Assembly (NCBI RefSeq): GCF_013343235.1 | Contig: NZ_CP040094.1 | Location: forward strand, 4,955,001 to 5,019,000 | Direction of reading: 5' to 3' | DNA length: 64,000 nt | DNA from: Nostoc sp. TCL240-02 | GTDB taxonomy: Bacteria; Cyanobacteriota; Cyanobacteriia; Cyanobacteriales; Nostocaceae | Shown: piece by piece, positions 1 through 64,000 of the stretch | How positions within the stretch are numbered: the first letter of the stretch is position 1 | Layout: every line of letters begins with the position of its first letter | Position numbers and translations under genes: made by a program | Notes under the pieces: generated by a model | The model's database searches: none | What the model saw: the letters and a program-made list of their open reading frames with translations, nothing else | What the model was told of the DNA's origin: nothing

Positions 1-1320
<1,320 letters not shown>

Positions 1321-1497
1321 GAAGTGTTTGCTTTATTAGCTCAATACTCAGCTGCTCTTTTTTAACTTCAGCTTAGTTATTTTTATTTGCTTGACGCAAT
1401 ACACTTGCTGTATAATCGCTTTCAAACTATAATATTTTCAAGGTTCGGTATCCCTTGTCGCGGTCGCTTTTAAGCTCTCCGCTTCAGGCACTTATTC

Positions 1498-1526
1498 AAT
1501 ATAGCGAACACACCCCCTTGTGTCAA
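1498..1526 (-). promoter_or_regulatory. rRNA operon promoter
   Basis: Read on the minus strand this is TTGACA (1521-1526), a 17-bp spacer and TATATT (1498-1503). This is a near-consensus sigma-70 promoter about 180 bases upstream of the 16S 5' end, leaving a transcribed leader at about 1321-1490. No other candidate between 16S and glyQ has proper spacing. It argues against the longest possible glyQ reading frame, which would begin inside this promoter. Confidence 0.75.
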
Positions 1527-1639
1527 CTATTTTCTCCAAAATTCTTTTGGACTGTTTCTTTGTCCCCTCAAACTCCCCACATCCACGCCTTCTAGGCAAC
1601 AATGGTTTATGCACTGTGCCAACTAAGGATGGGGGAACC

Positions 1640-2578
1640 GTGAATTTTCAATCCGTAATAACTTTGTTGCATCACTTCTGGGGTCAGCGCGGTTGTCTCA
1701 TTGCCCAGCCCTACGATATTGAGAAGGGGGCTGGTACTAAGAATCCGCAGACATTTTTAAGAGCGTTGGGGCCGGAACCGTGGGCTGTTGCCTATGTTGA
1801 ACCATGTCGTCGCCCAACGGATGGACGGTACGGAGAAAACCCTAACCGTTTCCAACATTATTATCAGTACCAAGTTTTGATTAAGCCCTCGCCAGATAAT
1901 ATCCAGGAGATTTATCTTGATTCATTAAGGGTTTTAGGTATTCGTCCTGAAGACCACGATATTCGGTTTGTAGAGGATAATTGGGAAGATGCAACGGTGG
2001 GAGCTTGGGGTACTGGATGGGAAGTATGGTTAGATGGGATGGAAATTACTCAATTTACCTACTTTCAACAGTGTGGGGGAATTGATTGCCGTCCTGTGTC
2101 GATTGAGATTACTTATGGTTTAGAGCGGCTGACAATGTATCTCCAGCAAGTGGAGGCAATTACTAAAATTCATTGGACGGACAATATTACTTATGGTGAT
2201 GTTTTTCTGCAAAATGAGATTGAGCAGAGTACATATAATTTTGAAGCGTCTAATCCTGAATTGCTGCTGACACTGTTTAGTTTGTATGAGCAGGAAGCTA
2301 CTCAGTTAACGGAGAAAGGTTTGGTGTTACCCAGTTTGGATTATGTAATGAAGTGTTCGCACACGTTTAATCTGCTGGATGCTAGAGGTGTAATTTCGGT
2401 GACGGAGAGAACTCGTTATATTGCCAGGATTCGGCATTTGGCTAGGAAGGTTGCTCATTTATATGTAGAGCAAAGGGAGAAATTGGGTTTTCCGTTGCTC
2501 AAAGATTTAAAACCAGTCATACCTGTTGGGCAAGTAGAAGTCGCGGCTACACAGACGAAATCTGCCTCCGCAGGTTAG
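1640..2578 (+). CDS. glyQ: glycine--tRNA ligase alpha subunit
   Basis: Alpha subunit of the heterotetrameric bacterial glycyl-tRNA synthetase, which charges tRNA-Gly in the cytoplasm together with GlyS (not in this window). The 312-residue product carries the highly conserved N-terminal stretch with [31 protein letters not shown] and [18 protein letters not shown], all class II catalytic-core signatures. The frame is open from 1520, but I place the start at GTG 1640 ([14 protein letters not shown]). That is where the family begins, it follows a GGGGG-rich ribosome site, and the 1520 start falls inside the rRNA promoter. The last 15 or so residues are a low-complexity Ala/Ser tail. It diverges from the 16S gene and is followed by a clear terminator. 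Confidence 0.95.
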
Positions 2579-2694
2579 CAAACCTTTGATTTTGCATTCT
2601 AATAAGCTAGGCATATCATTAATCATGTAGCTATTGCTAAAGGTCAGAAATACCGTTAAATCTTGAATCTGGAAGATTAAGGCTACAAGATAAG

Positions 2695-2718
2695 GCCCGC
2701 ACAGGCGGGCTTTGTTTG
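2695..2718 (+). terminator. intrinsic terminator after glyQ
   Basis: GCCCGC, a 4-base loop and GCGGGC, followed by TTTGTTTG, 117 bases after the glyQ stop. It is a short GC stem with a T-rich tail on the plus strand. Confidence 0.75.
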
Positions 2719-2952
2719 TATAAACTTGATGGACTATACTTCACCACAGGCATCAAAATCTTTCAAAGATGCCTATTAAAGAGATAAAAAGCTTACGCAG
2801 AGGTACTCCAGCCGCAGATAATAAGAGTTTGGAATATTTGATTTTTGAATTTCATTGCCAAATTCAGCAACGCCAATTTTCCTCTATTGCTACTCTAGCT
2901 ATTTTAAGTCAGCTGCGAATTCTGGGTGTCAGGTGCTTTTACAAAAAATCTT

Positions 2953-5307
2953 ATGATTCAAACCAGTGGTGTAATTATTTGTCTTGGCTACATTTTTGGG
3001 TTGCTGTTTACAGCAGTTCCTTGGGGTGGTGTGTGGATTTTGGTTCTGGGGATAGTGGGAGCAATTCTTTTTAAAAGACGCACCAGTTCACAACAAGTTG
3101 CCCAAAAAGCAGAAAAGGCTGGAAGTAAAAATAAGGCAGTGCCTAATACCTGGCAAACTAATCCCCATCCTCGAATATGGATAGCTGCTGGCTTAGTAGG
3201 ATTATTGGCAACTCTATATTTTCAATGGCGAGTGCCGCAACCAGGTGCAAAAGATATTAGTCAGTTTGTTCCACCTGGAAATAGCAGTAATCAAGAACAA
3301 CTGGTGATTGTTCGTGGGGAAGTGGCGAGTAATCCTCGCTTAACTCGCAGTCAGCGAGGACAATTTTGGCTGGAAGCAACTCAGATAGATGAGGTCAAAA
3401 ATGAAAAAGGTTCAGCAGGTGTCCCAAAAGGAGTAACGGGCAAATTGTATGTGACAGTACCTATACTTCAGGCCACTGGGTTATACCCTAGTCAACAAAT
3501 TGCTGTGACTGGGATTTTGTACAAACCAAAAGCGGCTTCCAATCCTGGTGGTTTCGATTTTCAAAAGTTTCTGAAGCAGGAAGGAACATTTGCTGGTTTG
3601 ATTGGGCGACAAATAAATGTTTTGGATCAGGAACGTAAATGGGGATGGTGGCAGATTCGGGAGCGAATTGTGCGATCGCAAGTTCGGTGGTTGGGTATTC
3701 CTGAAGGGCCTCTTGTGAGTGCAATGGTGTTGGGAAGCAAAGCTGTTGATTTACCCTACGATATCCGCGATTTGTTTGTACAAGCAGGATTAGCTCATGC
3801 TTTGGCAGCTTCTGGATTCCAAACTTCTTTGATATTGAGCGTGATCTTACAGTTAACCAGACGGGCAAAAAAAGCAACGCAATTTACCCTTGGCTTTTTA
3901 GCTTTAATTATTTTTCTAAGTTTAACAGGTTTTCAACCTGCGGTTCTCAGAGCCGTAATTATGGGTTTTGCGGCATTAGTGGGTTTGCTATTAAAAAGGA
4001 AGGTAAAACAGTTCGGATCATTGCTATTAGCAGCAACTTTGTTATTGGTGTTTAATCCTCTATGGATTTGGGATTTAGGTTTTCAATTGAGTTTTTTAGC
4101 AACGCTGGGCTTAATCGTAACAGTACCAGCATTAGTCGATCGCCTAGCATGGCTACCACCTGCGATCGCTTCTTTAATTGCCGTTCCCCTTGCTGCGACT
4201 CTTTGGACTTTACCTGTACAACTTTCTGTATTTGGGGTTGTACCATCTTATAGTTTGTTGCTGAATGTGGTTAGTACTCCATTAATTTCGATCATTAGTA
4301 TAGGTGGAATCATTAGTGCTTTAGTAGGTTTAATTTGGACTCAGGCAGGAAGCTTCATTGCATCGGTGTTACATTACCCGACAGACGGGCTAATTAAATT
4401 AGTGGAGTTTTTTAGCAAGCTGCCAGGAAATTCTGTTGCTGTAGGTAGTATATCCACTTGGCAGCTTTTGACGATTTATTTACTGATTATACTGGTTTGG
4501 CTAGTTCCTTGGTGGCAGCGACGGTGGTGGGTTGCTAATGTGATTGCCATTGGTTTAGTATTCATCCCGCTTTGGCATTCTACAAATACATTGTTTAGGA
4601 TAACGGTATTAGAATCTGGTACGGAACCAATTGTAGTTGTTCAAGATAGAGGAACTGTAACTGTAATTAATAGTGGTGATGAAGGGACTGGACGTTTCAC
4701 AATCCTACCGTTTTTACAACAGCAGGGTATAAACCAAATCAATTGGGCGATCGCAACTGATTTTCAAGGCAATGAAAGTAATGCTTGGTTGGAATTATTG
4801 CAACGTTTACCAATCAAAAGTTTTTATGAATATTCCCCCAATCCAGAAAATTCTATTGCCACTCAGGCAATTCAACAAGAATTACAAAAGCATCAGGGAT
4901 TTTATCAACCAATGGCAGTTGGTCAAGCTGTCAAAACGGGTTCAATAGTGGCGCAGTTAATCAACGCTCAATTACCCATCTTACAATTGCAAATTTTAGA
5001 TCAGAATTGGTTATTAGTCGGTAATGTCAAGTCTAAAGAGGTACAGCAATTAGTTAAAAATGGGAGCTTGCCTCGTCCACAAGTCCTGTGGTGTTCCGCT
5101 CAGTCATTAAAGGATTTAGTTATTGCTCTTCAACCACAAGTGGCGATCGCTTCTTCTGTTAACTTTGATCCAAAGGTTTTATCGGAACTAAATCAAAGTC
5201 AAACTAAACTATTTTTTACGGGACGTGATGGGGCTATTCAATGGACACCTGATGGTCAGTTTGAGGCGTTTATTGAAGCAGCAGAAAACAAATCTTCTAT
5301 CTTATAA
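2953..5307 (+). CDS. comEC: ComEC/Rec2 DNA-uptake channel protein
   Basis: Inner-membrane channel that passes single-stranded DNA into the cytoplasm during natural transformation. About 784 residues. Two N-terminal membrane segments lead into a DUF4131/OB-type region (about 60-220). A multi-spanning Competence domain follows (about 235-510, with the HALAASGFQ signature), then a soluble C-terminal region (about 540-780) in the position of the metallo-beta-lactamase domain. That last domain lacks the usual HxHxDH metal motif: the equivalent stretch reads WAIATDFQGNES. The frame is open from 2926, but ATG 2953 (MIQTSGVII) is the better start. The gene stands alone between glyQ and a long AT-rich gap. 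Confidence 0.9.
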   Translation: MIQTSGVIICLGYIFGLLFTAVPWGGVWILVLGIVGAILFKRRTSSQQVAQKAEKAGSKNKAVPNTWQTNPHPRIWIAAGLVGLLATLYFQWRVPQPGAKDISQFVPPGNSSNQEQLVIVRGEVASNPRLTRSQRGQFWLEATQIDEVKNEKGSAGVPKGVTGKLYVTVPILQATGLYPSQQIAVTGILYKPKAASNPGGFDFQKFLKQEGTFAGLIGRQINVLDQERKWGWWQIRERIVRSQVRWLGIPEGPLVSAMVLGSKAVDLPYDIRDLFVQAGLAHALAASGFQTSLILSVILQLTRRAKKATQFTLGFLALIIFLSLTGFQPAVLRAVIMGFAALVGLLLKRKVKQFGSLLLAATLLLVFNPLWIWDLGFQLSFLATLGLIVTVPALVDRLAWLPPAIASLIAVPLAATLWTLPVQLSVFGVVPSYSLLLNVVSTPLISIISIGGIISALVGLIWTQAGSFIASVLHYPTDGLIKLVEFFSKLPGNSVAVGSISTWQLLTIYLLIILVWLVPWWQRRWWVANVIAIGLVFIPLWHSTNTLFRITVLESGTEPIVVVQDRGTVTVINSGDEGTGRFTILPFLQQQGINQINWAIATDFQGNESNAWLELLQRLPIKSFYEYSPNPENSIATQAIQQELQKHQGFYQPMAVGQAVKTGSIVAQLINAQLPILQLQILDQNWLLVGNVKSKEVQQLVKNGSLPRPQVLWCSAQSLKDLVIALQPQVAIASSVNFDPKVLSELNQSQTKLFFTGRDGAIQWTPDGQFEAFIEAAENKSSIL

Positions 5308-6038
5308 AAAACTCACAATTCAGGAATTTTAAAAGCACGATAAGCAAGTTGATACAATAAAATCAAACTATGTAAAGAAAAATGAAATAGGCTAAAACCC
5401 TTATACCTATTGATTTTTGCCTATTACCTTATCCCAATGATAATTATTTACGCATACTTACTCATTTCTTCTTAGGCAAGATTAGCTAAAGATGAGTTTT
5501 ATAGGTTACAGCCTAGTTAGTACTTAATGAAGTTTCACATTCGCCTACATTATGCCAGTCTGGTCTTTGACTGACACCCAATACTTATTGGATTTTGGGT
5601 AAAAGGGAGAAAGAAAAAACCTTTAACCTTTCCCTGAACTCACTTCCGATTTAAAAATGCAAAACCCCAAGCAGTATTGGACTAGCACTAACTACTTTCA
5701 ATTAAAACACAGTATTTTTTAATGAAATCATGGACTAGACTTAATTATTTATAAAACCAAATCATCTTAATTATTTTAAATCTGACAGTAGTGGAAATAC
5801 TTATTTTATTTTTACTTATTTAAATATTTCTTTTACATTGTGCTTATAATTCTTGCTCTAAAAATAGTTAAACTTCATACTTGAGAATAAACCATACTTT
5901 TTTACTATTGCTTAGAAAAACATCTATCTTACTTTACGATCACTTGAAATAGATGTCATTACTTATACCATTGTAGTAGCATCTTAAATGATTGATATTA
6001 GAGAAGTAATTTAAAAATATAGCTTGTCTGTCTACTAT
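5308..6038. other. long AT-rich intergenic region
   Basis: About 730 bases with no convincing gene on either strand. A weak hairpin (ACCCAA ... TTGGGT, about 5577-5601) could end comEC transcription. The rest is AT-rich and I see no RNA gene or insertion sequence in it. Confidence 0.5.
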
Positions 6039-6203
6039 ATGAATAAAAAATGGGCTGCTAAACGACTTACCATCAATCTCACATCAAGCGAGGCACAGAA
6101 GCTTGAACAATACTGTTCAATAACAGGCAGACCAGCAACTGATGTGATTCGGGAGTTAATTCGCTCTCTTGCTACTCAGGAGGAAAAAGGCTTGCAAACT
6201 TAG
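6039..6203 (+). CDS. small ribbon-helix-helix (CopG-like) protein
   Basis: A 54-residue protein. It starts with a basic strand-like segment (KKWAAKRLTINLTSSEAQ), followed by two predicted helices (EAQKLEQYCSITG, then TDVIRELIRSLAT). This is the ribbon-helix-helix layout of CopG/Arc-type DNA-binding proteins and antitoxins. The pattern R-L-T-I-N-L near the N terminus matches the strand that reads DNA in this fold. No toxin gene is adjacent on either side, so it is an orphan. It could repress itself or be the remains of a toxin-antitoxin pair. The fold assignment is by pattern only. Confidence 0.6.
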   Translation: MNKKWAAKRLTINLTSSEAQKLEQYCSITGRPATDVIRELIRSLATQEEKGLQT

Positions 6204-6606
6204 TAAATCATCCTAAACAAAAAACAAAATTATGATAATCACATCTAATTAGGGAGTGAAATAAGTATTTCAGGGTTATTAGTTATTTCCCTGAAAACAT
6301 ACGCTATAGGTAGCAACTGAACACTTAGCTATGCCCAATATGGACGGTTTTGAGATAATAGTTCACCTATAAGTGAATCCATAAATCGGCTTTGCTCTCA
6401 GTATCAGTGCTAGCATTTTCTAGGAAAATCATTAGGGGAGTTTAGAGGCAGGGGCAACAGTATTCCTGCCCAAGCTTCTCTAGAGTTAAAAATTACTCAA
6501 TCAAGGTAAGTAAGTGAGCGTAAATAATCGTCGTTAGGATAATAAAATTGTTCTCGCTTTTAAATTCGCTTCTTCTCAGAGTTTTTTAAATTTTGAATTT
6601 TGAAGC
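6204..6606. other. intergenic region left of the insertion sequence
   Basis: About 400 bases without a supported gene or RNA. It ends at the IS target duplication (TTTCAA, 6607-6612). Confidence 0.5.
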
Positions 6607-6612
6607 TTTCAA

Positions 6613-8309
6613 CCTACATTCCGCAGGTAAGAGAGGAGATCAATGATATTTTTGATGAATGACACCATCAGTATCAGAAATAAGAGTACAAGATATTGAC
6701 CACTGTGGGATAGTGGCAGGGATTATTGATCAAATGTGTTTGGTAGAGCAAATCAACCAAATACTGGGAACACATCACCAAGAAATAGTCAGTTCAGGTC
6801 AAGCAGTCAAAGCAATGATTCTCAATGGCTTGGGTTTAGTAAGTGCGCCACTATACCTATTTGAGAAGTTCTTTGTAGGCAAAGCCACAGAGCATTTACT
6901 AGGGGAAGGTATAAGTCCAGAACACTTGAATGATGACCGCTTGGGCAGAGTCTTGGACAAACTGTATGAAGCGGGATTAACACAAGTATTTGTGACAGTA
7001 GCACTGGCAGCAGCCAAGAAGTTTGGGGTGGAAAAGGACAGTTTACACTTGGATTCAAGTTCGTTTCATGTGCATGGAGAATATACCAACAACTCAACAG
7101 AAGGTTCAGGCAAGCCAAGAGAGATAACAATCACAAAAGGATACTCAAGAGATCATCGACCAGACCTGAAACAGTTTATTGTAGACCTGATGTGCAGTGG
7201 AGACGGGGATATTCCTCTATATCTAAATCTAAGAGTGGCAGATGGGAATGAAGCCGACTCAGCCGTGTTTGCTCAAATCTTGAAAGAATTTCGTCACCAA
7301 TGGGAAATAGATGCTTTGTTTGTAGCGGATGCAGCACTCTACACCGAAGGCAATCTTAAACAAATGGATTCTTTGCGATGGCTATCACGAGTTCCAGCCA
7401 CACTGACTACTGCCCAATTACTCTTGGAGAAAATGAGTCAGGAAGCTTTTGTGGATAGCATAGTCACAGGCTACCGAATAGCAGAGTGTTGCTGCGATTA
7501 TGGTGGAGTCAAACAGCGTTGGCTAGTGGTGGAAAGTGAAGCTCGTGCCGCAGCAGATTTAAAGCAACTGGAAAAACGTCTGACTAAGCACCTCCAACAA
7601 GCACAATCTCAACTGCGACAGTTGTCACAACAAGAATTTGCTTGTGCCGCAGACGCGATACAGGCTTCAGGGCGTTTTGAGGCTCAGCAACGCTTTCATG
7701 AACTTGCTGAACTAGAAATTATCGAACACAAACGCCATGCCAAATCAGGCAGACCACGTAAAGATGCTCAACCACAACAGTGTTACTATCAAATTCGTGC
7801 GACTGTTGTACCTAACGAGCTAGCAATTGCCACTGAAAAACAACGAGCCGGGCGTTTTATTTTGGCTACCAATGTTCTTGATGCTCAACAATTGAGCAAT
7901 GATGACTTACTCAAGCAGTACAAAGCCCAGCAATCTACTGAGCGTGGTTTTCGTTTTCTCAAAGACCCTTTATTTTTTACCAGCAGTGTTTTTCTCAACT
8001 CGAAAGAACGTGTTGCTGCTTTAGCAATGGTCATGGGTCTATGCTTGTTAGTTTACACTTTGGGACAACGGGCGTTACGCCAAGCTCTAGCTCAAGCAAA
8101 ACAAACCATCAACAATCAATTGGGTAAACCAACTGCCTCTCCTACGATGCGGTGGGTGTTTCAATGTTTCATGTCGATTCATCTGGTAACGATCGCTGGC
8201 TTTCAACACATTACCAATCTTACTGACGAACGACGATGGATTCTCCAATTTCTTGGTGCGCCTTGCCGAAAATATTATCTTCTCACCTGATATACCTGCG
8301 GAATGTGGG
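6613..8309 (+). mobile_element. complete IS1634-type insertion sequence (1,697 bp)
   Basis: The left end CCTACATTCCGCAGGTA (6613-6629) is the inverted copy of the right end (8293-8309), with one mismatch in 17. The element is flanked by a 6-base direct repeat, TTTCAA, at 6607-6612 and 8310-8315. It contains one transposase gene. Intact ends plus an intact target duplication indicate a simple transposition that has not decayed since. Confidence 0.88.
6659..8290 (+). CDS. IS1634 family transposase (IS4 superfamily, DUF4277)
   Basis: DDE transposase of 543 residues that moves the surrounding element. The N-terminal DUF4277 region contains VQDIDHCGIVAGIIDQ. Catalytic candidates are the D in LHLDSSSFHVHGEY (about residue 136), the D in FVADAALYTE (about 222) and the E in QSTERGFRFLK (about 423). 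It appears full length. The start ATG at 6659 is 18 bases from a strong GAGAGGAG ribosome site. That site is better placed for a 17-codon minicistron starting at 6643 in another frame, which overlaps the transposase start and may limit its translation. Confidence 0.92.
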   Translation: MTPSVSEIRVQDIDHCGIVAGIIDQMCLVEQINQILGTHHQEIVSSGQAVKAMILNGLGLVSAPLYLFEKFFVGKATEHLLGEGISPEHLNDDRLGRVLDKLYEAGLTQVFVTVALAAAKKFGVEKDSLHLDSSSFHVHGEYTNNSTEGSGKPREITITKGYSRDHRPDLKQFIVDLMCSGDGDIPLYLNLRVADGNEADSAVFAQILKEFRHQWEIDALFVADAALYTEGNLKQMDSLRWLSRVPATLTTAQLLLEKMSQEAFVDSIVTGYRIAECCCDYGGVKQRWLVVESEARAAADLKQLEKRLTKHLQQAQSQLRQLSQQEFACAADAIQASGRFEAQQRFHELAELEIIEHKRHAKSGRPRKDAQPQQCYYQIRATVVPNELAIATEKQRAGRFILATNVLDAQQLSNDDLLKQYKAQQSTERGFRFLKDPLFFTSSVFLNSKERVAALAMVMGLCLLVYTLGQRALRQALAQAKQTINNQLGKPTASPTMRWVFQCFMSIHLVTIAGFQHITNLTDERRWILQFLGAPCRKYYLLT

Positions 8310-8315
8310 TTTCAA

Positions 8316-8713
8316 CTTTCAAACGTTTGAGTAAGACGTTCGGTGATGGCTCAGTAGAGCCGCGATTATGCCGTTCGGGTAGAAGTCTGTAGGAAATTCC
8401 AAAATTTAAAATGCCGCTTTTCAAGATAGACACTTAAAAGTCTGGTTGACTAATAAGGGAATATCAAAAATAAATTTTTTAGCCAGGTATATTAAGGTTA
8501 GCGTAGCGATCGCTAGCCCGGAAGTAACGATAACAAGTTTTTGTCAATTGGGGGACACATCTTTATTTACATTGCCCATCCCATAATCAGTAATGGTTTT
8601 ACCAAAACTTACTCTTTCGATTCACATCCAGGAGTACAGCGATCGCCCTTTCAACAGCTAAAAATTTAATCAGAGAGTGCGTTCTTGTCGCTTATCGTAG
8701 GTATCGCTTGTTT
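8316..8713. other. intergenic region between the IS and rpsU
   Basis: About 400 bases with no supported gene. It includes a short Nostoc-type repeat fragment (GTTAGCGTAGCGATCGCTAG, about 8497-8516). A stretch near 8455-8480 resembles one near 41243-41265 (AAGGGAATAyC followed by AAAAATAAATT). Confidence 0.4.
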
Positions 8714-8905
8714 TCAATTGCGACGGAAATTTCTCTTACGTTGTTTGTGTCTTGCAACTTCTTTGCGCTTGTGTTTTTCCAAAGGGGTTTCAAAGTGACG
8801 ATTTTTTCTCATGTCTGGGAAAATACCTGCTTTGGAAACTTCTCTCTTAAATCGACGCAAGGCCGATTCAATTCCTTCATTTTCGCCCACAAATACTTGG
8901 GTCAT
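8714..8905 (-). CDS. rpsU: 30S ribosomal protein S21
   Basis: Small basic protein of the 30S subunit platform, 63 residues. It has the family opening [20 protein letters not shown], then a helix with [17 protein letters not shown] and a very basic tail ([20 protein letters not shown]). An AGGAG ribosome site at 8912-8916 directly abuts an upstream in-frame ATG (8911) but is correctly spaced for ATG 8905, so 8905 is the start. It lies downstream of an RNA-binding protein gene on the same strand, an arrangement known in Anabaena, with a hairpin between the two. Confidence 0.93.
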
Positions 8906-8964
8906 TTTCATCTCCTACTTAATTGGTACTGGGCAATTTCAAAGCATCCAGTAGATCGGAGCGC

Positions 8965-8990
8965 AAAAAGGGCAGATAATGATTCTGCCC
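8965..8990 (-). terminator. hairpin with T-run between the rbp gene and rpsU
   Basis: On the minus strand: GGGCAGA, a 7-base loop and TCTGCCC (8990-8970), followed by TTTTT (8969-8965). It has the form of an intrinsic terminator located between two co-directional genes, so it probably lowers rpsU readthrough rather than ending the operon completely. Confidence 0.65.
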
Positions 8991-9025
8991 TTAAGACGTT
9001 AAAACTTAATTTTTGATTTTAAACC

Positions 9026-9346
9026 TTAGTAGCGTCCTCGGTTGTATCCGCCACCGCCGCCGCCGCGACGATCGCCACCACCACCAAAGGAACCACTTCT
9101 GTCTTCCTTGGGTTTAGCCTTGTTGACTTTAAGGTCGCGTCCCATCCACTCAGCACCATCAAGAGCTTCAATGGCAGCTGTTTCTTCAGCTTCTGTGCCC
9201 ATCTCTACGAAAGCAAAGCCACGTGGGCGGCCTGTTTCACGGTCAGTAGGCAACTGAACGCGTTTTACAGAACCATGTTCAGCAAAAACAGATGTAAGGT
9301 CTTCTTGTGTGACCTCGTAGGATAGATTACCTACATAAATTGACAT
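9026..9346 (-). CDS. glycine-rich RNA-binding protein (RRM)
   Basis: Cyanobacterial Rbp-type protein of 106 residues that binds single-stranded RNA. It consists of a single RRM domain (residues 1-82) with RNP2 (SIYVGNLSY) and RNP1 (RGFAFVEM), followed by a short glycine/arginine tail (about 88-106). In Anabaena several rbp genes are cold-induced, and one is co-transcribed with rpsU as here. The gene has a long upstream region (9347-9590) that could be the long 5' leader known for these genes. The ribosome site is GGAGATAACGC just before ATG. Confidence 0.92.
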
Positions 9347-9656
9347 GCGTTATCTCCAAAATCATAGGTGTGTAGAGATTTAGATTTCGGAGACAAGCTT
9401 GTTAAGACCAAAAGGGAAAAGCCTGTCAATACTAAAAACAAACGCTGTAACCGAATTTTATTCTCACCTAACTACCTTAGCACATCCTTGAGTTCTTACC
9501 CATCCTAAAAAAGGAAGCACTAAGAGTCAGCGATCGCAGTTCACCCTCTCAAACATCCTTTAGGTAATGAATTTATAGGCAACTTTAACATTGAGTAGCA
9601 AAAATTGCCCAAATAATTGCAAAATAAATGCAGTTCGTCATTGTAACTACCTGGAA
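9347..9656. other. divergent intergenic region (rbp leader and tldD upstream)
   Basis: About 310 bases between the minus-strand rbp gene and tldD. A long untranslated leader for the cold-type rbp gene would fit here, but I see no decisive structure. An in-frame extension of tldD from 9591 lacks similarity to the family and is not accepted. Confidence 0.4.
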
Positions 9657-11051
9657 ATGCCGAGTACACTTGCTGACGCACAGAATTTACTTTCTGATCT
9701 GATCGCCCGCTACTGTGAGCGTGTAGATTACCTGATGATTCGCCTTGAAGAAGCAGAAGGGACTGATATCTTGTTGCGTGGCGACAAGGTAGAAACCCTC
9801 AGTGAAGGTATCTCCATTGGTGGACATATTCGCGCTTGTTATAAGGGTGGGTGGGGATTAAGCTGCTTTAACCAACTGGGGACAATTCAGGATCGGATAG
9901 AAGAAGCGATCGCTGCGGCGCGAATGGTTGGTGATGAAGAAACTTTACTTGCACCCATTGACCCGGTGCAAGCAGTATGCGTTCTACCCCTAAAAGGCAC
10001 TGATCCCCGAAAAATCCCACTTTCCAAGAAAAAACAATTGTGCGATCGCTATACTGAATTGCTCAAAAGTATTGATGACCGCATTACCACTACCTCAGTG
10101 CGTTATGGTGACAGCGCTCAAAGAGTGATCATTGCTACCTCAGAAGGAACTTTGATCGAGCAATCTTGGGTGGATATGGAAATGCGCTTTGCCGCGACTG
10201 CCAGAAATGGCGAAACCGTACAAACTGGACGGGAAACTACTGGTTCTCGCAAAGCTTACGAAGATTTAACTGATTTGGATGAACAAGTAAAGGGTGCGGC
10301 TCAAAGAGCGATCGCGGCTTTATCTTTACCACCTGTCAAAGGCAATACTTATACCGTAGTCATTGACCCAATTCTCACGGGTTTGTTTGTCCATGAAGCT
10401 TTTGGACATCTTTCTGAGGCTGATATGGCTTACGAAAATCCTGATTTGTTAGAAGTTATGACCATTGGACGGCGGTTTGGCCCAGAAGAACTCCAAATTT
10501 TTGATGGTGCAGCCCCAGAGGGACATCGTGGTAGCTATTTTTACGATGATGAAGGTACACCTGCTACAACTACTCAACTAATTAAAGATGGAGTTTTAGT
10601 TGGACGTTTACATTCTCGTGAAACTGCTGGCAAATTGGAGGAAGCGCCTACTGGTAATGCCAGATGTCTTAATTATCACTTTACTCCCATTGTGCGGATG
10701 ACAAATACCTGGATTGAACGGGGTAAAACACCAGTTAAAGACTTATTCACTGATATCAAAGAAGGAGTTTATGCCCGTAATTGGTTGGGTGGAATGACGA
10801 ATGGTGAGATGTTTACCTTTAGCGCCGGAGAAGCTTGGATGATTAGGAACGGCAAAATTGCTGAACCTGTACGGGATGTAACGCTTTCGGGAAATGTATT
10901 CCAAACTTTAGCGGATATTGAGGCAATTGGTGATGATTTTTATTGGGATGAATCCGGCGGTTGTGGCAAGGGAGGACAAAACGGGTTATCAGTGGGTTGT
11001 GGTGGTCCTAGTCTCCGAATTCAAGATGTAGTAGTTGGTGGTGAAGTCTGA
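9657..11051 (+). CDS. tldD: TldD/PmbA family metalloprotease
   Basis: Zinc-dependent peptidase subunit of the TldD/TldE family, which in other bacteria degrades small unfolded peptides and processes modified peptides. 464 residues. The metal-binding motif is HEAFGHLSEAD (about residues 247-257), and the C-terminal half has the glycine-rich KGGQNGLSVGCGGP stretch. The upstream open frame is longer, but ATG 9657 (MPSTLADAQNLL) is where the family begins. The TldE/PmbA partner gene is not adjacent. Confidence 0.88.
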   Translation: MPSTLADAQNLLSDLIARYCERVDYLMIRLEEAEGTDILLRGDKVETLSEGISIGGHIRACYKGGWGLSCFNQLGTIQDRIEEAIAAARMVGDEETLLAPIDPVQAVCVLPLKGTDPRKIPLSKKKQLCDRYTELLKSIDDRITTTSVRYGDSAQRVIIATSEGTLIEQSWVDMEMRFAATARNGETVQTGRETTGSRKAYEDLTDLDEQVKGAAQRAIAALSLPPVKGNTYTVVIDPILTGLFVHEAFGHLSEADMAYENPDLLEVMTIGRRFGPEELQIFDGAAPEGHRGSYFYDDEGTPATTTQLIKDGVLVGRLHSRETAGKLEEAPTGNARCLNYHFTPIVRMTNTWIERGKTPVKDLFTDIKEGVYARNWLGGMTNGEMFTFSAGEAWMIRNGKIAEPVRDVTLSGNVFQTLADIEAIGDDFYWDESGGCGKGGQNGLSVGCGGPSLRIQDVVVGGEV

Positions 11052-11514
11052 ACTACCCACTGCTATAACTGGTACTCTGAGTAAACTTAGGTTTTTAGTA
11101 GTCTGTCAAGCTTAAATTGATAAGCTACTAGTCTCACTAAAGAATGCCTCAGTTTAAATCCATTTGCTAGCCAGAAAGCGACGTTACGCATATAGGTTTT
11201 GATATGTTCTAAAGCTCAGGGCTCTTTTTTCATGCCATATCCCGGTGGTTCATCCACAAATGAGTATAGCGATCGCCTTAAACTAATGCTTAAATTTTTT
11301 CATCTCTCAACATCCCTCCCAAGTATGAAAATAACTCATAACTCTAGGTAGTAGCGCTAGTAATAGAGGATAACTAATATATATAAAGCTGATTTCATAT
11401 TTACTCTAGTTTTATCTACCACACCCATTCTCCGTTGCGCGTACTGGAGACATAGTGCTTTGTTTGAGTCATTTTTATAGCCTTAATTAAGCGTTCCTTA
11501 GCACAGCGACAGAT
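11052..11514. other. intergenic region with a dispersed-repeat fragment
   Basis: About 460 bases. The stretch starting at 11100 (AGTCTGTCAAGCTTAAATTG) resembles the left edge of the palindromic element at 40029 (AGTCTGTCAAATTTAATTTG), so a related dispersed repeat is probably present. No gene is supported. Confidence 0.45.
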
Positions 11515-12045
11515 ATGAAAGCAGATCAATTCCTGAAAAACTATGCCGCAGGTGTCAGAGACTTTACTGGTGTCAACTTAAGCGAGGCAAACTTAAGGGA
11601 AGCCAATCTCAGTGATGTAATTTTAGATAGAGCTATTTTAGATGGAGCTAATTTGAGTCATGCTAATTTAGCCCAGTCCAGTTTGATTGAAGCAGACTTA
11701 AATGGAGCTGATTTGACTAATGCTAACCTCAGTGGTAGCAACTTAAGCGGGGCTATTTTAGATGGAGCTATCTTGGATGGAGCAGCAATGGAAGGAGCTA
11801 ATTTGAGTCAAGCTGATTTGACGGTTGCTAAGTTGATTGAAACTAACTTGAGTGAGGCGGATTTGCAGGAAGCAAGCTTGATAGCGGCGAATTTAGATGG
11901 AGCCGATTTGAGTGGTGCAGACTTAACTGTAGCCGACTTATCCCAGGCAAATCTCACCCAAGCAGATTTGAACCAGACAAATTTGAGCGGAGCAAATTTG
12001 GATGGAGCCAATATAGAAGGAACCATTCTAGATAAGAATGCTTAA
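11515..12045 (+). CDS. pentapeptide-repeat protein
   Basis: A 176-residue protein. From about residue 17 to 172 it is made of A(N/D)LxX pentapeptides (for example ANLSEADLQEASL and GADLSGADLTVADL), roughly 30 copies, which form a right-handed quadrilateral beta-helix. The short N-terminal lead (MKADQFLKNYAAGVRDF) has no signal peptide, so it is probably cytoplasmic. Such proteins are abundant in Nostoc and mostly of unknown role. There is no partner gene, and no gyrase-protection feature can be read from the sequence. Confidence 0.85.
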   Translation: MKADQFLKNYAAGVRDFTGVNLSEANLREANLSDVILDRAILDGANLSHANLAQSSLIEADLNGADLTNANLSGSNLSGAILDGAILDGAAMEGANLSQADLTVAKLIETNLSEADLQEASLIAANLDGADLSGADLTVADLSQANLTQADLNQTNLSGANLDGANIEGTILDKNA

Positions 12046-12096
12046 ATCTAATTTCTTTAACATGGCTTATGATTTGAAAAATAACTAGCAGAGTAA

Positions 12097-12118
12097 ACAA
12101 TGGGCTTAAGCCCATTGT
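12097..12118. terminator. perfect palindrome after the pentapeptide gene
   Basis: ACAATGGGCTT followed directly by its reverse complement forms a 22-base perfect palindrome about 50 bases downstream of the stop. It could work as a bidirectional terminator, though there is no T-run. A second hairpin (ATCCAGC, 5-base loop, GCTGGAT) lies at 12272-12290. Confidence 0.45.
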
Positions 12119-12335
12119 CTAAAAGCAATCAAATCTCCGCTAAAGTTTACTGAGTCAGTTTATTGCTATTGTCTTGACTGGTGTAGCATCACTTATTTTT
12201 TATGAGAAATTCTCCAATGAGAATTAACAAATTTGTATGTGCGTAGGCATTGCACATTTAAGATAAATTAAATCCAGCTTCAGGCTGGATAATAATAGCT
12301 AGAGACAGTTTTGAGATTGAATGTTTTCTTGATTT

Positions 12336-12545
12336 TTAACTTACCAAATCAACTAAGGCGTTCGATTGGAAGCGGACTATAGATGAAACTGAGCAACCGC
12401 GATAATTTTCAGAGGTGAATACTGATAGTGTGATATTAGCTTGACCCGGATCTAATATGCGTTTTACCTTACAGGTTTGCATTTTGTTGTTGCAGTAAGC
12501 AATAATGCGATCGCCAGCCTTGACATCCAACGCTTGAATTTTCAC
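12336..12545 (-). CDS. small conserved-type hypothetical protein
   Basis: A 69-residue protein (starting MKIQALDVKAGDRIIAYC) with a beta-rich pattern and two cysteines in CNNKMQTCKV. It looks like a small barrel fold: alternating hydrophobic strands, VKAGDRI typical of a first strand, and FTSENYRGCSVSS later. I do not recognise the family. It is accepted as a gene because codon use and composition fit the genome (including a HIP1-like site) and the start is followed by a sensible protein. It is single and not in an operon. Confidence 0.55.
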   Translation of the reverse strand: MKIQALDVKAGDRIIAYCNNKMQTCKVKRILDPGQANITLSVFTSENYRGCSVSSIVRFQSNALVDLVS

Positions 12546-13046
12546 TTAATATCAACCTCGCCCAAGATTTTGTTTAGCTAAAATAAAATATATTGTTACA
12601 TTTTACCTGCTCAACAATTTAAATATTTATTTAAGTATAACACAAAAACTAAGGGTTTTAAATGTTATCAATTTAATCTTGATAATGTCAAGTTTATTTA
12701 TCCTCAAAACTCTATTAAATGCTGGATTTTCAGAAAACAAGGATAAATACCGACCTTCTTGCAGCATCTGGTACAGCACGGCATAAGCAGGACTTACGCA
12801 TTGAAAACCTGAAACCTTGTTCGCGTAGCGTGTGCTTCGCGCCTTTCCCTCAAAAAGCTTGGTTTTTTATTATTTTGTTCTCATATTCTGTATGGGAACG
12901 AGCAAAATCTCAGTTAGTAAGACTTGGGTTGAAAATTCAGATGGTGGTAAATCTCCACTCTGCTCTAAATTTTTGTTTTGCGAGTAAGATTTTTTCTTTC
13001 TATGTTTTTGTTACAATTATTGAAATTTTTACCTAAAAATACCACT
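12546..13046. other. intergenic region with a possible degenerate repeat element
   Basis: About 500 bases. A block at about 12789-12932 begins AGGACTTACGCA, a motif often seen at the ends of small Nostoc repeats, and ends with a weak inverted likeness (TAGTAAGACTTG). It includes the palindrome CGCGTAGCGTGTGCTTCGCG at 12823-12842. The open frame from 12719 crosses this block and looks non-coding. Confidence 0.35.
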
Positions 13047-14096
13047 ATGGCTTTATATGCTGAATTACATAGACATCTGGGCGGTTCTGTCGTACCACGA
13101 GTTCTATGGCGATATTTCGAGCGACATTCTTCAGAGTTGATTTCCCGTTTTGCTGACTATTCAGAATTTGAAGATTTTTACACCCGTCCACGCAACACCC
13201 TGGATGAGTATCTAGAATTACACACTTTGGTAGAAAGTGTGCAAACAGTTGATACTTTGCCTTACTTTATCTATCGCTTAGTACGGGGTGCCTACATTTT
13301 TGAAAATTTGGCTTATCTGGAACTGCGCTACACTCCCTATTTGCGGACACCTGAACATCTGAATCAATCACACAGAATTGACAAGATGGCAGAAATTGTG
13401 AAAGTAGTAGGACTTGCAAGCCACCAGCCAGAACATCCGATTGTTACTAGCCAAATTCTCTGTATGCACACCCGCCTACCTTATGAGGTGAACAAGGCAA
13501 TTGTTGATTTAGCGGCACAAAATAAGCAGTATGTCTGTGCAGTCGATGTCGCAGGGGGTGATAGCTATTATGCCGATCGCTTAGAAGAATGGATTAGCTT
13601 ATATGATTATGCGCGATCGCTAGGCGTTAAAACCACAGGACATCTATATGAAACCACCGCTGGTTGTTACCCCGAACTGTTACCCTATCTTATGCGAATC
13701 GGTCACGGTATTCAAATCCCCCTACTGTATCCAGAGTTACTTAATGATGTAGCTAGACGCGGACAGTGTTTAGAGGTTTGCCCCACAACTTACATAAAAA
13801 CTGGTACTTTGCAGGATATACGTCAACTCAAATTAGTTTTTGACCGTTGTTTTGATGCTGGGGTAGATATTGCTATCTGTACTGATAATGCTGGTTTGCA
13901 CAATGTGCGTCTACCGTTTGAGTATGAAAATCTCTTAACTTACGACATCATTAGTTTTGAGCAACTCCAAGCTTGCCAGGATGCTGCTTTCCGTCATGCT
14001 TTCGCTTGGCCTTACAGTGAACGTCCTGCATCCTTGTTGAACGGTTTGCTCAAACCCGAACCACCTAAAGTTTTGGCAACAAGAGATAGTAATTAA
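13047..14096 (+). CDS. adenosine deaminase-like protein (amidohydrolase superfamily)
   Basis: A 349-residue metal-dependent hydrolase-like protein. It has the N-terminal metal-site pattern ELHRHLGGS (HxH), a central TTGHLYET in the place of the HAGE loop, RIGHG, and CTDNAG in the place of the TDD motif of true adenosine deaminases. The first Asp of that motif is present and the second is Asn, so substrate preference may differ or activity may be altered. I chose ATG 13047 (MALYAELHRHLGG) over the longer frame from 12978 because the extension is hydrophobic junk without family likeness. Confidence 0.8.
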   Translation: MALYAELHRHLGGSVVPRVLWRYFERHSSELISRFADYSEFEDFYTRPRNTLDEYLELHTLVESVQTVDTLPYFIYRLVRGAYIFENLAYLELRYTPYLRTPEHLNQSHRIDKMAEIVKVVGLASHQPEHPIVTSQILCMHTRLPYEVNKAIVDLAAQNKQYVCAVDVAGGDSYYADRLEEWISLYDYARSLGVKTTGHLYETTAGCYPELLPYLMRIGHGIQIPLLYPELLNDVARRGQCLEVCPTTYIKTGTLQDIRQLKLVFDRCFDAGVDIAICTDNAGLHNVRLPFEYENLLTYDIISFEQLQACQDAAFRHAFAWPYSERPASLLNGLLKPEPPKVLATRDSN

Positions 14097-14382
14097 CGAC
14101 CACCTAAAGATAAGCAAAAAGTAAGGTGATTCAATGTTAATTAATGTTGCCATCACTGGTTTTTATTATGATGCTGTAGAGAAAGCTGTAATGCACAATA
14201 GATATCTTGCAAAAACAATGTTTTAGAAATTAAACCAGAGATGTTCACAGATAATTCATCGGTGTTTATTTGTGGTTAATTTTTCGCTAATTCTGATTTT
14301 TGCTAGAAGTCTAATGTGCAGTACAAAAAACCAGCAATGATGAAATAAATAGACTTAGATGATTAGTATGCCTGGGTTAAGT

Positions 14383-14718
14383 TTAAGCGCCAACACCTTC
14401 TGTAGCACCACCGGCTGAAATCCAAGCTGAAAGGCCACCTTTGATTTCAGCTACTTCAACAAACCCTTCCCCTCTCAGAATTTGTGCAGCCTGGGTTGTA
14501 TGCTCATCAGTGTCGCCATAAATATAGATATGGCGTTCTTTATGTAGGGCAGATTTGGCTTTAGATGCCAAATCGTCTAATGGAATGGGTATTGCTCCAC
14601 TGATCCGACCGTGATTGTAGGTGTGGCGATCGCGCACATCTACAATTGTAAAACCTGGTTGACCCCATTGCAAACGGGTCTTTAAATCATGGACATCAGC
14701 AACTAAATTATTACTCAT
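14383..14718 (-). CDS. rhodanese-like domain protein lacking the catalytic cysteine
   Basis: A single rhodanese domain of 111 residues. The fold markers are present: FTIVDVRDRHTYNHGRISGAIPIP at the N-terminal side and GGLSAWISAGG at the end. The active-site loop, usually CxxGxxS-like, reads YGDTDEHT, so the sulfur-accepting cysteine is replaced by glycine. Sulfur transfer is therefore unlikely, and a binding or regulatory role is more likely. It diverges from mutL with about 160 bases between. Confidence 0.85.
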   Translation of the reverse strand: MSNNLVADVHDLKTRLQWGQPGFTIVDVRDRHTYNHGRISGAIPIPLDDLASKAKSALHKERHIYIYGDTDEHTTQAAQILRGEGFVEVAEIKGGLSAWISAGGATEGVGA

Positions 14719-14876
14719 AAGCTTTTCCTGCTTATAACCTCACAAGCAATTTATCAAAAATCGCCTTTTAATTGAGTTTTCAGTGTAATAAGTTAATAAT
14801 TTGCAACTAGCTAGCTGAAAATAATCTCTCATCTCTCCCTACTTCCCTTACCCCCAGAAGCTATAAACTATAATTT

Positions 14877-16580
14877 ATGGCATCTACTATTCAAGCTCTA
14901 CCAACAGAAGTCGTATATCTTATTACAGCTGGTGAGGTCATCGACTCCTTAGCTTCTGTGGTGCGGGAATTGGTAGAAAATTCCCTAGACGCAGGTGCAA
15001 CGCGAATTGTGGTTTCTTTATGGCCCCAGCAATGGCGAATTCGTGTGGCAGATAACGGTTGTGGAATGAACCTAGATGATTTGCAACAAGCAGCTACAGC
15101 TCACAGCACCAGTAAAATTCGCTCTAGTGCTGATTTATGGAAAATTAACAGTTTAGGGTTTCGTGGTGAGGCGTTACACAGCTTAACAACTCTGGCAGAT
15201 TTGGAAATTTTGAGCCGTCCTGTGGGTGGAAAATTAGGATGGCGGATTAGCTATGGCGATGGTGGGGAAGTAGTGCAAGTTGAAGTAACTGCGATCGCAC
15301 CTGGTACAGTGGTGACAGTTTCCAATCTTTTCGGTAATTGCTCATCACGTCGTCAGGGATTGCCCACAGTCGCACAGCAAATGAAAGCCGTGCAAACTAC
15401 AATTCACCAAATCGCCCTGTGTCATCCCCACGTCACCTGGCAGATTTGGCAAAATGACCGTCAATGGTTCACCATCTCTCCGGCTGCGACAACTAGGCAA
15501 CTGTTACCGCAGATTTTACCCCAAGTGCGACAAGGTGATTTGCAAGAAGTCAAACTCGAAATACCCAACCCATTAAACTCAGAACTTCTAACTCCTAACT
15601 CCCCACTCCCTACTCCCCACTCAGCACTCACTTTAGTGGTAGGATTACCCGATCGCTGTCATCGTCATCGTCCAGATTGGGTACGTGTAGCCATTAATGG
15701 ACGGATGGTTAAGACACCAGAACTAGAGCAAACAATATTATCAGCATTTCACAGAACATTGCCACGCGATCGCTATCCAATTTGTTTCTTACATCTTGCC
15801 ATTTCCCCCGATCAAATTAACTGGAATCGCAATCCAGCAAAAACAGAAATTTACCTCAACGAAATCATCTATTGGCAAGAGCAAATTACCCAAGCAATTA
15901 ACCAAGCGCTCAGTATCTCTTCTCCCAATCTCAAAGAAGCTGTTCACACAACACGAGTTAGTAAATTACTCAAAGCCACAGAAGCCAAAGGCGGCTACAA
16001 TTTCAATCCTCAAAATCCTAATGAAAATCCCAAAAATTCTAGTTCCTTAAAAGCTGTCGCTCAAGTTAGCAACACCTATATTGTGGCGGAACATCCAGGT
16101 GGTATGTGGTTGGTAGAACAGCACATTGCTCATGAGCGAGTTTTGTATGAGCAATTATGTGATGATTGGCAACTTGTCCCCGCCGAACCGCCAATCATTC
16201 TTTATCAATTGTCACCAGCGCAAGTATTGCAACTGCAACGCATCGGTTTAGAAATAGAACCCTTTGGCGAACAACTTTGGGCAGTGCGAAACATCCCCGC
16301 ACCTTTGCGACTGAGAGACGACTGTGCAGAAGCAATTTTAGAACTTAGTTGGGGAGGCGACTTACAAACAGCCCAAGTAGCTGTCGCCTGTCGCAGTGCC
16401 ATTCGTAATGGTACACCCATGAATCAACAAGAAATGCAAACACTTTTAGATAATTGGCAACGCACTCGCAACCCTCGCACCTGTCCCCACGGACGGCCTA
16501 TTTATTTATCTTTAGAAGAATCAGCTTTAGCCCGGTTTTTCCGGCGTAATTGGGTAATTGGTAAAAGTCATGGAATTTGA
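14877..16580 (+). CDS. mutL: DNA mismatch repair protein MutL
   Basis: Couples mismatch recognition by MutS to strand removal. 567 residues. The N-terminal GHKL ATPase domain has LVENSLDAGATR, DNGCGM and GFRGEAL (about 30-115). A variable linker (about 230-400) is followed by the dimerisation/endonuclease domain. The metal motif DQHA(x)2E(x)4E appears as EQHIAHERVLYE, with Asp replaced by Glu, and CPHGRPIY is near the C terminus. At residues about 235-252 the linker includes a proline-rich insert (LLTPNSPLPTPHSALT) encoded by a Nostoc-type short tandem repeat. Nothing else in the gene is broken. Confidence 0.93.
   Translation: MASTIQALPTEVVYLITAGEVIDSLASVVRELVENSLDAGATRIVVSLWPQQWRIRVADNGCGMNLDDLQQAATAHSTSKIRSSADLWKINSLGFRGEALHSLTTLADLEILSRPVGGKLGWRISYGDGGEVVQVEVTAIAPGTVVTVSNLFGNCSSRRQGLPTVAQQMKAVQTTIHQIALCHPHVTWQIWQNDRQWFTISPAATTRQLLPQILPQVRQGDLQEVKLEIPNPLNSELLTPNSPLPTPHSALTLVVGLPDRCHRHRPDWVRVAINGRMVKTPELEQTILSAFHRTLPRDRYPICFLHLAISPDQINWNRNPAKTEIYLNEIIYWQEQITQAINQALSISSPNLKEAVHTTRVSKLLKATEAKGGYNFNPQNPNENPKNSSSLKAVAQVSNTYIVAEHPGGMWLVEQHIAHERVLYEQLCDDWQLVPAEPPIILYQLSPAQVLQLQRIGLEIEPFGEQLWAVRNIPAPLRLRDDCAEAILELSWGGDLQTAQVAVACRSAIRNGTPMNQQEMQTLLDNWQRTRNPRTCPHGRPIYLSLEESALARFFRRNWVIGKSHGI
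15583..15630 (+). repeat. short tandem repeat inside mutL coding sequence
   Basis: Degenerate 7-base units (CTAACTC, CCCACTC, CCTACTC, CCCACTC) of the kind scattered between Nostoc genes, here translated in frame as part of the MutL linker. Confidence 0.7.
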
Positions 16581-16621
16581 TTGATGTTTTCAGTAAGACT
16601 CTTTTACCTAATTTCTGTTGT

Positions 16622-16706
16622 TGTACATTAACTAAATTATTTGTCCCTGTTAACAGATTAATGTCGCCTTTAACAAATTAATGTCCATTTAACATATTTT
16701 ATGATC
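16622..16706 (+). mobile_element. solitary CAST/Tn7-like transposon end
   Basis: It begins TGTACA (16622-16627), followed by repeats spaced 20 bases apart: a weaker copy at 16629-16645, TAACAGATTAATGTC (16651-16665), TAACAAATTAATGTC (16671-16685) and a partial copy from 16690. This layout closely resembles left ends of cyanobacterial TnsB-type elements, including type V-K CRISPR-associated transposons, where such repeats bind TnsB. No matching right end, tnsB, tnsC, tniQ or cas12k lies in the window, so it is a remnant or a lone end. The body of the element would lie to the right. Confidence 0.6.
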
Positions 16707-16880
16707 AAATTAGACGTACTTAATTTATACTCTAGTAAAATTATCTGTATTTTAAAGCACAAAATTAGATGCGCTTACCCTGCCTTTTCAACCAATAGTT
16801 ACAATTTGTAAAAACACAATGAGTAACAAAAAGATATATGAATATGTTCAAGACTAGATTAATCATTTAGATATCTTCAT

Positions 16881-16916
16881 AAAAAATTGCCTTAAGATTC
16901 TTAAATCCCAAGGCAA
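16881..16916 (-). terminator. intrinsic terminator after pntB
   Basis: On the minus strand TTGCCTT, a 16-base loop and AAGGCAA, followed by TTTTTT. It lies about 80 bases beyond the pntB stop. In between, at about 16940-16985, is a Nostoc repeat fragment (GAGACGCTACGCGAACGCGG). Confidence 0.65.
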
Positions 16917-16992
16917 ATAAACTCTTTAATACTTTACTTCGCGCCCTTTGCGCCTTCTCTGCGAGACGCTACGCGAACGCGGTTCGTTTCTC

Positions 16993-18399
16993 TTAAAGTT
17001 GTTTCACTTCCGAAACCAACTTCGCCACCATATCCTTAGCGCTACCAAAAAGCATCGTCGTTTTATCCTTGTAGAACAACTCATTATCTACACCGGCAAA
17101 ACCCGTACTCATTCCGCGCTTAATCACAATCGTCTGCTTGGCCCGATCTACTTCCAAAATCGGCATACCATAAATCGGGCTATTTTTATCACTCCGCGCC
17201 GCCGGATTTACTACATCATTTGCCCCAATTATTAAAGCCACATCTGCTTGTTCAAACTGGGGATTAATATCATCCATGTCGTACAACTGGGTATAAGGCA
17301 CATTTGCCTCTGCCAGCAATACATTCATGTGCCCCGGCATTCTTCCAGCAACAGGGTGAATGGCATACTTGACATCAACGCCCATCCGTTCTAGCTGATC
17401 TGACAATTCCCGGACGCTATGTTGGGCTTGGGCAACTGCCATACCATAACCAGGAACAATTACCACAGAACGGGCATAACCCAACATCATTGCCCCTTCT
17501 TCAGGATCGATGCTACGGACAGTTTGATCTGTTGCACCACCACTAGCAGCAGCACCACCAGAACTAGAACCTGTACCAAAAGCGCTGAACAGCACACTAA
17601 ATAAGGAGCGGTTCATCGCCTTACACATAATTTCGGTGAGGATTAAGCCTGATGCTCCTACCAAAGCACCAGCGATGATTAACATATTGTTCATCACCAC
17701 GAACCCAGCCGCTGCAGCTGCCACACCTGACAAGGAGTTCAACAGCGAGATTACTACTGGCATATCACCGCCACCAATAGGGATGACGAACATCACACCC
17801 AGCACCAATGAAACGCCAACCACTCCCAAGAATATGGGTAAGCTATCTGGTGTGATGATTAAATAGGCACTGCCTACTATATAAGCACCCAGAAGCAAGA
17901 GGTTAAATGGTTGCTGGAATGGAAATGTAATTGGGGAACCGCTAATTAAACCTTGCAATTTGGCAAAGGCAAGAAAACTACCAGTGAAGGTAACACCACC
18001 GATTAACACGTCCAATAGCATGGAAATGTTCACATCTAGGGGTATTGGCTGAGAACTATTCAGTAACCGCCAGAATTCGGCAACGGCTACGAGTGCAGAT
18101 GCCGCACCGCCCAAACCGTTGAGTAAACCTACCATTTGGGGCATTTCGGTCATTTGGACTTTGTAGGCAACGATCGCACCAATTCCCGATCCAATTGCCA
18201 AGCCCAACAATATCATCTCGTAGTTCAACACGTGCTGATCGAGCATTGTCGCCACGATCGCCAGTAGCATTCCTACAGCCGCTACAATATTACCGTTCCT
18301 CGCTGTAGCAGGCGATCCCAGCTTTTTCAAGCCCAGAATGAATAACGATGCAGCTACTAAGTACGTCAGCTGAATGCCAGTTGGTAAAAAGTCGCTCAC
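16993..18399 (-). CDS. pntB: NAD(P) transhydrogenase subunit beta
   Basis: Membrane and NADP(H)-binding subunit of the proton-translocating transhydrogenase, which makes NADPH from NADH at the expense of proton motive force. 468 residues. About nine membrane helices fill residues 1-270, followed by an Ala/Gly-rich linker (GTGSSSGGAAASGG). The NADP-binding domain III has VIVPGYGMAVAQAQH and HPVAGRMPGHMNVLLAEA, and ends KDMVAKLVSEVKQL. Its start overlaps the pntA2 stop by four bases (ATGA), so translation is probably coupled. Confidence 0.95.
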   Translation of the reverse strand: MSDFLPTGIQLTYLVAASLFILGLKKLGSPATARNGNIVAAVGMLLAIVATMLDQHVLNYEMILLGLAIGSGIGAIVAYKVQMTEMPQMVGLLNGLGGAASALVAVAEFWRLLNSSQPIPLDVNISMLLDVLIGGVTFTGSFLAFAKLQGLISGSPITFPFQQPFNLLLLGAYIVGSAYLIITPDSLPIFLGVVGVSLVLGVMFVIPIGGGDMPVVISLLNSLSGVAAAAAGFVVMNNMLIIAGALVGASGLILTEIMCKAMNRSLFSVLFSAFGTGSSSGGAAASGGATDQTVRSIDPEEGAMMLGYARSVVIVPGYGMAVAQAQHSVRELSDQLERMGVDVKYAIHPVAGRMPGHMNVLLAEANVPYTQLYDMDDINPQFEQADVALIIGANDVVNPAARSDKNSPIYGMPILEVDRAKQTIVIKRGMSTGFAGVDNELFYKDKTTMLFGSAKDMVAKLVSEVKQL

Positions 18400-18689
18400 G
18401 CCTTAATCTCCTTCTTCTTGAACATTTGCAACATTCTGTCTGTCACTAAAAAACCACCTACAACGTTGACTGTTGCTAATACCACAGCAATCAAGCCAAG
18501 AATTACTGATACATTTGTGTCTCTTGCACCAGCAGCAACTATTGCTCCCAGTACCGCAATGCCCGAAATCGCATTTGAGCCTGACATTAAGGGTGTGTGT
18601 AGAGTCGGTGGGATTTTGTTGATGACTTCAAAGCCGATAAAAGATGCCAACACAAATACAAACAAAGCAGCAAGTAATGCCTCTGTCAT
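18396..18689 (-). CDS. pntA2: NAD(P) transhydrogenase subunit alpha, membrane part
   Basis: A 97-residue membrane protein corresponding to the C-terminal part of the fused PntA of E. coli. It has three hydrophobic segments and the pattern NKIPPTLHTPLMSGSNAISG typical of this subunit. It lies between the soluble alpha subunit and pntB on the same strand. The three-gene split form is usual in cyanobacteria. Confidence 0.94.
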   Translation of the reverse strand: MTEALLAALFVFVLASFIGFEVINKIPPTLHTPLMSGSNAISGIAVLGAIVAAGARDTNVSVILGLIAVVLATVNVVGGFLVTDRMLQMFKKKEIKA

Positions 18690-18711
18690 GAAATCAAAAC
18701 TCCTTTTATAA

Positions 18712-18786
18712 GTGGGAATTGGGAATGGGGAATTGGGAATTAGTTATTTTCCCTTATCTCCCTCTGCTTGCTCATCTCCCTCATCC
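18712..18786. repeat. short tandem repeats inside the pnt operon
   Basis: Units related to GGGAATT/GGGAATGG, followed by CT-rich units, fill the gap between pntA and pntA2. This is a common Nostoc intergenic repeat type. Confidence 0.6.
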
Positions 18787-19959
18787 CTAATTAACCGCCG
18801 GTTGTTGAGTATTCAAAGCTTGTAGCGCATCCCGCACTCGCTGATTGCGAATTTCACCAGCATGGGTAACGCAAGCTGCATCAACGATGTCATCGCTAAA
18901 GTCCACTTGCAAAGCTTTGTCTTTAATTAGCAATTGCATCAATGAAGTTACATTCTTGGCATACAATTGGCTGGCATGAATTGGCATCGATGATGGGAGA
19001 TTGATGGGGCCAATAATTGTTACACCATTCCATACAATATCTTTGCCGGGTTCGGTGCAGGCACAGTTACCACCCTGTTCAGCAGCCAAATCCACAATCA
19101 CTGAACCGGGTTTCATCTGTGCCACCATTTCTTCTGTAACGAGCCGTGGCGCTTGTCTCCCAGGAACTTGGGCGGTGGTAATCACAACATCAGAATTTTT
19201 GACGTGTTCGGCGACAACTTCTTGAGTACGTTGTTTACTAGCCTCAGAAATTTCCTTGGCATAACCGCCAGCAGCGACGGTTTCTTCTTCTAGTTTGACT
19301 TCAACGAATTTTGCCCCTAAACTTTGCACTTCTTCTTTGACGGCGGGACGGATATCAAAGGCTTCTACCACTGCTCCCAAACGTCTGGCGGTGGCGATCG
19401 CTTGCAACCCCGCTACACCAGCGCCCATAATAAATACTTTCGCTGGTGCGATCGTCCCTGCGGCTGTAGTTAACATCGGGAAATATTTCGGTAATGCAGC
19501 TGCCGCAATTAATACTGCTTTGTAACCTGCTAATGAAGCTTGTGAGGACAAAGCATCCATACTTTGCGCCCTGGTAGTACGGGGAATCATTTCCATACTC
19601 AAGGCTGTGACTTTGCGATTTGCTAGTTGCTGCGCCACAATAGGATTTCCCAAAGGATTGAGGAAACTTACTAATACAGCCCCTTCCTTTAACAAATCAA
19701 CTTCTGAGCGTCCATCTTCTCGTTCTTGTGGTGGGCTGACTTTCAGCAGAATATCTGTTTCGCCCCATAATTTGGCAGTATCGCTGATTATTGTAGCTCC
19801 TGCGGCTTCGTAGTCAGAATCACTGAAAAATGATCGCTCTCCTGCACCTACTTCTATCCACACTTCCAAACCTTGTTTTACCAATCGAGCAACGGTGTCA
19901 GGAATTAATGCCACACGACGTTCACAAACTTCAATTTCTTTAGCAACTGCTATTCTCAT
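18787..19959 (-). CDS. pntA: NAD(P) transhydrogenase subunit alpha, soluble part
   Basis: NAD(H)-binding subunit of the transhydrogenase, related to alanine dehydrogenase. 390 residues. The Rossmann motif is VFIMGAGVAGLQAIATARRLGA. The N-terminal half has RVALIPDTVARLVKQGLEV, and the C-terminal half has PGRQAPRLVTEEMV and SVIVDLAAEQGGNCA. The longer frame from 19995 is rejected because a clear AGGAG site lies 7 bases before ATG 19959 (MRIAVAKE), where the family starts. It is first in the pntA-pntA2-pntB operon. Confidence 0.95.
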   Translation of the reverse strand: MRIAVAKEIEVCERRVALIPDTVARLVKQGLEVWIEVGAGERSFFSDSDYEAAGATIISDTAKLWGETDILLKVSPPQEREDGRSEVDLLKEGAVLVSFLNPLGNPIVAQQLANRKVTALSMEMIPRTTRAQSMDALSSQASLAGYKAVLIAAAALPKYFPMLTTAAGTIAPAKVFIMGAGVAGLQAIATARRLGAVVEAFDIRPAVKEEVQSLGAKFVEVKLEEETVAAGGYAKEISEASKQRTQEVVAEHVKNSDVVITTAQVPGRQAPRLVTEEMVAQMKPGSVIVDLAAEQGGNCACTEPGKDIVWNGVTIIGPINLPSSMPIHASQLYAKNVTSLMQLLIKDKALQVDFSDDIVDAACVTHAGEIRNQRVRDALQALNTQQPAVN

Positions 19960-20721
19960 GAAATCTCCTGAAGATAAATACCTAATCTCTGCCAAGTAAG
20001 TGATTGTCTAGATGAGGGATATCCCGCACTCATAGTAGTTAGGCAGCAAAATCAGCCATGAATTTTACTTGTAGATTGAACCTTGAATCTTTCCTCTCCC
20101 ACTCCTAGCTCTCCAGGCAAAGCCTGACTTTGCCGCTCGCAGATGTCATATTTTCAGATAGTTGCAAACAGGGTTACGTATTGCACATCCTAAATTGATT
20201 CCCAAATTTTGCATCTTTATCTTTAGCTTGTTTTCGGGATTGAGAAATTTTGGTATTCCTTTCTTATAGAGTAATATTGACCGAATTTTGAAAGCTTGAT
20301 AATTTCCCAATCAAATTTTAATGATTACGACTTTGATTCCAACTCATTTTAATCAATTTAGCCCAACTTAACTGGCGAACGCTGATAGCACGCCTCAATT
20401 TTTATAACAAAATTCTCAAATTTAGATACACTTATACATATTTAGAAACACAATCCAATCCTAACAGTGTTTCTATTGAGTTCAAAATTTGACCAACCTA
20501 GTCATCAAATCAGCACTCTATAAGGGTAATGAAGTAAATTGTTTGCATGTAAAATTTATTGCTAAGTAATTTTACCACTATCTAAACATCAGAGAGGATG
20601 GCACTTTTTGTTGTTACTGAACGTCAATTGTCAGGAAGTGAGTAGTAAACTTTAGTAACGAATACTAACACACGGTTATTTTAGATAACAGATTTATTTT
20701 TTGGTAGAGGAAGCTCAAATT
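19960..20721. other. divergent intergenic region between pntA and the DUF2808 gene
   Basis: About 760 AT-rich bases carrying the upstream regions of two divergent genes. I see no RNA gene, mobile element or clear promoter. Confidence 0.45.
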
Positions 20722-21234
20722 ATGCGACGTTTACTTTCCGCTTTAGCCGTGACTAGCTGTTTAGTGACTGGATTTCCAGTCCTGACTTGGGCACAAAGTT
20801 TACCTGGGTTTACGCTGTTTAGCGGCGTTAAAGCCGAAAATCAACTGCCCTTCCGATTAGATTTTGGTGGACAAGCCAACGGCTGGGATCGATATATACT
20901 AAGAATTCCAGCCCAAAGAATGAAATTGGCTGTTGGTCAATTTGCCATTACCTACCCTAATTATTACAAAGGAACTTTTGACCAGAACAAAATTGAAGTC
21001 CGAGTCAAAGGCAAAGCAGTTCCGCTTTCTGAGGTTAAGTGGGACAAAGAAGGTAAACTAATTAATATTTATCCCCAAGAGCCTGTACCAGCAGGTACCG
21101 CAGTTGAGGTAGTTTTATCTAACGTGAAAAACCCATCCTTTGGCGGAGTTTACTACTTTAACTGTCAAGTGCTTTCCCCTGGTGATGTACCACTATTGCG
21201 CTACATGGGAACATGGATTTTGAGCATCAATTAA
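20722..21234 (+). CDS. DUF2808 family exported protein
   Basis: A 170-residue cyanobacterial protein. Residues 1-26 form a signal peptide (MRRLLSALAVTSCLVTG ... TWAQS), and the rest is a beta-rich domain with DRYILRIPAQ and FAITYPNYYKG, typical of DUF2808. The role is unknown, but the envelope is the likely location. ATG 20722 follows an AGAGGAAG ribosome site; the frame is open further upstream only with a TTG. The next gene is rpmH. Confidence 0.82.
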   Translation: MRRLLSALAVTSCLVTGFPVLTWAQSLPGFTLFSGVKAENQLPFRLDFGGQANGWDRYILRIPAQRMKLAVGQFAITYPNYYKGTFDQNKIEVRVKGKAVPLSEVKWDKEGKLINIYPQEPVPAGTAVEVVLSNVKNPSFGGVYYFNCQVLSPGDVPLLRYMGTWILSIN

Positions 21235-21339
21235 GAGTGCTGATTGGATATAACCAATGCCCAAATTGCCAATTCGCTAAAAAAGTGATACAGTTAGAGA
21301 TTGTGAGTTTTTATAAAAATCACCTAAGAGGAGAACAGT

Positions 21340-21474
21340 ATGAAAAGAACACTAGGCGGTACTAGCCGTAAGAGAAAAAGAACCTCTGGTTTTCGCGCCA
21401 GAATGCGGACACCAGATGGCAGAAACGTTATCAGAGCTAGGAGAAAGAAGGGTCGTCATCGTTTGAGCGTTTAG
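21340..21474 (+). CDS. rpmH: 50S ribosomal protein L34
   Basis: 44 residues, very basic. The sequence starts [18 protein letters not shown], followed by [20 protein letters not shown] and ending RHRLSV, which is diagnostic for L34. The ribosome site AGAGGAG is 7 bases upstream. It is the first gene of the conserved rpmH-rnpA-yidC-jag cluster. Confidence 0.96.
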
Positions 21475-21499
21475 GGCATATTGAGTTGAAAGAGCATCT

Positions 21500-21922
21500 G
21501 TGGCTTTGCCTAAAGCAAATCGGCTAAAATCCCGCAAGGATTTTCAGGCAGTTTTCCGGGAAGGAATTCGGCGTAATGGCTCTTATTTAACATTGAGAGC
21601 CTTAAAGCCGTTGTCTTCAAGAAAACCTTCTTTGGACACTGCCACTCAGACTACACAACCAATTGACTTAAGAACTCTTGCCAGCACGCGGATTGGAATT
21701 TCCATAAGTACAAAAGTTAGCAAAAGGGCAGTGGTTCGCAACCGAATCAAACGGCAAATTACTTCTGCTTTACATAATTTGCTGCCCAAATTATCACCAG
21801 GATGGCGGTTAGTGTTGATTGTCAAACCTACAGCAGCAGAATCTAAGTGCGTAAGCCCACAATTTCTGCAAGAATTAGAGCAGTTGTTGGCACAAGCTGA
21901 GGTGTTCGATGGGAATTCGTGA
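21500..21922 (+). CDS. rnpA: ribonuclease P protein component
   Basis: Protein subunit of RNase P, which removes 5' leaders from pre-tRNAs. 140 residues starting at GTG (MALPKANRLKSRKDFQAVFREG). The RNA-binding signature is KRAVVRNRIKRQI (about residues 77-89). An insert (about 38-60, Ser/Thr-rich) makes it slightly longer than usual. It starts 25 bases after rpmH, and its end overlaps the next gene by 14 bases. Confidence 0.93.
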   Translation: MALPKANRLKSRKDFQAVFREGIRRNGSYLTLRALKPLSSRKPSLDTATQTTQPIDLRTLASTRIGISISTKVSKRAVVRNRIKRQITSALHNLLPKLSPGWRLVLIVKPTAAESKCVSPQFLQELEQLLAQAEVFDGNS

Positions 21923-22301
21923 AGATGTTTATTATGAAGGTGGCCCCCATATTGGGGATTTAATTGTCAACCTATTGATTGGACTAACCATTGTCGGGAT
22001 ACCATTAACAGTCGGGGCAATTGTCAGAGCATTGTGGCTGCGTTTCCGCATCACCGATCGCCGAGTTACGGTGAGCGGAGGTTGGCAGGGACGCGATCGC
22101 ACTGACATAATTTACTCAGAAATTGTCAAAGTCGTTACAATCCCCCGTGGCATTGGCTTGTGGGGAGATATGGTACTAACCCTAAAAAACGGCAGTCGTC
22201 TCGAATTGCGTGCAATTCCCAAATTCCGCGAAGTCTATGACTACATCAACGAAAGAATTGCTGCGAAAAATCCCGAATATAGCGCCACTGCGAACAAGTG
22301 A
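21909..22301 (+). CDS. PH-domain membrane protein between rnpA and yidC
   Basis: A 130-residue protein with a hydrophobic hairpin at about 17-43 and a bacterial PH-type domain (FRITDRRVTVSGGWQGRDRTDIIY and the strands that follow). It sits between rnpA and yidC. A protein of this type at this position is usual in cyanobacteria, suggesting a link to membrane-protein insertion. It overlaps rnpA by 14 bases, so translation is probably coupled. The function is unproven. Confidence 0.78.
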   Translation: MGIREDVYYEGGPHIGDLIVNLLIGLTIVGIPLTVGAIVRALWLRFRITDRRVTVSGGWQGRDRTDIIYSEIVKVVTIPRGIGLWGDMVLTLKNGSRLELRAIPKFREVYDYINERIAAKNPEYSATANK

Positions 22302-22304
22302 TGA

Positions 22305-22430
22305 GCAGAGGGGCAGGGAGCAGGGGGCAGGGGAAGAAAAACTATTGGTTGTTATTTACCAATTCCCAATGCCCAATTCCCAATTCCCCATTTAAATGTG
22401 CGGCTATCCGTAGCGAAGGGTAGTCGCACA
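22305..22430. repeat. short tandem repeats and hairpin before yidC
   Basis: GGGGCAGGGAGCAGGG-type units and ATTCCCA/CCCAATT units (22305-22393) are followed by a hairpin, TGTGCGGCTA paired with TAGTCGCACA (22397-22430). Confidence 0.6.
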
Positions 22431-22494
22431 TAATTTATGATTTAGATAAATTAGATTCAGTCAGTTTACAGTACCTCAGGTTGAATTCAGAATA

Positions 22495-23646
22495 ATGGAT
22501 TTTGGTATCGGCTTTCTCTCGAACAACGTGATGTTGCCAATCATAGATTTCTTCTATGGTATATTTCCGAGCTACGGATTGGCGATCGTTGCTTTGACAT
22601 TGATAGTCCGCTTCGCGCTCTATCCCCTGAGTGCTGGCTCAATTCGCAACATGCGGAAGATGCGAATTGTACAACCTCTGATGCAGAAGCGGATGGCAGA
22701 AATTAAAGAGCGCTATAAGGATGAACCGCAAAAGCAGCAAGAGGAAATGGTCAATGTTCAAAAAGAATTTGGCAACCCCTTAGCAGGCTGTTTTCCATTA
22801 CTAGTACAAATGCCGGTCTTATTAGCACTGTTTGCCACTTTGCGGGGTTCGCCTTTTGCAAGTGCAAACTACAGCGTTAACCTGCAAATTCTTCCCGCAG
22901 AACAAATCGAACAAATTCAACCCCAAGCTTTTGCTACTGCTCCCCAAAATATTTATGTTGCGGATGGGGAACACGTTAAAGTAGCTGCAATTCTGCCCAG
23001 TGGTAACAAACTAGCTGTGGGAGAACAAACTAAGATCCAATATCAGACTGTTGAGGGCAAACCCTTTCAGGTACTTTTAGCAGAACACCCAGAAAATAAG
23101 CTAGTTCCTGATTGGAAAGTCACCAAAGGAGAAGATCGGATAAAAATTGATGCTAATGGCAATGTAGAAGCCTTGCAACCTGGAGAAGTTAGCATTCAAG
23201 GAACAATTCCCGGATTAGCAGCAGAAAAAGGCTTTTTATTTATTGATGCTTTGGGCAGGGTTGGGGCACAAGATCCAGATGGCACAATCCACTGGGATAT
23301 TGTTGCTATGATCGTCTTCTTTGGAATCAGCCTTTATGTCAGCCAAATGCTTTCTGGGCAAAATTCCAGTGGTGGTAATCCGCAGCAAGATACAGTTAAC
23401 AAAATCACTCCAGTCATTTTTTCTGGGATGTTCTTGTTCTTCCCCTTACCAGCCGGGGTGCTGATGTATATGGTGATTGGTAATATTTTCCAAACCGCAC
23501 AAACTTATATTCTTTCCCGCGAACCTCTACCAGAAGAACTACAAAAAATTGTAGAAACCCAAGAGAAAGAAGTAACAGTCACCGAACAAAAAGCATTGCC
23601 ATTTGAACCGAAAAGTTCTAAGAAAAAGACCATAGGGGGATCATGA
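22495..23646 (+). CDS. yidC: membrane protein insertase YidC/Alb3
   Basis: Inserts proteins into plasma and thylakoid membranes. 383 residues. The conserved core starts with a membrane helix ([20 protein letters not shown]) and a coiled cytoplasmic hairpin ([21 protein letters not shown]). The next helix is followed by an insert of about 125 residues (about 130-255). The insert contains an Ig-like (BIG2-type) pattern, [13 protein letters not shown] ... [17 protein letters not shown]. Two more helix regions follow, with [15 protein letters not shown]. The insert lies on the lumenal/periplasmic side. The stop overlaps the jag start (ATGA). Confidence 0.93.
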
Positions 23647-24185
23647 GCAATATTTCGATGCAGCGAGGTCAGCAGTGGTTAAAAACCCTGCTGGAACTCA
23701 CTGGAGTGCCTGTTGAGATTCAGGGTCATTTAGAAACTGCCCAATCTCAAGATAGCGATTCCCCAGAACCAGATAATTACTGGTTGACAATCGATCAAAC
23801 TAATTTAACGACAGAACAAATCCAAGTATTAATTGGTACTGATGGTTCTGTGCTAGATGCGATTCAGTATTTAGCAAATTCGGTTTTAAACCTGAACCAA
23901 CCCTCAGAGGAACAAGCCTCTTATACCATTGAGTTGAATGGCTATCGGGTTAAAAGAGAAGCCGAAATTCGCGCATTAGCAGAAGCAGCAGCAGATGAAG
24001 TGCGCTTTTCTGGCAGAGAAGTGGAAATTAAATCTCTCAGTTCTGCTGAAAGGCGACAAATCCATACCTTCTTGAAGGAATTTGGAGATTTGGAAACCTT
24101 CAGTCGCGGTAAAGAACCGCATCGTCATCTGGTTGTGCGACCAGCTTCTTTGGAAGAAGTTAAGAGTCAGGAGAGACGCGATTAA
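23643..24185 (+). CDS. jag: Jag/KhpB-type RNA-binding protein (KH and R3H domains)
   Basis: A 180-residue cytoplasmic RNA-binding protein of the Jag family. The KH domain has [18 protein letters not shown] (about 70-87), and the R3H domain at the C terminus has [15 protein letters not shown] and [15 protein letters not shown]. The N-terminal Jag domain of Firmicutes is absent. It is translationally coupled to yidC by a four-base overlap. The last codons and the stop lie in a 20-base perfect palindrome (24174-24193). Confidence 0.88.
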
Positions 24186-24332
24186 TCGCGTCTGTACAAG
24201 AGTTAAGAGTTAATTGAAAGCTCAATATAATTTCAAAATTTCTCTTGTTCCTAAAAGCTAAAATAAAGATGTAGTATCAGTATTATTGCTGGTAATGACC
24301 ATTAATTTTCGTGAGGATGTCTCACAAATCCT

Positions 24333-24851
24333 ATGGACGCAATTTATATTCCGCAGCTAACTAAAGCCCCGGAGCGGACAGAGGAAGTTCAGGTTAAGGA
24401 ATTTCTGCCTGGTCTGGAAACGTTGACACCAGTTCGCGGTCATGTGCGCGTGCAGCATCATGGCACTTACCTGGAAGTGTCCGCTCAGGCAGAAACAATT
24501 ATTACTTGTACCTGCAACCGATGCTTACAGCAATACAATCGCCGCTTAGGGCTTGATACCAAAGAAATTATCTGGTTAGACGAAACTGCAAATCAAGCAA
24601 ATGACTTGCCCTTAGAGCGGGAAGTAATTATGGAAGAGTTGCTTGAAAGCTTGCCACCTGATGGTTATTTTTATCCTAATGAATGGCTGTATGAGCAGAT
24701 GTGCTTGGCAGTACCCCAGCGCCAATTATGCAGTAGGAATTGTCCAGGTATTCCTGTAAGTACTACTGTTGATAGTTCTGATAGTCCTGAAACTTTAGTC
24801 GATAACCGTTGGGCTTCTCTGGCAGCACTGAAAAAGCAACTTCCAGGATAG
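24333..24851 (+). CDS. YceD family protein (DUF177)
   Basis: A 172-residue protein of the YceD family. In other bacteria and in plants these proteins affect 23S rRNA accumulation, and they are often next to rpmF. It has a cysteine pair CTCNRCLQQY (about 55-64), the acidic helix region EVIMEELLESLPPDGY, and a second cysteine pair CSRNCPG near the C terminus, probably a zinc site. rpmF is not adjacent. It follows jag by about 150 bases and is closed by a clear terminator. Confidence 0.82.
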   Translation: MDAIYIPQLTKAPERTEEVQVKEFLPGLETLTPVRGHVRVQHHGTYLEVSAQAETIITCTCNRCLQQYNRRLGLDTKEIIWLDETANQANDLPLEREVIMEELLESLPPDGYFYPNEWLYEQMCLAVPQRQLCSRNCPGIPVSTTVDSSDSPETLVDNRWASLAALKKQLPG

Positions 24852-24937
24852 TAAGACGCATTACAGTGCATCACTTTTCAGTTTAAGTTTTACAACTTAT
24901 GTAGTAATTACTAAGCTAATCTATGACATTTCCATAG

Positions 24938-24975
24938 AAACCCGGCTTCTCTAAAAGACCGGGTTTCTTCGGTTT
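24938..24975 (+). terminator. intrinsic terminator after yceD
   Basis: AAACCCGG (24938-24945) pairs with CCGGGTTT (24959-24966), followed by CTTCGGTTTT. Confidence 0.75.
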
Positions 24976-25037
24976 TAGTTGGCAAAATAAGTTAAATTGC
25001 CAATAATATAATTAACTAAGTCAATAAATGATACCAA

Positions 25038-26998
25038 ATGTTTATCAAGAAGCTGCAAGTATTTAACTATAAGTCATATCTCGACTCTGGACTAATGGAA
25101 TTTTCACCAGGTATTAATATAATTGTTGGGCGAAATAATGCAGGAAAAACGTCTTTACTTGAAGTACTGACACTAAATTTTGAAAATCATCCTCACAGAA
25201 GTTTAAAGACCTTACCAAATAAGTTTTCAAGTCTACAAGAAGAATCGAAAATACAAATTACTTTGCATATTGAAAAGGAAGAATTGCGAAATTTGATAAA
25301 AAATTTATCTATTATTGGAATTCCTAGAGCAGCAACTGAGAAGTGTTATTTTCTTGCTGATAAATATGAATATGATCCAGATAGGTATCATGATCAATAT
25401 ATGAGCGCTATCGACGAATCTGTGAAATACGCTGTTAGACAATTTAAAGATTTTTTAGAAAATTCTGATTTTATACAGACAAGTTTATTTTTACAGCCTA
25501 ATATAAAAATGGATAATAATAGTTTAATAAAGTTACTTAATTTTGAATCATATAAACAAGCTTTTCAGAAAGTTTTTTACAAAATTGAATATGATGATAG
25601 CGACCAAATAGTTATTGAAAAGACTACTTCTTATTCCGATGAAAACGGCATTGTACAAGAACATTTTGTTAATTATAGTGGAAAAATTCAAGAAAGCATA
25701 GGTTATAAACTATTTGATAAATTTCAAAATCGTATTTATAGATTTCAGGCTGAACGTCTAAATATTGGGATTTGCAAATGTGAGAGCAAAGCTGATATAA
25801 ACCTAAAATCAAACGTTCTAATCTTGCGGAAGTACTCTTTATATTGCAGGGTAAAATTCCAGGAATGTTTGATCAATTCAATAAATTAGTTTCAGATATT
25901 TTACCGGAAATAAAATGGATATCTGTTGTGATGAGAGATGATACAAATGTTGAAATACTAGTTTGGAATACAGATAATCTTCACAGAAATGATTTATCAC
26001 TTCCTCTTTCATCCTGTGGAAGTGGAGTTAGTCAAGTACTAGCTATTTTGTATATTCTAGTTTCTTCTGAAGAACATAGAACGTTGATTATTGATGAACC
26101 ACAATCTTTTTTACATCCAGGTGCAGCTAAAAAACTTATAGAAACTATTAAACAATTTCCGCAGCACCAATATTTTATTGCTACTCATTCGCCAGAAATT
26201 ATCGCATCTGCGAATCCATCTACTATTATCAAGCTTCAATATCAAGATTGTGAAACAACTGCATCAGTAATAAATCCAAAAGAGATAGAGTCACAAAACG
26301 AAATTTTAGCTGAACTTGGAGTTAGGTTATCCGACGTTTTCGGTGCTGATAGTATTCTCTGGGTGGAAGGGCAAACTGAGGAGAAATGTTTTCCACTGAT
26401 ATTGGAGAAAGTTGCAAGAACAACATTAATGGGTATTAAAATTTTATCTGTTAATAGCACTGATGCTCTCTTGGATGGAAAACGGTCTGACCTTGTTTTT
26501 GACATTTACAAAAAACTCACAACGGGAGCAAGTCTGTTTCCGCCAGCCATTGGATTTATATTTGATAGAGAAAGTAAAACATAAACAAAGATTCAAGAAT
26601 TAGAGAACAGAGGCGTGAGCTTTTTACGCCTACCTATGTATGAGAATTATTTACTTGATTCTGAAGCTATATCGGTGACAATCAATGAAGAAGCTACATG
26701 GGTAGAAATACCTATCAACATTACTCAGGTTCATGAATGTCTTGACAAAATAAAACAGAAAAAATCCTACCTGCTTCAAGGTGTAAAAAGAGAAGAAGTT
26801 TCAGATAATAATTAGTTAGCTAAGATTCACGGTGCAAAGATACTTGAAAGTATGTTTCAAGAATTATGTGACAATAAATTGGAATTTAGAAAAACTAAAC
26901 ACTCTTATAAGCTTACAGAATGGCTAGTTGAAAATAAACCTAATTTTTTGTCTGAACTGGCTGAAGAATTAAGAAATTCCTTAAATAAAAATCAGTAG
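25038..26998 (+). pseudogene. OLD-family ATPase/TOPRIM nuclease, decayed
   Basis: The N-terminal ABC/SMC-type ATPase starts MFIKKLQVFNYKSYLDSG and has the Walker A GRNNAGKTSL. A frameshift at about 25812-25820 separates it from the continuation (SNLAEVLFILQGKIPG), which carries the signature SSCGSGVSQVL, the Walker B TLIIDEPQSFLHPGA and THSPEII, then a TOPRIM domain (ILWVEGQTEEKC, IGFIFDRES). The same frame continues through two in-frame stops (TAA at 26582, TAG at 26813) to 26998 and still reads as protein. OLD proteins act in anti-phage defence. The gene is more AT-rich than its neighbours, which suits an acquired and then inactivated gene. Confidence 0.85.
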
Positions 26999-27022
26999 TT
27001 ATTTTTATACTAATTATCTAAT

Positions 27023-27059
27023 GGCGATCACTCACTACAAAAGAGTGATCGCCTTTAAA
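27023..27059 (+). terminator. hairpin after the OLD pseudogene
   Basis: GGCGATCACTC and GAGTGATCGCC form an 11-bp perfect stem with a 9-base loop, followed by TTTAAAAAA. Confidence 0.55.
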
Positions 27060-27181
27060 AAATATCTTACATAGAGCAATCGCACTCGCAACCGCTATGA
27101 ACTAGTAGATATTAGTTTTTTAGTTGTTAGAGGCGATACAAACCTGAACAATGAAAGAAGAACTAATAACCACAGCTATAT

Positions 27182-28693
<1,512 letters not shown>

Positions 28694-28732
28694 ACGCATT
28701 TGGCAGTAGCTACAATAATTGATTAGTTAATA

Positions 28733-28795
28733 ATTGCTGAGTCAATAGTCAACAGTTAATCATGAATTACTATTGACTATTGACTATTTACTACT
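28733..28795. repeat. short tandem repeat (ATTGACT units)
   Basis: Units related to ATTGACT/AATAGTC in both orientations lie between the Ycf46 gene and the SH3 gene. Confidence 0.5.
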
Positions 28796-28813
28796 GGCGA
28801 TCGGGTTTTAACT

Positions 28814-29353
28814 ATGTTGTCTGGCTTAACAAAATTTATACTTGGGATTTTCTTAGCGATCGCTGTGCTAATAGGCGGCGGCGCTGCAATTGGACTCTAT
28901 TTTATGAATCGCACCGGCATACCGCCTGCCAAACCCGTTTATTCTAACGATAGTCCCTCGGTGAAAGCCAAAGCTCCAAAAGGAACTGAGCTTGGAGCAG
29001 CTAAACCTAGCCCTACACCTGGGACATCTACTAAATCTCCAACCCCCACTCCTACAGAATCGCCAAAGGCTACCCCATCAGCAAAACCATTGCCATCGGG
29101 AGCTTACCGAGGGCGTGTTAGTTGGGCTGAAGGTTTGAGTTTGCGATCGCAACCAAATCAAGAAGCTGAAAAAATTGGTGGGGTTGCTTTTAATCAAAAA
29201 ATTATTATTTTGGAACAAAGCGACGATAAGGCTTGGCAAAAAATCCGTTTGGAAGGTAGCGAACAAGAAGGTTGGGTGAAAGCAGGTAATACTGAAAAAG
29301 TTGATGAACAACAGCCTGAAAAACCAGAGGATACAGAAAAAACAGAGCAATAA
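28814..29353 (+). CDS. membrane-anchored SH3-domain protein
   Basis: A 179-residue protein. An N-terminal membrane anchor (LTKFILGIFLAIAVLIGGGAA) is followed by a Pro/Thr/Ser-rich linker (about 45-95) that spans the wall. A bacterial SH3 domain (about 97-160) has SLRSQPNQEAEKIGGV and GWVKAG. An acidic tail (EQQPEKPEDTEKTEQ) ends it. SH3 domains of this type bind peptidoglycan peptides, so an envelope role is likely. The next gene is also a wall-binding protein. Confidence 0.78.
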   Translation: MLSGLTKFILGIFLAIAVLIGGGAAIGLYFMNRTGIPPAKPVYSNDSPSVKAKAPKGTELGAAKPSPTPGTSTKSPTPTPTESPKATPSAKPLPSGAYRGRVSWAEGLSLRSQPNQEAEKIGGVAFNQKIIILEQSDDKAWQKIRLEGSEQEGWVKAGNTEKVDEQQPEKPEDTEKTEQ

Positions 29354-29533
29354 CAATTCCATAAATTTAGTTGCTCTGAAACCAGGATGGTTTTAATTGT
29401 TTCTCCCTTCTAAGAGCAGATCCCCTCCCAGCTGCATCTTCTGGAAAATTACTTGTAAAGAATCATACAAAAATCAAATATGACACAGAGAAACTAGTAT
29501 AATCTTGTATGGTCATAACTTGAAAAAAAGCAA

Positions 29534-31000
29534 GTGAAAACAGGGGTAGATAGCTATTTAACCAAGGTTGCCTCAGTCTCCGAGGCATCTAAAAGCATCA
29601 AGGTTGTTCCTACCGTAGCTAATTTCAAATTTTTGAATTGGAAAAAGTTATCTAGTGGTGCCGCAATGCGTCTTGTATCTGCGGCAATAATTACGGGGCT
29701 TCTGAGTGTGGCTGGGCAAGCTTTAGCACTTCAAAAAATCGGAAGTAATGGGACGGAAGTTAGCAGTAGCCAGAGGTGTTTAAAAAAGTTAGGCTACTTT
29801 AATGGCCCAGTAAGTGGCAAGTTTGCTAGTTTGACTCAAAATGCTGTAATCAGATTCCAGCAAGCTAATAGAATACCTGCTGATGGAGTTGTAGGTATTA
29901 ATACACAACAAGCCTTACAACGAGCTTGTCAAAGTAGAACTACTAGTAGTGCATCAGGGTCGAGTGGTCAATATCCTGTTCTCTCTCAAGGCAAAACTGG
30001 TGCAGCCGTGACAAGGTTACAACAGCGTCTGCGACAGTTAGGCTACTTGAATGTTAATCCCAATGGGAATTTTGGCCCAAAAACTAGAGATGCTGTGATT
30101 AAATTCCAGCGAAATTATCGCATCACTGCAAACGGGATTGTGAATCGACAAACTTGGAATGCATTACTAGGTTCCTCTCCAACTCAAGCTAGATCCTCTA
30201 GATCTTCGAGTCTTTCTACTCAACAAGTGAGAGAACTACAAGTGCGTTTGCGCCAGTTAGGTTATTTTAATACAAATCCTACTGGGACAATTGGTCCAAT
30301 AACTAGAAATGCTGTAAGCAAATTCCAGCAAAATTATCGCCTACCTGCTGACGGCATTGCCGATGCTCAAGTTCTAGAGGCAGTGCGTAGAGTCTCAACG
30401 GGTGGATCTATTACTCAACAACCGAGCAGAGATTATCTGACTGTAGGCGATCGCGGAGATAATGTCGCATTAGTTCAACAGCGTTTATTGCAGTTGAATT
30501 TATTTAATACCAATCCTGATGGATTTTTTAGCAATGACACCAGAGAATCTGTAATTGCATTCCAGCAATCTTCTCAACTTAATGTTACTGGAAATGTAGA
30601 TTGGCAAACTTGGCAAGCATTAGGGTTGGATAGCTCAACTGGGGGCAATTATACTGAAGCTAATGGCTCTGTATTACCTGAAACTCGTTATCTAGTACCT
30701 GTTAATACTGGCTATGCTACACCTGAAAATCGCTATGTATTACCCCCTGCCAATGGCTATGCCGTACCTGGGACTAATGGCAACACATTAGTTGCTAGTA
30801 ATCCTTACAGAGTAATAATACCAATTTCGAATAACGATACTTTGAGTAAGGTGCAACAATATATACCAAATGCGGTTACAGAGCAATCACATCTAGGAGA
30901 TTATGTGAATGCTGGGGCATTTAGCGATCGCGCACAAGCCGAAACCCTAAGTAAAATGCTTCGCTCTTATGGTCTGGATGCACGGGTAAAATTCAATTAA
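29534..31000 (+). CDS. peptidoglycan-binding protein with four PG_binding_1 repeats and a SPOR-like end
   Basis: A 488-residue exported protein. After an unusually long N-terminal lead (about 44 residues) there is a hydrophobic signal segment (AAIITGLLSVAGQALA). Four peptidoglycan-binding domains follow, each with the pattern LQxxLRQLGYxN-xxxGxFGPxTRxAVxxFQ (about 75-130, 155-210, 230-285, 305-365). Then comes a Pro/Asn/Tyr-rich stretch and a C-terminal SPOR-type segment (GAFSDRAQAETLSKMLRSYGL). It starts at GTG 29534. The 3' end overlaps convergent sbcC by four bases. A TATAAT box lies at 29498-29503. Confidence 0.85.
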   Translation: MKTGVDSYLTKVASVSEASKSIKVVPTVANFKFLNWKKLSSGAAMRLVSAAIITGLLSVAGQALALQKIGSNGTEVSSSQRCLKKLGYFNGPVSGKFASLTQNAVIRFQQANRIPADGVVGINTQQALQRACQSRTTSSASGSSGQYPVLSQGKTGAAVTRLQQRLRQLGYLNVNPNGNFGPKTRDAVIKFQRNYRITANGIVNRQTWNALLGSSPTQARSSRSSSLSTQQVRELQVRLRQLGYFNTNPTGTIGPITRNAVSKFQQNYRLPADGIADAQVLEAVRRVSTGGSITQQPSRDYLTVGDRGDNVALVQQRLLQLNLFNTNPDGFFSNDTRESVIAFQQSSQLNVTGNVDWQTWQALGLDSSTGGNYTEANGSVLPETRYLVPVNTGYATPENRYVLPPANGYAVPGTNGNTLVASNPYRVIIPISNNDTLSKVQQYIPNAVTEQSHLGDYVNAGAFSDRAQAETLSKMLRSYGLDARVKFN

Positions 31001-34000
31001 ATTGACAAACTCAACTGCGAACCTTCTTGAGTTTTATTCACCTCAATCCTGGCTTGGAAAGCTTCTTTGAGATGGGGCATGTGGGTGACAGTGAGGATGC
31101 AGGCAAAATCGGAGGCGATCGCATTAATCGCTGCAATCAAGCGATCGCATCCTTCAGTATCTTGTGTACCAAAACCTTCATCCACAATCAACAATTGCAA
31201 CGCCGCCCCCGCCCGTTGTGCTAATAATTTTGCCAGGGCTAAACGGATGGCAAAGTTAATTCTAAAGGCTTCTCCACCAGAGTAAGTTTCATAAGATCGC
31301 GTTCCTCTAGAATCGGCGATTAAAATATCTAGGGTGTCTATCAGCTTGGCATTTTTCTTGGTTGATTTAGCACTACGCCCAGCTTTTTGAGTAATAAATT
31401 GTACATGAAACTGATTACCACTCAACCGCGAAAGTAGTTGATTTGTTTCAGCTTCCAGTTGCGGTAACACATTCTCAATCATCAGTGCTTGGATACCATT
31501 TTTACCAAAAGCTTGCGCTAATTCCTGATAAACACGATACTCCTGCTTACAAGATTGTAATTGCTGCTGCTGTTGTTCATACTGAATTTGCAGCGTTTCT
31601 AATTGATGCGCCAGCTGTTCTAAACGCCCTAACTTGGCTATTTGCTCATCAAGTTGTCGTCTGCGTATTGCTAACTGTTGCTCTAAAGCTTGAATTTGGG
31701 CAGATGGGTTAGCTGTTGCTTGTAGTTGCTGGATAATGCTTTCGATCTGTCCGCCAAGTTTTTGCCGTTCCGTTACTCTAGCGCTTCTAGATTCCTCTAA
31801 CTCTTGCAATCTCGTCTGGAGTTGGGGATACTGCTGCTGGGCTGACAGCAGTTGTTGATACCGCAAATGCCAGGATTGAGCTTGGCGAACAGCCAGACGT
31901 AAATTATTGTGCTGCTCGGAACTGTAGCCAATTTCAGTAATGTGACGCTCAAGAGCCGCAATTTGTTTAGCACATTCAGAATCAGTCTGATCCTGCTGGA
32001 TTCTGACTTGTAATTGAGCGATTTGGGATTGTAATTCTGGTTTTCGGGCTAATAATTGCGCTTGTCGCTTAGTCGCATCTTTAATCTGCTGGAGTTTAAT
32101 TTCTGCCCATCGCCACCGCTCAACTTCGCTGCGGGCGAGGGCATGGTCTTGTTCATTATAATTAGCTTGTTGCAGATATTGGTCTAGCTGCCGGAGTTCG
32201 GCTTGTTTATCAGGAGCGTAATCACCAGCTTGGAGCGATCGCTCTAAATGTTGTTTTTCCGCAGCAATTTGTTGTAACTGTTGTTGGACATCAGTTGTCG
32301 CTTCTAACTGTGCCGCTAACTGTCCTCGCTGTTCGCGTAAACCGTCGTAACTCGCCAACTGTTGAGAAATTTCCCGATATTCCTGCCTGAGTACCTGAAT
32401 CTCTCGGTCAGACACAGCCATTTGTTCTCGCACTACCCAAAACTGCCCTTGGGTATCCTCTAACTCAGCCTGGGTTTTTTCTACCACCCGACTCCAGTGA
32501 TGTTCGTCTAAAGGGCGTTCGCACAATGGACAAAGTGCTTCAGGATTTTGGAGCATTTGCAATTTTTGCTCTAATTCGCCCATGAGTTTTTCATAGTCAC
32601 GTTGATGAGCTTGCAGACGTTCGATAAAGTGTCGCCTTTCATGCCCTTTTTCCTGGACTCGTTGCAGATAAACTCGCTTTTTCTCCAATTCCTCAATCTG
32701 GATGGCTACATCCATCACCGCTTGTTGCAGTTGCGGTTGGCGGCGGTGCTGGCGTTGCAATTGGTTCTCAGTACTTTGGAGTTGTTCAAGTCGCGCTACT
32801 AAGCCAGCATGAGTGCGATCGAGTTGGCTTTGTAAAGTTGCTCGTTGTTGCAACAATGGAGTCACTTGCATTTGCAGTTGATCTAAACGTGCAACATGGT
32901 GACGGGCTGCGGTTAGCTGTGACAAAGCAGCTTCTACTTCACCCGATTTAGTCAGAGTTTGCTGAATATCTCGCTCTTGTTGCTGCAAAGCTTCTAGCTG
33001 CGCTTGGGCTTGTTGCAGTTGGCGTTCGATTTCGTGAATTTGTTTGGTAAGCTGTTGTTGCTTTTGTTGGCGAGTCTGCCCAGCGCGGGTGTATTCTTCA
33101 AATTTGGCAGCAAAGGCTTCTTCTTGAGATTGGAGACTTTGATATTGAGCGTATCCAGCTTTAATTTCAGCTTCTTGGTGTAATATTTTTTCTAAATCTG
33201 ATAACTGAGAGCCAATAGCTGATTGTTCTTGTTGGAGGCGATCGCAATCTTGGGTAAGATTTTGGTATTGCTGCTTTACAAAGCTGAGTTGTTGCTCCCA
33301 ATTTTGGCGCTGGTGCTGGACAACTTGCAAACTTTGTAATTGAATATTATCAAAAGCTTGCACCTGTTGCAATTGATTGAGTTCGGCTTCTAACTCGACT
33401 CTTTGCGCTTGGGTAATCTCACGTTGTTGCAACTGAGTTTTTATCGAATCTAAAGAACGCTCTAACTCTACTGCCCTTGCTTTAAACTGACGAGAAGATT
33501 CCTTTGCCCGTTCTTCCAAATCATCGTACTGATTGAGTTTCAACAACTCCGCTAAAATTTCTTTACGTTCCGTCGGGCGCTTGAGCATGAATTCATCGGC
33601 ACGACCTTGACGTAAGTAAGCAGAATTAATAAATGTATCGTAATCGAGCTTAATGTGTTCTAAAATCAAATCTTGTGTTGCTCTTACCCCTTTGCCAGTA
33701 AGTGAGCGAAACCCAGATGGGATTTCTATTTGAAATTCAAGAACACTAGTACCGCCTCTAATTCGGGTACGAATCACCCGATATTTTTGCTGGTTACTTT
33801 GGAAAGTAAAATCAACCCGAACTTCTTTCGCACCAGAATAGATGACATCATCTTCAGCAGTGGCACGGCTTTCACCCCAAATTGCCCAAGTGATTGCTTC
33901 CAGAAGCGAAGATTTACCCGCACCATTGGAACCTGAAATACAAGCCGTATGCAAGCCACGAAAATCTAAAGTTGCATCACGGTAACTAAGAAAGTTTTTG

Positions 34001-34023
34001 AGGATAAGTTGTACTGGGATCAT
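30997..34023 (-). CDS. sbcC: exonuclease subunit SbcC
   Basis: A large SMC-like ATPase (1,008 residues) that with SbcD opens hairpin DNA and processes breaks. Walker A is SGSNGAGKSSLLEAITWAIWG (about 31-51). Long coiled coils (about 170-480 and 520-840) flank a zinc hook, CPLC (about 500). The C-terminal lobe has the signature TYSGGEAFRINFAIRLAL and Walker B LLIVDEGFGTQD. sbcD is not adjacent. Palindrome cleavage is relevant in a genome this rich in inverted repeats. Confidence 0.94.
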   Translation of the reverse strand: MIPVQLILKNFLSYRDATLDFRGLHTACISGSNGAGKSSLLEAITWAIWGESRATAEDDVIYSGAKEVRVDFTFQSNQQKYRVIRTRIRGGTSVLEFQIEIPSGFRSLTGKGVRATQDLILEHIKLDYDTFINSAYLRQGRADEFMLKRPTERKEILAELLKLNQYDDLEERAKESSRQFKARAVELERSLDSIKTQLQQREITQAQRVELEAELNQLQQVQAFDNIQLQSLQVVQHQRQNWEQQLSFVKQQYQNLTQDCDRLQQEQSAIGSQLSDLEKILHQEAEIKAGYAQYQSLQSQEEAFAAKFEEYTRAGQTRQQKQQQLTKQIHEIERQLQQAQAQLEALQQQERDIQQTLTKSGEVEAALSQLTAARHHVARLDQLQMQVTPLLQQRATLQSQLDRTHAGLVARLEQLQSTENQLQRQHRRQPQLQQAVMDVAIQIEELEKKRVYLQRVQEKGHERRHFIERLQAHQRDYEKLMGELEQKLQMLQNPEALCPLCERPLDEHHWSRVVEKTQAELEDTQGQFWVVREQMAVSDREIQVLRQEYREISQQLASYDGLREQRGQLAAQLEATTDVQQQLQQIAAEKQHLERSLQAGDYAPDKQAELRQLDQYLQQANYNEQDHALARSEVERWRWAEIKLQQIKDATKRQAQLLARKPELQSQIAQLQVRIQQDQTDSECAKQIAALERHITEIGYSSEQHNNLRLAVRQAQSWHLRYQQLLSAQQQYPQLQTRLQELEESRSARVTERQKLGGQIESIIQQLQATANPSAQIQALEQQLAIRRRQLDEQIAKLGRLEQLAHQLETLQIQYEQQQQQLQSCKQEYRVYQELAQAFGKNGIQALMIENVLPQLEAETNQLLSRLSGNQFHVQFITQKAGRSAKSTKKNAKLIDTLDILIADSRGTRSYETYSGGEAFRINFAIRLALAKLLAQRAGAALQLLIVDEGFGTQDTEGCDRLIAAINAIASDFACILTVTHMPHLKEAFQARIEVNKTQEGSQLSLSI

Positions 34024-34397
34024 TCACGCTATAGCGCCACATCTACTTTTAATAAATAACAGTACAGATGCACTGTTTGTTAGTTTAGCTATCTAAATAT
34101 CAGGTTTCTAGTCTTGAAGACATCAATTTTACAAAATTTAACAATAAAATCAGCAAATTTTTCTTGTTGTATGAAAAACTTTTGTTGTCTTTGGAGAAAA
34201 ATAAAATTTATGTGGAGGTTTGTTGTTATTTCTGCCTCTTATCTGAGAGAAAAACATTCATAGAAGAGTTGTTACAACAATTAAGATAATTGGGCTAAAT
34301 TTCGGGTCAAAGTAAAAGAATCAAGGTGATAGGGGAAAAAGCGTTAATATACTCAGTAAAAATATATGTACATTTCTGAGATAGATATCATAAACCA
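34024..34397. other. divergent intergenic region upstream of sbcC
   Basis: About 370 AT-rich bases. No gene, RNA or repeat stands out. Confidence 0.4.
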
Positions 34398-34805
34398 ATG
34401 GATATAGCTCTACTCGTTAAATTTCTCGCTCCCTGTCTGCCATTTCTGTTGAATGTGGGTAATAAAGCCGTAGAAGGGGCATCTCAGAAAGTAGGTGAAG
34501 ATGTTTGGAATAAAGCCAAAGCTATTTGGGCTAAGTTACATCCCAAAGTAGAGGCTAAGGAAGCAGCGAAAGAAGCAGCAACGGATGTGGCGCAAAAGCC
34601 AGAAGATGAAGATTTACAAGCAAGTTTGCGAGTGCAACTCAAGAAGATTTTAGAAGCAGATACAGCACTTACAGAGGAAATAGCTAAAATTTTGCAAGCA
34701 TCGAGTGACCAACCCGGAGACAATATTCAAGTCAGTGCTAATGCTTACGACCAAAGTACAGTAAAGCAAGTCGGGAAGATTGACGCAAACGAAGTAAGTT
34801 TTTAA
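34398..34805 (+). CDS. small helical protein paired with an NB-ARC gene
   Basis: A 135-residue protein of unknown function. An N-terminal hydrophobic segment (LLVKFLAPCLPFLLNVGNKA) leads into Lys/Ala/Glu-rich helices (about 28-100). The short C-terminal tail GDNIQVSANAYDQSTVKQVG plus KIDANEV looks like beta strands. This tail closely resembles the N terminus of the next protein (NVTASGDSKVTQVGQINATEV), suggesting that the two bind each other or assemble through the same motif. The order small protein, then STAND ATPase, suggests an effector/adaptor and sensor pair. A hairpin and a 21-bp minisatellite lie between them. Confidence 0.7.
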   Translation: MDIALLVKFLAPCLPFLLNVGNKAVEGASQKVGEDVWNKAKAIWAKLHPKVEAKEAAKEAATDVAQKPEDEDLQASLRVQLKKILEADTALTEEIAKILQASSDQPGDNIQVSANAYDQSTVKQVGKIDANEVSF

Positions 34806-34813
34806 TTGAGTAG

Positions 34814-34840
34814 GGTGGATAGAGTACTGTCCACCTTAAA
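34814..34840 (+). terminator. hairpin after the small helical gene
   Basis: GGTGGA (34814-34819) pairs with TCCACC (34830-34835), with TTAAAAAT following. It may be a weak terminator or attenuator before the NB-ARC gene. Confidence 0.4.
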
Positions 34841-34856
34841 AATCTTGATGTTTCGA

Positions 34857-35003
34857 GTTCTGAACACGAATGACCGATTTCCGAACACGGATGACCGAGT
34901 TCCGAACACGAATAACCGAGTTCCGAACACGAACGGCCGAGTTCTGAACACGAATGACCGAGTTCTGAACACGAATGACCGAGTTCCGAACACGAATGAC
35001 CGA
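34857..35003. repeat. minisatellite, seven 21-bp units
   Basis: Seven tandem copies close to GTTCYGAACACGAATGACCG plus A, between the small helical gene and the NB-ARC gene. Because 21 is a multiple of three and the unit lacks stops, open frames appear on both strands (for example VPNTNDR heptads). I regard them as by-products rather than genes, though expression cannot be excluded. Confidence 0.9.
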
Positions 35004-35048
35004 GTTCACAGCCACAATATCAAGCAAAATTTTTACCTACTGTAAGCA

Positions 35049-36593
35049 ATGGCAGAGGAACCCAGCCCCAGTAACTCGAACAACATTGAAATGAATGTCA
35101 CTGCTTCTGGTGACAGCAAGGTGACTCAAGTAGGACAGATAAATGCCACCGAAGTCAAGATTATTGTTGAGCGAATAGAACCAATACTAGAGCGATTTCA
35201 ACAAATCTCTCCACCAGAATCGCCGGGGGTTCTCAAAGCAGGGAATCCCCGTAAAAGTTTGGCTTACTGGCAAGGAAGAACAGCAGAAATTGCCCAAATA
35301 CAGCAATGGTTAACTGATAAAAATACCTTCCTAATTGGCATAGAAGGCATCGGTGGCACGGGTAAATCAATGCTGGCTACGAAAATTTATGATGAAATTG
35401 GCGGTTTTCCCAAGCGATTTTGGGCTAATGTCAGTAATGGGGCAGGTTTTAGCGATTTAGCCCGCCAAGTCCTCAGTGAATTTGGCTTTCCGGTTCCAGA
35501 ACAAGAAGCGCAGTTAGTAGAAGCGCTAGTTAGGTGTTTACGTTCTGGGCAATTTTTACTGATTATTGACAACCTGGAGAGTTTATTACAACCTGATAGA
35601 CAGTGGGGAAGTCTATTTTACGGCAACTTTTTCCAAGCATGGGTGGAACATGGCGGTAATAGTAAGGTGCTAGTCACTACCAGGGAAAGACCAGAATTAA
35701 AAGGCTTTGAGTGGCTACTCCTGAAAGGTTTACAAGTAGATGAAGGGGTAGCACTGTTAACTGCATTAGGCATTCGGGGAGATTTAACGCAGTTTGTGGA
35801 ATTAGTAGATGGGCATCCCCTACTGTTGAGATTGGTAGCAGACTTATTAAAGGCAGAATATTCACAAGACCCGGATTTAAGCAGATTAGCAGATTTAGGC
35901 TTAGGGAATTTGCGGCAATTCTTGACAGATTCCCAAGTGGTAGGTATCCATCGCCGGGAAAATGTGGGGATGGTGTTGGTGTTGGATGCCAGTTTTAATC
36001 GGTTGAATGAGTTACAAAAGGCGTTATTGCTGAATATTAGTGTTTATCGTGGTGCGGTTGACAGTGCAGCAGCAGTGGCTATGTTGCCGGGAAGTTCCGC
36101 AGCCGAGATTGAGGGAGAATTGAGAAATCTGGTTAAGCGTTCTTTGTTGGTAGAAAAGCTTGATGGGAAGCGGCGATTTGATTTTCAGCCCGTGATTTTG
36201 GAGTATGTGCGGTATCAGGCTGGCGATCAGAGTGAGGCGCATCAAAAAGCCATAGATTATTATCGCTCAATTGCTAAACAACCGCCTTGGAAAACAAAAG
36301 ATGATGTTAAAGAATACTTGGAAATCTTTGATCACTTTTTTCAGTTGCAGGATTATAACTCTGCCTTTGATAGTATTTGGATTTGCAATGATTTTTTAAC
36401 CTTGCGGGGTTATTATGCAGACCAAGTAGAATTATATGGGCAATTGGTAAGTAAATGGGAAGAAATTGGCGCTAGAGAAAACTGGAATTATCAGGCTGCT
36501 CTCACTTCATTAGGCAATGCTTACAACTCCCTGGGACAGTACCAACGGGCGATTGAGTTCCACCAGCAGTCTTTGGAAAATCTAGGGAGATAG
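35049..36593 (+). CDS. NB-ARC (STAND) ATPase, N-terminal part of a gene split by a one-base deletion
   Basis: 514 residues up to a premature stop. A short N-terminal beta-like motif shared with the upstream protein (about 14-38) is followed by an NB-ARC ATPase (about 70-350). This has Walker A GIGGTGKSMLA, Walker B FLLIIDNLESLL, sensor VLVTTRERPEL, GLP-like VDGHPLLLRL and the winged-helix region. TPR repeats begin at about 480. In the first TPR unit a one-base deletion (about 36576-36581) shifts the frame and stops it at 36591-36593. The continuation is at 36620-38413. Intact, the protein would be about 1,120 residues. Such proteins act as signal-sensing switches, often in defence or cell death. 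Confidence 0.85.
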   Translation: MAEEPSPSNSNNIEMNVTASGDSKVTQVGQINATEVKIIVERIEPILERFQQISPPESPGVLKAGNPRKSLAYWQGRTAEIAQIQQWLTDKNTFLIGIEGIGGTGKSMLATKIYDEIGGFPKRFWANVSNGAGFSDLARQVLSEFGFPVPEQEAQLVEALVRCLRSGQFLLIIDNLESLLQPDRQWGSLFYGNFFQAWVEHGGNSKVLVTTRERPELKGFEWLLLKGLQVDEGVALLTALGIRGDLTQFVELVDGHPLLLRLVADLLKAEYSQDPDLSRLADLGLGNLRQFLTDSQVVGIHRRENVGMVLVLDASFNRLNELQKALLLNISVYRGAVDSAAAVAMLPGSSAAEIEGELRNLVKRSLLVEKLDGKRRFDFQPVILEYVRYQAGDQSEAHQKAIDYYRSIAKQPPWKTKDDVKEYLEIFDHFFQLQDYNSAFDSIWICNDFLTLRGYYADQVELYGQLVSKWEEIGARENWNYQAALTSLGNAYNSLGQYQRAIEFHQQSLENLGR

Positions 36594-38160
36594 GCGATCG
36601 CAATGGGGAAAGTAATTCCTTGGGCAATTTGGGCATTGCTTACCGTTCCCTGGGACAGTACCAACGGGCGATTGAGTTCCACCAGCAGTCTTTGGAAATA
36701 TCTAGAGAGATAGGCGATCGCAATGGCGAAGGTAAATCCTTAAATAATTTGGGCAACGCTTACGACTCCCTGGGACAATACCAACGGGCGATTGAGTTCC
36801 ACCAGCAGTCTTTGGAAATATCTAGAGAGATAGGCGATCGCAATGGCGAAGGTAAATCCTTGGGCAATTTGGGCAATGCTTACGACTCCCTGGGACAGTA
36901 TCAACGGGCGATTGAGTTCTACCAGCAGTCTTTGGAAATATCTAGAAAGATAGGCGATCGCAATGGCGAAGGTAAATCCTTAAATAATTTGGGCAATGCT
37001 TACTACTCCCTGGGACAGTACCAACGGGCGATTGAGTTCCACCAGCAGTCTTTGGAGATGTCTAAGGAGATAGGCGATCGTAACGGCGAAGGCAAATCCT
37101 TGGGCAATTTGGGCAATGCTTACAATTCCTTAGGGCAGTACCAACGGGCGATTGATTTCCATCAGCAGTCTTTGGAAATAGCTAGGGAGATAGGCAATCA
37201 CAATGGCGAACGTTCTTCCTTAAACAATTTAGGTCTTGCTTACAAATCCCTGGGACAGTACCAACAGGCGATTGGGTTCTACCAGCAGTCTTTGGAGATG
37301 TCTAAGGAGATAGGCGATCGTAACGGCGAAGGTGCTTCCTTAAACAATTTGGGCAATGCTTACGATTCCTTAGGGCAGTACCAACGGGCGATTGATTTCC
37401 ACCAGCAGTCTTTGGAAATCAAAAGGGAAATAGGTGATCGCAATGGCGAAGGTAATTCTTTAATTAATTTAAGTACTGCTTACGGCTCCCTAGGACAGTA
37501 CCAACACACGATTGAGTTCTTAGAACAGTCTTTGGAAATAGCCAGGGAGATAGGCGATCATAACGGCGAAGGTAAATCCTTGGGCAATTTAGGCAATGCT
37601 TACAGTTTGCTATCACAGTACCAACGGGCGATTGAGTTCCATCAACAGTCTTTGGAAATAGCTAGAGAGATAGGCGATCGCAATTCTGAAGGCTTATCTT
37701 TAATGAATTTGAGTATTGCTTACTTATACCAGGGACAGTACCAACGGGCGATTGAGTTCTGCCAGCAGTCTTTGGAGATATCCAGGGAAATCGGCGATCG
37801 CAATACTCAAGGCAAATCCTTAGCTAATTTGGGTCTTGCTTACTTATCTCTGGGGCAGTACCAACATGCGATTGAGTTCTGCCAGCAGTCTTTGGAGATA
37901 TCCAGGGAAATCGGCGATCGCAATTCTGAAGGCAAATCCTTAATGAATTTGGGTCTTGCTTACTTGTATCAGGGGCAGTACCAACAGGCGATAGATTTCT
38001 TCCAGCAGTCTTTGAATATAGCTAGGGAAATAGGCGATCGCAATTCTGAAGGCAAATCCTTAATGAATTTGGGCAATGCTTACTTATATCAGGGGCAGTA
38101 CCAACAGGCGATAGATTTCCACCAGCAGTCTTTGGATATAGCTAGGGAAATCGGCGATAT
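36531..38160 (+). repeat. TPR-encoding tandem array, 14 units of 120 bp
   Basis: The string CAACGGGCGATTGAGTTC and close variants recur at 36542, 36661, 36781, 36901 and so on to 38102. The spacing is exactly 120 bases except the first interval, which is 119. Each unit encodes one 40-residue TPR (SLGQYQRAIEFHQQSLEISRE followed by IGDRNGEGKSL...). Eight units carry the HIP1 octamer at the same place. Confidence 0.95.
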
Positions 38161-38413
38161 TCGAGGGGAAGCGATCGTATGGTCTAACTTAGGTTTGGCT
38201 TTAGAAAACGTTAACCGAGAATCAGACGCGCTGGGTGCTTATCGCAATGCCCGTGAATTATTTCAGACGATGGGACTTGATACTAATGTGCAAGATTGCA
38301 ATAACGCAATTGAGCGTCTTTCGCAACCTAAAGTGCCAGTAGTTTCTCGCCGTGAGTTTTGGGCGTGGTTGCGTCGGTTGTGGCGTTGGGTTTGCTCTTG
38401 GTTTCGGCAGTAA
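36620..38413 (+). CDS. TPR array, C-terminal part of the split NB-ARC gene
   Basis: 597 residues in the frame displaced by the one-base deletion. The first codon here is TTG within a repeat, so it is not a natural start. About thirteen 40-residue TPR units (residues about 5-510) form the ligand-sensing superhelix expected of a STAND protein. The last unit diverges (IRGEAIVWSNLGLALENVNRESDALGAYRNARELF). The C terminus is cationic and aromatic (FWAWLRRLWRWVCSWFRQ), perhaps a membrane-binding or effector tail. Whether any product is made depends on frameshifting or internal initiation. Confidence 0.85.
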   Translation: MGNLGIAYRSLGQYQRAIEFHQQSLEISREIGDRNGEGKSLNNLGNAYDSLGQYQRAIEFHQQSLEISREIGDRNGEGKSLGNLGNAYDSLGQYQRAIEFYQQSLEISRKIGDRNGEGKSLNNLGNAYYSLGQYQRAIEFHQQSLEMSKEIGDRNGEGKSLGNLGNAYNSLGQYQRAIDFHQQSLEIAREIGNHNGERSSLNNLGLAYKSLGQYQQAIGFYQQSLEMSKEIGDRNGEGASLNNLGNAYDSLGQYQRAIDFHQQSLEIKREIGDRNGEGNSLINLSTAYGSLGQYQHTIEFLEQSLEIAREIGDHNGEGKSLGNLGNAYSLLSQYQRAIEFHQQSLEIAREIGDRNSEGLSLMNLSIAYLYQGQYQRAIEFCQQSLEISREIGDRNTQGKSLANLGLAYLSLGQYQHAIEFCQQSLEISREIGDRNSEGKSLMNLGLAYLYQGQYQQAIDFFQQSLNIAREIGDRNSEGKSLMNLGNAYLYQGQYQQAIDFHQQSLDIAREIGDIRGEAIVWSNLGLALENVNRESDALGAYRNARELFQTMGLDTNVQDCNNAIERLSQPKVPVVSRREFWAWLRRLWRWVCSWFRQ

Positions 38414-38464
38414 TATTGATTTACTATCTTATAAAAACATAACAATTCGCTATTTTTCAAAAGT

Positions 38465-38779
38465 ATGCTGCAAAAAATACTGGACAATCTATTAACTATT
38501 GGATTGCTTGTACAACCTATTGATGCTCATTCCCAAGGTTTAACCTATAATTACAGCAATGCAAGTTTATCCCAGCAATTGTTGCTAATTAGTCAATCTC
38601 GACCAGGAGATAGTTGTGAAGCCAACGACAACTTAAGTTTGTTTGCTGATACTTTTATTAGTGTTTGCCGAAAAGCATCGATTAGGCGGGAGTTTCCCAG
38701 TGAGTTTCTTAACTCTTCTTTAGAAGACTCAAGAAAAAAAATCTGCTATTGGGAAAAAAGCTTGGAAGTTATTGAATGA
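38465..38779 (+). CDS. hypothetical protein, probably frameshifted at an A8 run
   Basis: A 104-residue frame of unknown family. The middle (LSLFADTFISVCRKASIRREFPSEFLNSSLED) looks like conserved, helical protein. After a run of eight A (38734-38741) the annotated frame continues KICYWEKSLEVIE and stops. The frame one base away reads SAIGKKAWKLLNDSRFKK and stops at 38796-38798, which looks much more like a natural protein end. The tract may have gained a base, or the product may be made by slippage. A role cannot be stated. Confidence 0.5.
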   Translation: MLQKILDNLLTIGLLVQPIDAHSQGLTYNYSNASLSQQLLLISQSRPGDSCEANDNLSLFADTFISVCRKASIRREFPSEFLNSSLEDSRKKICYWEKSLEVIE

Positions 38780-38814
38780 TAGTAGATTCAAAAAATAGCT
38801 GTGGAGAATATGGG

Positions 38815-39177
38815 ATGAAAACTGGAAGTGCAGATAAAGTAGAATCATTCTACATTGCTATAATTCTCTACAAATCATCTTCAGATCAAGCTGATTATCA
38901 AACTTTGTACCAAGAAAGCTTTGTTTTGATTAAAGCTGCTTCTTTAGAAGAAGCAAAAGAAAAAGCCTTGAATCATAGTAAAAATGAAAGCATCAGCTAT
39001 ACAAATGAGAATGAAGAAACGATTACTTGGTCTTTACAGCAAGTAGTAGACGTGAATTCAGTTTTATATGATGATTTTGATTCATCTAAGGATATTGTTG
39101 ATTTATATACTCGACATTTTCGGAATTATGAGGCTTATCAGTCATTCGAGCCATTATTGTCTAAAGAGCAACTTTAG
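38815..39177 (+). CDS. DUF4288-like protein
   Basis: About 120 residues. The pattern FYIAIILYKSSS ... YQESFVLIKAASLEEAKEKAL followed by TWSLQQVVDVNSVL is typical of DUF4288, small proteins of unknown role often seen in accessory regions. I prefer ATG 38815 (MKTGSADKVES); the frame is open from 38776, which would overlap the upstream gene by four bases. It probably belongs to the same short transcript as the preceding gene. Confidence 0.65.
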   Translation: MKTGSADKVESFYIAIILYKSSSDQADYQTLYQESFVLIKAASLEEAKEKALNHSKNESISYTNENEETITWSLQQVVDVNSVLYDDFDSSKDIVDLYTRHFRNYEAYQSFEPLLSKEQL

Positions 39178-39328
39178 GATTTACGCATTCTCTCATCGTC
39201 AGCGATCGCTAATCTAACTTCTCTATGCATATAGGCAAACTATCATCTAGAAAAATCTGGAAGACCGCTCTTATGGGTTCCTATCAATGATAATTTTAAG
39301 CATTGGGAACCCCTAAAAATCAGAGTTT

Positions 39329-40015
39329 ATGAACGTAGCCGACGATAAAACGATTGTTCGTGAGTATTTCAATTCCACAGGCTTTGACCGTTGGAAGCGA
39401 ATCTATGGCGATGGCGAAGTCAACAAAGTCCAACTAGACATCCGCAATGGACACCAGCAAACTGTGGATACAGTTCTCGGCTGGCTGAAGGCTGATAACA
39501 ATTTACCCGAGCTATCAATCTGCGATGCTGGGTGTGGTGTCGGTAGTCTCAGCATTCCTCTGGCGGTAGATGGTGCCAAAGTCTATGCCACCGATATCTC
39601 TGAAAAAATGGTGGAAGAAGGAAAGGATAGAGCAAAGCTTACCTTGGGAAATGATGAAAATCCCACTTTTGCCGTGCAGGACTTGGAATCTTTGAGCGGT
39701 AGTTACCATACCGTTATTTGCTTGGATGTTCTCATCCACTATCCCCAAGAAAAAGCCGATGAGATGATTTCTCATCTCTGTTCTTTAGCACAATCACGGA
39801 TAATTCTCAGTTTTGCGCCAAAGACCTGTGCCCTGACTATACTCAAGAAAATTGGCAGTTTCTTTCCCGGGCCAAGTAAAGCAACTCGTGCATATTTGCA
39901 TCGTGAGGCTGATGTGGTAAGAATCTTGGAAAGTAATGGCTTTTCATTGCAACGAAAGGCGATAACGAAGACTCGCTTCTATTTTTCTCGCTTACTGGAA
40001 GCTACACGCAAGTAG
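39329..40015 (+). CDS. chlM: magnesium protoporphyrin IX methyltransferase
   Basis: Transfers a methyl group from S-adenosylmethionine to Mg-protoporphyrin IX, a step of chlorophyll synthesis. 228 residues. The opening VREYFNSTGFDRWKRIYGDG is typical of ChlM/BchM. SAM motif I is ICDAGCGVGSLSIPLA (about 64-79), then YATDISEKMV and HTVICLDVLIHYP. The C terminus has FPGPSKATRAYLHREADV and a conserved FYFSRLLEATR end. It is single, flanked by repeats. Confidence 0.96.
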   Translation: MNVADDKTIVREYFNSTGFDRWKRIYGDGEVNKVQLDIRNGHQQTVDTVLGWLKADNNLPELSICDAGCGVGSLSIPLAVDGAKVYATDISEKMVEEGKDRAKLTLGNDENPTFAVQDLESLSGSYHTVICLDVLIHYPQEKADEMISHLCSLAQSRIILSFAPKTCALTILKKIGSFFPGPSKATRAYLHREADVVRILESNGFSLQRKAITKTRFYFSRLLEATRK

Positions 40016-40028
40016 GATGAATATTATT

Positions 40029-40128
40029 AGTCTGTCAAATTTAATTTGATCGGTTCGTAGTTTGCACTTTAGCAAAGACAGCGCAAACTACGAACAAGCT
40101 GTACCTCTTGGTTGTTTCTTGACAGGCT
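40029..40128. repeat. palindromic MITE-like element
   Basis: The outer ends AGTCTGTCAA (40029-40038) and TTGACAGGCT (40119-40128) are inverted copies with one mismatch. The inner arms GTTCGTAGTTTGC (40053-40065) and GCAAACTACGAAC (40083-40095) are perfect. About 100 bp long, it lies right after chlM and may end its transcript. A related left edge occurs at 11100. Confidence 0.7.
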
Positions 40129-40258
40129 ACCACTAGCAAGGTAGACAAAAATTTTGTTACAAAAGCTAAAAACCATCGCTGGGAGTAGATTGATATAGTA
40201 GAACCTTTACGAAAGTCAGGTTAAAATCGCTAGCAAAGTTCAAATTTGAAGTGGAACT

Positions 40259-40747
40259 ATGAAAACTGCTGAAAAATTGGCTGCCGGTTGGCTACTGACA
40301 TTCGGATTTATGTTTGTAATGCTATCAGCAGCAGACGTATTTAATAAAACGAATATGGAAAAATCAATCACGCTACCCTTAGCCTGGGATGGCTCGATTG
40401 AGTTCCCAGCACCAACAGATACCCCTGTAATTGATAAGACTGTGGTAGAACGTCTAATTTTTGGCGTTCCTAGCCTAACACTGGGGACATGGTTAGCATT
40501 GGGATTATATCGTCAAAGTCGGCAAGAAAAAAAGGCCCTTAATCAACAAGTTAGCGATCGCCTGCAATCGATTTTTTATGGGATGCTACAAGAAAATCAT
40601 GGTCGTGTAACTGTTTTAGGCTTTGCAATGAAGTCACAACTACCCGCAGTCCATGCTAGGCAGTATTTAGACGAAAAAGCTAAAGAATTCAATGCAAACT
40701 TTAAGGTGAACGAAGAAGGGGCAGTATCATATCATTTTGATGTCTAA
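40259..40747 (+). CDS. two-helix membrane protein of unknown function
   Basis: A 162-residue protein. There are membrane segments at about 8-27 (AAGWLLTFGFMFVMLSAADVF) and 68-84 (FGVPSLTLGTWLALGLY). The loop between them (about 28-67) carries proline-rich, lumen-type sequence. A soluble C-terminal domain (about 85-162) has QSIFYGMLQENHGRVTVLGF and ARQYLDEKAKEFNANF, resembling a small winged-helix or processivity-like fold. I do not recognise a named family. It looks like a conserved cyanobacterial protein. Confidence 0.65.
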   Translation: MKTAEKLAAGWLLTFGFMFVMLSAADVFNKTNMEKSITLPLAWDGSIEFPAPTDTPVIDKTVVERLIFGVPSLTLGTWLALGLYRQSRQEKKALNQQVSDRLQSIFYGMLQENHGRVTVLGFAMKSQLPAVHARQYLDEKAKEFNANFKVNEEGAVSYHFDV

Positions 40748-40815
40748 TTGTCATTTGTCAATAGTCCTTTGTTATTTGTCCTTTGTTATTCACCAATGAC
40801 TAATGACCAATGACT
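40748..40815. repeat. short tandem repeats (GTCCTTTGTTAT / CAATGACTAATGAC units)
   Basis: Several copies of TTTGTCC/TTTGTTA units and inverted AATGACCAATGAC units lie between two genes. A related stretch (ACAATGACAAAGGACAAATG) is at 51438-51457. Confidence 0.6.
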
Positions 40816-40841
40816 ATTTTACCAACTTACGGCTAGGTCTA

Positions 40842-41222
40842 ATGACGCAGATTTTTTTGAGCATAGCTGCCATTTTAGGCGGTTTGTCAGTTGCTGCTGG
40901 TGCTTTTGCTTCCCATGCATTGCGGGAAAAAATTAGTGAGCGATCGCTAGAAATTTTTGAAACTGGCGCTCGTTACCAAATGTATCATGCTCTGGCACTT
41001 TTTCTCGTAGCAATCCTAATTAGTCGCACTGAGTCCCCTCAACCCACTCTCATCGCGAGTGGATGGCTGTTTATCGCTGGCATTGCTATTTTTTCAGGTA
41101 GCTTGTATGCCATTAGCTTAACTGGTATTAAGTCCTTGGGAGCGATCGCACCACTAGGCGGGGCAGCCTTTCTCGCTGGTTGGGGTACCTTAGCTTTTGC
41201 TGCTTGGAATTTAAAGTTGTAA
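40842..41222 (+). CDS. DUF423 family membrane protein
   Basis: A 126-residue protein with four membrane segments. It opens with the family signature ILGGLSVAAGAFASHALR, then MYHALALFLVAIL and IFSGSLYAISLTG, and ends with APLGGAAFLAGWGTLAFAAW. DUF423 members are small inner-membrane proteins of unknown role. I chose ATG 40842 (MTQIFLSIAAILGG); the frame is open from an ATG at 40803, which lies in the upstream repeat. Confidence 0.85.
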   Translation: MTQIFLSIAAILGGLSVAAGAFASHALREKISERSLEIFETGARYQMYHALALFLVAILISRTESPQPTLIASGWLFIAGIAIFSGSLYAISLTGIKSLGAIAPLGGAAFLAGWGTLAFAAWNLKL

Positions 41223-41264
41223 AAAAGTTAGAAATTAATAGTTAAGGGAATACCAAAAAATAAA

Positions 41265-41352
41265 TTATCCGATATTTGTAGGGTGCTTTTAGTTCACATA
41301 TCACGGTGTATTACCTCGTTCTATCTAACGCATCCTACAAATTGGATATTTT
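41265..41352. repeat. dispersed palindromic repeat (TGTAGGGTGC family)
   Basis: TGTAGGGTGC (41277-41286) and GCATCCTACA (41330-41339) are inverted copies with one mismatch, flanked by ATCCGATATT and AATTGGATATT. This resembles a common bacterial MITE-type repeat. Confidence 0.6.
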
Positions 41353-41411
41353 TTTAGTTGGAAGTCTTCAAAGTAAGAAGAATATTTTCAAACAGAATTT
41401 ACAAATAAAAC

Positions 41412-42179
41412 TTATTTCCGTAATTTTACATTAGTTCTCAGGCGTACTAGCAAATTATGTAAAGCCGCATTCGCTGAAGGTACTTCAGGTAATAGGCTAG
41501 ATTCGTATGCTTCCTGTAACTTATTACGCAGACGTTCATATTCTATTTGATGAAAATCTACATTAAAATTTGACACAACAGACTTTTCTTTCCCTGCTAG
41601 CTTTTGGGTAATTAAATCATGAATATATGGTAAATTGAAAACCTCATTTAATTTAATTAGATTAGCTTCAACTATACCTGTTTGCATCAAATAAATCCCT
41701 GTCAATAAAACTCGATAAACATAAAGTAAAGGTTTTAACCGATACGTGTGTTCATTTTCAAAAAGTTTCCATTGTGTTGCTGCAAAACCAATATAATGGT
41801 AATAATGGTGACGGGTAATACAATCTTTAGCAATAAATTTTAATTCCTCATATTCGGGTGAAGTTTTCAATACCAAAGGTGAGTATAGTTGTTCTAATAC
41901 GTAGCCATTTTTTTTAAGCAGCATTAAAAAGAATTTTTTGACATCATGAGTTACTAAATCAATTTCTAAAGCTTCGCGAATTTCTGAAACTTCAATAGTT
42001 TCATTCCCAGTTTCTAATCCTACAACTTCTTCAACTGGTAAAATATGCACCCCACGCAAGTCATAATCAGAATCAGGTGAGGGAAAACCATATAAGTGGG
42101 AACCACTAATGATGGCGAATAAAAGCGGGTAAGGCTGTTGCCCAATAATTGTGTTAATAGAAGGTGGAATATTCATCAT
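41412..42179 (-). CDS. predicted nucleotidyltransferase (YcgL/COG3541 type)
   Basis: A 255-residue protein of the DNA polymerase beta-type nucleotidyltransferase superfamily. The core motif is ISGSHLYGFPSPDSDYDLRG (about 25-44), with the GS and DxD metal ligands intact. A helical C-terminal half follows, as in COG3541 proteins. Its substrate is unknown. The first ATG (42179, followed by another at 42176) overlaps the start codon of the divergent amidotransferase gene, so each gene's promoter and ribosome site lie inside the other's coding sequence. Confidence 0.82.
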   Translation of the reverse strand: MMNIPPSINTIIGQQPYPLLFAIISGSHLYGFPSPDSDYDLRGVHILPVEEVVGLETGNETIEVSEIREALEIDLVTHDVKKFFLMLLKKNGYVLEQLYSPLVLKTSPEYEELKFIAKDCITRHHYYHYIGFAATQWKLFENEHTYRLKPLLYVYRVLLTGIYLMQTGIVEANLIKLNEVFNLPYIHDLITQKLAGKEKSVVSNFNVDFHQIEYERLRNKLQEAYESSLLPEVPSANAALHNLLVRLRTNVKLRK

Positions 42180-42966
42180 GTGCCGTTTACTTGCTTACCT
42201 TGGTTCGCCTGTTTCTTTAGAGCATCTTTTGTACAAACCAGAACACTCACTCGTAGTTCAAGGTTACAGACCCCGCGAAATGACTTCTGGGGTAGTAAAT
42301 GCAGATGGTTTTGGTGTGGGTTGGTATCATAGCCAAAAAGATATTGAACCATTTACCTACAAAAATACCCTACCTATTTGGAATGATATAAACTTACCCA
42401 GTCTCAGCGGTTACGTTGAATCCAAGTGTGTGCTTGCTTATGTCCGCAGTGCTACATCCGAACAAGCCGTAGATTTTGCTAATTGTCAGCCCTTTAAACA
42501 TCAACAACAGCTATTTATTCACAATGGAAAGATTGAAAATTTCCACAAAACATTACACAGAAAAATCCGCAGCACTTTAACTCAAGATTTTTACGAAAAA
42601 ATTAATGGTAATACTGACTCTGAACACATTTTTGCATTGTTACTTTCACAAAGTCAAATTAACAAACATCGGCCTCCAGAGTATGCTTTACGTACTACAC
42701 TATTAACACTATTAGAGATGGCAAAGCGCTATCAAGTAGAAGCCTCAATCAATATAATCTTCAGTGACGGGCATCGCCTGATAGCCTCTCGATTTGCTAC
42801 AACTTCTCCGGCTCCATCTCTTTATTGGATTAGAGACGATCCAACTTTTTCAAATTCTATAATTATTGCGTCTGAACCTCTATTTATAGGTAACTGGAAT
42901 GCTTTTCCAGAAAATAGCATAATTACTGCGGGAGCAGACTGTGAGATCCAAATCGAGCAACTTTAG
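42178..42966 (+). CDS. class II glutamine amidotransferase (EgtC/YafJ type)
   Basis: A 262-residue N-terminal-nucleophile amidotransferase. Cys2 (MCRLLAYLG) is the catalytic nucleophile, so the start must be ATG 42178. Other class II motifs follow: NADGFGVGWY (about 48-57), AYVRSATSE and NCQPFKHQQQLFIHNGKIEN (about 90-129). Family members include EgtC of ergothioneine synthesis, but egtB/egtD genes are not nearby, so the substrate is unknown. The ribosome site AGAAGGTGG at 42159-42167 lies within the divergent gene. Confidence 0.85.
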   Translation: MCRLLAYLGSPVSLEHLLYKPEHSLVVQGYRPREMTSGVVNADGFGVGWYHSQKDIEPFTYKNTLPIWNDINLPSLSGYVESKCVLAYVRSATSEQAVDFANCQPFKHQQQLFIHNGKIENFHKTLHRKIRSTLTQDFYEKINGNTDSEHIFALLLSQSQINKHRPPEYALRTTLLTLLEMAKRYQVEASINIIFSDGHRLIASRFATTSPAPSLYWIRDDPTFSNSIIIASEPLFIGNWNAFPENSIITAGADCEIQIEQL

Positions 42967-43101
42967 CATAAAAGAAGCTATTTTTCAAAGCTATGGATGA
43001 GATGCTTCTGACCCCAGCAAAAGAGAACAATTAGAATCTCTGTTGCTGGAGTCATCTTTTCACTCAATAAATTTGAACGTCCTGTAAATATTAGCCATTG
43101 A

Positions 43102-43416
43102 TTATTGCTGCATCGAAGGTGTGGGAAAAATTCTGCTGAATATAGGAAGCCGTGGCTTTGGTTTCGTTGCAGCTATATTTGCATTAACAGCAGAAGAGTT
43201 ATTGCTTACCTCAGAGAGGATATTTGGTTTGTTATTAGTAGAATTGGGAGAATCACTCAATGGAATAGCCAAAGGTGAATTTGAAGATACGGAACTAATA
43301 TTTTCAGTATTTTGATTGTTGGGCTTTACCGGAGTTTGACCTTGACATGGAGTAATCATCAAAGTCGAAGTTGTTCCTAATGCTAGTATGAGTAAATGAG
43401 AAAAATATTGTTGCAT
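43102..43416 (-). CDS. small secreted Asn/Ser-rich protein, hypothetical
   Basis: A 104-residue frame. Residues 1-27 resemble a signal peptide (MQQYFSHLLILALGTTSTLM ... CQGQ), possibly with a lipobox-like cysteine. The rest is low-complexity Asn/Ser/Pro (TENISSVSSNSPLAIPLSDSPNS) and ends in a basic KPKPRLPIFSRIF segment. No family is recognised. The signal sequence and lack of overlap support it as a gene, but it may be a chance frame. Confidence 0.45.
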   Translation of the reverse strand: MQQYFSHLLILALGTTSTLMITPCQGQTPVKPNNQNTENISSVSSNSPLAIPLSDSPNSTNNKPNILSEVSNNSSAVNANIAATKPKPRLPIFSRIFPTPSMQQ

Positions 43417-44181
43417 GGATATTTGCAAAATGGGTTGGTAAATATTCAAATTTTCAAGGAGTTGTGCTTGCTCCTAGTTACAAATAAACCGTAGCTATAG
43501 GATGTAAATCATGACAACGTTGTCCTATGTAACCTGATTTTTGGGTTGCATAAGTGAATGAATACTAGCACTTACTAGTAAATTAATTATCTGAAAAAGC
43601 TTAAGCGTACCGAGTCAAATACCCTATAGATTAAGGGTTATGCAAATTTCTCTTTAATAAAAAGAGGATAGCTATTTCAAGACTGCTGAATCAGTCTGTT
43701 AGAGAGATAGCAAATAGATACACCTGAAATAGCTGACGTTTTTTTCATCAACTATAGCCAGCACAACCATTTATACTTTAGTTGTATTTCACCTATTACT
43801 AAAAGAGGAATACTACTGATTTTTTAATAAAGCTAGTTTATAGGAGATCAACTCTTAAGTGGCATATTTAAGTAACGAAAGTAGAAAGTATATGAACTTT
43901 TAATAAAACCTGAGCTTTATGAAGTAAATTCTGTAAATAAATACGTGTATACGTTCAGTAATAGATACTATTTGTTTATCTCCATACATCCTAAAGCCGC
44001 ATCCCCTTCGTATCAGAGGAACCAGCCAGCAATCAAGTGATAATTTTTTGAGCTTATGTCGATATTTTAAGCTTTACGATTCCATCTGAAACTTTCAGAG
44101 CATCTGGGGATTCTTACAAGTTAGACTAGACTTCTCTAGTTAGGAATAGCAATACCCACGCCCCTATTTTTCTGAAAATAT
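43417..44181. other. long AT-rich intergenic region
   Basis: About 765 bases without a supported gene, RNA gene or insertion sequence. Only short AT-rich inverted sequences are visible. Confidence 0.4.
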
Positions 44182-45474
44182 ATGAAATTTAGAACCTTCA
44201 AATATCCTTTCGCACTCATGCTAGTCAGCTTCAGTTTTTTGCAGACAGCTGATGCTCAAACTCCTGTAGCTGAAATCTCCAAGCTATCTCAAGAAGTTTC
44301 TGTACTTCGGAAACAAGGACCAAGCGGGTTACAACTATTTCTCAAATCTCATGCGAATAGGCTAAATAGTAATTCTTCAGATGCAGTTCTACCTTCATCT
44401 GCACTCCGGGTAGCTTTAGACGAACTCTGTCAACAACGAGATTGTTATGCCTCTCGTCTCTACTGGTACACTGATATAGAGCAAGCCAAAGCTGCTGCTA
44501 GAACTAGTGGTAAACCTATTTTATCTCTGCGGTTGCTGGGCAGATTAGATCAAGATTTGAGTTGTGCTAATAGTAGGTTTTTCAGGGTAGCACTGTATCC
44601 GAATGGTGAAATTTCTAAGCTCCTTCAAGATCACTTTATCTTGCACTGGCAATCGGTGCGCCCTGTACCTAAAGTAACTATTGATTTTGGCGATGGACGC
44701 AAGTTGGAGCGGACAATTACAGGCAATAGCATTCACTATATATTAGATGCATCGGGTCGTCCAATCGACGCAATTCCAGGATTATATAGTCCCAAAGCAT
44801 TTTTGCGTCAGTTACAGCAGGCTGAAGTAGCGGTAAAAGATTATAGTAAACTTGCAAAAAGCGATCGCGAGGCTTTTTTAAAAAAATACCACAGCGATCG
44901 CTTAAATTCTATCCAAGCCCAATGGGTTGCAGATTTATCCCGCCTGGGTATCCAGTCTCCTCCTAAGTTGGTGAAAATTCCCAGCAATCCCAGTCAGCCA
45001 CCGACAGCAGAAAGAGCAAGTTCTCTAGCAGTTTCTAAGATGAGAGTTGAAACGCCAATGCTGAGTGCTTTCCAGTCTGATGTTGAACGGAATCAAAATG
45101 CTTTAGCTGAAATTACCGACCAGGAAGTTTGGAACAAAATCGCTCAACTCTATGCCGCCGATGTCAAGCTAGATCAAAATAGCATCTCTTTGATCAGAGC
45201 TAAAAAGTCTCAGCCTGTCAACACGAAAGAAGATAATTTGCCGATAATAGTGAAAAAATTTGAAACCACAATGGCTTTAGATACAGTTAGAAATGAATAT
45301 ATGCTACACAGCCAAATTCATCAATGGTTTATGCAAGGAAAGCAAACAAGCAGTGTGGAAGCCCTAAATGAGCAAGTATACGCCCAACTCTTTTTAACTC
45401 CTAGTTCTGACCCCTGGTTAGGGCTTTTCCCCAGCGATAGCTACAGCGCCATTGATAATGATGGCATCCGTTAA
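44182..45474 (+). CDS. exported protein with a thioredoxin-like domain
   Basis: A 430-residue protein. Residues 1-25 form a signal peptide (ALMLVSFSFLQTADAQ). The middle (about 88-205) has the layout of a thioredoxin fold of the DUF255/Spermatogenesis-associated kind: WYTDIEQAKAAARTSGKPILSLRLLG, KLLQDHFILHW and YILDASGRPIDAIPGLYSP. No CxxC motif is present (LSCANSRFFR only), so disulfide exchange is unlikely. The C-terminal half (about 220-430) is helical and unrecognised. A location in the periplasm or outside is inferred. Confidence 0.65.
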   Translation: MKFRTFKYPFALMLVSFSFLQTADAQTPVAEISKLSQEVSVLRKQGPSGLQLFLKSHANRLNSNSSDAVLPSSALRVALDELCQQRDCYASRLYWYTDIEQAKAAARTSGKPILSLRLLGRLDQDLSCANSRFFRVALYPNGEISKLLQDHFILHWQSVRPVPKVTIDFGDGRKLERTITGNSIHYILDASGRPIDAIPGLYSPKAFLRQLQQAEVAVKDYSKLAKSDREAFLKKYHSDRLNSIQAQWVADLSRLGIQSPPKLVKIPSNPSQPPTAERASSLAVSKMRVETPMLSAFQSDVERNQNALAEITDQEVWNKIAQLYAADVKLDQNSISLIRAKKSQPVNTKEDNLPIIVKKFETTMALDTVRNEYMLHSQIHQWFMQGKQTSSVEALNEQVYAQLFLTPSSDPWLGLFPSDSYSAIDNDGIR

Positions 45475-46429
45475 GTTAATACAGCAGATTTTAGGTATTT
45501 ACACCACAACGGAGACGAGGACTTGAGAATAGGACAGTACAGTTCAATTGCTTTAAAAGCGCTGTAAATTGAAGCAAATAAAAGGGAGTGACGAGATTTT
45601 ATAGTATTGACACCTCACCCATCACTCCTCATAACTTGCGCGTTGATTAGCTGTTACGCATTGTTAAATTACATCAGCTGACTGCTTCATTTATCCTCTA
45701 ACTAAAGAGGCGGATACTTGTTAAGTTGCTATGTGATTTCCTATACGCCTATTTTTAATTTACCAAACAGAATTCAGTAATTAGAATTCCGTTTGGTATT
45801 TTATATGACTGGCAAACTTCAGTTTTCCTTTGCCTGTGCTAGAAAATTCCATAATTGATTTTAAGAGCGAAAGACTTTGATTCCCTACTTTTTATAGAAG
45901 TTGGAAATCTTGTTGTGAAATTTCTTACCAATGAATGTATTCATAAGCACAAATATACTTAACTTAGATTATATGTCTTTGGTAGTAGTGGCTTGATTCT
46001 TATGATGGAAGTTGGGAAAAATATTATCAGTTATGCTAGGTAATATTGAAAATAATTATCGTTAATACTAATTCATTCATTGGGGCAATGACAAAGTGGC
46101 TTAAACAATAGTGAGAAATTCAGTTTGAGAACGGGGTTTTTCTGGTTATGCTGTCTTATCTAATTTTGTCTGCTAGCCATAATTTTTATTGGCTTATTAG
46201 TTTGGTTATAAATGAGCCTAACCTTAGATCAGCAAGTTGGACGCTCGTATTGGCTGATTTTACCGAATTGTCCCACCAAAGGTAGACGTAATAACTATCA
46301 AAATACCGTAGGGTTAATTGTAACAAAGTATTCAAATATATATAAATATTAATAGACACTCCATAATTTCTTACTAGTAGATTTGATTTTTTTTGCTCAA
46401 CCTCTGCAAACAAGTAGCGGAAATTTAAG
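45475..46429. other. long intergenic region with one strong hairpin
   Basis: About 955 bases. TACCAAACAGAATTC (45761-45775) pairs with GAATTCCGTTTGGTA (45784-45798), 14 of 15 positions matching, followed by TTTTATATGAC. It could end an unseen small RNA or the preceding transcript. No protein gene is supported. Confidence 0.45.
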
Positions 46430-47599
46430 GTGAACATAGAAAAATTTATCCAACGTACAGAAATATTGCACAAGCGTTTAGCAGATTTATACCAAACTGC
46501 TAATGTATTACCTTGGATTCCACCGGAGCTACTGCCGCAAGCTTTAAAAGAACTCTATAACACCTTAAAGATAGTACAGTTAGCGGCACAAGAACTGCAT
46601 CAGCAAAATGAGGAACTATTAGAAACACGAAATTGGCTAGAAGCAGAACGCCGACACTACCAAGATTTATTCGAGTTTGCGCCGGACGGCTATTTAGTGA
46701 CTAATACAGAAGGAATCATTCAAGAAGCTAATAATACTGCAGCGAGGTTGCTCAATGTTTCAAAGCATTTTTTGGTGGGTAAACCAATGATGAACTTTCT
46801 TCTTCTAGAAGAACGTCAACAGGTTCGCTGCGAACTCATGCAGTTATCTGAATCAGACAGAGTTAAAGAGTTATTGGTACGCTTGCAAAAACGTCATGGT
46901 GAGTCCTTTGATGCAGCTTTGACAGTGACAGTTGTCCGCAATCAGCAAGGTAAGGCAATCTCTCTGCGCTGGATGGTACGTAATATTATTGACCGTCAGT
47001 ATTTAGAATCAGGAATAGTCAAGAATGACGGCGACTTGTTCAACGATCGTCAAGTGCATAAACACTCTAAAGGAGAAACTATTCCCCTCAATCCACTAGT
47101 AATTTGGTATGTTTCTCAGGGTTTGGTCAAACTCAGTACTTACTGTGAAACTGGTGAAGAAGTGTTGATAGGATTGGCAACAGCAGGAATGGTTTTTGGC
47201 TCTAGTTTGACTTCTTTAAATATCTACCAAGCAACAGCATTATCTGATGTTAAGTTGGTATCAATTTACGCGGCAGAGATAGAGGCTTCTCCAAATTTGA
47301 GCCATACGCTTTTACCAAAAATCAATCAGAGGTTACGGCAAACAGAATCTTTTTTAGTTATTTCTGGAAGGCGACGAGTACAAGAGCGCTTGCACTATCT
47401 ATTAGAACTTTTGAAACGAGAAGTGGGTGAAACTGTGCTGGAGGGAACTCGCCTAAGTGTTCGCTTTACTCACGAAGATATTGCTAGCGCCTGTTGTACT
47501 ACCAGGGTAACAGTTACACGATTGATGGGCAAATTACAAGAAGAAGGTATTATCAGTTTTGACTCCAAAAAACACATTATCTTGAAAGATTTCCATTAA
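46430..47599 (+). CDS. PAS-domain Crp/Fnr-type transcription regulator
   Basis: A 389-residue regulator. An N-terminal helical region (1-80, ending in a coiled coil with QNEELLETRNWLEAERRHY) precedes a PAS domain (about 82-195) with LFEFAPDGYLVTNTEGIIQEANNTA. A degenerate cyclic-nucleotide-type beta-barrel follows (about 215-290), and then a Crp-type winged helix (about 310-389), with SVRFTHEDIASACCTTRVTVTRLMGKLQEEGII as the recognition helix region. The PAS may sense redox or small ligands. GTG start at 46430. It precedes glpK by about 130 bases on the same strand and could regulate it. Confidence 0.85.
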   Translation: MNIEKFIQRTEILHKRLADLYQTANVLPWIPPELLPQALKELYNTLKIVQLAAQELHQQNEELLETRNWLEAERRHYQDLFEFAPDGYLVTNTEGIIQEANNTAARLLNVSKHFLVGKPMMNFLLLEERQQVRCELMQLSESDRVKELLVRLQKRHGESFDAALTVTVVRNQQGKAISLRWMVRNIIDRQYLESGIVKNDGDLFNDRQVHKHSKGETIPLNPLVIWYVSQGLVKLSTYCETGEEVLIGLATAGMVFGSSLTSLNIYQATALSDVKLVSIYAAEIEASPNLSHTLLPKINQRLRQTESFLVISGRRRVQERLHYLLELLKREVGETVLEGTRLSVRFTHEDIASACCTTRVTVTRLMGKLQEEGIISFDSKKHIILKDFH

Positions 47600-47726
47600 T
47601 TACAGATGGGTATCTGGTGAGAAAAGATGACCTAAATGTACACAAAATAATGTATATGTGATTTATACGCATTTCTTTCTAAAATCGGGATGCATAGATT
47701 GGGCTACGCAGTATGTCAAAGCAGCT

Positions 47727-49241
47727 ATGCACACACTTGGCGACACAACTCTATCATCGGGCTACATCTTAGCACTGGACTTAGGTACGACAGGCAACCG
47801 CGCCTTTGTGTTTAACGCAGACGGCAAGATTGTTGGGCAGGCATACAAAGAACTAACTCAGTATTATCCTCAGCCCGGATGGTTAGAACACGATGCTCAA
47901 CAAATCTGGAAAGATACGTGTTGGGTAATGCAAACCGCAATTGAGAATGCCCAGATTGTTCCATCAGCGATCGCAGCATTGGGACTAACTGTCCAGCGTG
48001 AAACCTGCTTGATTTGGGACAAAACTACTGGTAAACCACTCCATAGAGCGATCGTTTGGCAAGATCGTCGCACTGCTCCCCTTTGTCACGAGTTAAAAGA
48101 GCAAGGCTATGCTGATGAAATTTATGATCGCACGGGATTAATCATTGATGCCTATTTTTCTGCTACTAAGCTCAGGTGGCTATTAGATAAGTTTACAGAC
48201 GTTGACCTAAACAATGTCTTAGTAGGCACTATTGATACCTGGGTGCTGTGGAACCTCACAGGTGGGAAAGTCCATGCCACCGATCACAGCAACGCCAGTC
48301 GAACAATGTTAATGAATCTCAAAACCTGTGAGTGGGATGATAATCTACTAAATCTATTTCAAATTCCGGCTCATATTTTGCCCCAGATTCAGCCTAGTTT
48401 AGGAGTATTTGGAGTTACTGATGCGACTTTGTTGGGCACTGAAATTCCTATTACTGCGATATTGGGGGATCAGCAAGCGGCTTTATTTGGTCATGGCTGC
48501 GATCGCCCCGGTTTGATGAAATGTACTTACGGAACTGGTAGCTTTTTGGTTGCTCACACAGGCAATCAAATTGTGCGCTCGCACCATCAACTTATTTCTA
48601 CGGTGGCATGGACACAAGCAAATCCAAGCGGAGCATTGGATGTAGGTTATGCCTTAGAAGGTAGTATGTTTACTAGTGGAGCTTGTATTCAATGGTTGCG
48701 CGATCGCCTAAAGCTGATTAAAACTGCTGCTGAAAGTGAAACGATGGCAAATCAAGTAACAGATAATGGCGGAGTCTACTTTGTGCCTGCATTTAGTGGG
48801 CTGGGCGCACCCTATTGGGATATGAGCGCCAGGGGAGCCTTTTTTGGCATTACCGCCAGCGTCCAGCCAGAGCATCTAGTACGCGCCGTGTTGGAAGCGA
48901 TCGCATATCAAGTTTTGGAAGTAGTACAGGCGATTAATTCATCTAGCAGTACTCCCGTTGGTCGATTAATCGTAGATGGTGGTGCTTGCGAAAATAATTT
49001 TTTGATGCAGTTCCAGGCTGATGTATTAGGTATTCCAGTTGAACGGCCGATAATGCGCGATACGACCGTTCAAGGTGCAGCATTTGCAGCAGGTTTAGCT
49101 ATAGGATTTTGGGAGAGCTATGAAGCGCTGGTGCAGCAACGGAAAATTGAGCGTGTGTTTGAACCGAGGAGCGATAGGCCATTATCTAACTTTGATACTT
49201 GGCAAAAAGCAGTGAAACGCACTCTGGCTTGGGAGGAGTAA
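47727..49241 (+). CDS. glpK: glycerol kinase
   Basis: Phosphorylates glycerol to glycerol-3-phosphate in the cytoplasm. 504 residues, the usual length. FGGY-family signatures: ALDLGTTGNRAFVF (about 14-27), VQRETCLIWDKTTGKPLHRAIVWQDRRT, ATDHSNASRTMLMNL, GDQQAALFGHGC and the C-terminal VDGGACENNFLMQFQADVLG. I start at ATG 47727 (MHTLGDTTLSSGYILALDLG); the frame is open upstream to 47658 without family likeness. It lies downstream of the PAS/Crp regulator and is convergent with an MFS gene four bases away. Confidence 0.94.
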   Translation: MHTLGDTTLSSGYILALDLGTTGNRAFVFNADGKIVGQAYKELTQYYPQPGWLEHDAQQIWKDTCWVMQTAIENAQIVPSAIAALGLTVQRETCLIWDKTTGKPLHRAIVWQDRRTAPLCHELKEQGYADEIYDRTGLIIDAYFSATKLRWLLDKFTDVDLNNVLVGTIDTWVLWNLTGGKVHATDHSNASRTMLMNLKTCEWDDNLLNLFQIPAHILPQIQPSLGVFGVTDATLLGTEIPITAILGDQQAALFGHGCDRPGLMKCTYGTGSFLVAHTGNQIVRSHHQLISTVAWTQANPSGALDVGYALEGSMFTSGACIQWLRDRLKLIKTAAESETMANQVTDNGGVYFVPAFSGLGAPYWDMSARGAFFGITASVQPEHLVRAVLEAIAYQVLEVVQAINSSSSTPVGRLIVDGGACENNFLMQFQADVLGIPVERPIMRDTTVQGAAFAAGLAIGFWESYEALVQQRKIERVFEPRSDRPLSNFDTWQKAVKRTLAWEE

Positions 49242-49245
49242 ATGC

Positions 49246-50532
49246 TTACTGTTCAGGCAAAACTTCAACTGAATGGTTACTAAAATTTTGTTCCAGATAA
49301 CGTGGATCGCGCACTCCTACGTGCAAAACTAGTGCTGTAACTAATCCACCTATAGCTGCTACCAAGAAGGCAGTTCTATAGTCAATGTTATCTACTATCC
49401 ATCCACCTAAAAGGGGAGCAAGCATTGTGGCAGGGGCAACAAGGGTATTACCAAGACCAATATAGGCTGGTCGTTGACGCTGATTACCAAACTCTAAGGT
49501 CATTACCGCAGCAATATTTTGTAGAGCGCTCATACCTATTCCTGCTCCTAAAAATACCAAGTAAAAACAGTTTACATTTGTTGCTAACCCAGCTAGAAAC
49601 GCACTGAAAGCACAAACAACAGAACCGACTTCCAAGACCAACTTGTTACCCCAGCGATCGCCTACCCAACCCAAAACCAATCCAGCAATAGTTTGCGTTC
49701 CCATCAGCACGCCAGTAATTAACCCAATAGATGCTTCTCCCATACCTTGATGATGTACAGCATAGAGTGTATAGAAAGGAAGTGGCATTAATGCTATTTG
49801 TGAAAGCATACGTGCGATCACAAAGTAACGGAAATTCTTATCGCACCGGAGAATCATATTAAGACTGTCCCAAAATTCACGTCTAGTTTCAATGGTCGAT
49901 AATGAGTTGTTTACTGGCTCTCGCGTCCTAGACATAAAAAACCAAGATAGAGCCATCGCAACACTGGCACACACAAAACAGAGAACAAAGTTAAATGGCT
50001 GGGCAATTTGCTTGAGTAGTAAACCAGCACTCAAAGCACCAATGATACTCATCAGATTAGCAGCCGCAGCTAAAGCACCGTAAAAAATGCCAAGCTTTCC
50101 CGATGGAACAATTTTAGTAACCATACTTTGCCAAGCAGGAGCGCTAAATCCGCTACCTAGTCCCTGCCAAATGAGGATGGCGAATGTCAAAGATAAGATA
50201 GTTTGGTGATTGAGTTGTAGCTCTAACAAAGCAACCAGTGCTAATCCTAAAAAAGGAAGTTTTTGGTGAATTGTCAACCACATTACAGTTGGTTTGTAAT
50301 ACTGTAATCGAGCTATTCTATCAGCTGTTAATAGCTGAGGTAGTTGCCAACCTAAACGCGGAATAGCTGGGATCAGACCGATGAGCAATGCAGAATTGGT
50401 AAAACCACTAACAAATAGAGGGATAATTGTGATATAGGAGGCAAAACCAGCTCCTAAACCAAAAAATGCACTTTCAACAACATTGACGGTCAAGTTATGA
50501 CGAAGGTCTTTTTGAATTTTAGAGTTAGGCAT
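49246..50532 (-). CDS. MFS transporter
   Basis: A 428-residue permease with about twelve membrane helices in two halves. The loop after helix 2 (RIARLQYYKPTVMWLTIHQK) and the central loop (MSRTREPVNNSLSTIETRREFW) are cytoplasmic. The second half has the MFS-type GWVGDRWGNKLVLEVGSV signature, and GGWIVDNIDYRTAFLVAA occurs near the end. The substrate is unknown. The frame is open to 50601, but ATG 50532 (MPNSKIQKDLRHN) gives a normal cytoplasmic N terminus. Confidence 0.8.
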   Translation of the reverse strand: MPNSKIQKDLRHNLTVNVVESAFFGLGAGFASYITIIPLFVSGFTNSALLIGLIPAIPRLGWQLPQLLTADRIARLQYYKPTVMWLTIHQKLPFLGLALVALLELQLNHQTILSLTFAILIWQGLGSGFSAPAWQSMVTKIVPSGKLGIFYGALAAAANLMSIIGALSAGLLLKQIAQPFNFVLCFVCASVAMALSWFFMSRTREPVNNSLSTIETRREFWDSLNMILRCDKNFRYFVIARMLSQIALMPLPFYTLYAVHHQGMGEASIGLITGVLMGTQTIAGLVLGWVGDRWGNKLVLEVGSVVCAFSAFLAGLATNVNCFYLVFLGAGIGMSALQNIAAVMTLEFGNQRQRPAYIGLGNTLVAPATMLAPLLGGWIVDNIDYRTAFLVAAIGGLVTALVLHVGVRDPRYLEQNFSNHSVEVLPEQ

Positions 50533-51034
50533 TTTTATAGATATTGCAAGTGTAGGTAAGTTTTTTCTTCCATACCAAAATCCGGCTTGAAAAAGCCGCA
50601 TTTAGAGTGTTAAAAATGGGGAAAATAAAGCTATTAGAAATCTATCTCTCAGTTAGAAGAGTGATAGGTTTCTGTGTTATTTATTACTATTTTTTTTCGA
50701 TTCTTTTGGATATTGTTTCTCTAAAATAGGATAAATACTTTTAAATTTTCTAGTTTTTTACTCACGAGTGATTTTGGTAAACTGGGACAGTATTTTAAAC
50801 AGGTTTATGTTCTTTTCTTAAGCGTTTAGTAAGTGCTAAGTACCGAACAAAAATCTGAGTTCCATAGATTGTTCCCAGATGCCGCACTTAAATCATCAAT
50901 TGGAAAATATTTTTGTAAAAAATCTCAAGTTATTAATCTGCAAGGTTTTTAGCAATTTACACTCCAACAATTTGGAACAAATACTGTAAACCGCGATTGT
51001 ACTGAGAGATGGGCAAAATAAGTCAGGTATTGTC

Positions 51035-51159
51035 CAATACGGTTCGGATAAGTATTTTTCACTTTCCTTGTGGTCTGGGTAAAGGGTAAGGGGTAAAGGG
51101 GAAAGGATGTATTCAAAACCTTTTCCCTTTCCCCTTTACCCTTTAACCGAACCGTATTG
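51035..51159. repeat. MITE-like inverted repeat, 125 bp
   Basis: CAATACGGTTCGG (51035-51047) and CCGAACCGTATTG (51147-51159) are perfect inverted copies. Inside, GGTAAAGGGTAAGG-type units (about 51076-51107) are mirrored by CCCTTTCCCCTTTACC units (about 51121-51144). AGGTATT occurs just outside both ends (51025-51031 and 51160-51166). Confidence 0.7.
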
Positions 51160-51193
51160 AGGTATTATCCAGGTGTATTTAGCAATAGGATGA

Positions 51194-51355
51194 GGGCAAA
51201 GTAGAACTTGGAAACAGATCATCAAAGGGTTGAATTGCACGCTTGGTAAGCTGAAAGCTTTGCATAAACAAGGCTTTCGGGAAATTATTCCTGGTGAAGA
51301 TGAAGAATACGCCAAGTTGACGTGGTACTCATACGTGCGATCACAAAAGATATAA
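51194..51355 (+). pseudogene. possible remnant of an unknown gene
   Basis: A 53-codon open stretch with no start codon, directly after an in-frame TGA. It reads TWKQIIKGLNCTLGKLKALH, then KQGFREIIPGEDEEYAKLTW and YSYVRSQKI. The amphipathic pattern looks like real protein rather than noise, but I do not recognise the family. Confidence 0.3.
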
Positions 51356-51816
51356 TGCAATAAAATAAGTTAAGTTGATATAAATAAAGCAAACTATGTT
51401 AAGAAACATAAATAGTCTTAAAGTCTTTACTAATAAACAATGACAAAGGACAAATGATAGCCCTTGCCAGTTAGCTTTAATTGCGCCAACCTACTTACTG
51501 GTGTAAAGCCCAAGTATGGGAAGAAAGCGTGACTTCTTAATGCCAAGTCTGCGGATTTTTTCTGTCGGTAATTATCTAATTTTTTACCACCTTATAAATT
51601 AAAAAATTGAAACCATCCGTTTTCTGCATAGGACAAGAGACATTTAAAGCCTTTTTGAAGATCCTTCAGAAGGTGCAGAGTAAACCGTTGCGAGTCAGAG
51701 TTTCCCAGAACTATTGCGTGGTAAGTTTGATTTGGGGTGTAAATTCCCATCTTGAACTTTGATAACTGATAGCTGTTTTAAAATACTACTGACATCTAAG
51801 GATACTCCCCCCCCGC

Positions 51817-52791
51817 ATGATTACTAAACCTAAGATTTTCATTGATGGCGAATCAGGAACCACAGGCTTACAAATTTATTCACGTCTCAATCAACGGGAT
51901 GATATGGAACTAGTCAGCATTGAGGCATCTAAACGTAAAAATGCAAGTGAGCGAGCCAAACTCATTAATGCCGTCGATGTTGTTATTCTCTGCCTACCTG
52001 ATGATGCAGCCCGCGAAGCTGTTAGCTTAGTAAGTAGTACTACGGTTAAAATCCTTGATGCTAGTAGTGCCCATCGCACAGCTAATGGCTGGGTATATGG
52101 GTTCCCTGAACTCAATCCAGGACAGCGAAAGAAAATCGCTAGCGCCCAGTTTGTTAGCAATCCAGGCTGTTATCCCACAGGATTTTTAGCCTGTATCCGT
52201 CCGTTGATTGCTAAGGGACTTTTAAAAAATAATTTTCCCATCACCGTGAATGCAGTATCAGGTTACTCTGGTGGTGGAAAGAATCTTATCAAACAATACC
52301 ATACCTTTCATGAACAGCAAGCCGGGGGCGAGTCACTATATCCTTATGGAATCTACGGTTTGCAGTTTGGACATAAGCATGTCAAGGAAATGCATTATTA
52401 TTCAGGGTTAGCATCGCCGCCACTATTTGTACCTTCAGTAGGGGATTTTGAGCAAGGGATGCTAGTTCAAGTGCCTTTGCCGTTAGGAACTTTGGATAAT
52501 CCACCATCAGGTAAGGTAATCTATGAAGCGATCGCTGATTACTACCAAGGTGAAAAATTTGTGCAGGTTACTCCATTCCAAGATTCTACTCTGCTACGAG
52601 ACGGAATATTTTTGGATGCGATTGCACTGAACGGCACTAATATTGTTCAGGTTTTTGTATTTGCCAATGACACCACCAAAGAAGCATTGCTAGTTGCTCG
52701 TCTCGACAACTTAGGCAAAGGCGCATCAGGAGCCGCAATCCAAAACCTAAATATTATGTTGGGCTTTCCAGAAGAGTTGGGATTGTTATAA
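51817..52791 (+). CDS. argC: N-acetyl-gamma-glutamyl-phosphate reductase (type 2)
   Basis: Reduces N-acetylglutamyl phosphate to the semialdehyde in arginine synthesis, using NADPH. 324 residues, the short form. The N terminus IFIDGESGTTGLQIYSRL is the nucleotide-binding site of type 2 ArgC. The catalytic cysteine is in FVSNPGCYPTGFLA (about residue 117), followed by VNAVSGYSGGGK and an RDGIFLDA region. It is single, not in an arginine operon. Nostoc genomes usually also have a longer type 1 ArgC, so this one could have a specialised role. Confidence 0.9.
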   Translation: MITKPKIFIDGESGTTGLQIYSRLNQRDDMELVSIEASKRKNASERAKLINAVDVVILCLPDDAAREAVSLVSSTTVKILDASSAHRTANGWVYGFPELNPGQRKKIASAQFVSNPGCYPTGFLACIRPLIAKGLLKNNFPITVNAVSGYSGGGKNLIKQYHTFHEQQAGGESLYPYGIYGLQFGHKHVKEMHYYSGLASPPLFVPSVGDFEQGMLVQVPLPLGTLDNPPSGKVIYEAIADYYQGEKFVQVTPFQDSTLLRDGIFLDAIALNGTNIVQVFVFANDTTKEALLVARLDNLGKGASGAAIQNLNIMLGFPEELGLL

Positions 52792-52950
52792 AAAAATTGG
52801 GAATTGGGAATTGGGAAGAAGCAAGGGAGCAGGGAGCAGGGGAGGCAGGGGGACAAGGAGGAATTATTGAATAAGTCTCTCCCTTATCTCCCCCCTCTAC
52901 CTTGTCTACCTTGTCTCTTCTTCATGCCCAATGCCCAATTCCCCATTCCC
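52792..52950. repeat. short tandem repeats after argC
   Basis: GGGAATT units, GGGAGCA/GGCAGGG units and mirrored CCCAATG/ATTCCCC units fill the gap between the convergent argC and DUF1350 genes. Confidence 0.65.
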
Positions 52951-52951
52951 A

Positions 52952-53950
52952 TTATTTTGATTCTTTTTTCAGTTCGTTAAGTAATTGGATTACATGATTC
53001 TCAAAACCTTTATTTCGGTTTTGAACTGATTCAACCAAAGGTTGATCAAAAAGATTAATAACATATTTACCTAATTGAATACCTAAAGGTTTTAAATGCC
53101 CACCTTCAAGAGTTTCCAGAAATTTTTGAGGTGGTTTTTTAAGAATATCAGTAAACCATTCACAGGTTAATTTGGCAATGTTGTCAGACCGGAAACAGAC
53201 TAAACCCATAATATGAAATAGCCCACTATCCTTGATTAAATTCTTGGTTTCTTCAGGAGTTGGTTTCACACCCCAACCAAGATTATCAATGATATTCGCT
53301 AAAAATTGAGGACGAATTGCGCTCGCTGTATCGCTAATATCAGGCGCTAAAAGGATAGAAACCTGCCCTTTAATAAAGACACTATTAATTTTAACTTTCC
53401 GATTTACATAAGTGCAAATTAGTTTCTGATCTTCTGCAATTTTTCGTTGAAGCTCCTCAAAGAGAATATTAATATCTGCAATGACAGTTTTTATCTGTGA
53501 CTCATTTGAAGTATAAGCTAGCAGACTCCGAATAAACTTTTCCCTTTCTTGAGGCTCTGGAGGTAAAGCAGTAAAGCCTTCTAACAAGGAAATATATTTA
53601 CAGCCAAGGCTATGTCCAATCCAAGAAAAGTTTTTATCATCTAGATAGGCTTCATAATCATATCCTTCAACAGTTGCCATCCTCACAAGCTCTGGCAGAA
53701 TTTCATACTGCTCTCTCATGAGAAAACCCGCTTCTACATAATGGTCAAACGTAAAATTAAACGGTAGAAGAATAATGGTATATCCCTGCTCAAATAGAGA
53801 TTGAAGAAGATGGCGATAAAAAAGCATGGGTGCAAATGTACCAAAGAAAGCTCCTGCAACAAATTGAATTACCCCTTTAGGCTGTGGATGCAGAGCAACC
53901 CAACTGTGAGAAACAGGTTTAAATCTCAGTTTTAAATTTGTATTGACCAT
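52952..53950 (-). CDS. DUF1350 family protein (alpha/beta-hydrolase-like)
   Basis: A 332-residue protein typical of cyanobacteria and plastids. The N-terminal half has VIQFVAGAFFGTFAPMLFYRHLL and YTIILLPFNFTFDHYVEA. The nucleophile-elbow-like motif is WIGHSLGCKYI (about 110-120), and HLKPLGIQLG in the C-terminal part could provide a histidine. A hydrolase function is inferred from the fold only. It is convergent with argC. Confidence 0.82.
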   Translation of the reverse strand: MVNTNLKLRFKPVSHSWVALHPQPKGVIQFVAGAFFGTFAPMLFYRHLLQSLFEQGYTIILLPFNFTFDHYVEAGFLMREQYEILPELVRMATVEGYDYEAYLDDKNFSWIGHSLGCKYISLLEGFTALPPEPQEREKFIRSLLAYTSNESQIKTVIADINILFEELQRKIAEDQKLICTYVNRKVKINSVFIKGQVSILLAPDISDTASAIRPQFLANIIDNLGWGVKPTPEETKNLIKDSGLFHIMGLVCFRSDNIAKLTCEWFTDILKKPPQKFLETLEGGHLKPLGIQLGKYVINLFDQPLVESVQNRNKGFENHVIQLLNELKKESK

Positions 53951-54291
53951 GATTTAGCAATGAATCTATCTGATTTTGGTAACTGTATGCTTAATCTCCA
54001 AACTGAAGTTGCTGCTTTTCGGATTATTTAAAAGATATTTTTCCAAAACCGGGATGCTCATCTCAACTAATAAATTTTACTTATATGAATTCAAAGAGTT
54101 GACATATTCACTCTGAGTATAAATACTCAAATTACCCAATTCAATTGACTGAAGTTCAAGCAGCCATCTAAATTTCTTCTAGTATGAAAAAATTGGTATT
54201 GCAGTTAACACGCAATAAAGTTTGATACATGGTTAAATTAAATACTAAAGTTCTAAAACGCCGGAAATACCTATATTTGGAGATGTAGGCG
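53951..54291. other. divergent intergenic region
   Basis: About 340 AT-rich bases between the DUF1350 gene and the phosphodiesterase gene. No structure stands out. Confidence 0.4.
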
Positions 54292-56130
54292 ATGTTTTTA
54301 CCTAAGATATATAAGAGTTTTCTGATCATAGCTACCGTTACACTCATTACAGTATTGGCAGTTTCAGGATTTGCTAAGACCAAACCTCAACACAATGTAA
54401 TAATTTTCATTACAGATGGATTGCGACCTAGTAAAGTTAATGCTCAGGAAACTCCTAATCTTCATCAAATTCGCCAACAAGGTGTAAGTTTTGTCAATAG
54501 CCATTCGCTGTTTCCTACTTTTACTACCGCCAATGCTTCTGCGATCGCAACTGGACATTATCTCGGTGATACTGGTGATTTCAGCAATACAATTAATGTT
54601 GGCTTTCCTGTCAACAGCGCCAGTAACAGCCCCGTTCCTTTCTTAGAGAATAATGCTGTTTTGGGGGAAATTAGCCAACATTTTAATGGCAATTATTTAA
54701 ACGAAGAAAGCCTATTAGATGCCGCGCGTGAAGCTGGATTTAGTACCGCCGCCGTTGGCAAGGTTGGGCCAGTATTAATTCAAGATGTTACTCAACGAAG
54801 TGGTAAATCCACGATTATAATTGATGATGCCACCGGTTCCCAAACGGGAATTCCTTTGAGTTCTGAAATAGCTGAACTGTTAACAAAAAATGGCATTGCC
54901 TTAAAATCTCCGACGCGAGGAGATAATGGCAAATCTGGTAACAGCACAGTACCAGGCACAAAAGTCGCTAATATATTTCAACAACAATACTTTGCCGATA
55001 TAACGACAAAAGTGCTATTACCTCTATTCAAACAACGGCAAAAACCTTTTGTTTTAATTTATTGGTCACGCGATCCAGATGGAACTCAGCATAACCAAGG
55101 TGATAGTCTAAACACTCTTACTCCAGGGATTAATGGCCCCACTTCACTTGCAGCTCGTCAAAATGTCGATAACAATCTCGGACAAATCCGTGCCGTTCTC
55201 AAACAGCTAAATTTAGAAGCTTCTACAAATATTTTTGTGACGGCCGATCACGGTTTTTCTACCATCAGCAAGGAGAGCAAAACCAGCTATTCAAGAACGC
55301 TTAATTATCCAGATGTGATGAAAGGATTTTTGCCACCTGGTTTTCTAGCTATTGATATTGCTCATGGTTTAGGATTACCTTTGTTTGATCCAGATAAGCA
55401 AAATGCTACGGTTGCTCCAACTCAGGGTCAGTTTTCTAAAAACGGTTTGATTGGTAAAGATCCGAGTAAACCTGATGTGTTAGTGGCTTCTAATGGTGGT
55501 TCAGATTTGATTTATTTACCTAATAGTGCAAATAACAAAGCACTTGCTAAACAAGTTGTAGATATCCTCTTAAAAGAAGATTATGTTAGTGGTTTATTTG
55601 TAAATGATAAATTAGGCTCCATTCCAGGGACTTTACCCTTGAGTGCGATCGGGCTTAATGGTAAATCTCATCTTCCTAGCCCTGCGATCGCAGTAAACTT
55701 TCGGACATTTGATACTGGTTGTGGCGATCCAACTGCTTGCGGCGTGGAAGTTGCAGATTCTTCTTTACAACAAGGACAGGGAATGCATGGCTCTTTTAGC
55801 CGTGCTGACACTTACAATTATATGGCTGCGATCGGCCCTGACTTTAAGAAAGCTTTTGTAGACCGAGTACCAGTGAGTAATGCTGATGTGGCTATTACCT
55901 TAGCTAATACTTTAAATTTGAAGATTCCCCATCAAGGAAAACTTATAGGTCGTGTTTTACATGAATCTTTGGTCAAAGGAGTCAAAAAAGTTTCTTTTAA
56001 ATCTCATACTTTGACATCCCAACCAAGTACTAGTGGATTAAAAACGATCCTGAAGTATCAAACTGTTGCCTCAACTCGATATTTTGATGTTGCTGGTTTT
56101 CCTGGTCGGACACTCGGTTTAGCAAAATAG
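54292..56130 (+). CDS. exported alkaline-phosphatase-superfamily phosphodiesterase
   Basis: A 612-residue enzyme of the type I phosphodiesterase/nucleotide pyrophosphatase family. A signal segment (KSFLIIATVTLITVLAVSGFAK) is followed by metal and nucleophile motifs in order: IFITDGLRPSK (Asp ligand), FPTFTTANASAIATG (nucleophile Thr), WSRDPDGTQHNQGD (Asp and His), FVTADHGFST (Asp-His) and GQGMHGSFSRADT (last His). All expected ligands are present. It probably hydrolyses phosphate esters outside the plasma membrane. The substrate is unknown. No pho box could be recognised. Confidence 0.85.
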   Translation: MFLPKIYKSFLIIATVTLITVLAVSGFAKTKPQHNVIIFITDGLRPSKVNAQETPNLHQIRQQGVSFVNSHSLFPTFTTANASAIATGHYLGDTGDFSNTINVGFPVNSASNSPVPFLENNAVLGEISQHFNGNYLNEESLLDAAREAGFSTAAVGKVGPVLIQDVTQRSGKSTIIIDDATGSQTGIPLSSEIAELLTKNGIALKSPTRGDNGKSGNSTVPGTKVANIFQQQYFADITTKVLLPLFKQRQKPFVLIYWSRDPDGTQHNQGDSLNTLTPGINGPTSLAARQNVDNNLGQIRAVLKQLNLEASTNIFVTADHGFSTISKESKTSYSRTLNYPDVMKGFLPPGFLAIDIAHGLGLPLFDPDKQNATVAPTQGQFSKNGLIGKDPSKPDVLVASNGGSDLIYLPNSANNKALAKQVVDILLKEDYVSGLFVNDKLGSIPGTLPLSAIGLNGKSHLPSPAIAVNFRTFDTGCGDPTACGVEVADSSLQQGQGMHGSFSRADTYNYMAAIGPDFKKAFVDRVPVSNADVAITLANTLNLKIPHQGKLIGRVLHESLVKGVKKVSFKSHTLTSQPSTSGLKTILKYQTVASTRYFDVAGFPGRTLGLAK

Positions 56131-56378
56131 TATACCATTGGTATATTTAAATCTTTGAAACTCTCAAGATTATTTCATTCCCATAAACTAAAGAAAATGT
56201 AGCAATAAATATCAGTAAGTTTCTTCTTGAGAGCATCTCAATAACTCCAACTTTCCCTTACATTTGATTCTTCAAAGCTAGTTACAACGCGCTTTGAAGT
56301 GATTAGCATCACCATTTTTTTGTTCATACTCTTGACATAGTTGATGACCAAAGGTTATAAAACTTTAAGAAAATAAAT

Positions 56379-56587
56379 CAGTCTGCCTAATCCACTACAT
56401 TCCCAACAAACATTTGTAAAGGGTAAACCGGAGCGGAGGAACCAAACCTGGGGCGTATTTTGAAGAAAGTTAAAAGTTAATAGTGAGGAGTTAAAAGTTA
56501 CTAAACTCATAACTCATAACTTTCTTAAGAAGGACATCTCTCAGTCCTAGCCCGTCAGCTAACTTCGTCGGCATTGAGAAGAGACTG
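56379..56587 (+). promoter_or_regulatory. ydaO/yuaA-type (c-di-AMP) riboswitch
   Basis: P1 forms from CAGTCT (56379-56384) and AGACTG (56582-56587). Inside are the conserved GGAGCGGAGGAACC (about 56430-56443), TGGGGCG (about 56449-56455), the stem AGGAC/GTCCT (about 56531-56548) and CCCGTCAGCTAACTTCGTCG (56551-56570), the most diagnostic block of this class. A variable arm (56461-56528) is enlarged by GTTAAAA/ATAACTC repeats that pair with each other. The class senses cyclic di-AMP and usually turns genes off on binding. It lies 160 bases upstream of the glycosyltransferase gene. Confidence 0.85.
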
Positions 56588-56633
56588 AACGAGCAGCATT
56601 CTTAAAAAGTAATGCCTTGTTCTCGTCAGTGTC
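56585..56633 (+). promoter_or_regulatory. possible expression platform of the riboswitch
   Basis: CTGAACGAG (56585-56593) can pair with CTCGTCAG (56622-56629), around an inner stem GCATT/AATGC. This pairing would use the 3' strand of riboswitch P1, so the two structures exclude each other, as expected for a switch. There is no clear T-run, so control could be at another step. Confidence 0.45.
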
Positions 56634-56749
56634 CTTTGGCTGGTAACTTTGCGGTTCGTTGTGCCTGCCCTCGGCCTTGAGAGAGGATAATAATATCTTG
56701 ATTTCTGGCGTTTGAGGCAGGATTATTTACCTTGAGGTGAAAATCAGCT

Positions 56750-58021
56750 ATGTTCCAGAATAAGAAACATCGCATTGCCCTAATTTCTGTTGATGGCGAC
56801 CCGGCGGTTGAAATTGGTCAAGAAGAAGCTGGGGGTCAAAATGTTTATGTGCGTCAAGTCGGTTATGCCTTAGCGCAGCAAGGTTGGCAAGTGGATATGT
56901 TCACTCGTCGTAGTAATCCCGAACAAGCTGCGATCGCTCAACATAGCCCAAACTGTCGTACTATTCGGTTAAAAGCTGGCCCAGCTGAGTTTATCGGGCG
57001 AGATAACTTGTTCCAGCATCTACCTGAATTCATCGAAGAATTCCAGCAATTTCAGCAGCGCCAAGGGTTTCATTACTCCTTAATTCATACCAACTACTGG
57101 TTATCATCTTGGGTGGGTATGGAATTGAAAAAGCAGCAACCCCTGATTCAGGTACATACTTACCACTCTTTAGGAGCCGTTAAATACAGAAGTATTGGTG
57201 ATGTTCCGGTAATTGCAGCCCAGCGATTAGCTGTAGAAAAAGCCTGCTTGGAAACTATAGACTGTGTAGTTGCAACCAGTCCGCAAGAACAGCAACACAT
57301 GCGGATACTCGTTTCCAGCAAGGGAAATATTGAAATGATTCCCTGTGGTACTGATACTGACAAATTTGGGGGAATTGAGCGAAGTGCAGCGCGGGAAAAC
57401 TTGGGAATTGCCCCAGATGCCAAAATGATTCTCTATGTTGGTCGCTTTGACCGCCGTAAAGGAATTGAAACCTTAGTCAGAGCCGTTGGCAAGTCTAGTT
57501 TAAGAGGTGAAGCTAACCTCCAGCTAGTAATTGGTGGTGGTAGCCGTCCTGGTCAGAGTGATGGCATAGAACGCGATCGCATTGCTAGCATCGTGACTGA
57601 ACTCGGATTAGAAAATTGTACAAGCTTTACCGATCGCCTAGATGAAACTGTCCTCCCTTTCTACTACGCCGCCGCCGATGTCTGCGTAGTCCCCAGCCAC
57701 TATGAACCTTTTGGTTTAGTTGCTATTGAGGCAATGGCTAGTAAGACTCCAGTCGTAGCTAGTGATGTTGGCGGGTTGCAGTTTACTGTTGTACCAAAAG
57801 TCACAGGATTACTTGCACCTCCTAAAGATGAAGTAGCTTTTGCTGCTGCTATAGACCGCATTCTTACCAACCCAGCTTGGCGAGACGAGTTAGGTGAAGC
57901 GGCAAGGCAACGGACAGAAATTGCTTTTAGTTGGTACAGTGTTGGATTCCGACTGACTCAGCTTTACACTCGTTTGTTGGCTCAAACTGCACCCAATACC
58001 CAACTCCGAATTGCAGCTTAA
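56750..58021 (+). CDS. glycosyltransferase family 4, sucrose-phosphate-synthase-like
   Basis: A 423-residue GT-B enzyme. The N terminus ALISVDGDPAVEIGQEEAGG followed by QNVYVRQVG closely resembles the minimal, roughly 420-residue sucrose-phosphate synthases of Anabaena, which lack the C-terminal phosphatase domain. The donor site has YVGRFDRRKGIETLV (about 225-239) and the nucleotide-sugar motif PSHYEPFGLVAIEAMASKTP (about 322-341). If correct, it makes sucrose-6-phosphate from UDP- or ADP-glucose and fructose-6-phosphate, a step to an osmolyte and to heterocyst carbon. Other GT4 activities are possible. It has a ydaO-type riboswitch upstream. Confidence 0.75.
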   Translation: MFQNKKHRIALISVDGDPAVEIGQEEAGGQNVYVRQVGYALAQQGWQVDMFTRRSNPEQAAIAQHSPNCRTIRLKAGPAEFIGRDNLFQHLPEFIEEFQQFQQRQGFHYSLIHTNYWLSSWVGMELKKQQPLIQVHTYHSLGAVKYRSIGDVPVIAAQRLAVEKACLETIDCVVATSPQEQQHMRILVSSKGNIEMIPCGTDTDKFGGIERSAARENLGIAPDAKMILYVGRFDRRKGIETLVRAVGKSSLRGEANLQLVIGGGSRPGQSDGIERDRIASIVTELGLENCTSFTDRLDETVLPFYYAAADVCVVPSHYEPFGLVAIEAMASKTPVVASDVGGLQFTVVPKVTGLLAPPKDEVAFAAAIDRILTNPAWRDELGEAARQRTEIAFSWYSVGFRLTQLYTRLLAQTAPNTQLRIAA

Positions 58022-58031
58022 TTTTTACAGC

Positions 58032-58078
58032 TTTGTGCGCGGAACTAATATCATCAGAGTGATTTTGCCGCGCACAAA
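58032..58078. terminator. hairpin after the glycosyltransferase gene
   Basis: TTTGTGCGCGG (58032-58042) and CCGCGCACAAA (58068-58078) are perfect inverted copies, 10 bases after the stop. There is no T-run. It may protect or end the transcript. Confidence 0.5.
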
Positions 58079-58125
58079 TAGCCAACGACAAACTACTCAA
58101 CTTAGTTAATTAGGAAGTCAGAATT

Positions 58126-58323
58126 ATGTTGCATATCGGGGATTATGCTTTGCATCAAAGAACAGGGCAAATTGGTCAAGTTTTCGGTTATGGACATCAG
58201 GTAATGGATGGAGTGTACATAACCACCCTCAAAGTCAGAGTGAGCAAGCATAAAGGAACTCGTCGTCAAAGTAGATTTCTCGAAGATGCTTACTCCAGAT
58301 GGATACTGGCAGAGGCAGAATAA
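58126..58323 (+). CDS. small basic conserved-type protein
   Basis: A 65-residue protein (starting MLHIGDYALHQRTGQIGQVFGYG) with a barrel-like opening GDYALHQRTGQIGQV, similar in style to small SH3-like or KOW-type domains. A basic stretch RVSKHKGTRRQSRFLEDAYSRW follows. A GGAAG site precedes the ATG. It may be a nucleic-acid-binding accessory protein. The family is not recognised. Confidence 0.6.
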   Translation: MLHIGDYALHQRTGQIGQVFGYGHQVMDGVYITTLKVRVSKHKGTRRQSRFLEDAYSRWILAEAE

Positions 58324-58359
58324 GGGACTTACAGCGACAGGGTAAGCGCACCTCAAATG

Positions 58360-58830
58360 CTATTGACGAGCGGATTTAAACACATCATCATGTTGAGATA
58401 AACAAGCAGCAAGAATAGTAAGCATATAATCATTATCCATTGCGGCTCGATTAAATTTTTGGCGATTACTACGTTGAAAAGATTGCTCTCAATTTAACGT
58501 GCGATGATGTCCTGTTTCCATCCGTTCGTCGTAGCTGACGATGATGTCCTCAAATCCTTGAGCTTGCTCAAACCAAGTTTTCACCTGCCCATAAAGTGTC
58601 GGATGGTTGGCTTTAAGTGCTAGGACGTAATCTGCCTTCGCATGATATGTTGCAGCGATCGCTGTTTGAGTACCCATTCTATCAATCGTAATGATGCATC
58701 CTGCTAAGTCAAGTAGCTCTAAGTGAACCGTAAGCTGATCAAAATGTGAACTAAAATTAGCGCGATCGCACTGCGGTAAATGGAGTTTTATGACATCTTG
58801 AGATGCAAAGATGTAAATAACTTTATCCTT
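58360..58830 (-). pseudogene. ISAs1-family transposase remnant
   Basis: Reading leftwards from about 58830: ASQDVIKLHLPQCD, then LLDLAGCIITIDRMGTQTAI and AKADYVLALKANHPTLYGQV, typical of the ISAs1 catalytic core, up to a stop at 58489. The C-terminal piece (FNRAAMDNDYMLTILAACLS, ending at 58360) is in another frame. The N-terminal half and an internal segment are missing and no inverted repeats are seen, so it cannot be active. Confidence 0.8.
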
Positions 58831-58878
58831 TTGAACATAGATATGTTAGACAATACGAGATAGTTGCACTACCAGGTT

Positions 58879-60231
58879 ATGCCCATAGATTTACGGGAAT
58901 TTTATCAGGCTAGCGATCCCAGCAGAACTCTATTTGTCAACAATAGCTCTGATGGCAAGTATTACATAGATTTTTCCTCAGTCCGAGGTGGCGATATTCT
59001 TGGCAAGTTGAAGCAGAAGATAACTTTTTTTAAGCCCAATGAACCCACCTGCACTTTATTTACTGGGCATATTGGTTGTGGAAAATCGACAGAACTATTA
59101 CGGTTACAGGCAGAACTGGAAAAATTAGGTTTCCATGTGGTTTATTTTGAGTCCAGTGACGATCTGGAAATGACCGATGTCGATATTGCTGATGTGCTGC
59201 TAGCGATCGCTCGGCGTGTGAGTCAAAGTCTCGATAAAATTATACTGGACTCACCAAACAAGTTTAATGAGTTGCTGCAAGGTGCTTGGAAGGTCTTAAA
59301 CTCCGAGGTGACGGGGGCAAAAGTTAAGGTTCCGGTGGTTGGTGATGTTGGTTTATCCACAGATAAAGAAAAGCTTTCTCTATCTGTGGGTATTGGTGAA
59401 ATCACCGCGAAGATGAAAAATGACCCGACGCTGCGAGAAAAACTCAATCAGTATTTAGCACCGCAAAAAACTAAACTGTTGGAAGCGATTAATCAAGAAT
59501 TATTGGAACCTGCGATCGCTAAACTCAAACAGCAGGGTAAAAATGGTCTGGTGGTAATTGTCGATAATCTTGACCGCATAGATAATCGTGTCAAACCTTG
59601 GGGTCGTCCGCAGCAAGAATATCTATTTGTCGATCAAGGTGAGTTTTTGACTAAGCTTAATTGTCATCTCATCTATACCATGCCGTTGTCCTTGAAGTTT
59701 TCCAATGATTATGGAATGCTGACCCAGCGTTTCCCAGAAGACCCCAAGGTGTTACCAATGGTACCTGTACAAAAGACTGATGGCAGCGTTCATTTACAGG
59801 GAATGGCACTCATGCAGCAGATGGTACTAGCAAGAGCTTTTCCTGACATCACACCAGAGGAGCGTTTAAATAGAATTACCGAGATTTTTGATAGTGCGGC
59901 TAGCCTAGAACGGTTATGTAAAATGAGCGGTGGTCATGTGCGGGACGTGCTGAGGCTGTTGAATACCTGGATTATGGAAGAAATGAGTCTTCCCTTAACC
60001 CGTGAAACTTTAGAGCAAGTTATTCGTTCTCGGCGGAATGAAATAATGTTACCGATTTCTGATGAAGAGTGGCAATTGTTACGTCATGTCAAAGAAAGGA
60101 AAAAGGTGAGTGATGATCACGGATATCAAAAACTGATCCGCAGTCGCTTTGTCTTTGAATACCGCGACGGTGGCGAGTCTTGGTTTGATGTTAATCCCGT
60201 CTTGGCTGAAGCCAGAGAATTAAGTTTGTAG
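58879..60231 (+). CDS. P-loop ATPase (AAA/ORC-like) paired with a STAND-WD40 gene
   Basis: A 450-residue ATPase. Walker A is TGHIGCGKSTELLRLQAEL (about 63-81), Walker B VVIVDNLDRI (about 224-233), with a sensor region YTMPLSLKF and sensor-2-like SGGHVRDVLRLLNTW (about 352-366). The C terminus reads as a winged helix (ISDEEWQLLRHVKERKKVSD, then RFVFEY). The layout resembles ORC/TniB-like ATPases that act as switches for a partner. ATG 58879 (MPIDLREFYQA) is preferred over TTG 58864. The stop codon lies in a long perfect hairpin before the next gene, with which it probably forms an operon. Confidence 0.75.
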   Translation: MPIDLREFYQASDPSRTLFVNNSSDGKYYIDFSSVRGGDILGKLKQKITFFKPNEPTCTLFTGHIGCGKSTELLRLQAELEKLGFHVVYFESSDDLEMTDVDIADVLLAIARRVSQSLDKIILDSPNKFNELLQGAWKVLNSEVTGAKVKVPVVGDVGLSTDKEKLSLSVGIGEITAKMKNDPTLREKLNQYLAPQKTKLLEAINQELLEPAIAKLKQQGKNGLVVIVDNLDRIDNRVKPWGRPQQEYLFVDQGEFLTKLNCHLIYTMPLSLKFSNDYGMLTQRFPEDPKVLPMVPVQKTDGSVHLQGMALMQQMVLARAFPDITPEERLNRITEIFDSAASLERLCKMSGGHVRDVLRLLNTWIMEEMSLPLTRETLEQVIRSRRNEIMLPISDEEWQLLRHVKERKKVSDDHGYQKLIRSRFVFEYRDGGESWFDVNPVLAEARELSL

Positions 60232-60287
60232 TAAGCACTTTAGTGCTTATTATTTCCTATCTTTGAAAGCACTAAAGTGCTTACTAC
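60228..60287. repeat. 60-bp perfect hairpin between the ATPase and STAND genes
   Basis: Two 21-base arms (60228-60248 and 60267-60287) are exact inverted copies, with an 18-base loop. Each arm itself contains the palindrome AGCACTWWAGTGCT. The ATPase stop codon (60229-60231) is inside the left arm. Confidence 0.9.
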
Positions 60288-60306
60288 GAACTAAACACAT
60301 AAGCTT

Positions 60307-63300
60307 ATGAGTTCACAGCAACCACCAGAAGATAACCATGTAAACAACGATCGCACTCTGAAACAATTAGCTTGGGCGATCGAGTCTTCCGTGGGACAGT
60401 TTAAGCTGATTTTGGCACGGTGTAATTATGCTAGCCTGCGCGATCGCTTAATCTCCAGATTGCAGGAAATTTGTCAAGTCGAAATTCGTGTCTTGGCGGT
60501 GCAGCACTCTAACAGGACTCTTTATACTGCGATTCAGGAAGAATTTGGCGAAGAAATGCCAGCCTGTGTGATGGTTGTGGGTTTGGAATCAGTGCAGAAT
60601 TTATCTGTGATGTTAACTTCTGCTAATCAGGTGCGGGAAGAGTTTCGCAAGAATTTTGCTTTTCCGTTAGTGTTGTGGATTGATGATGAAATCTATAAGC
60701 AACTAATACAGCTTGCGCCAGATTTGGAAAGTTGGGCAACTACGAGAAATTTTGAGATATCAACACAGGAATTAGTAGATTTTGTCACCCAAACGGCTAA
60801 TGATTGGTTTGGTAACAACTTAAAATTTAGCGTAGATATATATGTCAAGTTGGAAAATGAGTTAGAAGCGGCGCAAAGATATTTACTCAATAAGCCAGAT
60901 GTTTATAATTTAGAACTTCAAGCTAATTTAGAATCTTTATTAGGTTTTATCAAACAGATAAACAATCAAAAAGATTCGGCTTTAAGATATTATCACAAAG
61001 CTTGTAAGCTCTGGCAGCTAAATAATAATTTAGAACATCAGATAAAAATCCTCGGTGAAATCGGTTTTTGCTATTATCTCAAAGCTTTTAAACATCAATA
61101 TATAACTCATCCCGATTGGCAAGCGACTTGGCATTATGTTCAAGAATATATAAATTTTATTAGCCAGTTACGAACTCCAGATTTAATTGCTAATGCAGTA
61201 GTTAAATTCGGTGATATCTTGCGAGACTTGCAAAAGTGGGAAACTTTGCAGAGTCTTACAGAAAAAGCTTTAGTAATACATCAAACTAACAACCAGCTAA
61301 GGGAATTAGCCAAAGATTACGGTTTTTTAGCTGAGGTGGCTTTGGCTAAAAAAAACTGGGTTGAAGCAAATCAGCTTGTTCAGGAAGCATTGAAAGTTTT
61401 TGCTGCAATTCCCAATGTGGAATCAGCGAGTATATCAGGGGTTGTATCTGAGATTTCCGAAAGAGATTTTAAATCAAAAGATTTTAGTTTATATCAGTTT
61501 GTTTTAGGTCGTTCTCAATACCATTTAGGTCAAACTCAACAGGCAAATCTCAGCTTAGAAACTGCTAGAGATGTGGGTAATCCTCTAGAAGATGTCAGGC
61601 TTTACTTGGATATTCTGAGATTTTTGCAGCAGCTTTATTTTGAACGGAAAGAATATCTCAAAGCATACAAGATCAAACAGCAACAGCGTTCTATTGAACA
61701 GCAATTTGGTTTGCGGGCTTTTATTGGTGCGGGTAGGTTAGAAGCTACAAAGCAGGCATTTGTAGAGACATTGCGCTCAAACTCTCCTCAAGGAAACATT
61801 GCCCCGGAAATTGCTGCATCTGGTCGCTTATTGGATGTAGAACGTTTAATTGAACGCATGGGTCGCCCTGATTATAAGTTGATAGTAATTCATGGGCAAT
61901 CGGGTGTCGGCAAAAGTTCCCTGGTGAATGCAGGATTGGTGCCAGCTTTAAAGAATAAAGCGATCGGTATTCAAGATTATATGCCGGTGGTAATGCGGGT
62001 TTATACTAACTGGGCGGAAGAATTGGGGAGGCTTTTGGGGAGAGATGAGGGAGATAAGAGAGGTAAGGGAGATGAGAGAGAGTTAGAAGGTCAACTTTCA
62101 TCCTCAGAAGGTCAACGTCCACCCTCAGAAGGTCAACGTTCATCCTCAGAAGGTCAACGTTCATCCTCAGAAGGTCAACGTTCATCCTCAGAAGGTCAAC
62201 GTCCACCCTCAGAAGGTCAACGTTCATCCTCAGAAGGTCAACGTCCACCCTCAGAAGGTCAACGTCCACCCTCAGAAGGTCAACTTCCACCCTCAGAAGG
62301 TCAACTTCCACCCTCAGAACTCGGAACTCCGCAATATTTGATATCCAGACTGAAAGAAAACGAACAGTGCAACCTCCGCACAGTGCTAATTTTCGATCAA
62401 TTTGAGGAATTTTTCTTTGTTTACACCGAACCTGCACAAAGGAAGCAATTCTTTGAGTTTCTAGGAAAGTGTCTGAATGTTCTATCGGTAAAAGTTATCT
62501 TATCGCTGCGGGTAGATTACATCCATTACTTGCTGGAGTGCAATGATTTATCCAGTCTCAAGATTATTGGCAATGACATTCTCAGCAATAATGTGCTTTA
62601 CAAGTTGGGGAACTTCTCACCTGCTGATACCAAGTCAATTATTCAGCGTTTAACTGAACATACTAGTTTTCGCTTAGAAGATGCTTTAGTTGAACAACTC
62701 GTGCAAGATTTAGCCGATGGATTGGGTGAAGTGCGTCCTATTGAGTTGCAGGTTGTGGGGGCGCAACTGCAAACGGAGAATATTACAACTCTGGCAGAAT
62801 ATCGGCAGCGTGGCACTAAGGACGAATTGGTTAAGCGTTATTTGGATGAAGTTGTTAATGATTGCGGCGTAGAAAATCAGCAAGCAGCAGAAATATTACT
62901 GTATTTGCTCACCGATGAAAAAGGAACTCGCCCGTTAAAGACTCGCGCTGAGTTGGAACGCGATTTACTGCCGTACTTCTCGGAGATCCCCCCAACCCCC
63001 CTTAAAAAGGGGGGCTTTATTTTTTCTACCCCCTTTTTAAGGGGGTCAACCCAGGCGGGGGGATCGGAAGCCAGGGCGGAACAAGCTTCTGAAATCAGTA
63101 AATTAGATTTAGTGTTAAAGATTTTTGTCCAATCGGGCTTGGTGGTTTTGCTACCAGAGAACCCGGCTGACCGTTATCAACTTGTACACGACTACATCGC
63201 CGCCTTTATCCGCCAGCAACAGGAACCGAAGTTAAAGCAGGTGATGGCGGAACTGGAAAAAGAACGAAAAGAAAGAAAACTGAGTGACGCGAAACTGAAT

Positions 63301-64000
63301 AACTTTCTCAAACGCGCCCTTTTTGGTTCCGTCGCCGCAGGTTTAGTATTAGCTGGGTTGACAGGGTTATCATGGCGATCGGCAAATGAGGCAAATGAGC
63401 AAAAAAAAGTAGCTGATATTAATGAAATTAACGCTATTAATAATTCTTCAGAAGCGTTTTTGGCATCTGGACAACATCCAGATGCTTTAATAGCAGCCTT
63501 AAAAGCAAGTGAAAAACTCAAACGCACACCTTCGGCATTAAAAAGAAGCGATACCCGAATGCAAACTGTAGCAACTTTACGGCAAGCAGTTTACTTAAAG
63601 CCAAACGAGAAGAAAGAAAATCGTGCCATTGAAGTAAATACTTTAGAAGGTCATAGCGATACGGTCAGAAGCGTCGCCTACAGCCCCAATGGACAACAGT
63701 TAGCTTCTGCAAGTGATGATAACACGCTCAAAATCTGGGATGTCAGCAGTGGTCAACTCCTCAAAACCCTGACTGGTCATAGCGATGGGATCAAAAGCAT
63801 CGCCTACAGTCCCAATGGACAACAGTTAGCTTCTGCAAGTGGTGACAACACGATGAAAATCTGGGATGTCAGCAGTGGTCGACTCCTCAAAACCCTGACT
63901 GGTCATAGCGGTTGGGTCAATAGTGTCGTCTACAGCCCCAATGGACAACAGTTAGCTTCTGCTAGTGAGGACAAGACGATCAAAATCTGGGATGTCAGCA
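60307..64000 (+). CDS. large STAND (nSTAND1-type) NTPase with WD40 repeats, 3' end outside window
   Basis: The frame is open from ATG 60307 to the window edge (over 1,230 residues). Residues 1-190 form a domain I do not recognise, which I recall from other cyanobacterial TPR/WD40 proteins ([20 protein letters not shown] ... [15 protein letters not shown] ... LESWA). A TPR-like helical region follows (about 190-500). The NTPase has Walker [21 protein letters not shown] (about 528-547) and Walker [12 protein letters not shown] (about 693-703). Then come a winged-helix part, a membrane segment (about 1003-1022) and WD40 repeats from about 1112 (42 residues each; [20 protein letters not shown]). 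Two insertions are in frame: eleven heptads (594-670) and a MITE (893-919). The WD40 part probably senses a ligand. Confidence 0.85.
62086..62316 (+). repeat. eleven 21-bp units in the STAND-WD40 gene
   Basis: Exact 21-base units, each coding for EGQ(R/L)(S/P)(S/P)S, eleven copies. They lie between Walker A and Walker B and add 77 residues. The opposite strand is also open here (62006-62437), but that is a by-product of the repeat. Confidence 0.95.
62985..63065. repeat. 81-bp palindromic MITE inserted in frame
   Basis: The ends GATCCCCCC (62985-62993) and GGGGGGATC (63057-63065) are inverted. Inside, CCCCCTTAAAAAGGGGG and CCCCCTTTTTAAGGGGG also pair. This is a well-known kind of Nostoc repeat. 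Its length is a multiple of three with no stop in the used frame, so the STAND protein reads through it. Confidence 0.85.

Follow-up and report, generated by a model that had tools for sequence, protein, structure and literature searches.

A c-di-AMP riboswitch precedes one clade of cyanobacterial sucrose-phosphate-synthase-like genes and is followed by a candidate strand-exchange module

Cyclic di-AMP (c-di-AMP) is a second messenger known for the control of potassium and turgor. The part of PMC5986932 available to us already attributes to Nelson et al. 2013 the view that cyanobacterial c-di-AMP riboswitches govern genes for osmoprotectant synthesis and transport, so this general claim, which the locus described here shares, is not new. 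The accessible portion of PMC10117731 cites Mantovani et al. 2022 for the verification of a riboswitch before slr0753 of Synechocystis. This riboswitch resembles ours in being a cyanobacterial c-di-AMP leader in an osmotic or ionic context, but slr0753 is a putative chloride-efflux transporter, whereas the target here is a biosynthetic enzyme. The closest described enzyme is Tll1590 (TeSPS), a minimal cyanobacterial sucrose-phosphate synthase (SPS), which is active and for which the available text of PMC7264703 names the catalytic residues that were tested. Within the partly accessible literature on c-di-AMP riboswitches with sucrose or SPS we found no report of a linkage, an earlier mention, for example in Nelson 2013, being possible, and a search for ydaO with Nostoc found none. 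The specificity for one SPS paralogue, its breadth and a shared strand-exchange module may be new.

We analysed by computation a 64,000-nucleotide stretch of DNA from Nostoc sp. TCL240-02 (the window), in which the leader and its gene are made up as follows.

56332 to 56361, forward strand: promoter-like pair, TTGACA at 56332-56337 and TATAAA at 56356-56361 with an 18-nt spacer
56374 to 56588, forward strand: c-di-AMP (ydaO/yuaA) riboswitch aptamer, RF00379, 66.3 bits
56462 to 56526, forward strand: insert of variable length in a peripheral stem of the aptamer, composed of heptanucleotide repeats (AAAGTTA five times, AACTCAT 2.6 times)
56734 to 56739, forward strand: Shine-Dalgarno-like sequence GAGGTG
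56750 to 58021, forward strand: gene for an SPS-like GT4 glycosyltransferase of 423 amino acids

An earlier note on this DNA had called a ydaO-type riboswitch here and asked for a covariance-model search, naming the lack of a match as a refutation. The call was borne out. Using the Rfam covariance models, RF00379 matched at 66.3 bits, where the gathering score is 38 (E 3.7e-13 over the window), complete over model positions 1-134, and the three conserved blocks that had been picked out, GGAGCGGAGGAACC, TGGGGCG and CCCGTCAGCTAACTTCGTCG, all fall within the aligned core. The P1 stem is likewise present, 56384-56387 pairing with 56570-56573, and the printed alignment, from which two loops are absent, flags no non-standard pair. 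This is the sole c-di-AMP riboswitch that Rfam places in the window, and nothing else credible was returned between 56300 and 56800 at E up to 5. The leader shares with the RF00379 class the whole aptamer model above the gathering score, the placement in a 5' leader and the closing helix P1. It differs from the class in the repeat insert of its peripheral stem and in a module of about 100 nt, without an Rfam family, which follows the aptamer and recurs in other cyanobacterial c-di-AMP leaders. The length of the insert varies among orthologues, close relatives included, a case of repeat growth inside a functional RNA. When 18 leaders of the genus are compared with the window, identity averages 0.97 for the aptamer core, 0.94 for the linker that leads to the start codon, 0.76 for the repeat insert and 0.67 for the upstream sequence. 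We infer that the leader RNA binds c-di-AMP.

The aptamer sits between the promoter-like pair and an ORF that starts 161 nt behind it, both of them conserved, and transcription of the leader is predicted. The -35 element TTGACA is invariant across the 18 genus leaders and TTGAC[AT] is kept in 30 of the 34 leaders examined, the four without it belonging to Laspinema and Oscillatoria; a -10 element with at least four of six matches is present in 24 of the 34. A generic promoter scanner, which requires T at position 6 of the -10 element, returned no promoter between 56131 and 56800. Because the -35/-10 pair is conserved, a transcript beginning downstream of 56587, which the earlier note held would count against its reading, appears unlikely on the evidence of this predicted promoter. 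The GAGGTG sequence is kept or altered in orthologues, for example to ATGGTG or AAGGTT. A type I phosphodiesterase/nucleotide pyrophosphatase-family gene (54292-56130, forward strand) lies directly upstream of the leader on the same strand, and a 16S rRNA gene truncated by the window edge occupies positions 1-1320 on the reverse strand.

The downstream gene had also been described as SPS-like, and the comparison with TeSPS upholds this. TeSPS (PDB 6kih) is the best solved relative of the product, at 450 bits against 210 bits for MshA, with an identity of 52.6% over 403 amino acids; R105, H158, R178, R249, R253, E331 and E339 of TeSPS are all identical in the window protein. In TeSPS, R105 and R178 hold the phosphate of sucrose-6-phosphate, according to the part of PMC7264703 available to us. 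The window protein stays below the cut-offs of the NCBIfam models TIGR02472 (sucr_P_syn_N, 127.7 against 576) and TIGR03449 (MshA, 272.8 against 462.5), so the SPS name rests on the TeSPS comparison. Since the SPS paralogue of the same genome also falls under both the SPS and the MshA cut-offs (148.1 with TIGR02472), the TIGR02472 model may not cover this type of SPS. It is conceivable that the aptamer works as elsewhere while the enzyme makes another sugar, such as a glucosyl-transfer product, so that the link would not be to sucrose itself; GT4 enzymes are hard to name from sequence, both NCBIfam scores are low, and a neighbouring glycosyltransferase of T. elongatus proved to be a glucosylsucrose synthase (accessible part of PMC9909042). 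We regard this as improbable, given that TeSPS is the best solved relative and the tested residues are kept, R105 and R178 among them, and glucosylsucrose would in any case remain a sucrose-derived osmolyte. The product is best described as resembling SPS, a putative enzyme making sucrose-6-phosphate. Where it differs from TeSPS is in belonging to a riboswitch-linked SPS clade, with a riboswitch-free paralogue in the same genome.

That genome was searched as a single contig of 7.89 Mb. It contains one diadenylate cyclase (DAC domain) gene, found at E 3.9e-37, and the organism is therefore predicted to be able to make c-di-AMP. For the S6PP sucrose-phosphatase there is one strong match elsewhere in the genome (306 bits) and three further weak ones. 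The second SPS is 69% identical to the window SPS and has none of the genome's three c-di-AMP riboswitches nearby: these stand in the window, before an ABC permease (C1:3167329-3167565, reverse strand) and before a universal-stress-protein (USP) gene (C1:3163761-3163875, reverse strand). The latter two (loci L002 and L003) are about 3.5 kb apart. The ABC permease passes the NCBIfam nitrate-permease cut-off (TIGR01183, 238 against 209 bits) and adjoins an NMT1-like binding protein, and the ATPase at this locus scores above the ntrCD cut-off. Uptake of the nitrate/bicarbonate type may be within the reach of c-di-AMP.

The nearest named records to the window SPS protein come from Nostoc and Desmonostoc. 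Across the genus the riboswitch was present in 52 of 53 genomes under stricter search filters, with which weak matches were possibly lost. The 87 SPS matches listed for the genus divide into orthologues, with at least 83% identity to the window protein, and others with 70% or less. All 19 listed orthologues (18 full-length and one partial, each in a different genome) carry RF00379 in the same orientation, with its end 160-166 nt upstream of the match start, and none of the 68 listed paralogues has it within 2 kb upstream. Beyond these, 60 of 64 named loci, all cyanobacterial SPS loci, were scanned with Rfam, three distant Bacteroidota glycosyltransferases and one locus with no upstream DNA (L125) being left out; the riboswitch stands directly upstream in 33 and is absent in 27. 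In a tree of 63 proteins, which carries a long-branch warning for L120 and the outgroup, the 34 riboswitch SPS proteins (these 33 and that of the window) form one clade with support of 98/95. The trait requires one change on this tree, and none of 500 shuffles needs as few changes. Scytonema, Brasilonema, Tolypothrix, Cylindrospermum and Goleter are included in the clade, as are the riboswitch SPS proteins of Laspinema and Oscillatoria at 70-71% identity; a second SPS copy, without a riboswitch, is present in Laspinema palackyanum D2a (L109) and in Oscillatoria HE19RPO (L115). A chance match of the aptamer is ruled out by score and conservation. The wider notion, that it stands beside the SPS gene by accident or in decay, is exceedingly improbable in view of the E value in the window, the 34 linked loci in one clade spanning Nostocales and Laspinema/Oscillatoria, and an aptamer that is still above the Rfam cut-off though the protein diverges to about 70% identity.

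Across the phylum the picture is of other targets. The riboswitch was present in 40 of 117 evenly drawn genomes; of the 57 places listed, 30 were available as loci, one of them the window; for the other 29, the first ORF behind the riboswitch was assigned by blastp and clustering. Twelve of the 29 stand before an NrtB-type ABC permease, ten before one permease family (two scanned members are CitMHS-like) and one before a USP gene; six fall outside the clusters, two of which were scanned and are a Na/H exchanger and a cation ATPase. No SPS was found by tblastn in the 29 loci, so the SPS linkage is a trait of a lineage, not a common target of this riboswitch. Nostocales cyanobacterium LEGE 11386 has a head-to-head pair of c-di-AMP riboswitches about 525 bp apart (L086:925-1132, reverse strand, and 1658-1840, forward strand), one leading into SPS and the other having an ABC-permease-type leader. 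SPS-like domains occur in open frames of 1430 and 1282 codons (G014:C94:2127-3350 and G017:C200:45471-46700), which are possible fusions, and stop-interrupted SPS-like copies (G003:C1:2157738-2158853, G008:C66:7179-8261 and L120) may reflect decay of extra SPS copies.

The module behind the aptamer is built from three short strands and two hairpins.

56379 to 56383, forward strand: strand A (CAGTC), the 5' side of the P1 extension, which pairs with 56583-56587
56583 to 56588, forward strand: strand B (GACTGA), common to the P1 extension and H1
56584 to 56630, forward strand: predicted hairpin H1, ACTGA 56584-56588 with TCAGT 56626-56630 and CGAG 56590-56593 with CTCG 56622-56625
56622 to 56625 and 56626 to 56630, forward strand: strand C (CTCG, TCAGT), the 3' arm of H1
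56638 to 56669, forward strand: hairpin H2, GGCTGGTA 56638-56645 with TGCCTGCC 56662-56669, 85.7% of cells paired

The earlier note had expected an alternative stem using the 3' strand of P1. An alternative stem does exist, but the conserved one does not use the P1 core strand: it is GACTG(A) at 56583-56588, in the P1 extension, that pairs with TCAGT at 56626-56630. Strand B can thus pair back to CAGTC (A), extending P1, or forward to TCAGT (C), forming H1. A GGCATT/AATGCC stem, perhaps the one first meant, was rejected; by eye it is lost in Laspinema and weakened in several Nostocales. With leaders grouped by tblastn, and the Laspinema and Oscillatoria leaders included among the 31 distinct SPS leaders, an AGTC-type strand A precedes P1 under a strict pattern in 31/31 SPS, 28/30 ABC-permease, 9/17 unclassified and 0/2 USP leaders. 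Strand B finds a far partner in single-sequence folds of 31/31, 29/30, 15/17 and 2/2 of the same groups; shuffle controls do so in 65 of 310 SPS, 66 of 300 ABC-permease and 41 of 170 unclassified cases (21-24%) and in 4 of 20 USP cases. Over 76 distinct stretches the fold z averages -2.2, with a stretch pattern that covers the leaders other than those of Laspinema and Oscillatoria.

The most telling sign for strand exchange is the variant USP leader L003, in which by eye all three strands are altered together (A=GGGT, B=ACCCC, C=GGGGT); the USP leader L157 shows a similar joint change with a wobble, so that the whole-helix change is seen at two loci of one gene family. Laspinema keeps the hairpin with other letters (AGATC...GATCT), its inner stem being shifted in register, again judged by eye. 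The covariation counts for H1 are mixed, and the double-change measures are without a clear excess. In the H1 pairs 88.6% of cells are paired, against 33-59% in slid controls. Nine double-change cells were counted, a number reached by 1 of 500 shuffles and equalled or exceeded by two slid controls; three pairs carry double changes, which 284 of 500 shuffles reach, and the further pair types are reached by all 500. H1 is missing from the structure that RNAalifold gave for an alignment covering both orders. A criterion of at least eight H1 pairs was dropped as not discriminating (shuffles pass it in 156/280 and 246/480 cases), and among the H1 criteria only the pairing of strand B separates leaders from shuffles.

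These strands suggest how the leader may work. With c-di-AMP bound, P1 and its extension (A:B) would close and H1 (B:C) could not form, while without the ligand H1 and H2 would form. The SPS gene would then be switched off by the ligand, and c-di-AMP would act as a brake on one of the two sucrose-phosphate synthases, with translation or leader stability rather than termination as the output. We lean towards this reading of the SPS leader as a whole. The search for intrinsic terminators over 56131-56800 found no terminator-like site, and a T-run (at least six in eight) together with a stable C:D fold, meaning that the stretch between strand C and the T-run folds at or below -5 kcal/mol, is found in 0/33 SPS as against 24/36 ABC-permease leaders; the T-run after strand C by itself is present in 5/33 and 28/36. 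A looser hairpin-plus-T scan gave candidates in 9/30 'SPS' leaders, a set that included the ABC-type leader of L086 and was without the Laspinema and Oscillatoria leaders, and in 25/54 others, mostly weak or misplaced by eye. In the ABC-permease leaders a T-run and fold follow strand C, which suggests that H1 could act there as an antiterminator with ligand-induced termination, that is, OFF; the terminator-like hairpin of this group is weak, at about -6 kcal/mol. Cyanobacteria are not known to have Rho. For this reason, and as the SPS leader has no U-run, its output is more likely to lie in translation or RNA stability. Single-sequence folds of 16 leaders gave little or no sign of Shine-Dalgarno release, the site being mostly paired with or without strand B and the largest change being 0.12 to 0.25. 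Pairing of strand D with the Shine-Dalgarno or start region, and of ACCT with AGGT, was also considered and no consistent partner was seen in Nostocales. In Laspinema an 8-bp anti-Shine-Dalgarno pairing, ACCTCATG with CATGAGGT, was noted by eye.

The OFF direction is drawn from the precedent of the class and from the ABC-permease leaders, and on our analysis it seems somewhat probable. An ON switch, through which c-di-AMP raises this SPS and a salt-driven rise in c-di-AMP increases sucrose, would agree with the physiology: in Anabaena sp. PCC 7120 c-di-AMP is higher after salt and not after sorbitol (PMC5986932), salt induces the solute sucrose in cyanobacteria, and disaccharides build up in salt-exposed Nostocales (PMC6753628, PMC3610870), each as given in the accessible parts of these papers. 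The SPS leader is also without a terminator, unlike the ABC-permease leaders, so its output could be inverted. Yet the class members whose direction is stated, kimA and ktrAB of B. subtilis, repress (available part of PMC7288161), and a related module stands before other genes where a terminator-like arrangement would give OFF. We consider an ON switch unlikely, though a serious candidate. Under the usual OFF logic, a salt-raised c-di-AMP level would lower this SPS, not raise it, and the rise in Anabaena does not fit a scheme in which salt raises sucrose through an OFF switch. Another alternative is that the main product of the leader is a free small RNA that has a function of its own, with SPS expressed by read-through from it. 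The Synechocystis region before slr0753, reported to carry a c-di-AMP riboswitch (PMC10117731), is listed as the sRNA-mRNA unit Ncr1680/slr0753 (PMC5386190), as far as the accessible parts of both papers go. The window leader has no terminator, however, and the near-constant 160-166 nt between aptamer and start in 19/19 genus orthologues suggests control in cis, so we give a small-RNA role little credence and keep to a cis-acting OFF switch.

A model of the module (R1) was built from 23 SPS modules and run on 49 loci. It carries the RNAalifold structure and not H1, making it mainly a sequence model, so that its matches show sequence conservation and H1 was judged by separate folds. Besides both SPS loci given, R1 matched 23 of the 36 other aptamer loci with E no higher than 0.001, a number that rises to 25 when E up to 1 is allowed. 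ABC-permease leaders scored up to 73 bits, and none of 11 aptamer-free SPS paralogue or glycosyltransferase loci was matched; in the Nostoc genome itself it found the SPS and ABC leaders and not the USP leader. By eye, eight of the 11 R1-negative aptamer loci (L134, L141, L147, L151, L160, L162 and both USP loci) have hairpins at this place that differ in sequence, and L142 has a weak one. L146 and L156 have no H1 hairpin, and their start codon follows 8 nt after a purine-rich GGAAGGAG aptamer tail, a layout that is possibly the simplest translational form of the switch. The ATG after GGAAGGAG is in frame with the permease ORF, for which the mechanical call begins at an earlier in-frame ATG. 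We tentatively propose, giving it somewhat less than even chances, that many cyanobacterial c-di-AMP riboswitches share a post-aptamer strand-exchange module (A:B versus B:C, then H2) regardless of the downstream gene. This would make c-di-AMP a common brake on NrtB-type ABC uptake, on ion and anion permeases and on one SPS paralogue, and in the SPS branch the terminator U-run would have been lost in favour of translational or stability control.

The earlier note had proposed that c-di-AMP tunes sucrose synthesis at this locus, and position and conservation point the same way: c-di-AMP probably sets the amount of this SPS enzyme. The finding names one enzyme, in identifiable organisms, through which c-di-AMP could directly set the synthesis of a compatible solute. 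With two SPS paralogues, of which one clade has the switch, it becomes possible to test whether c-di-AMP plays a part when soil cyanobacteria respond to salt and drought, and the shared module offers a concrete, mutable model for how cyanobacterial c-di-AMP riboswitches may act.
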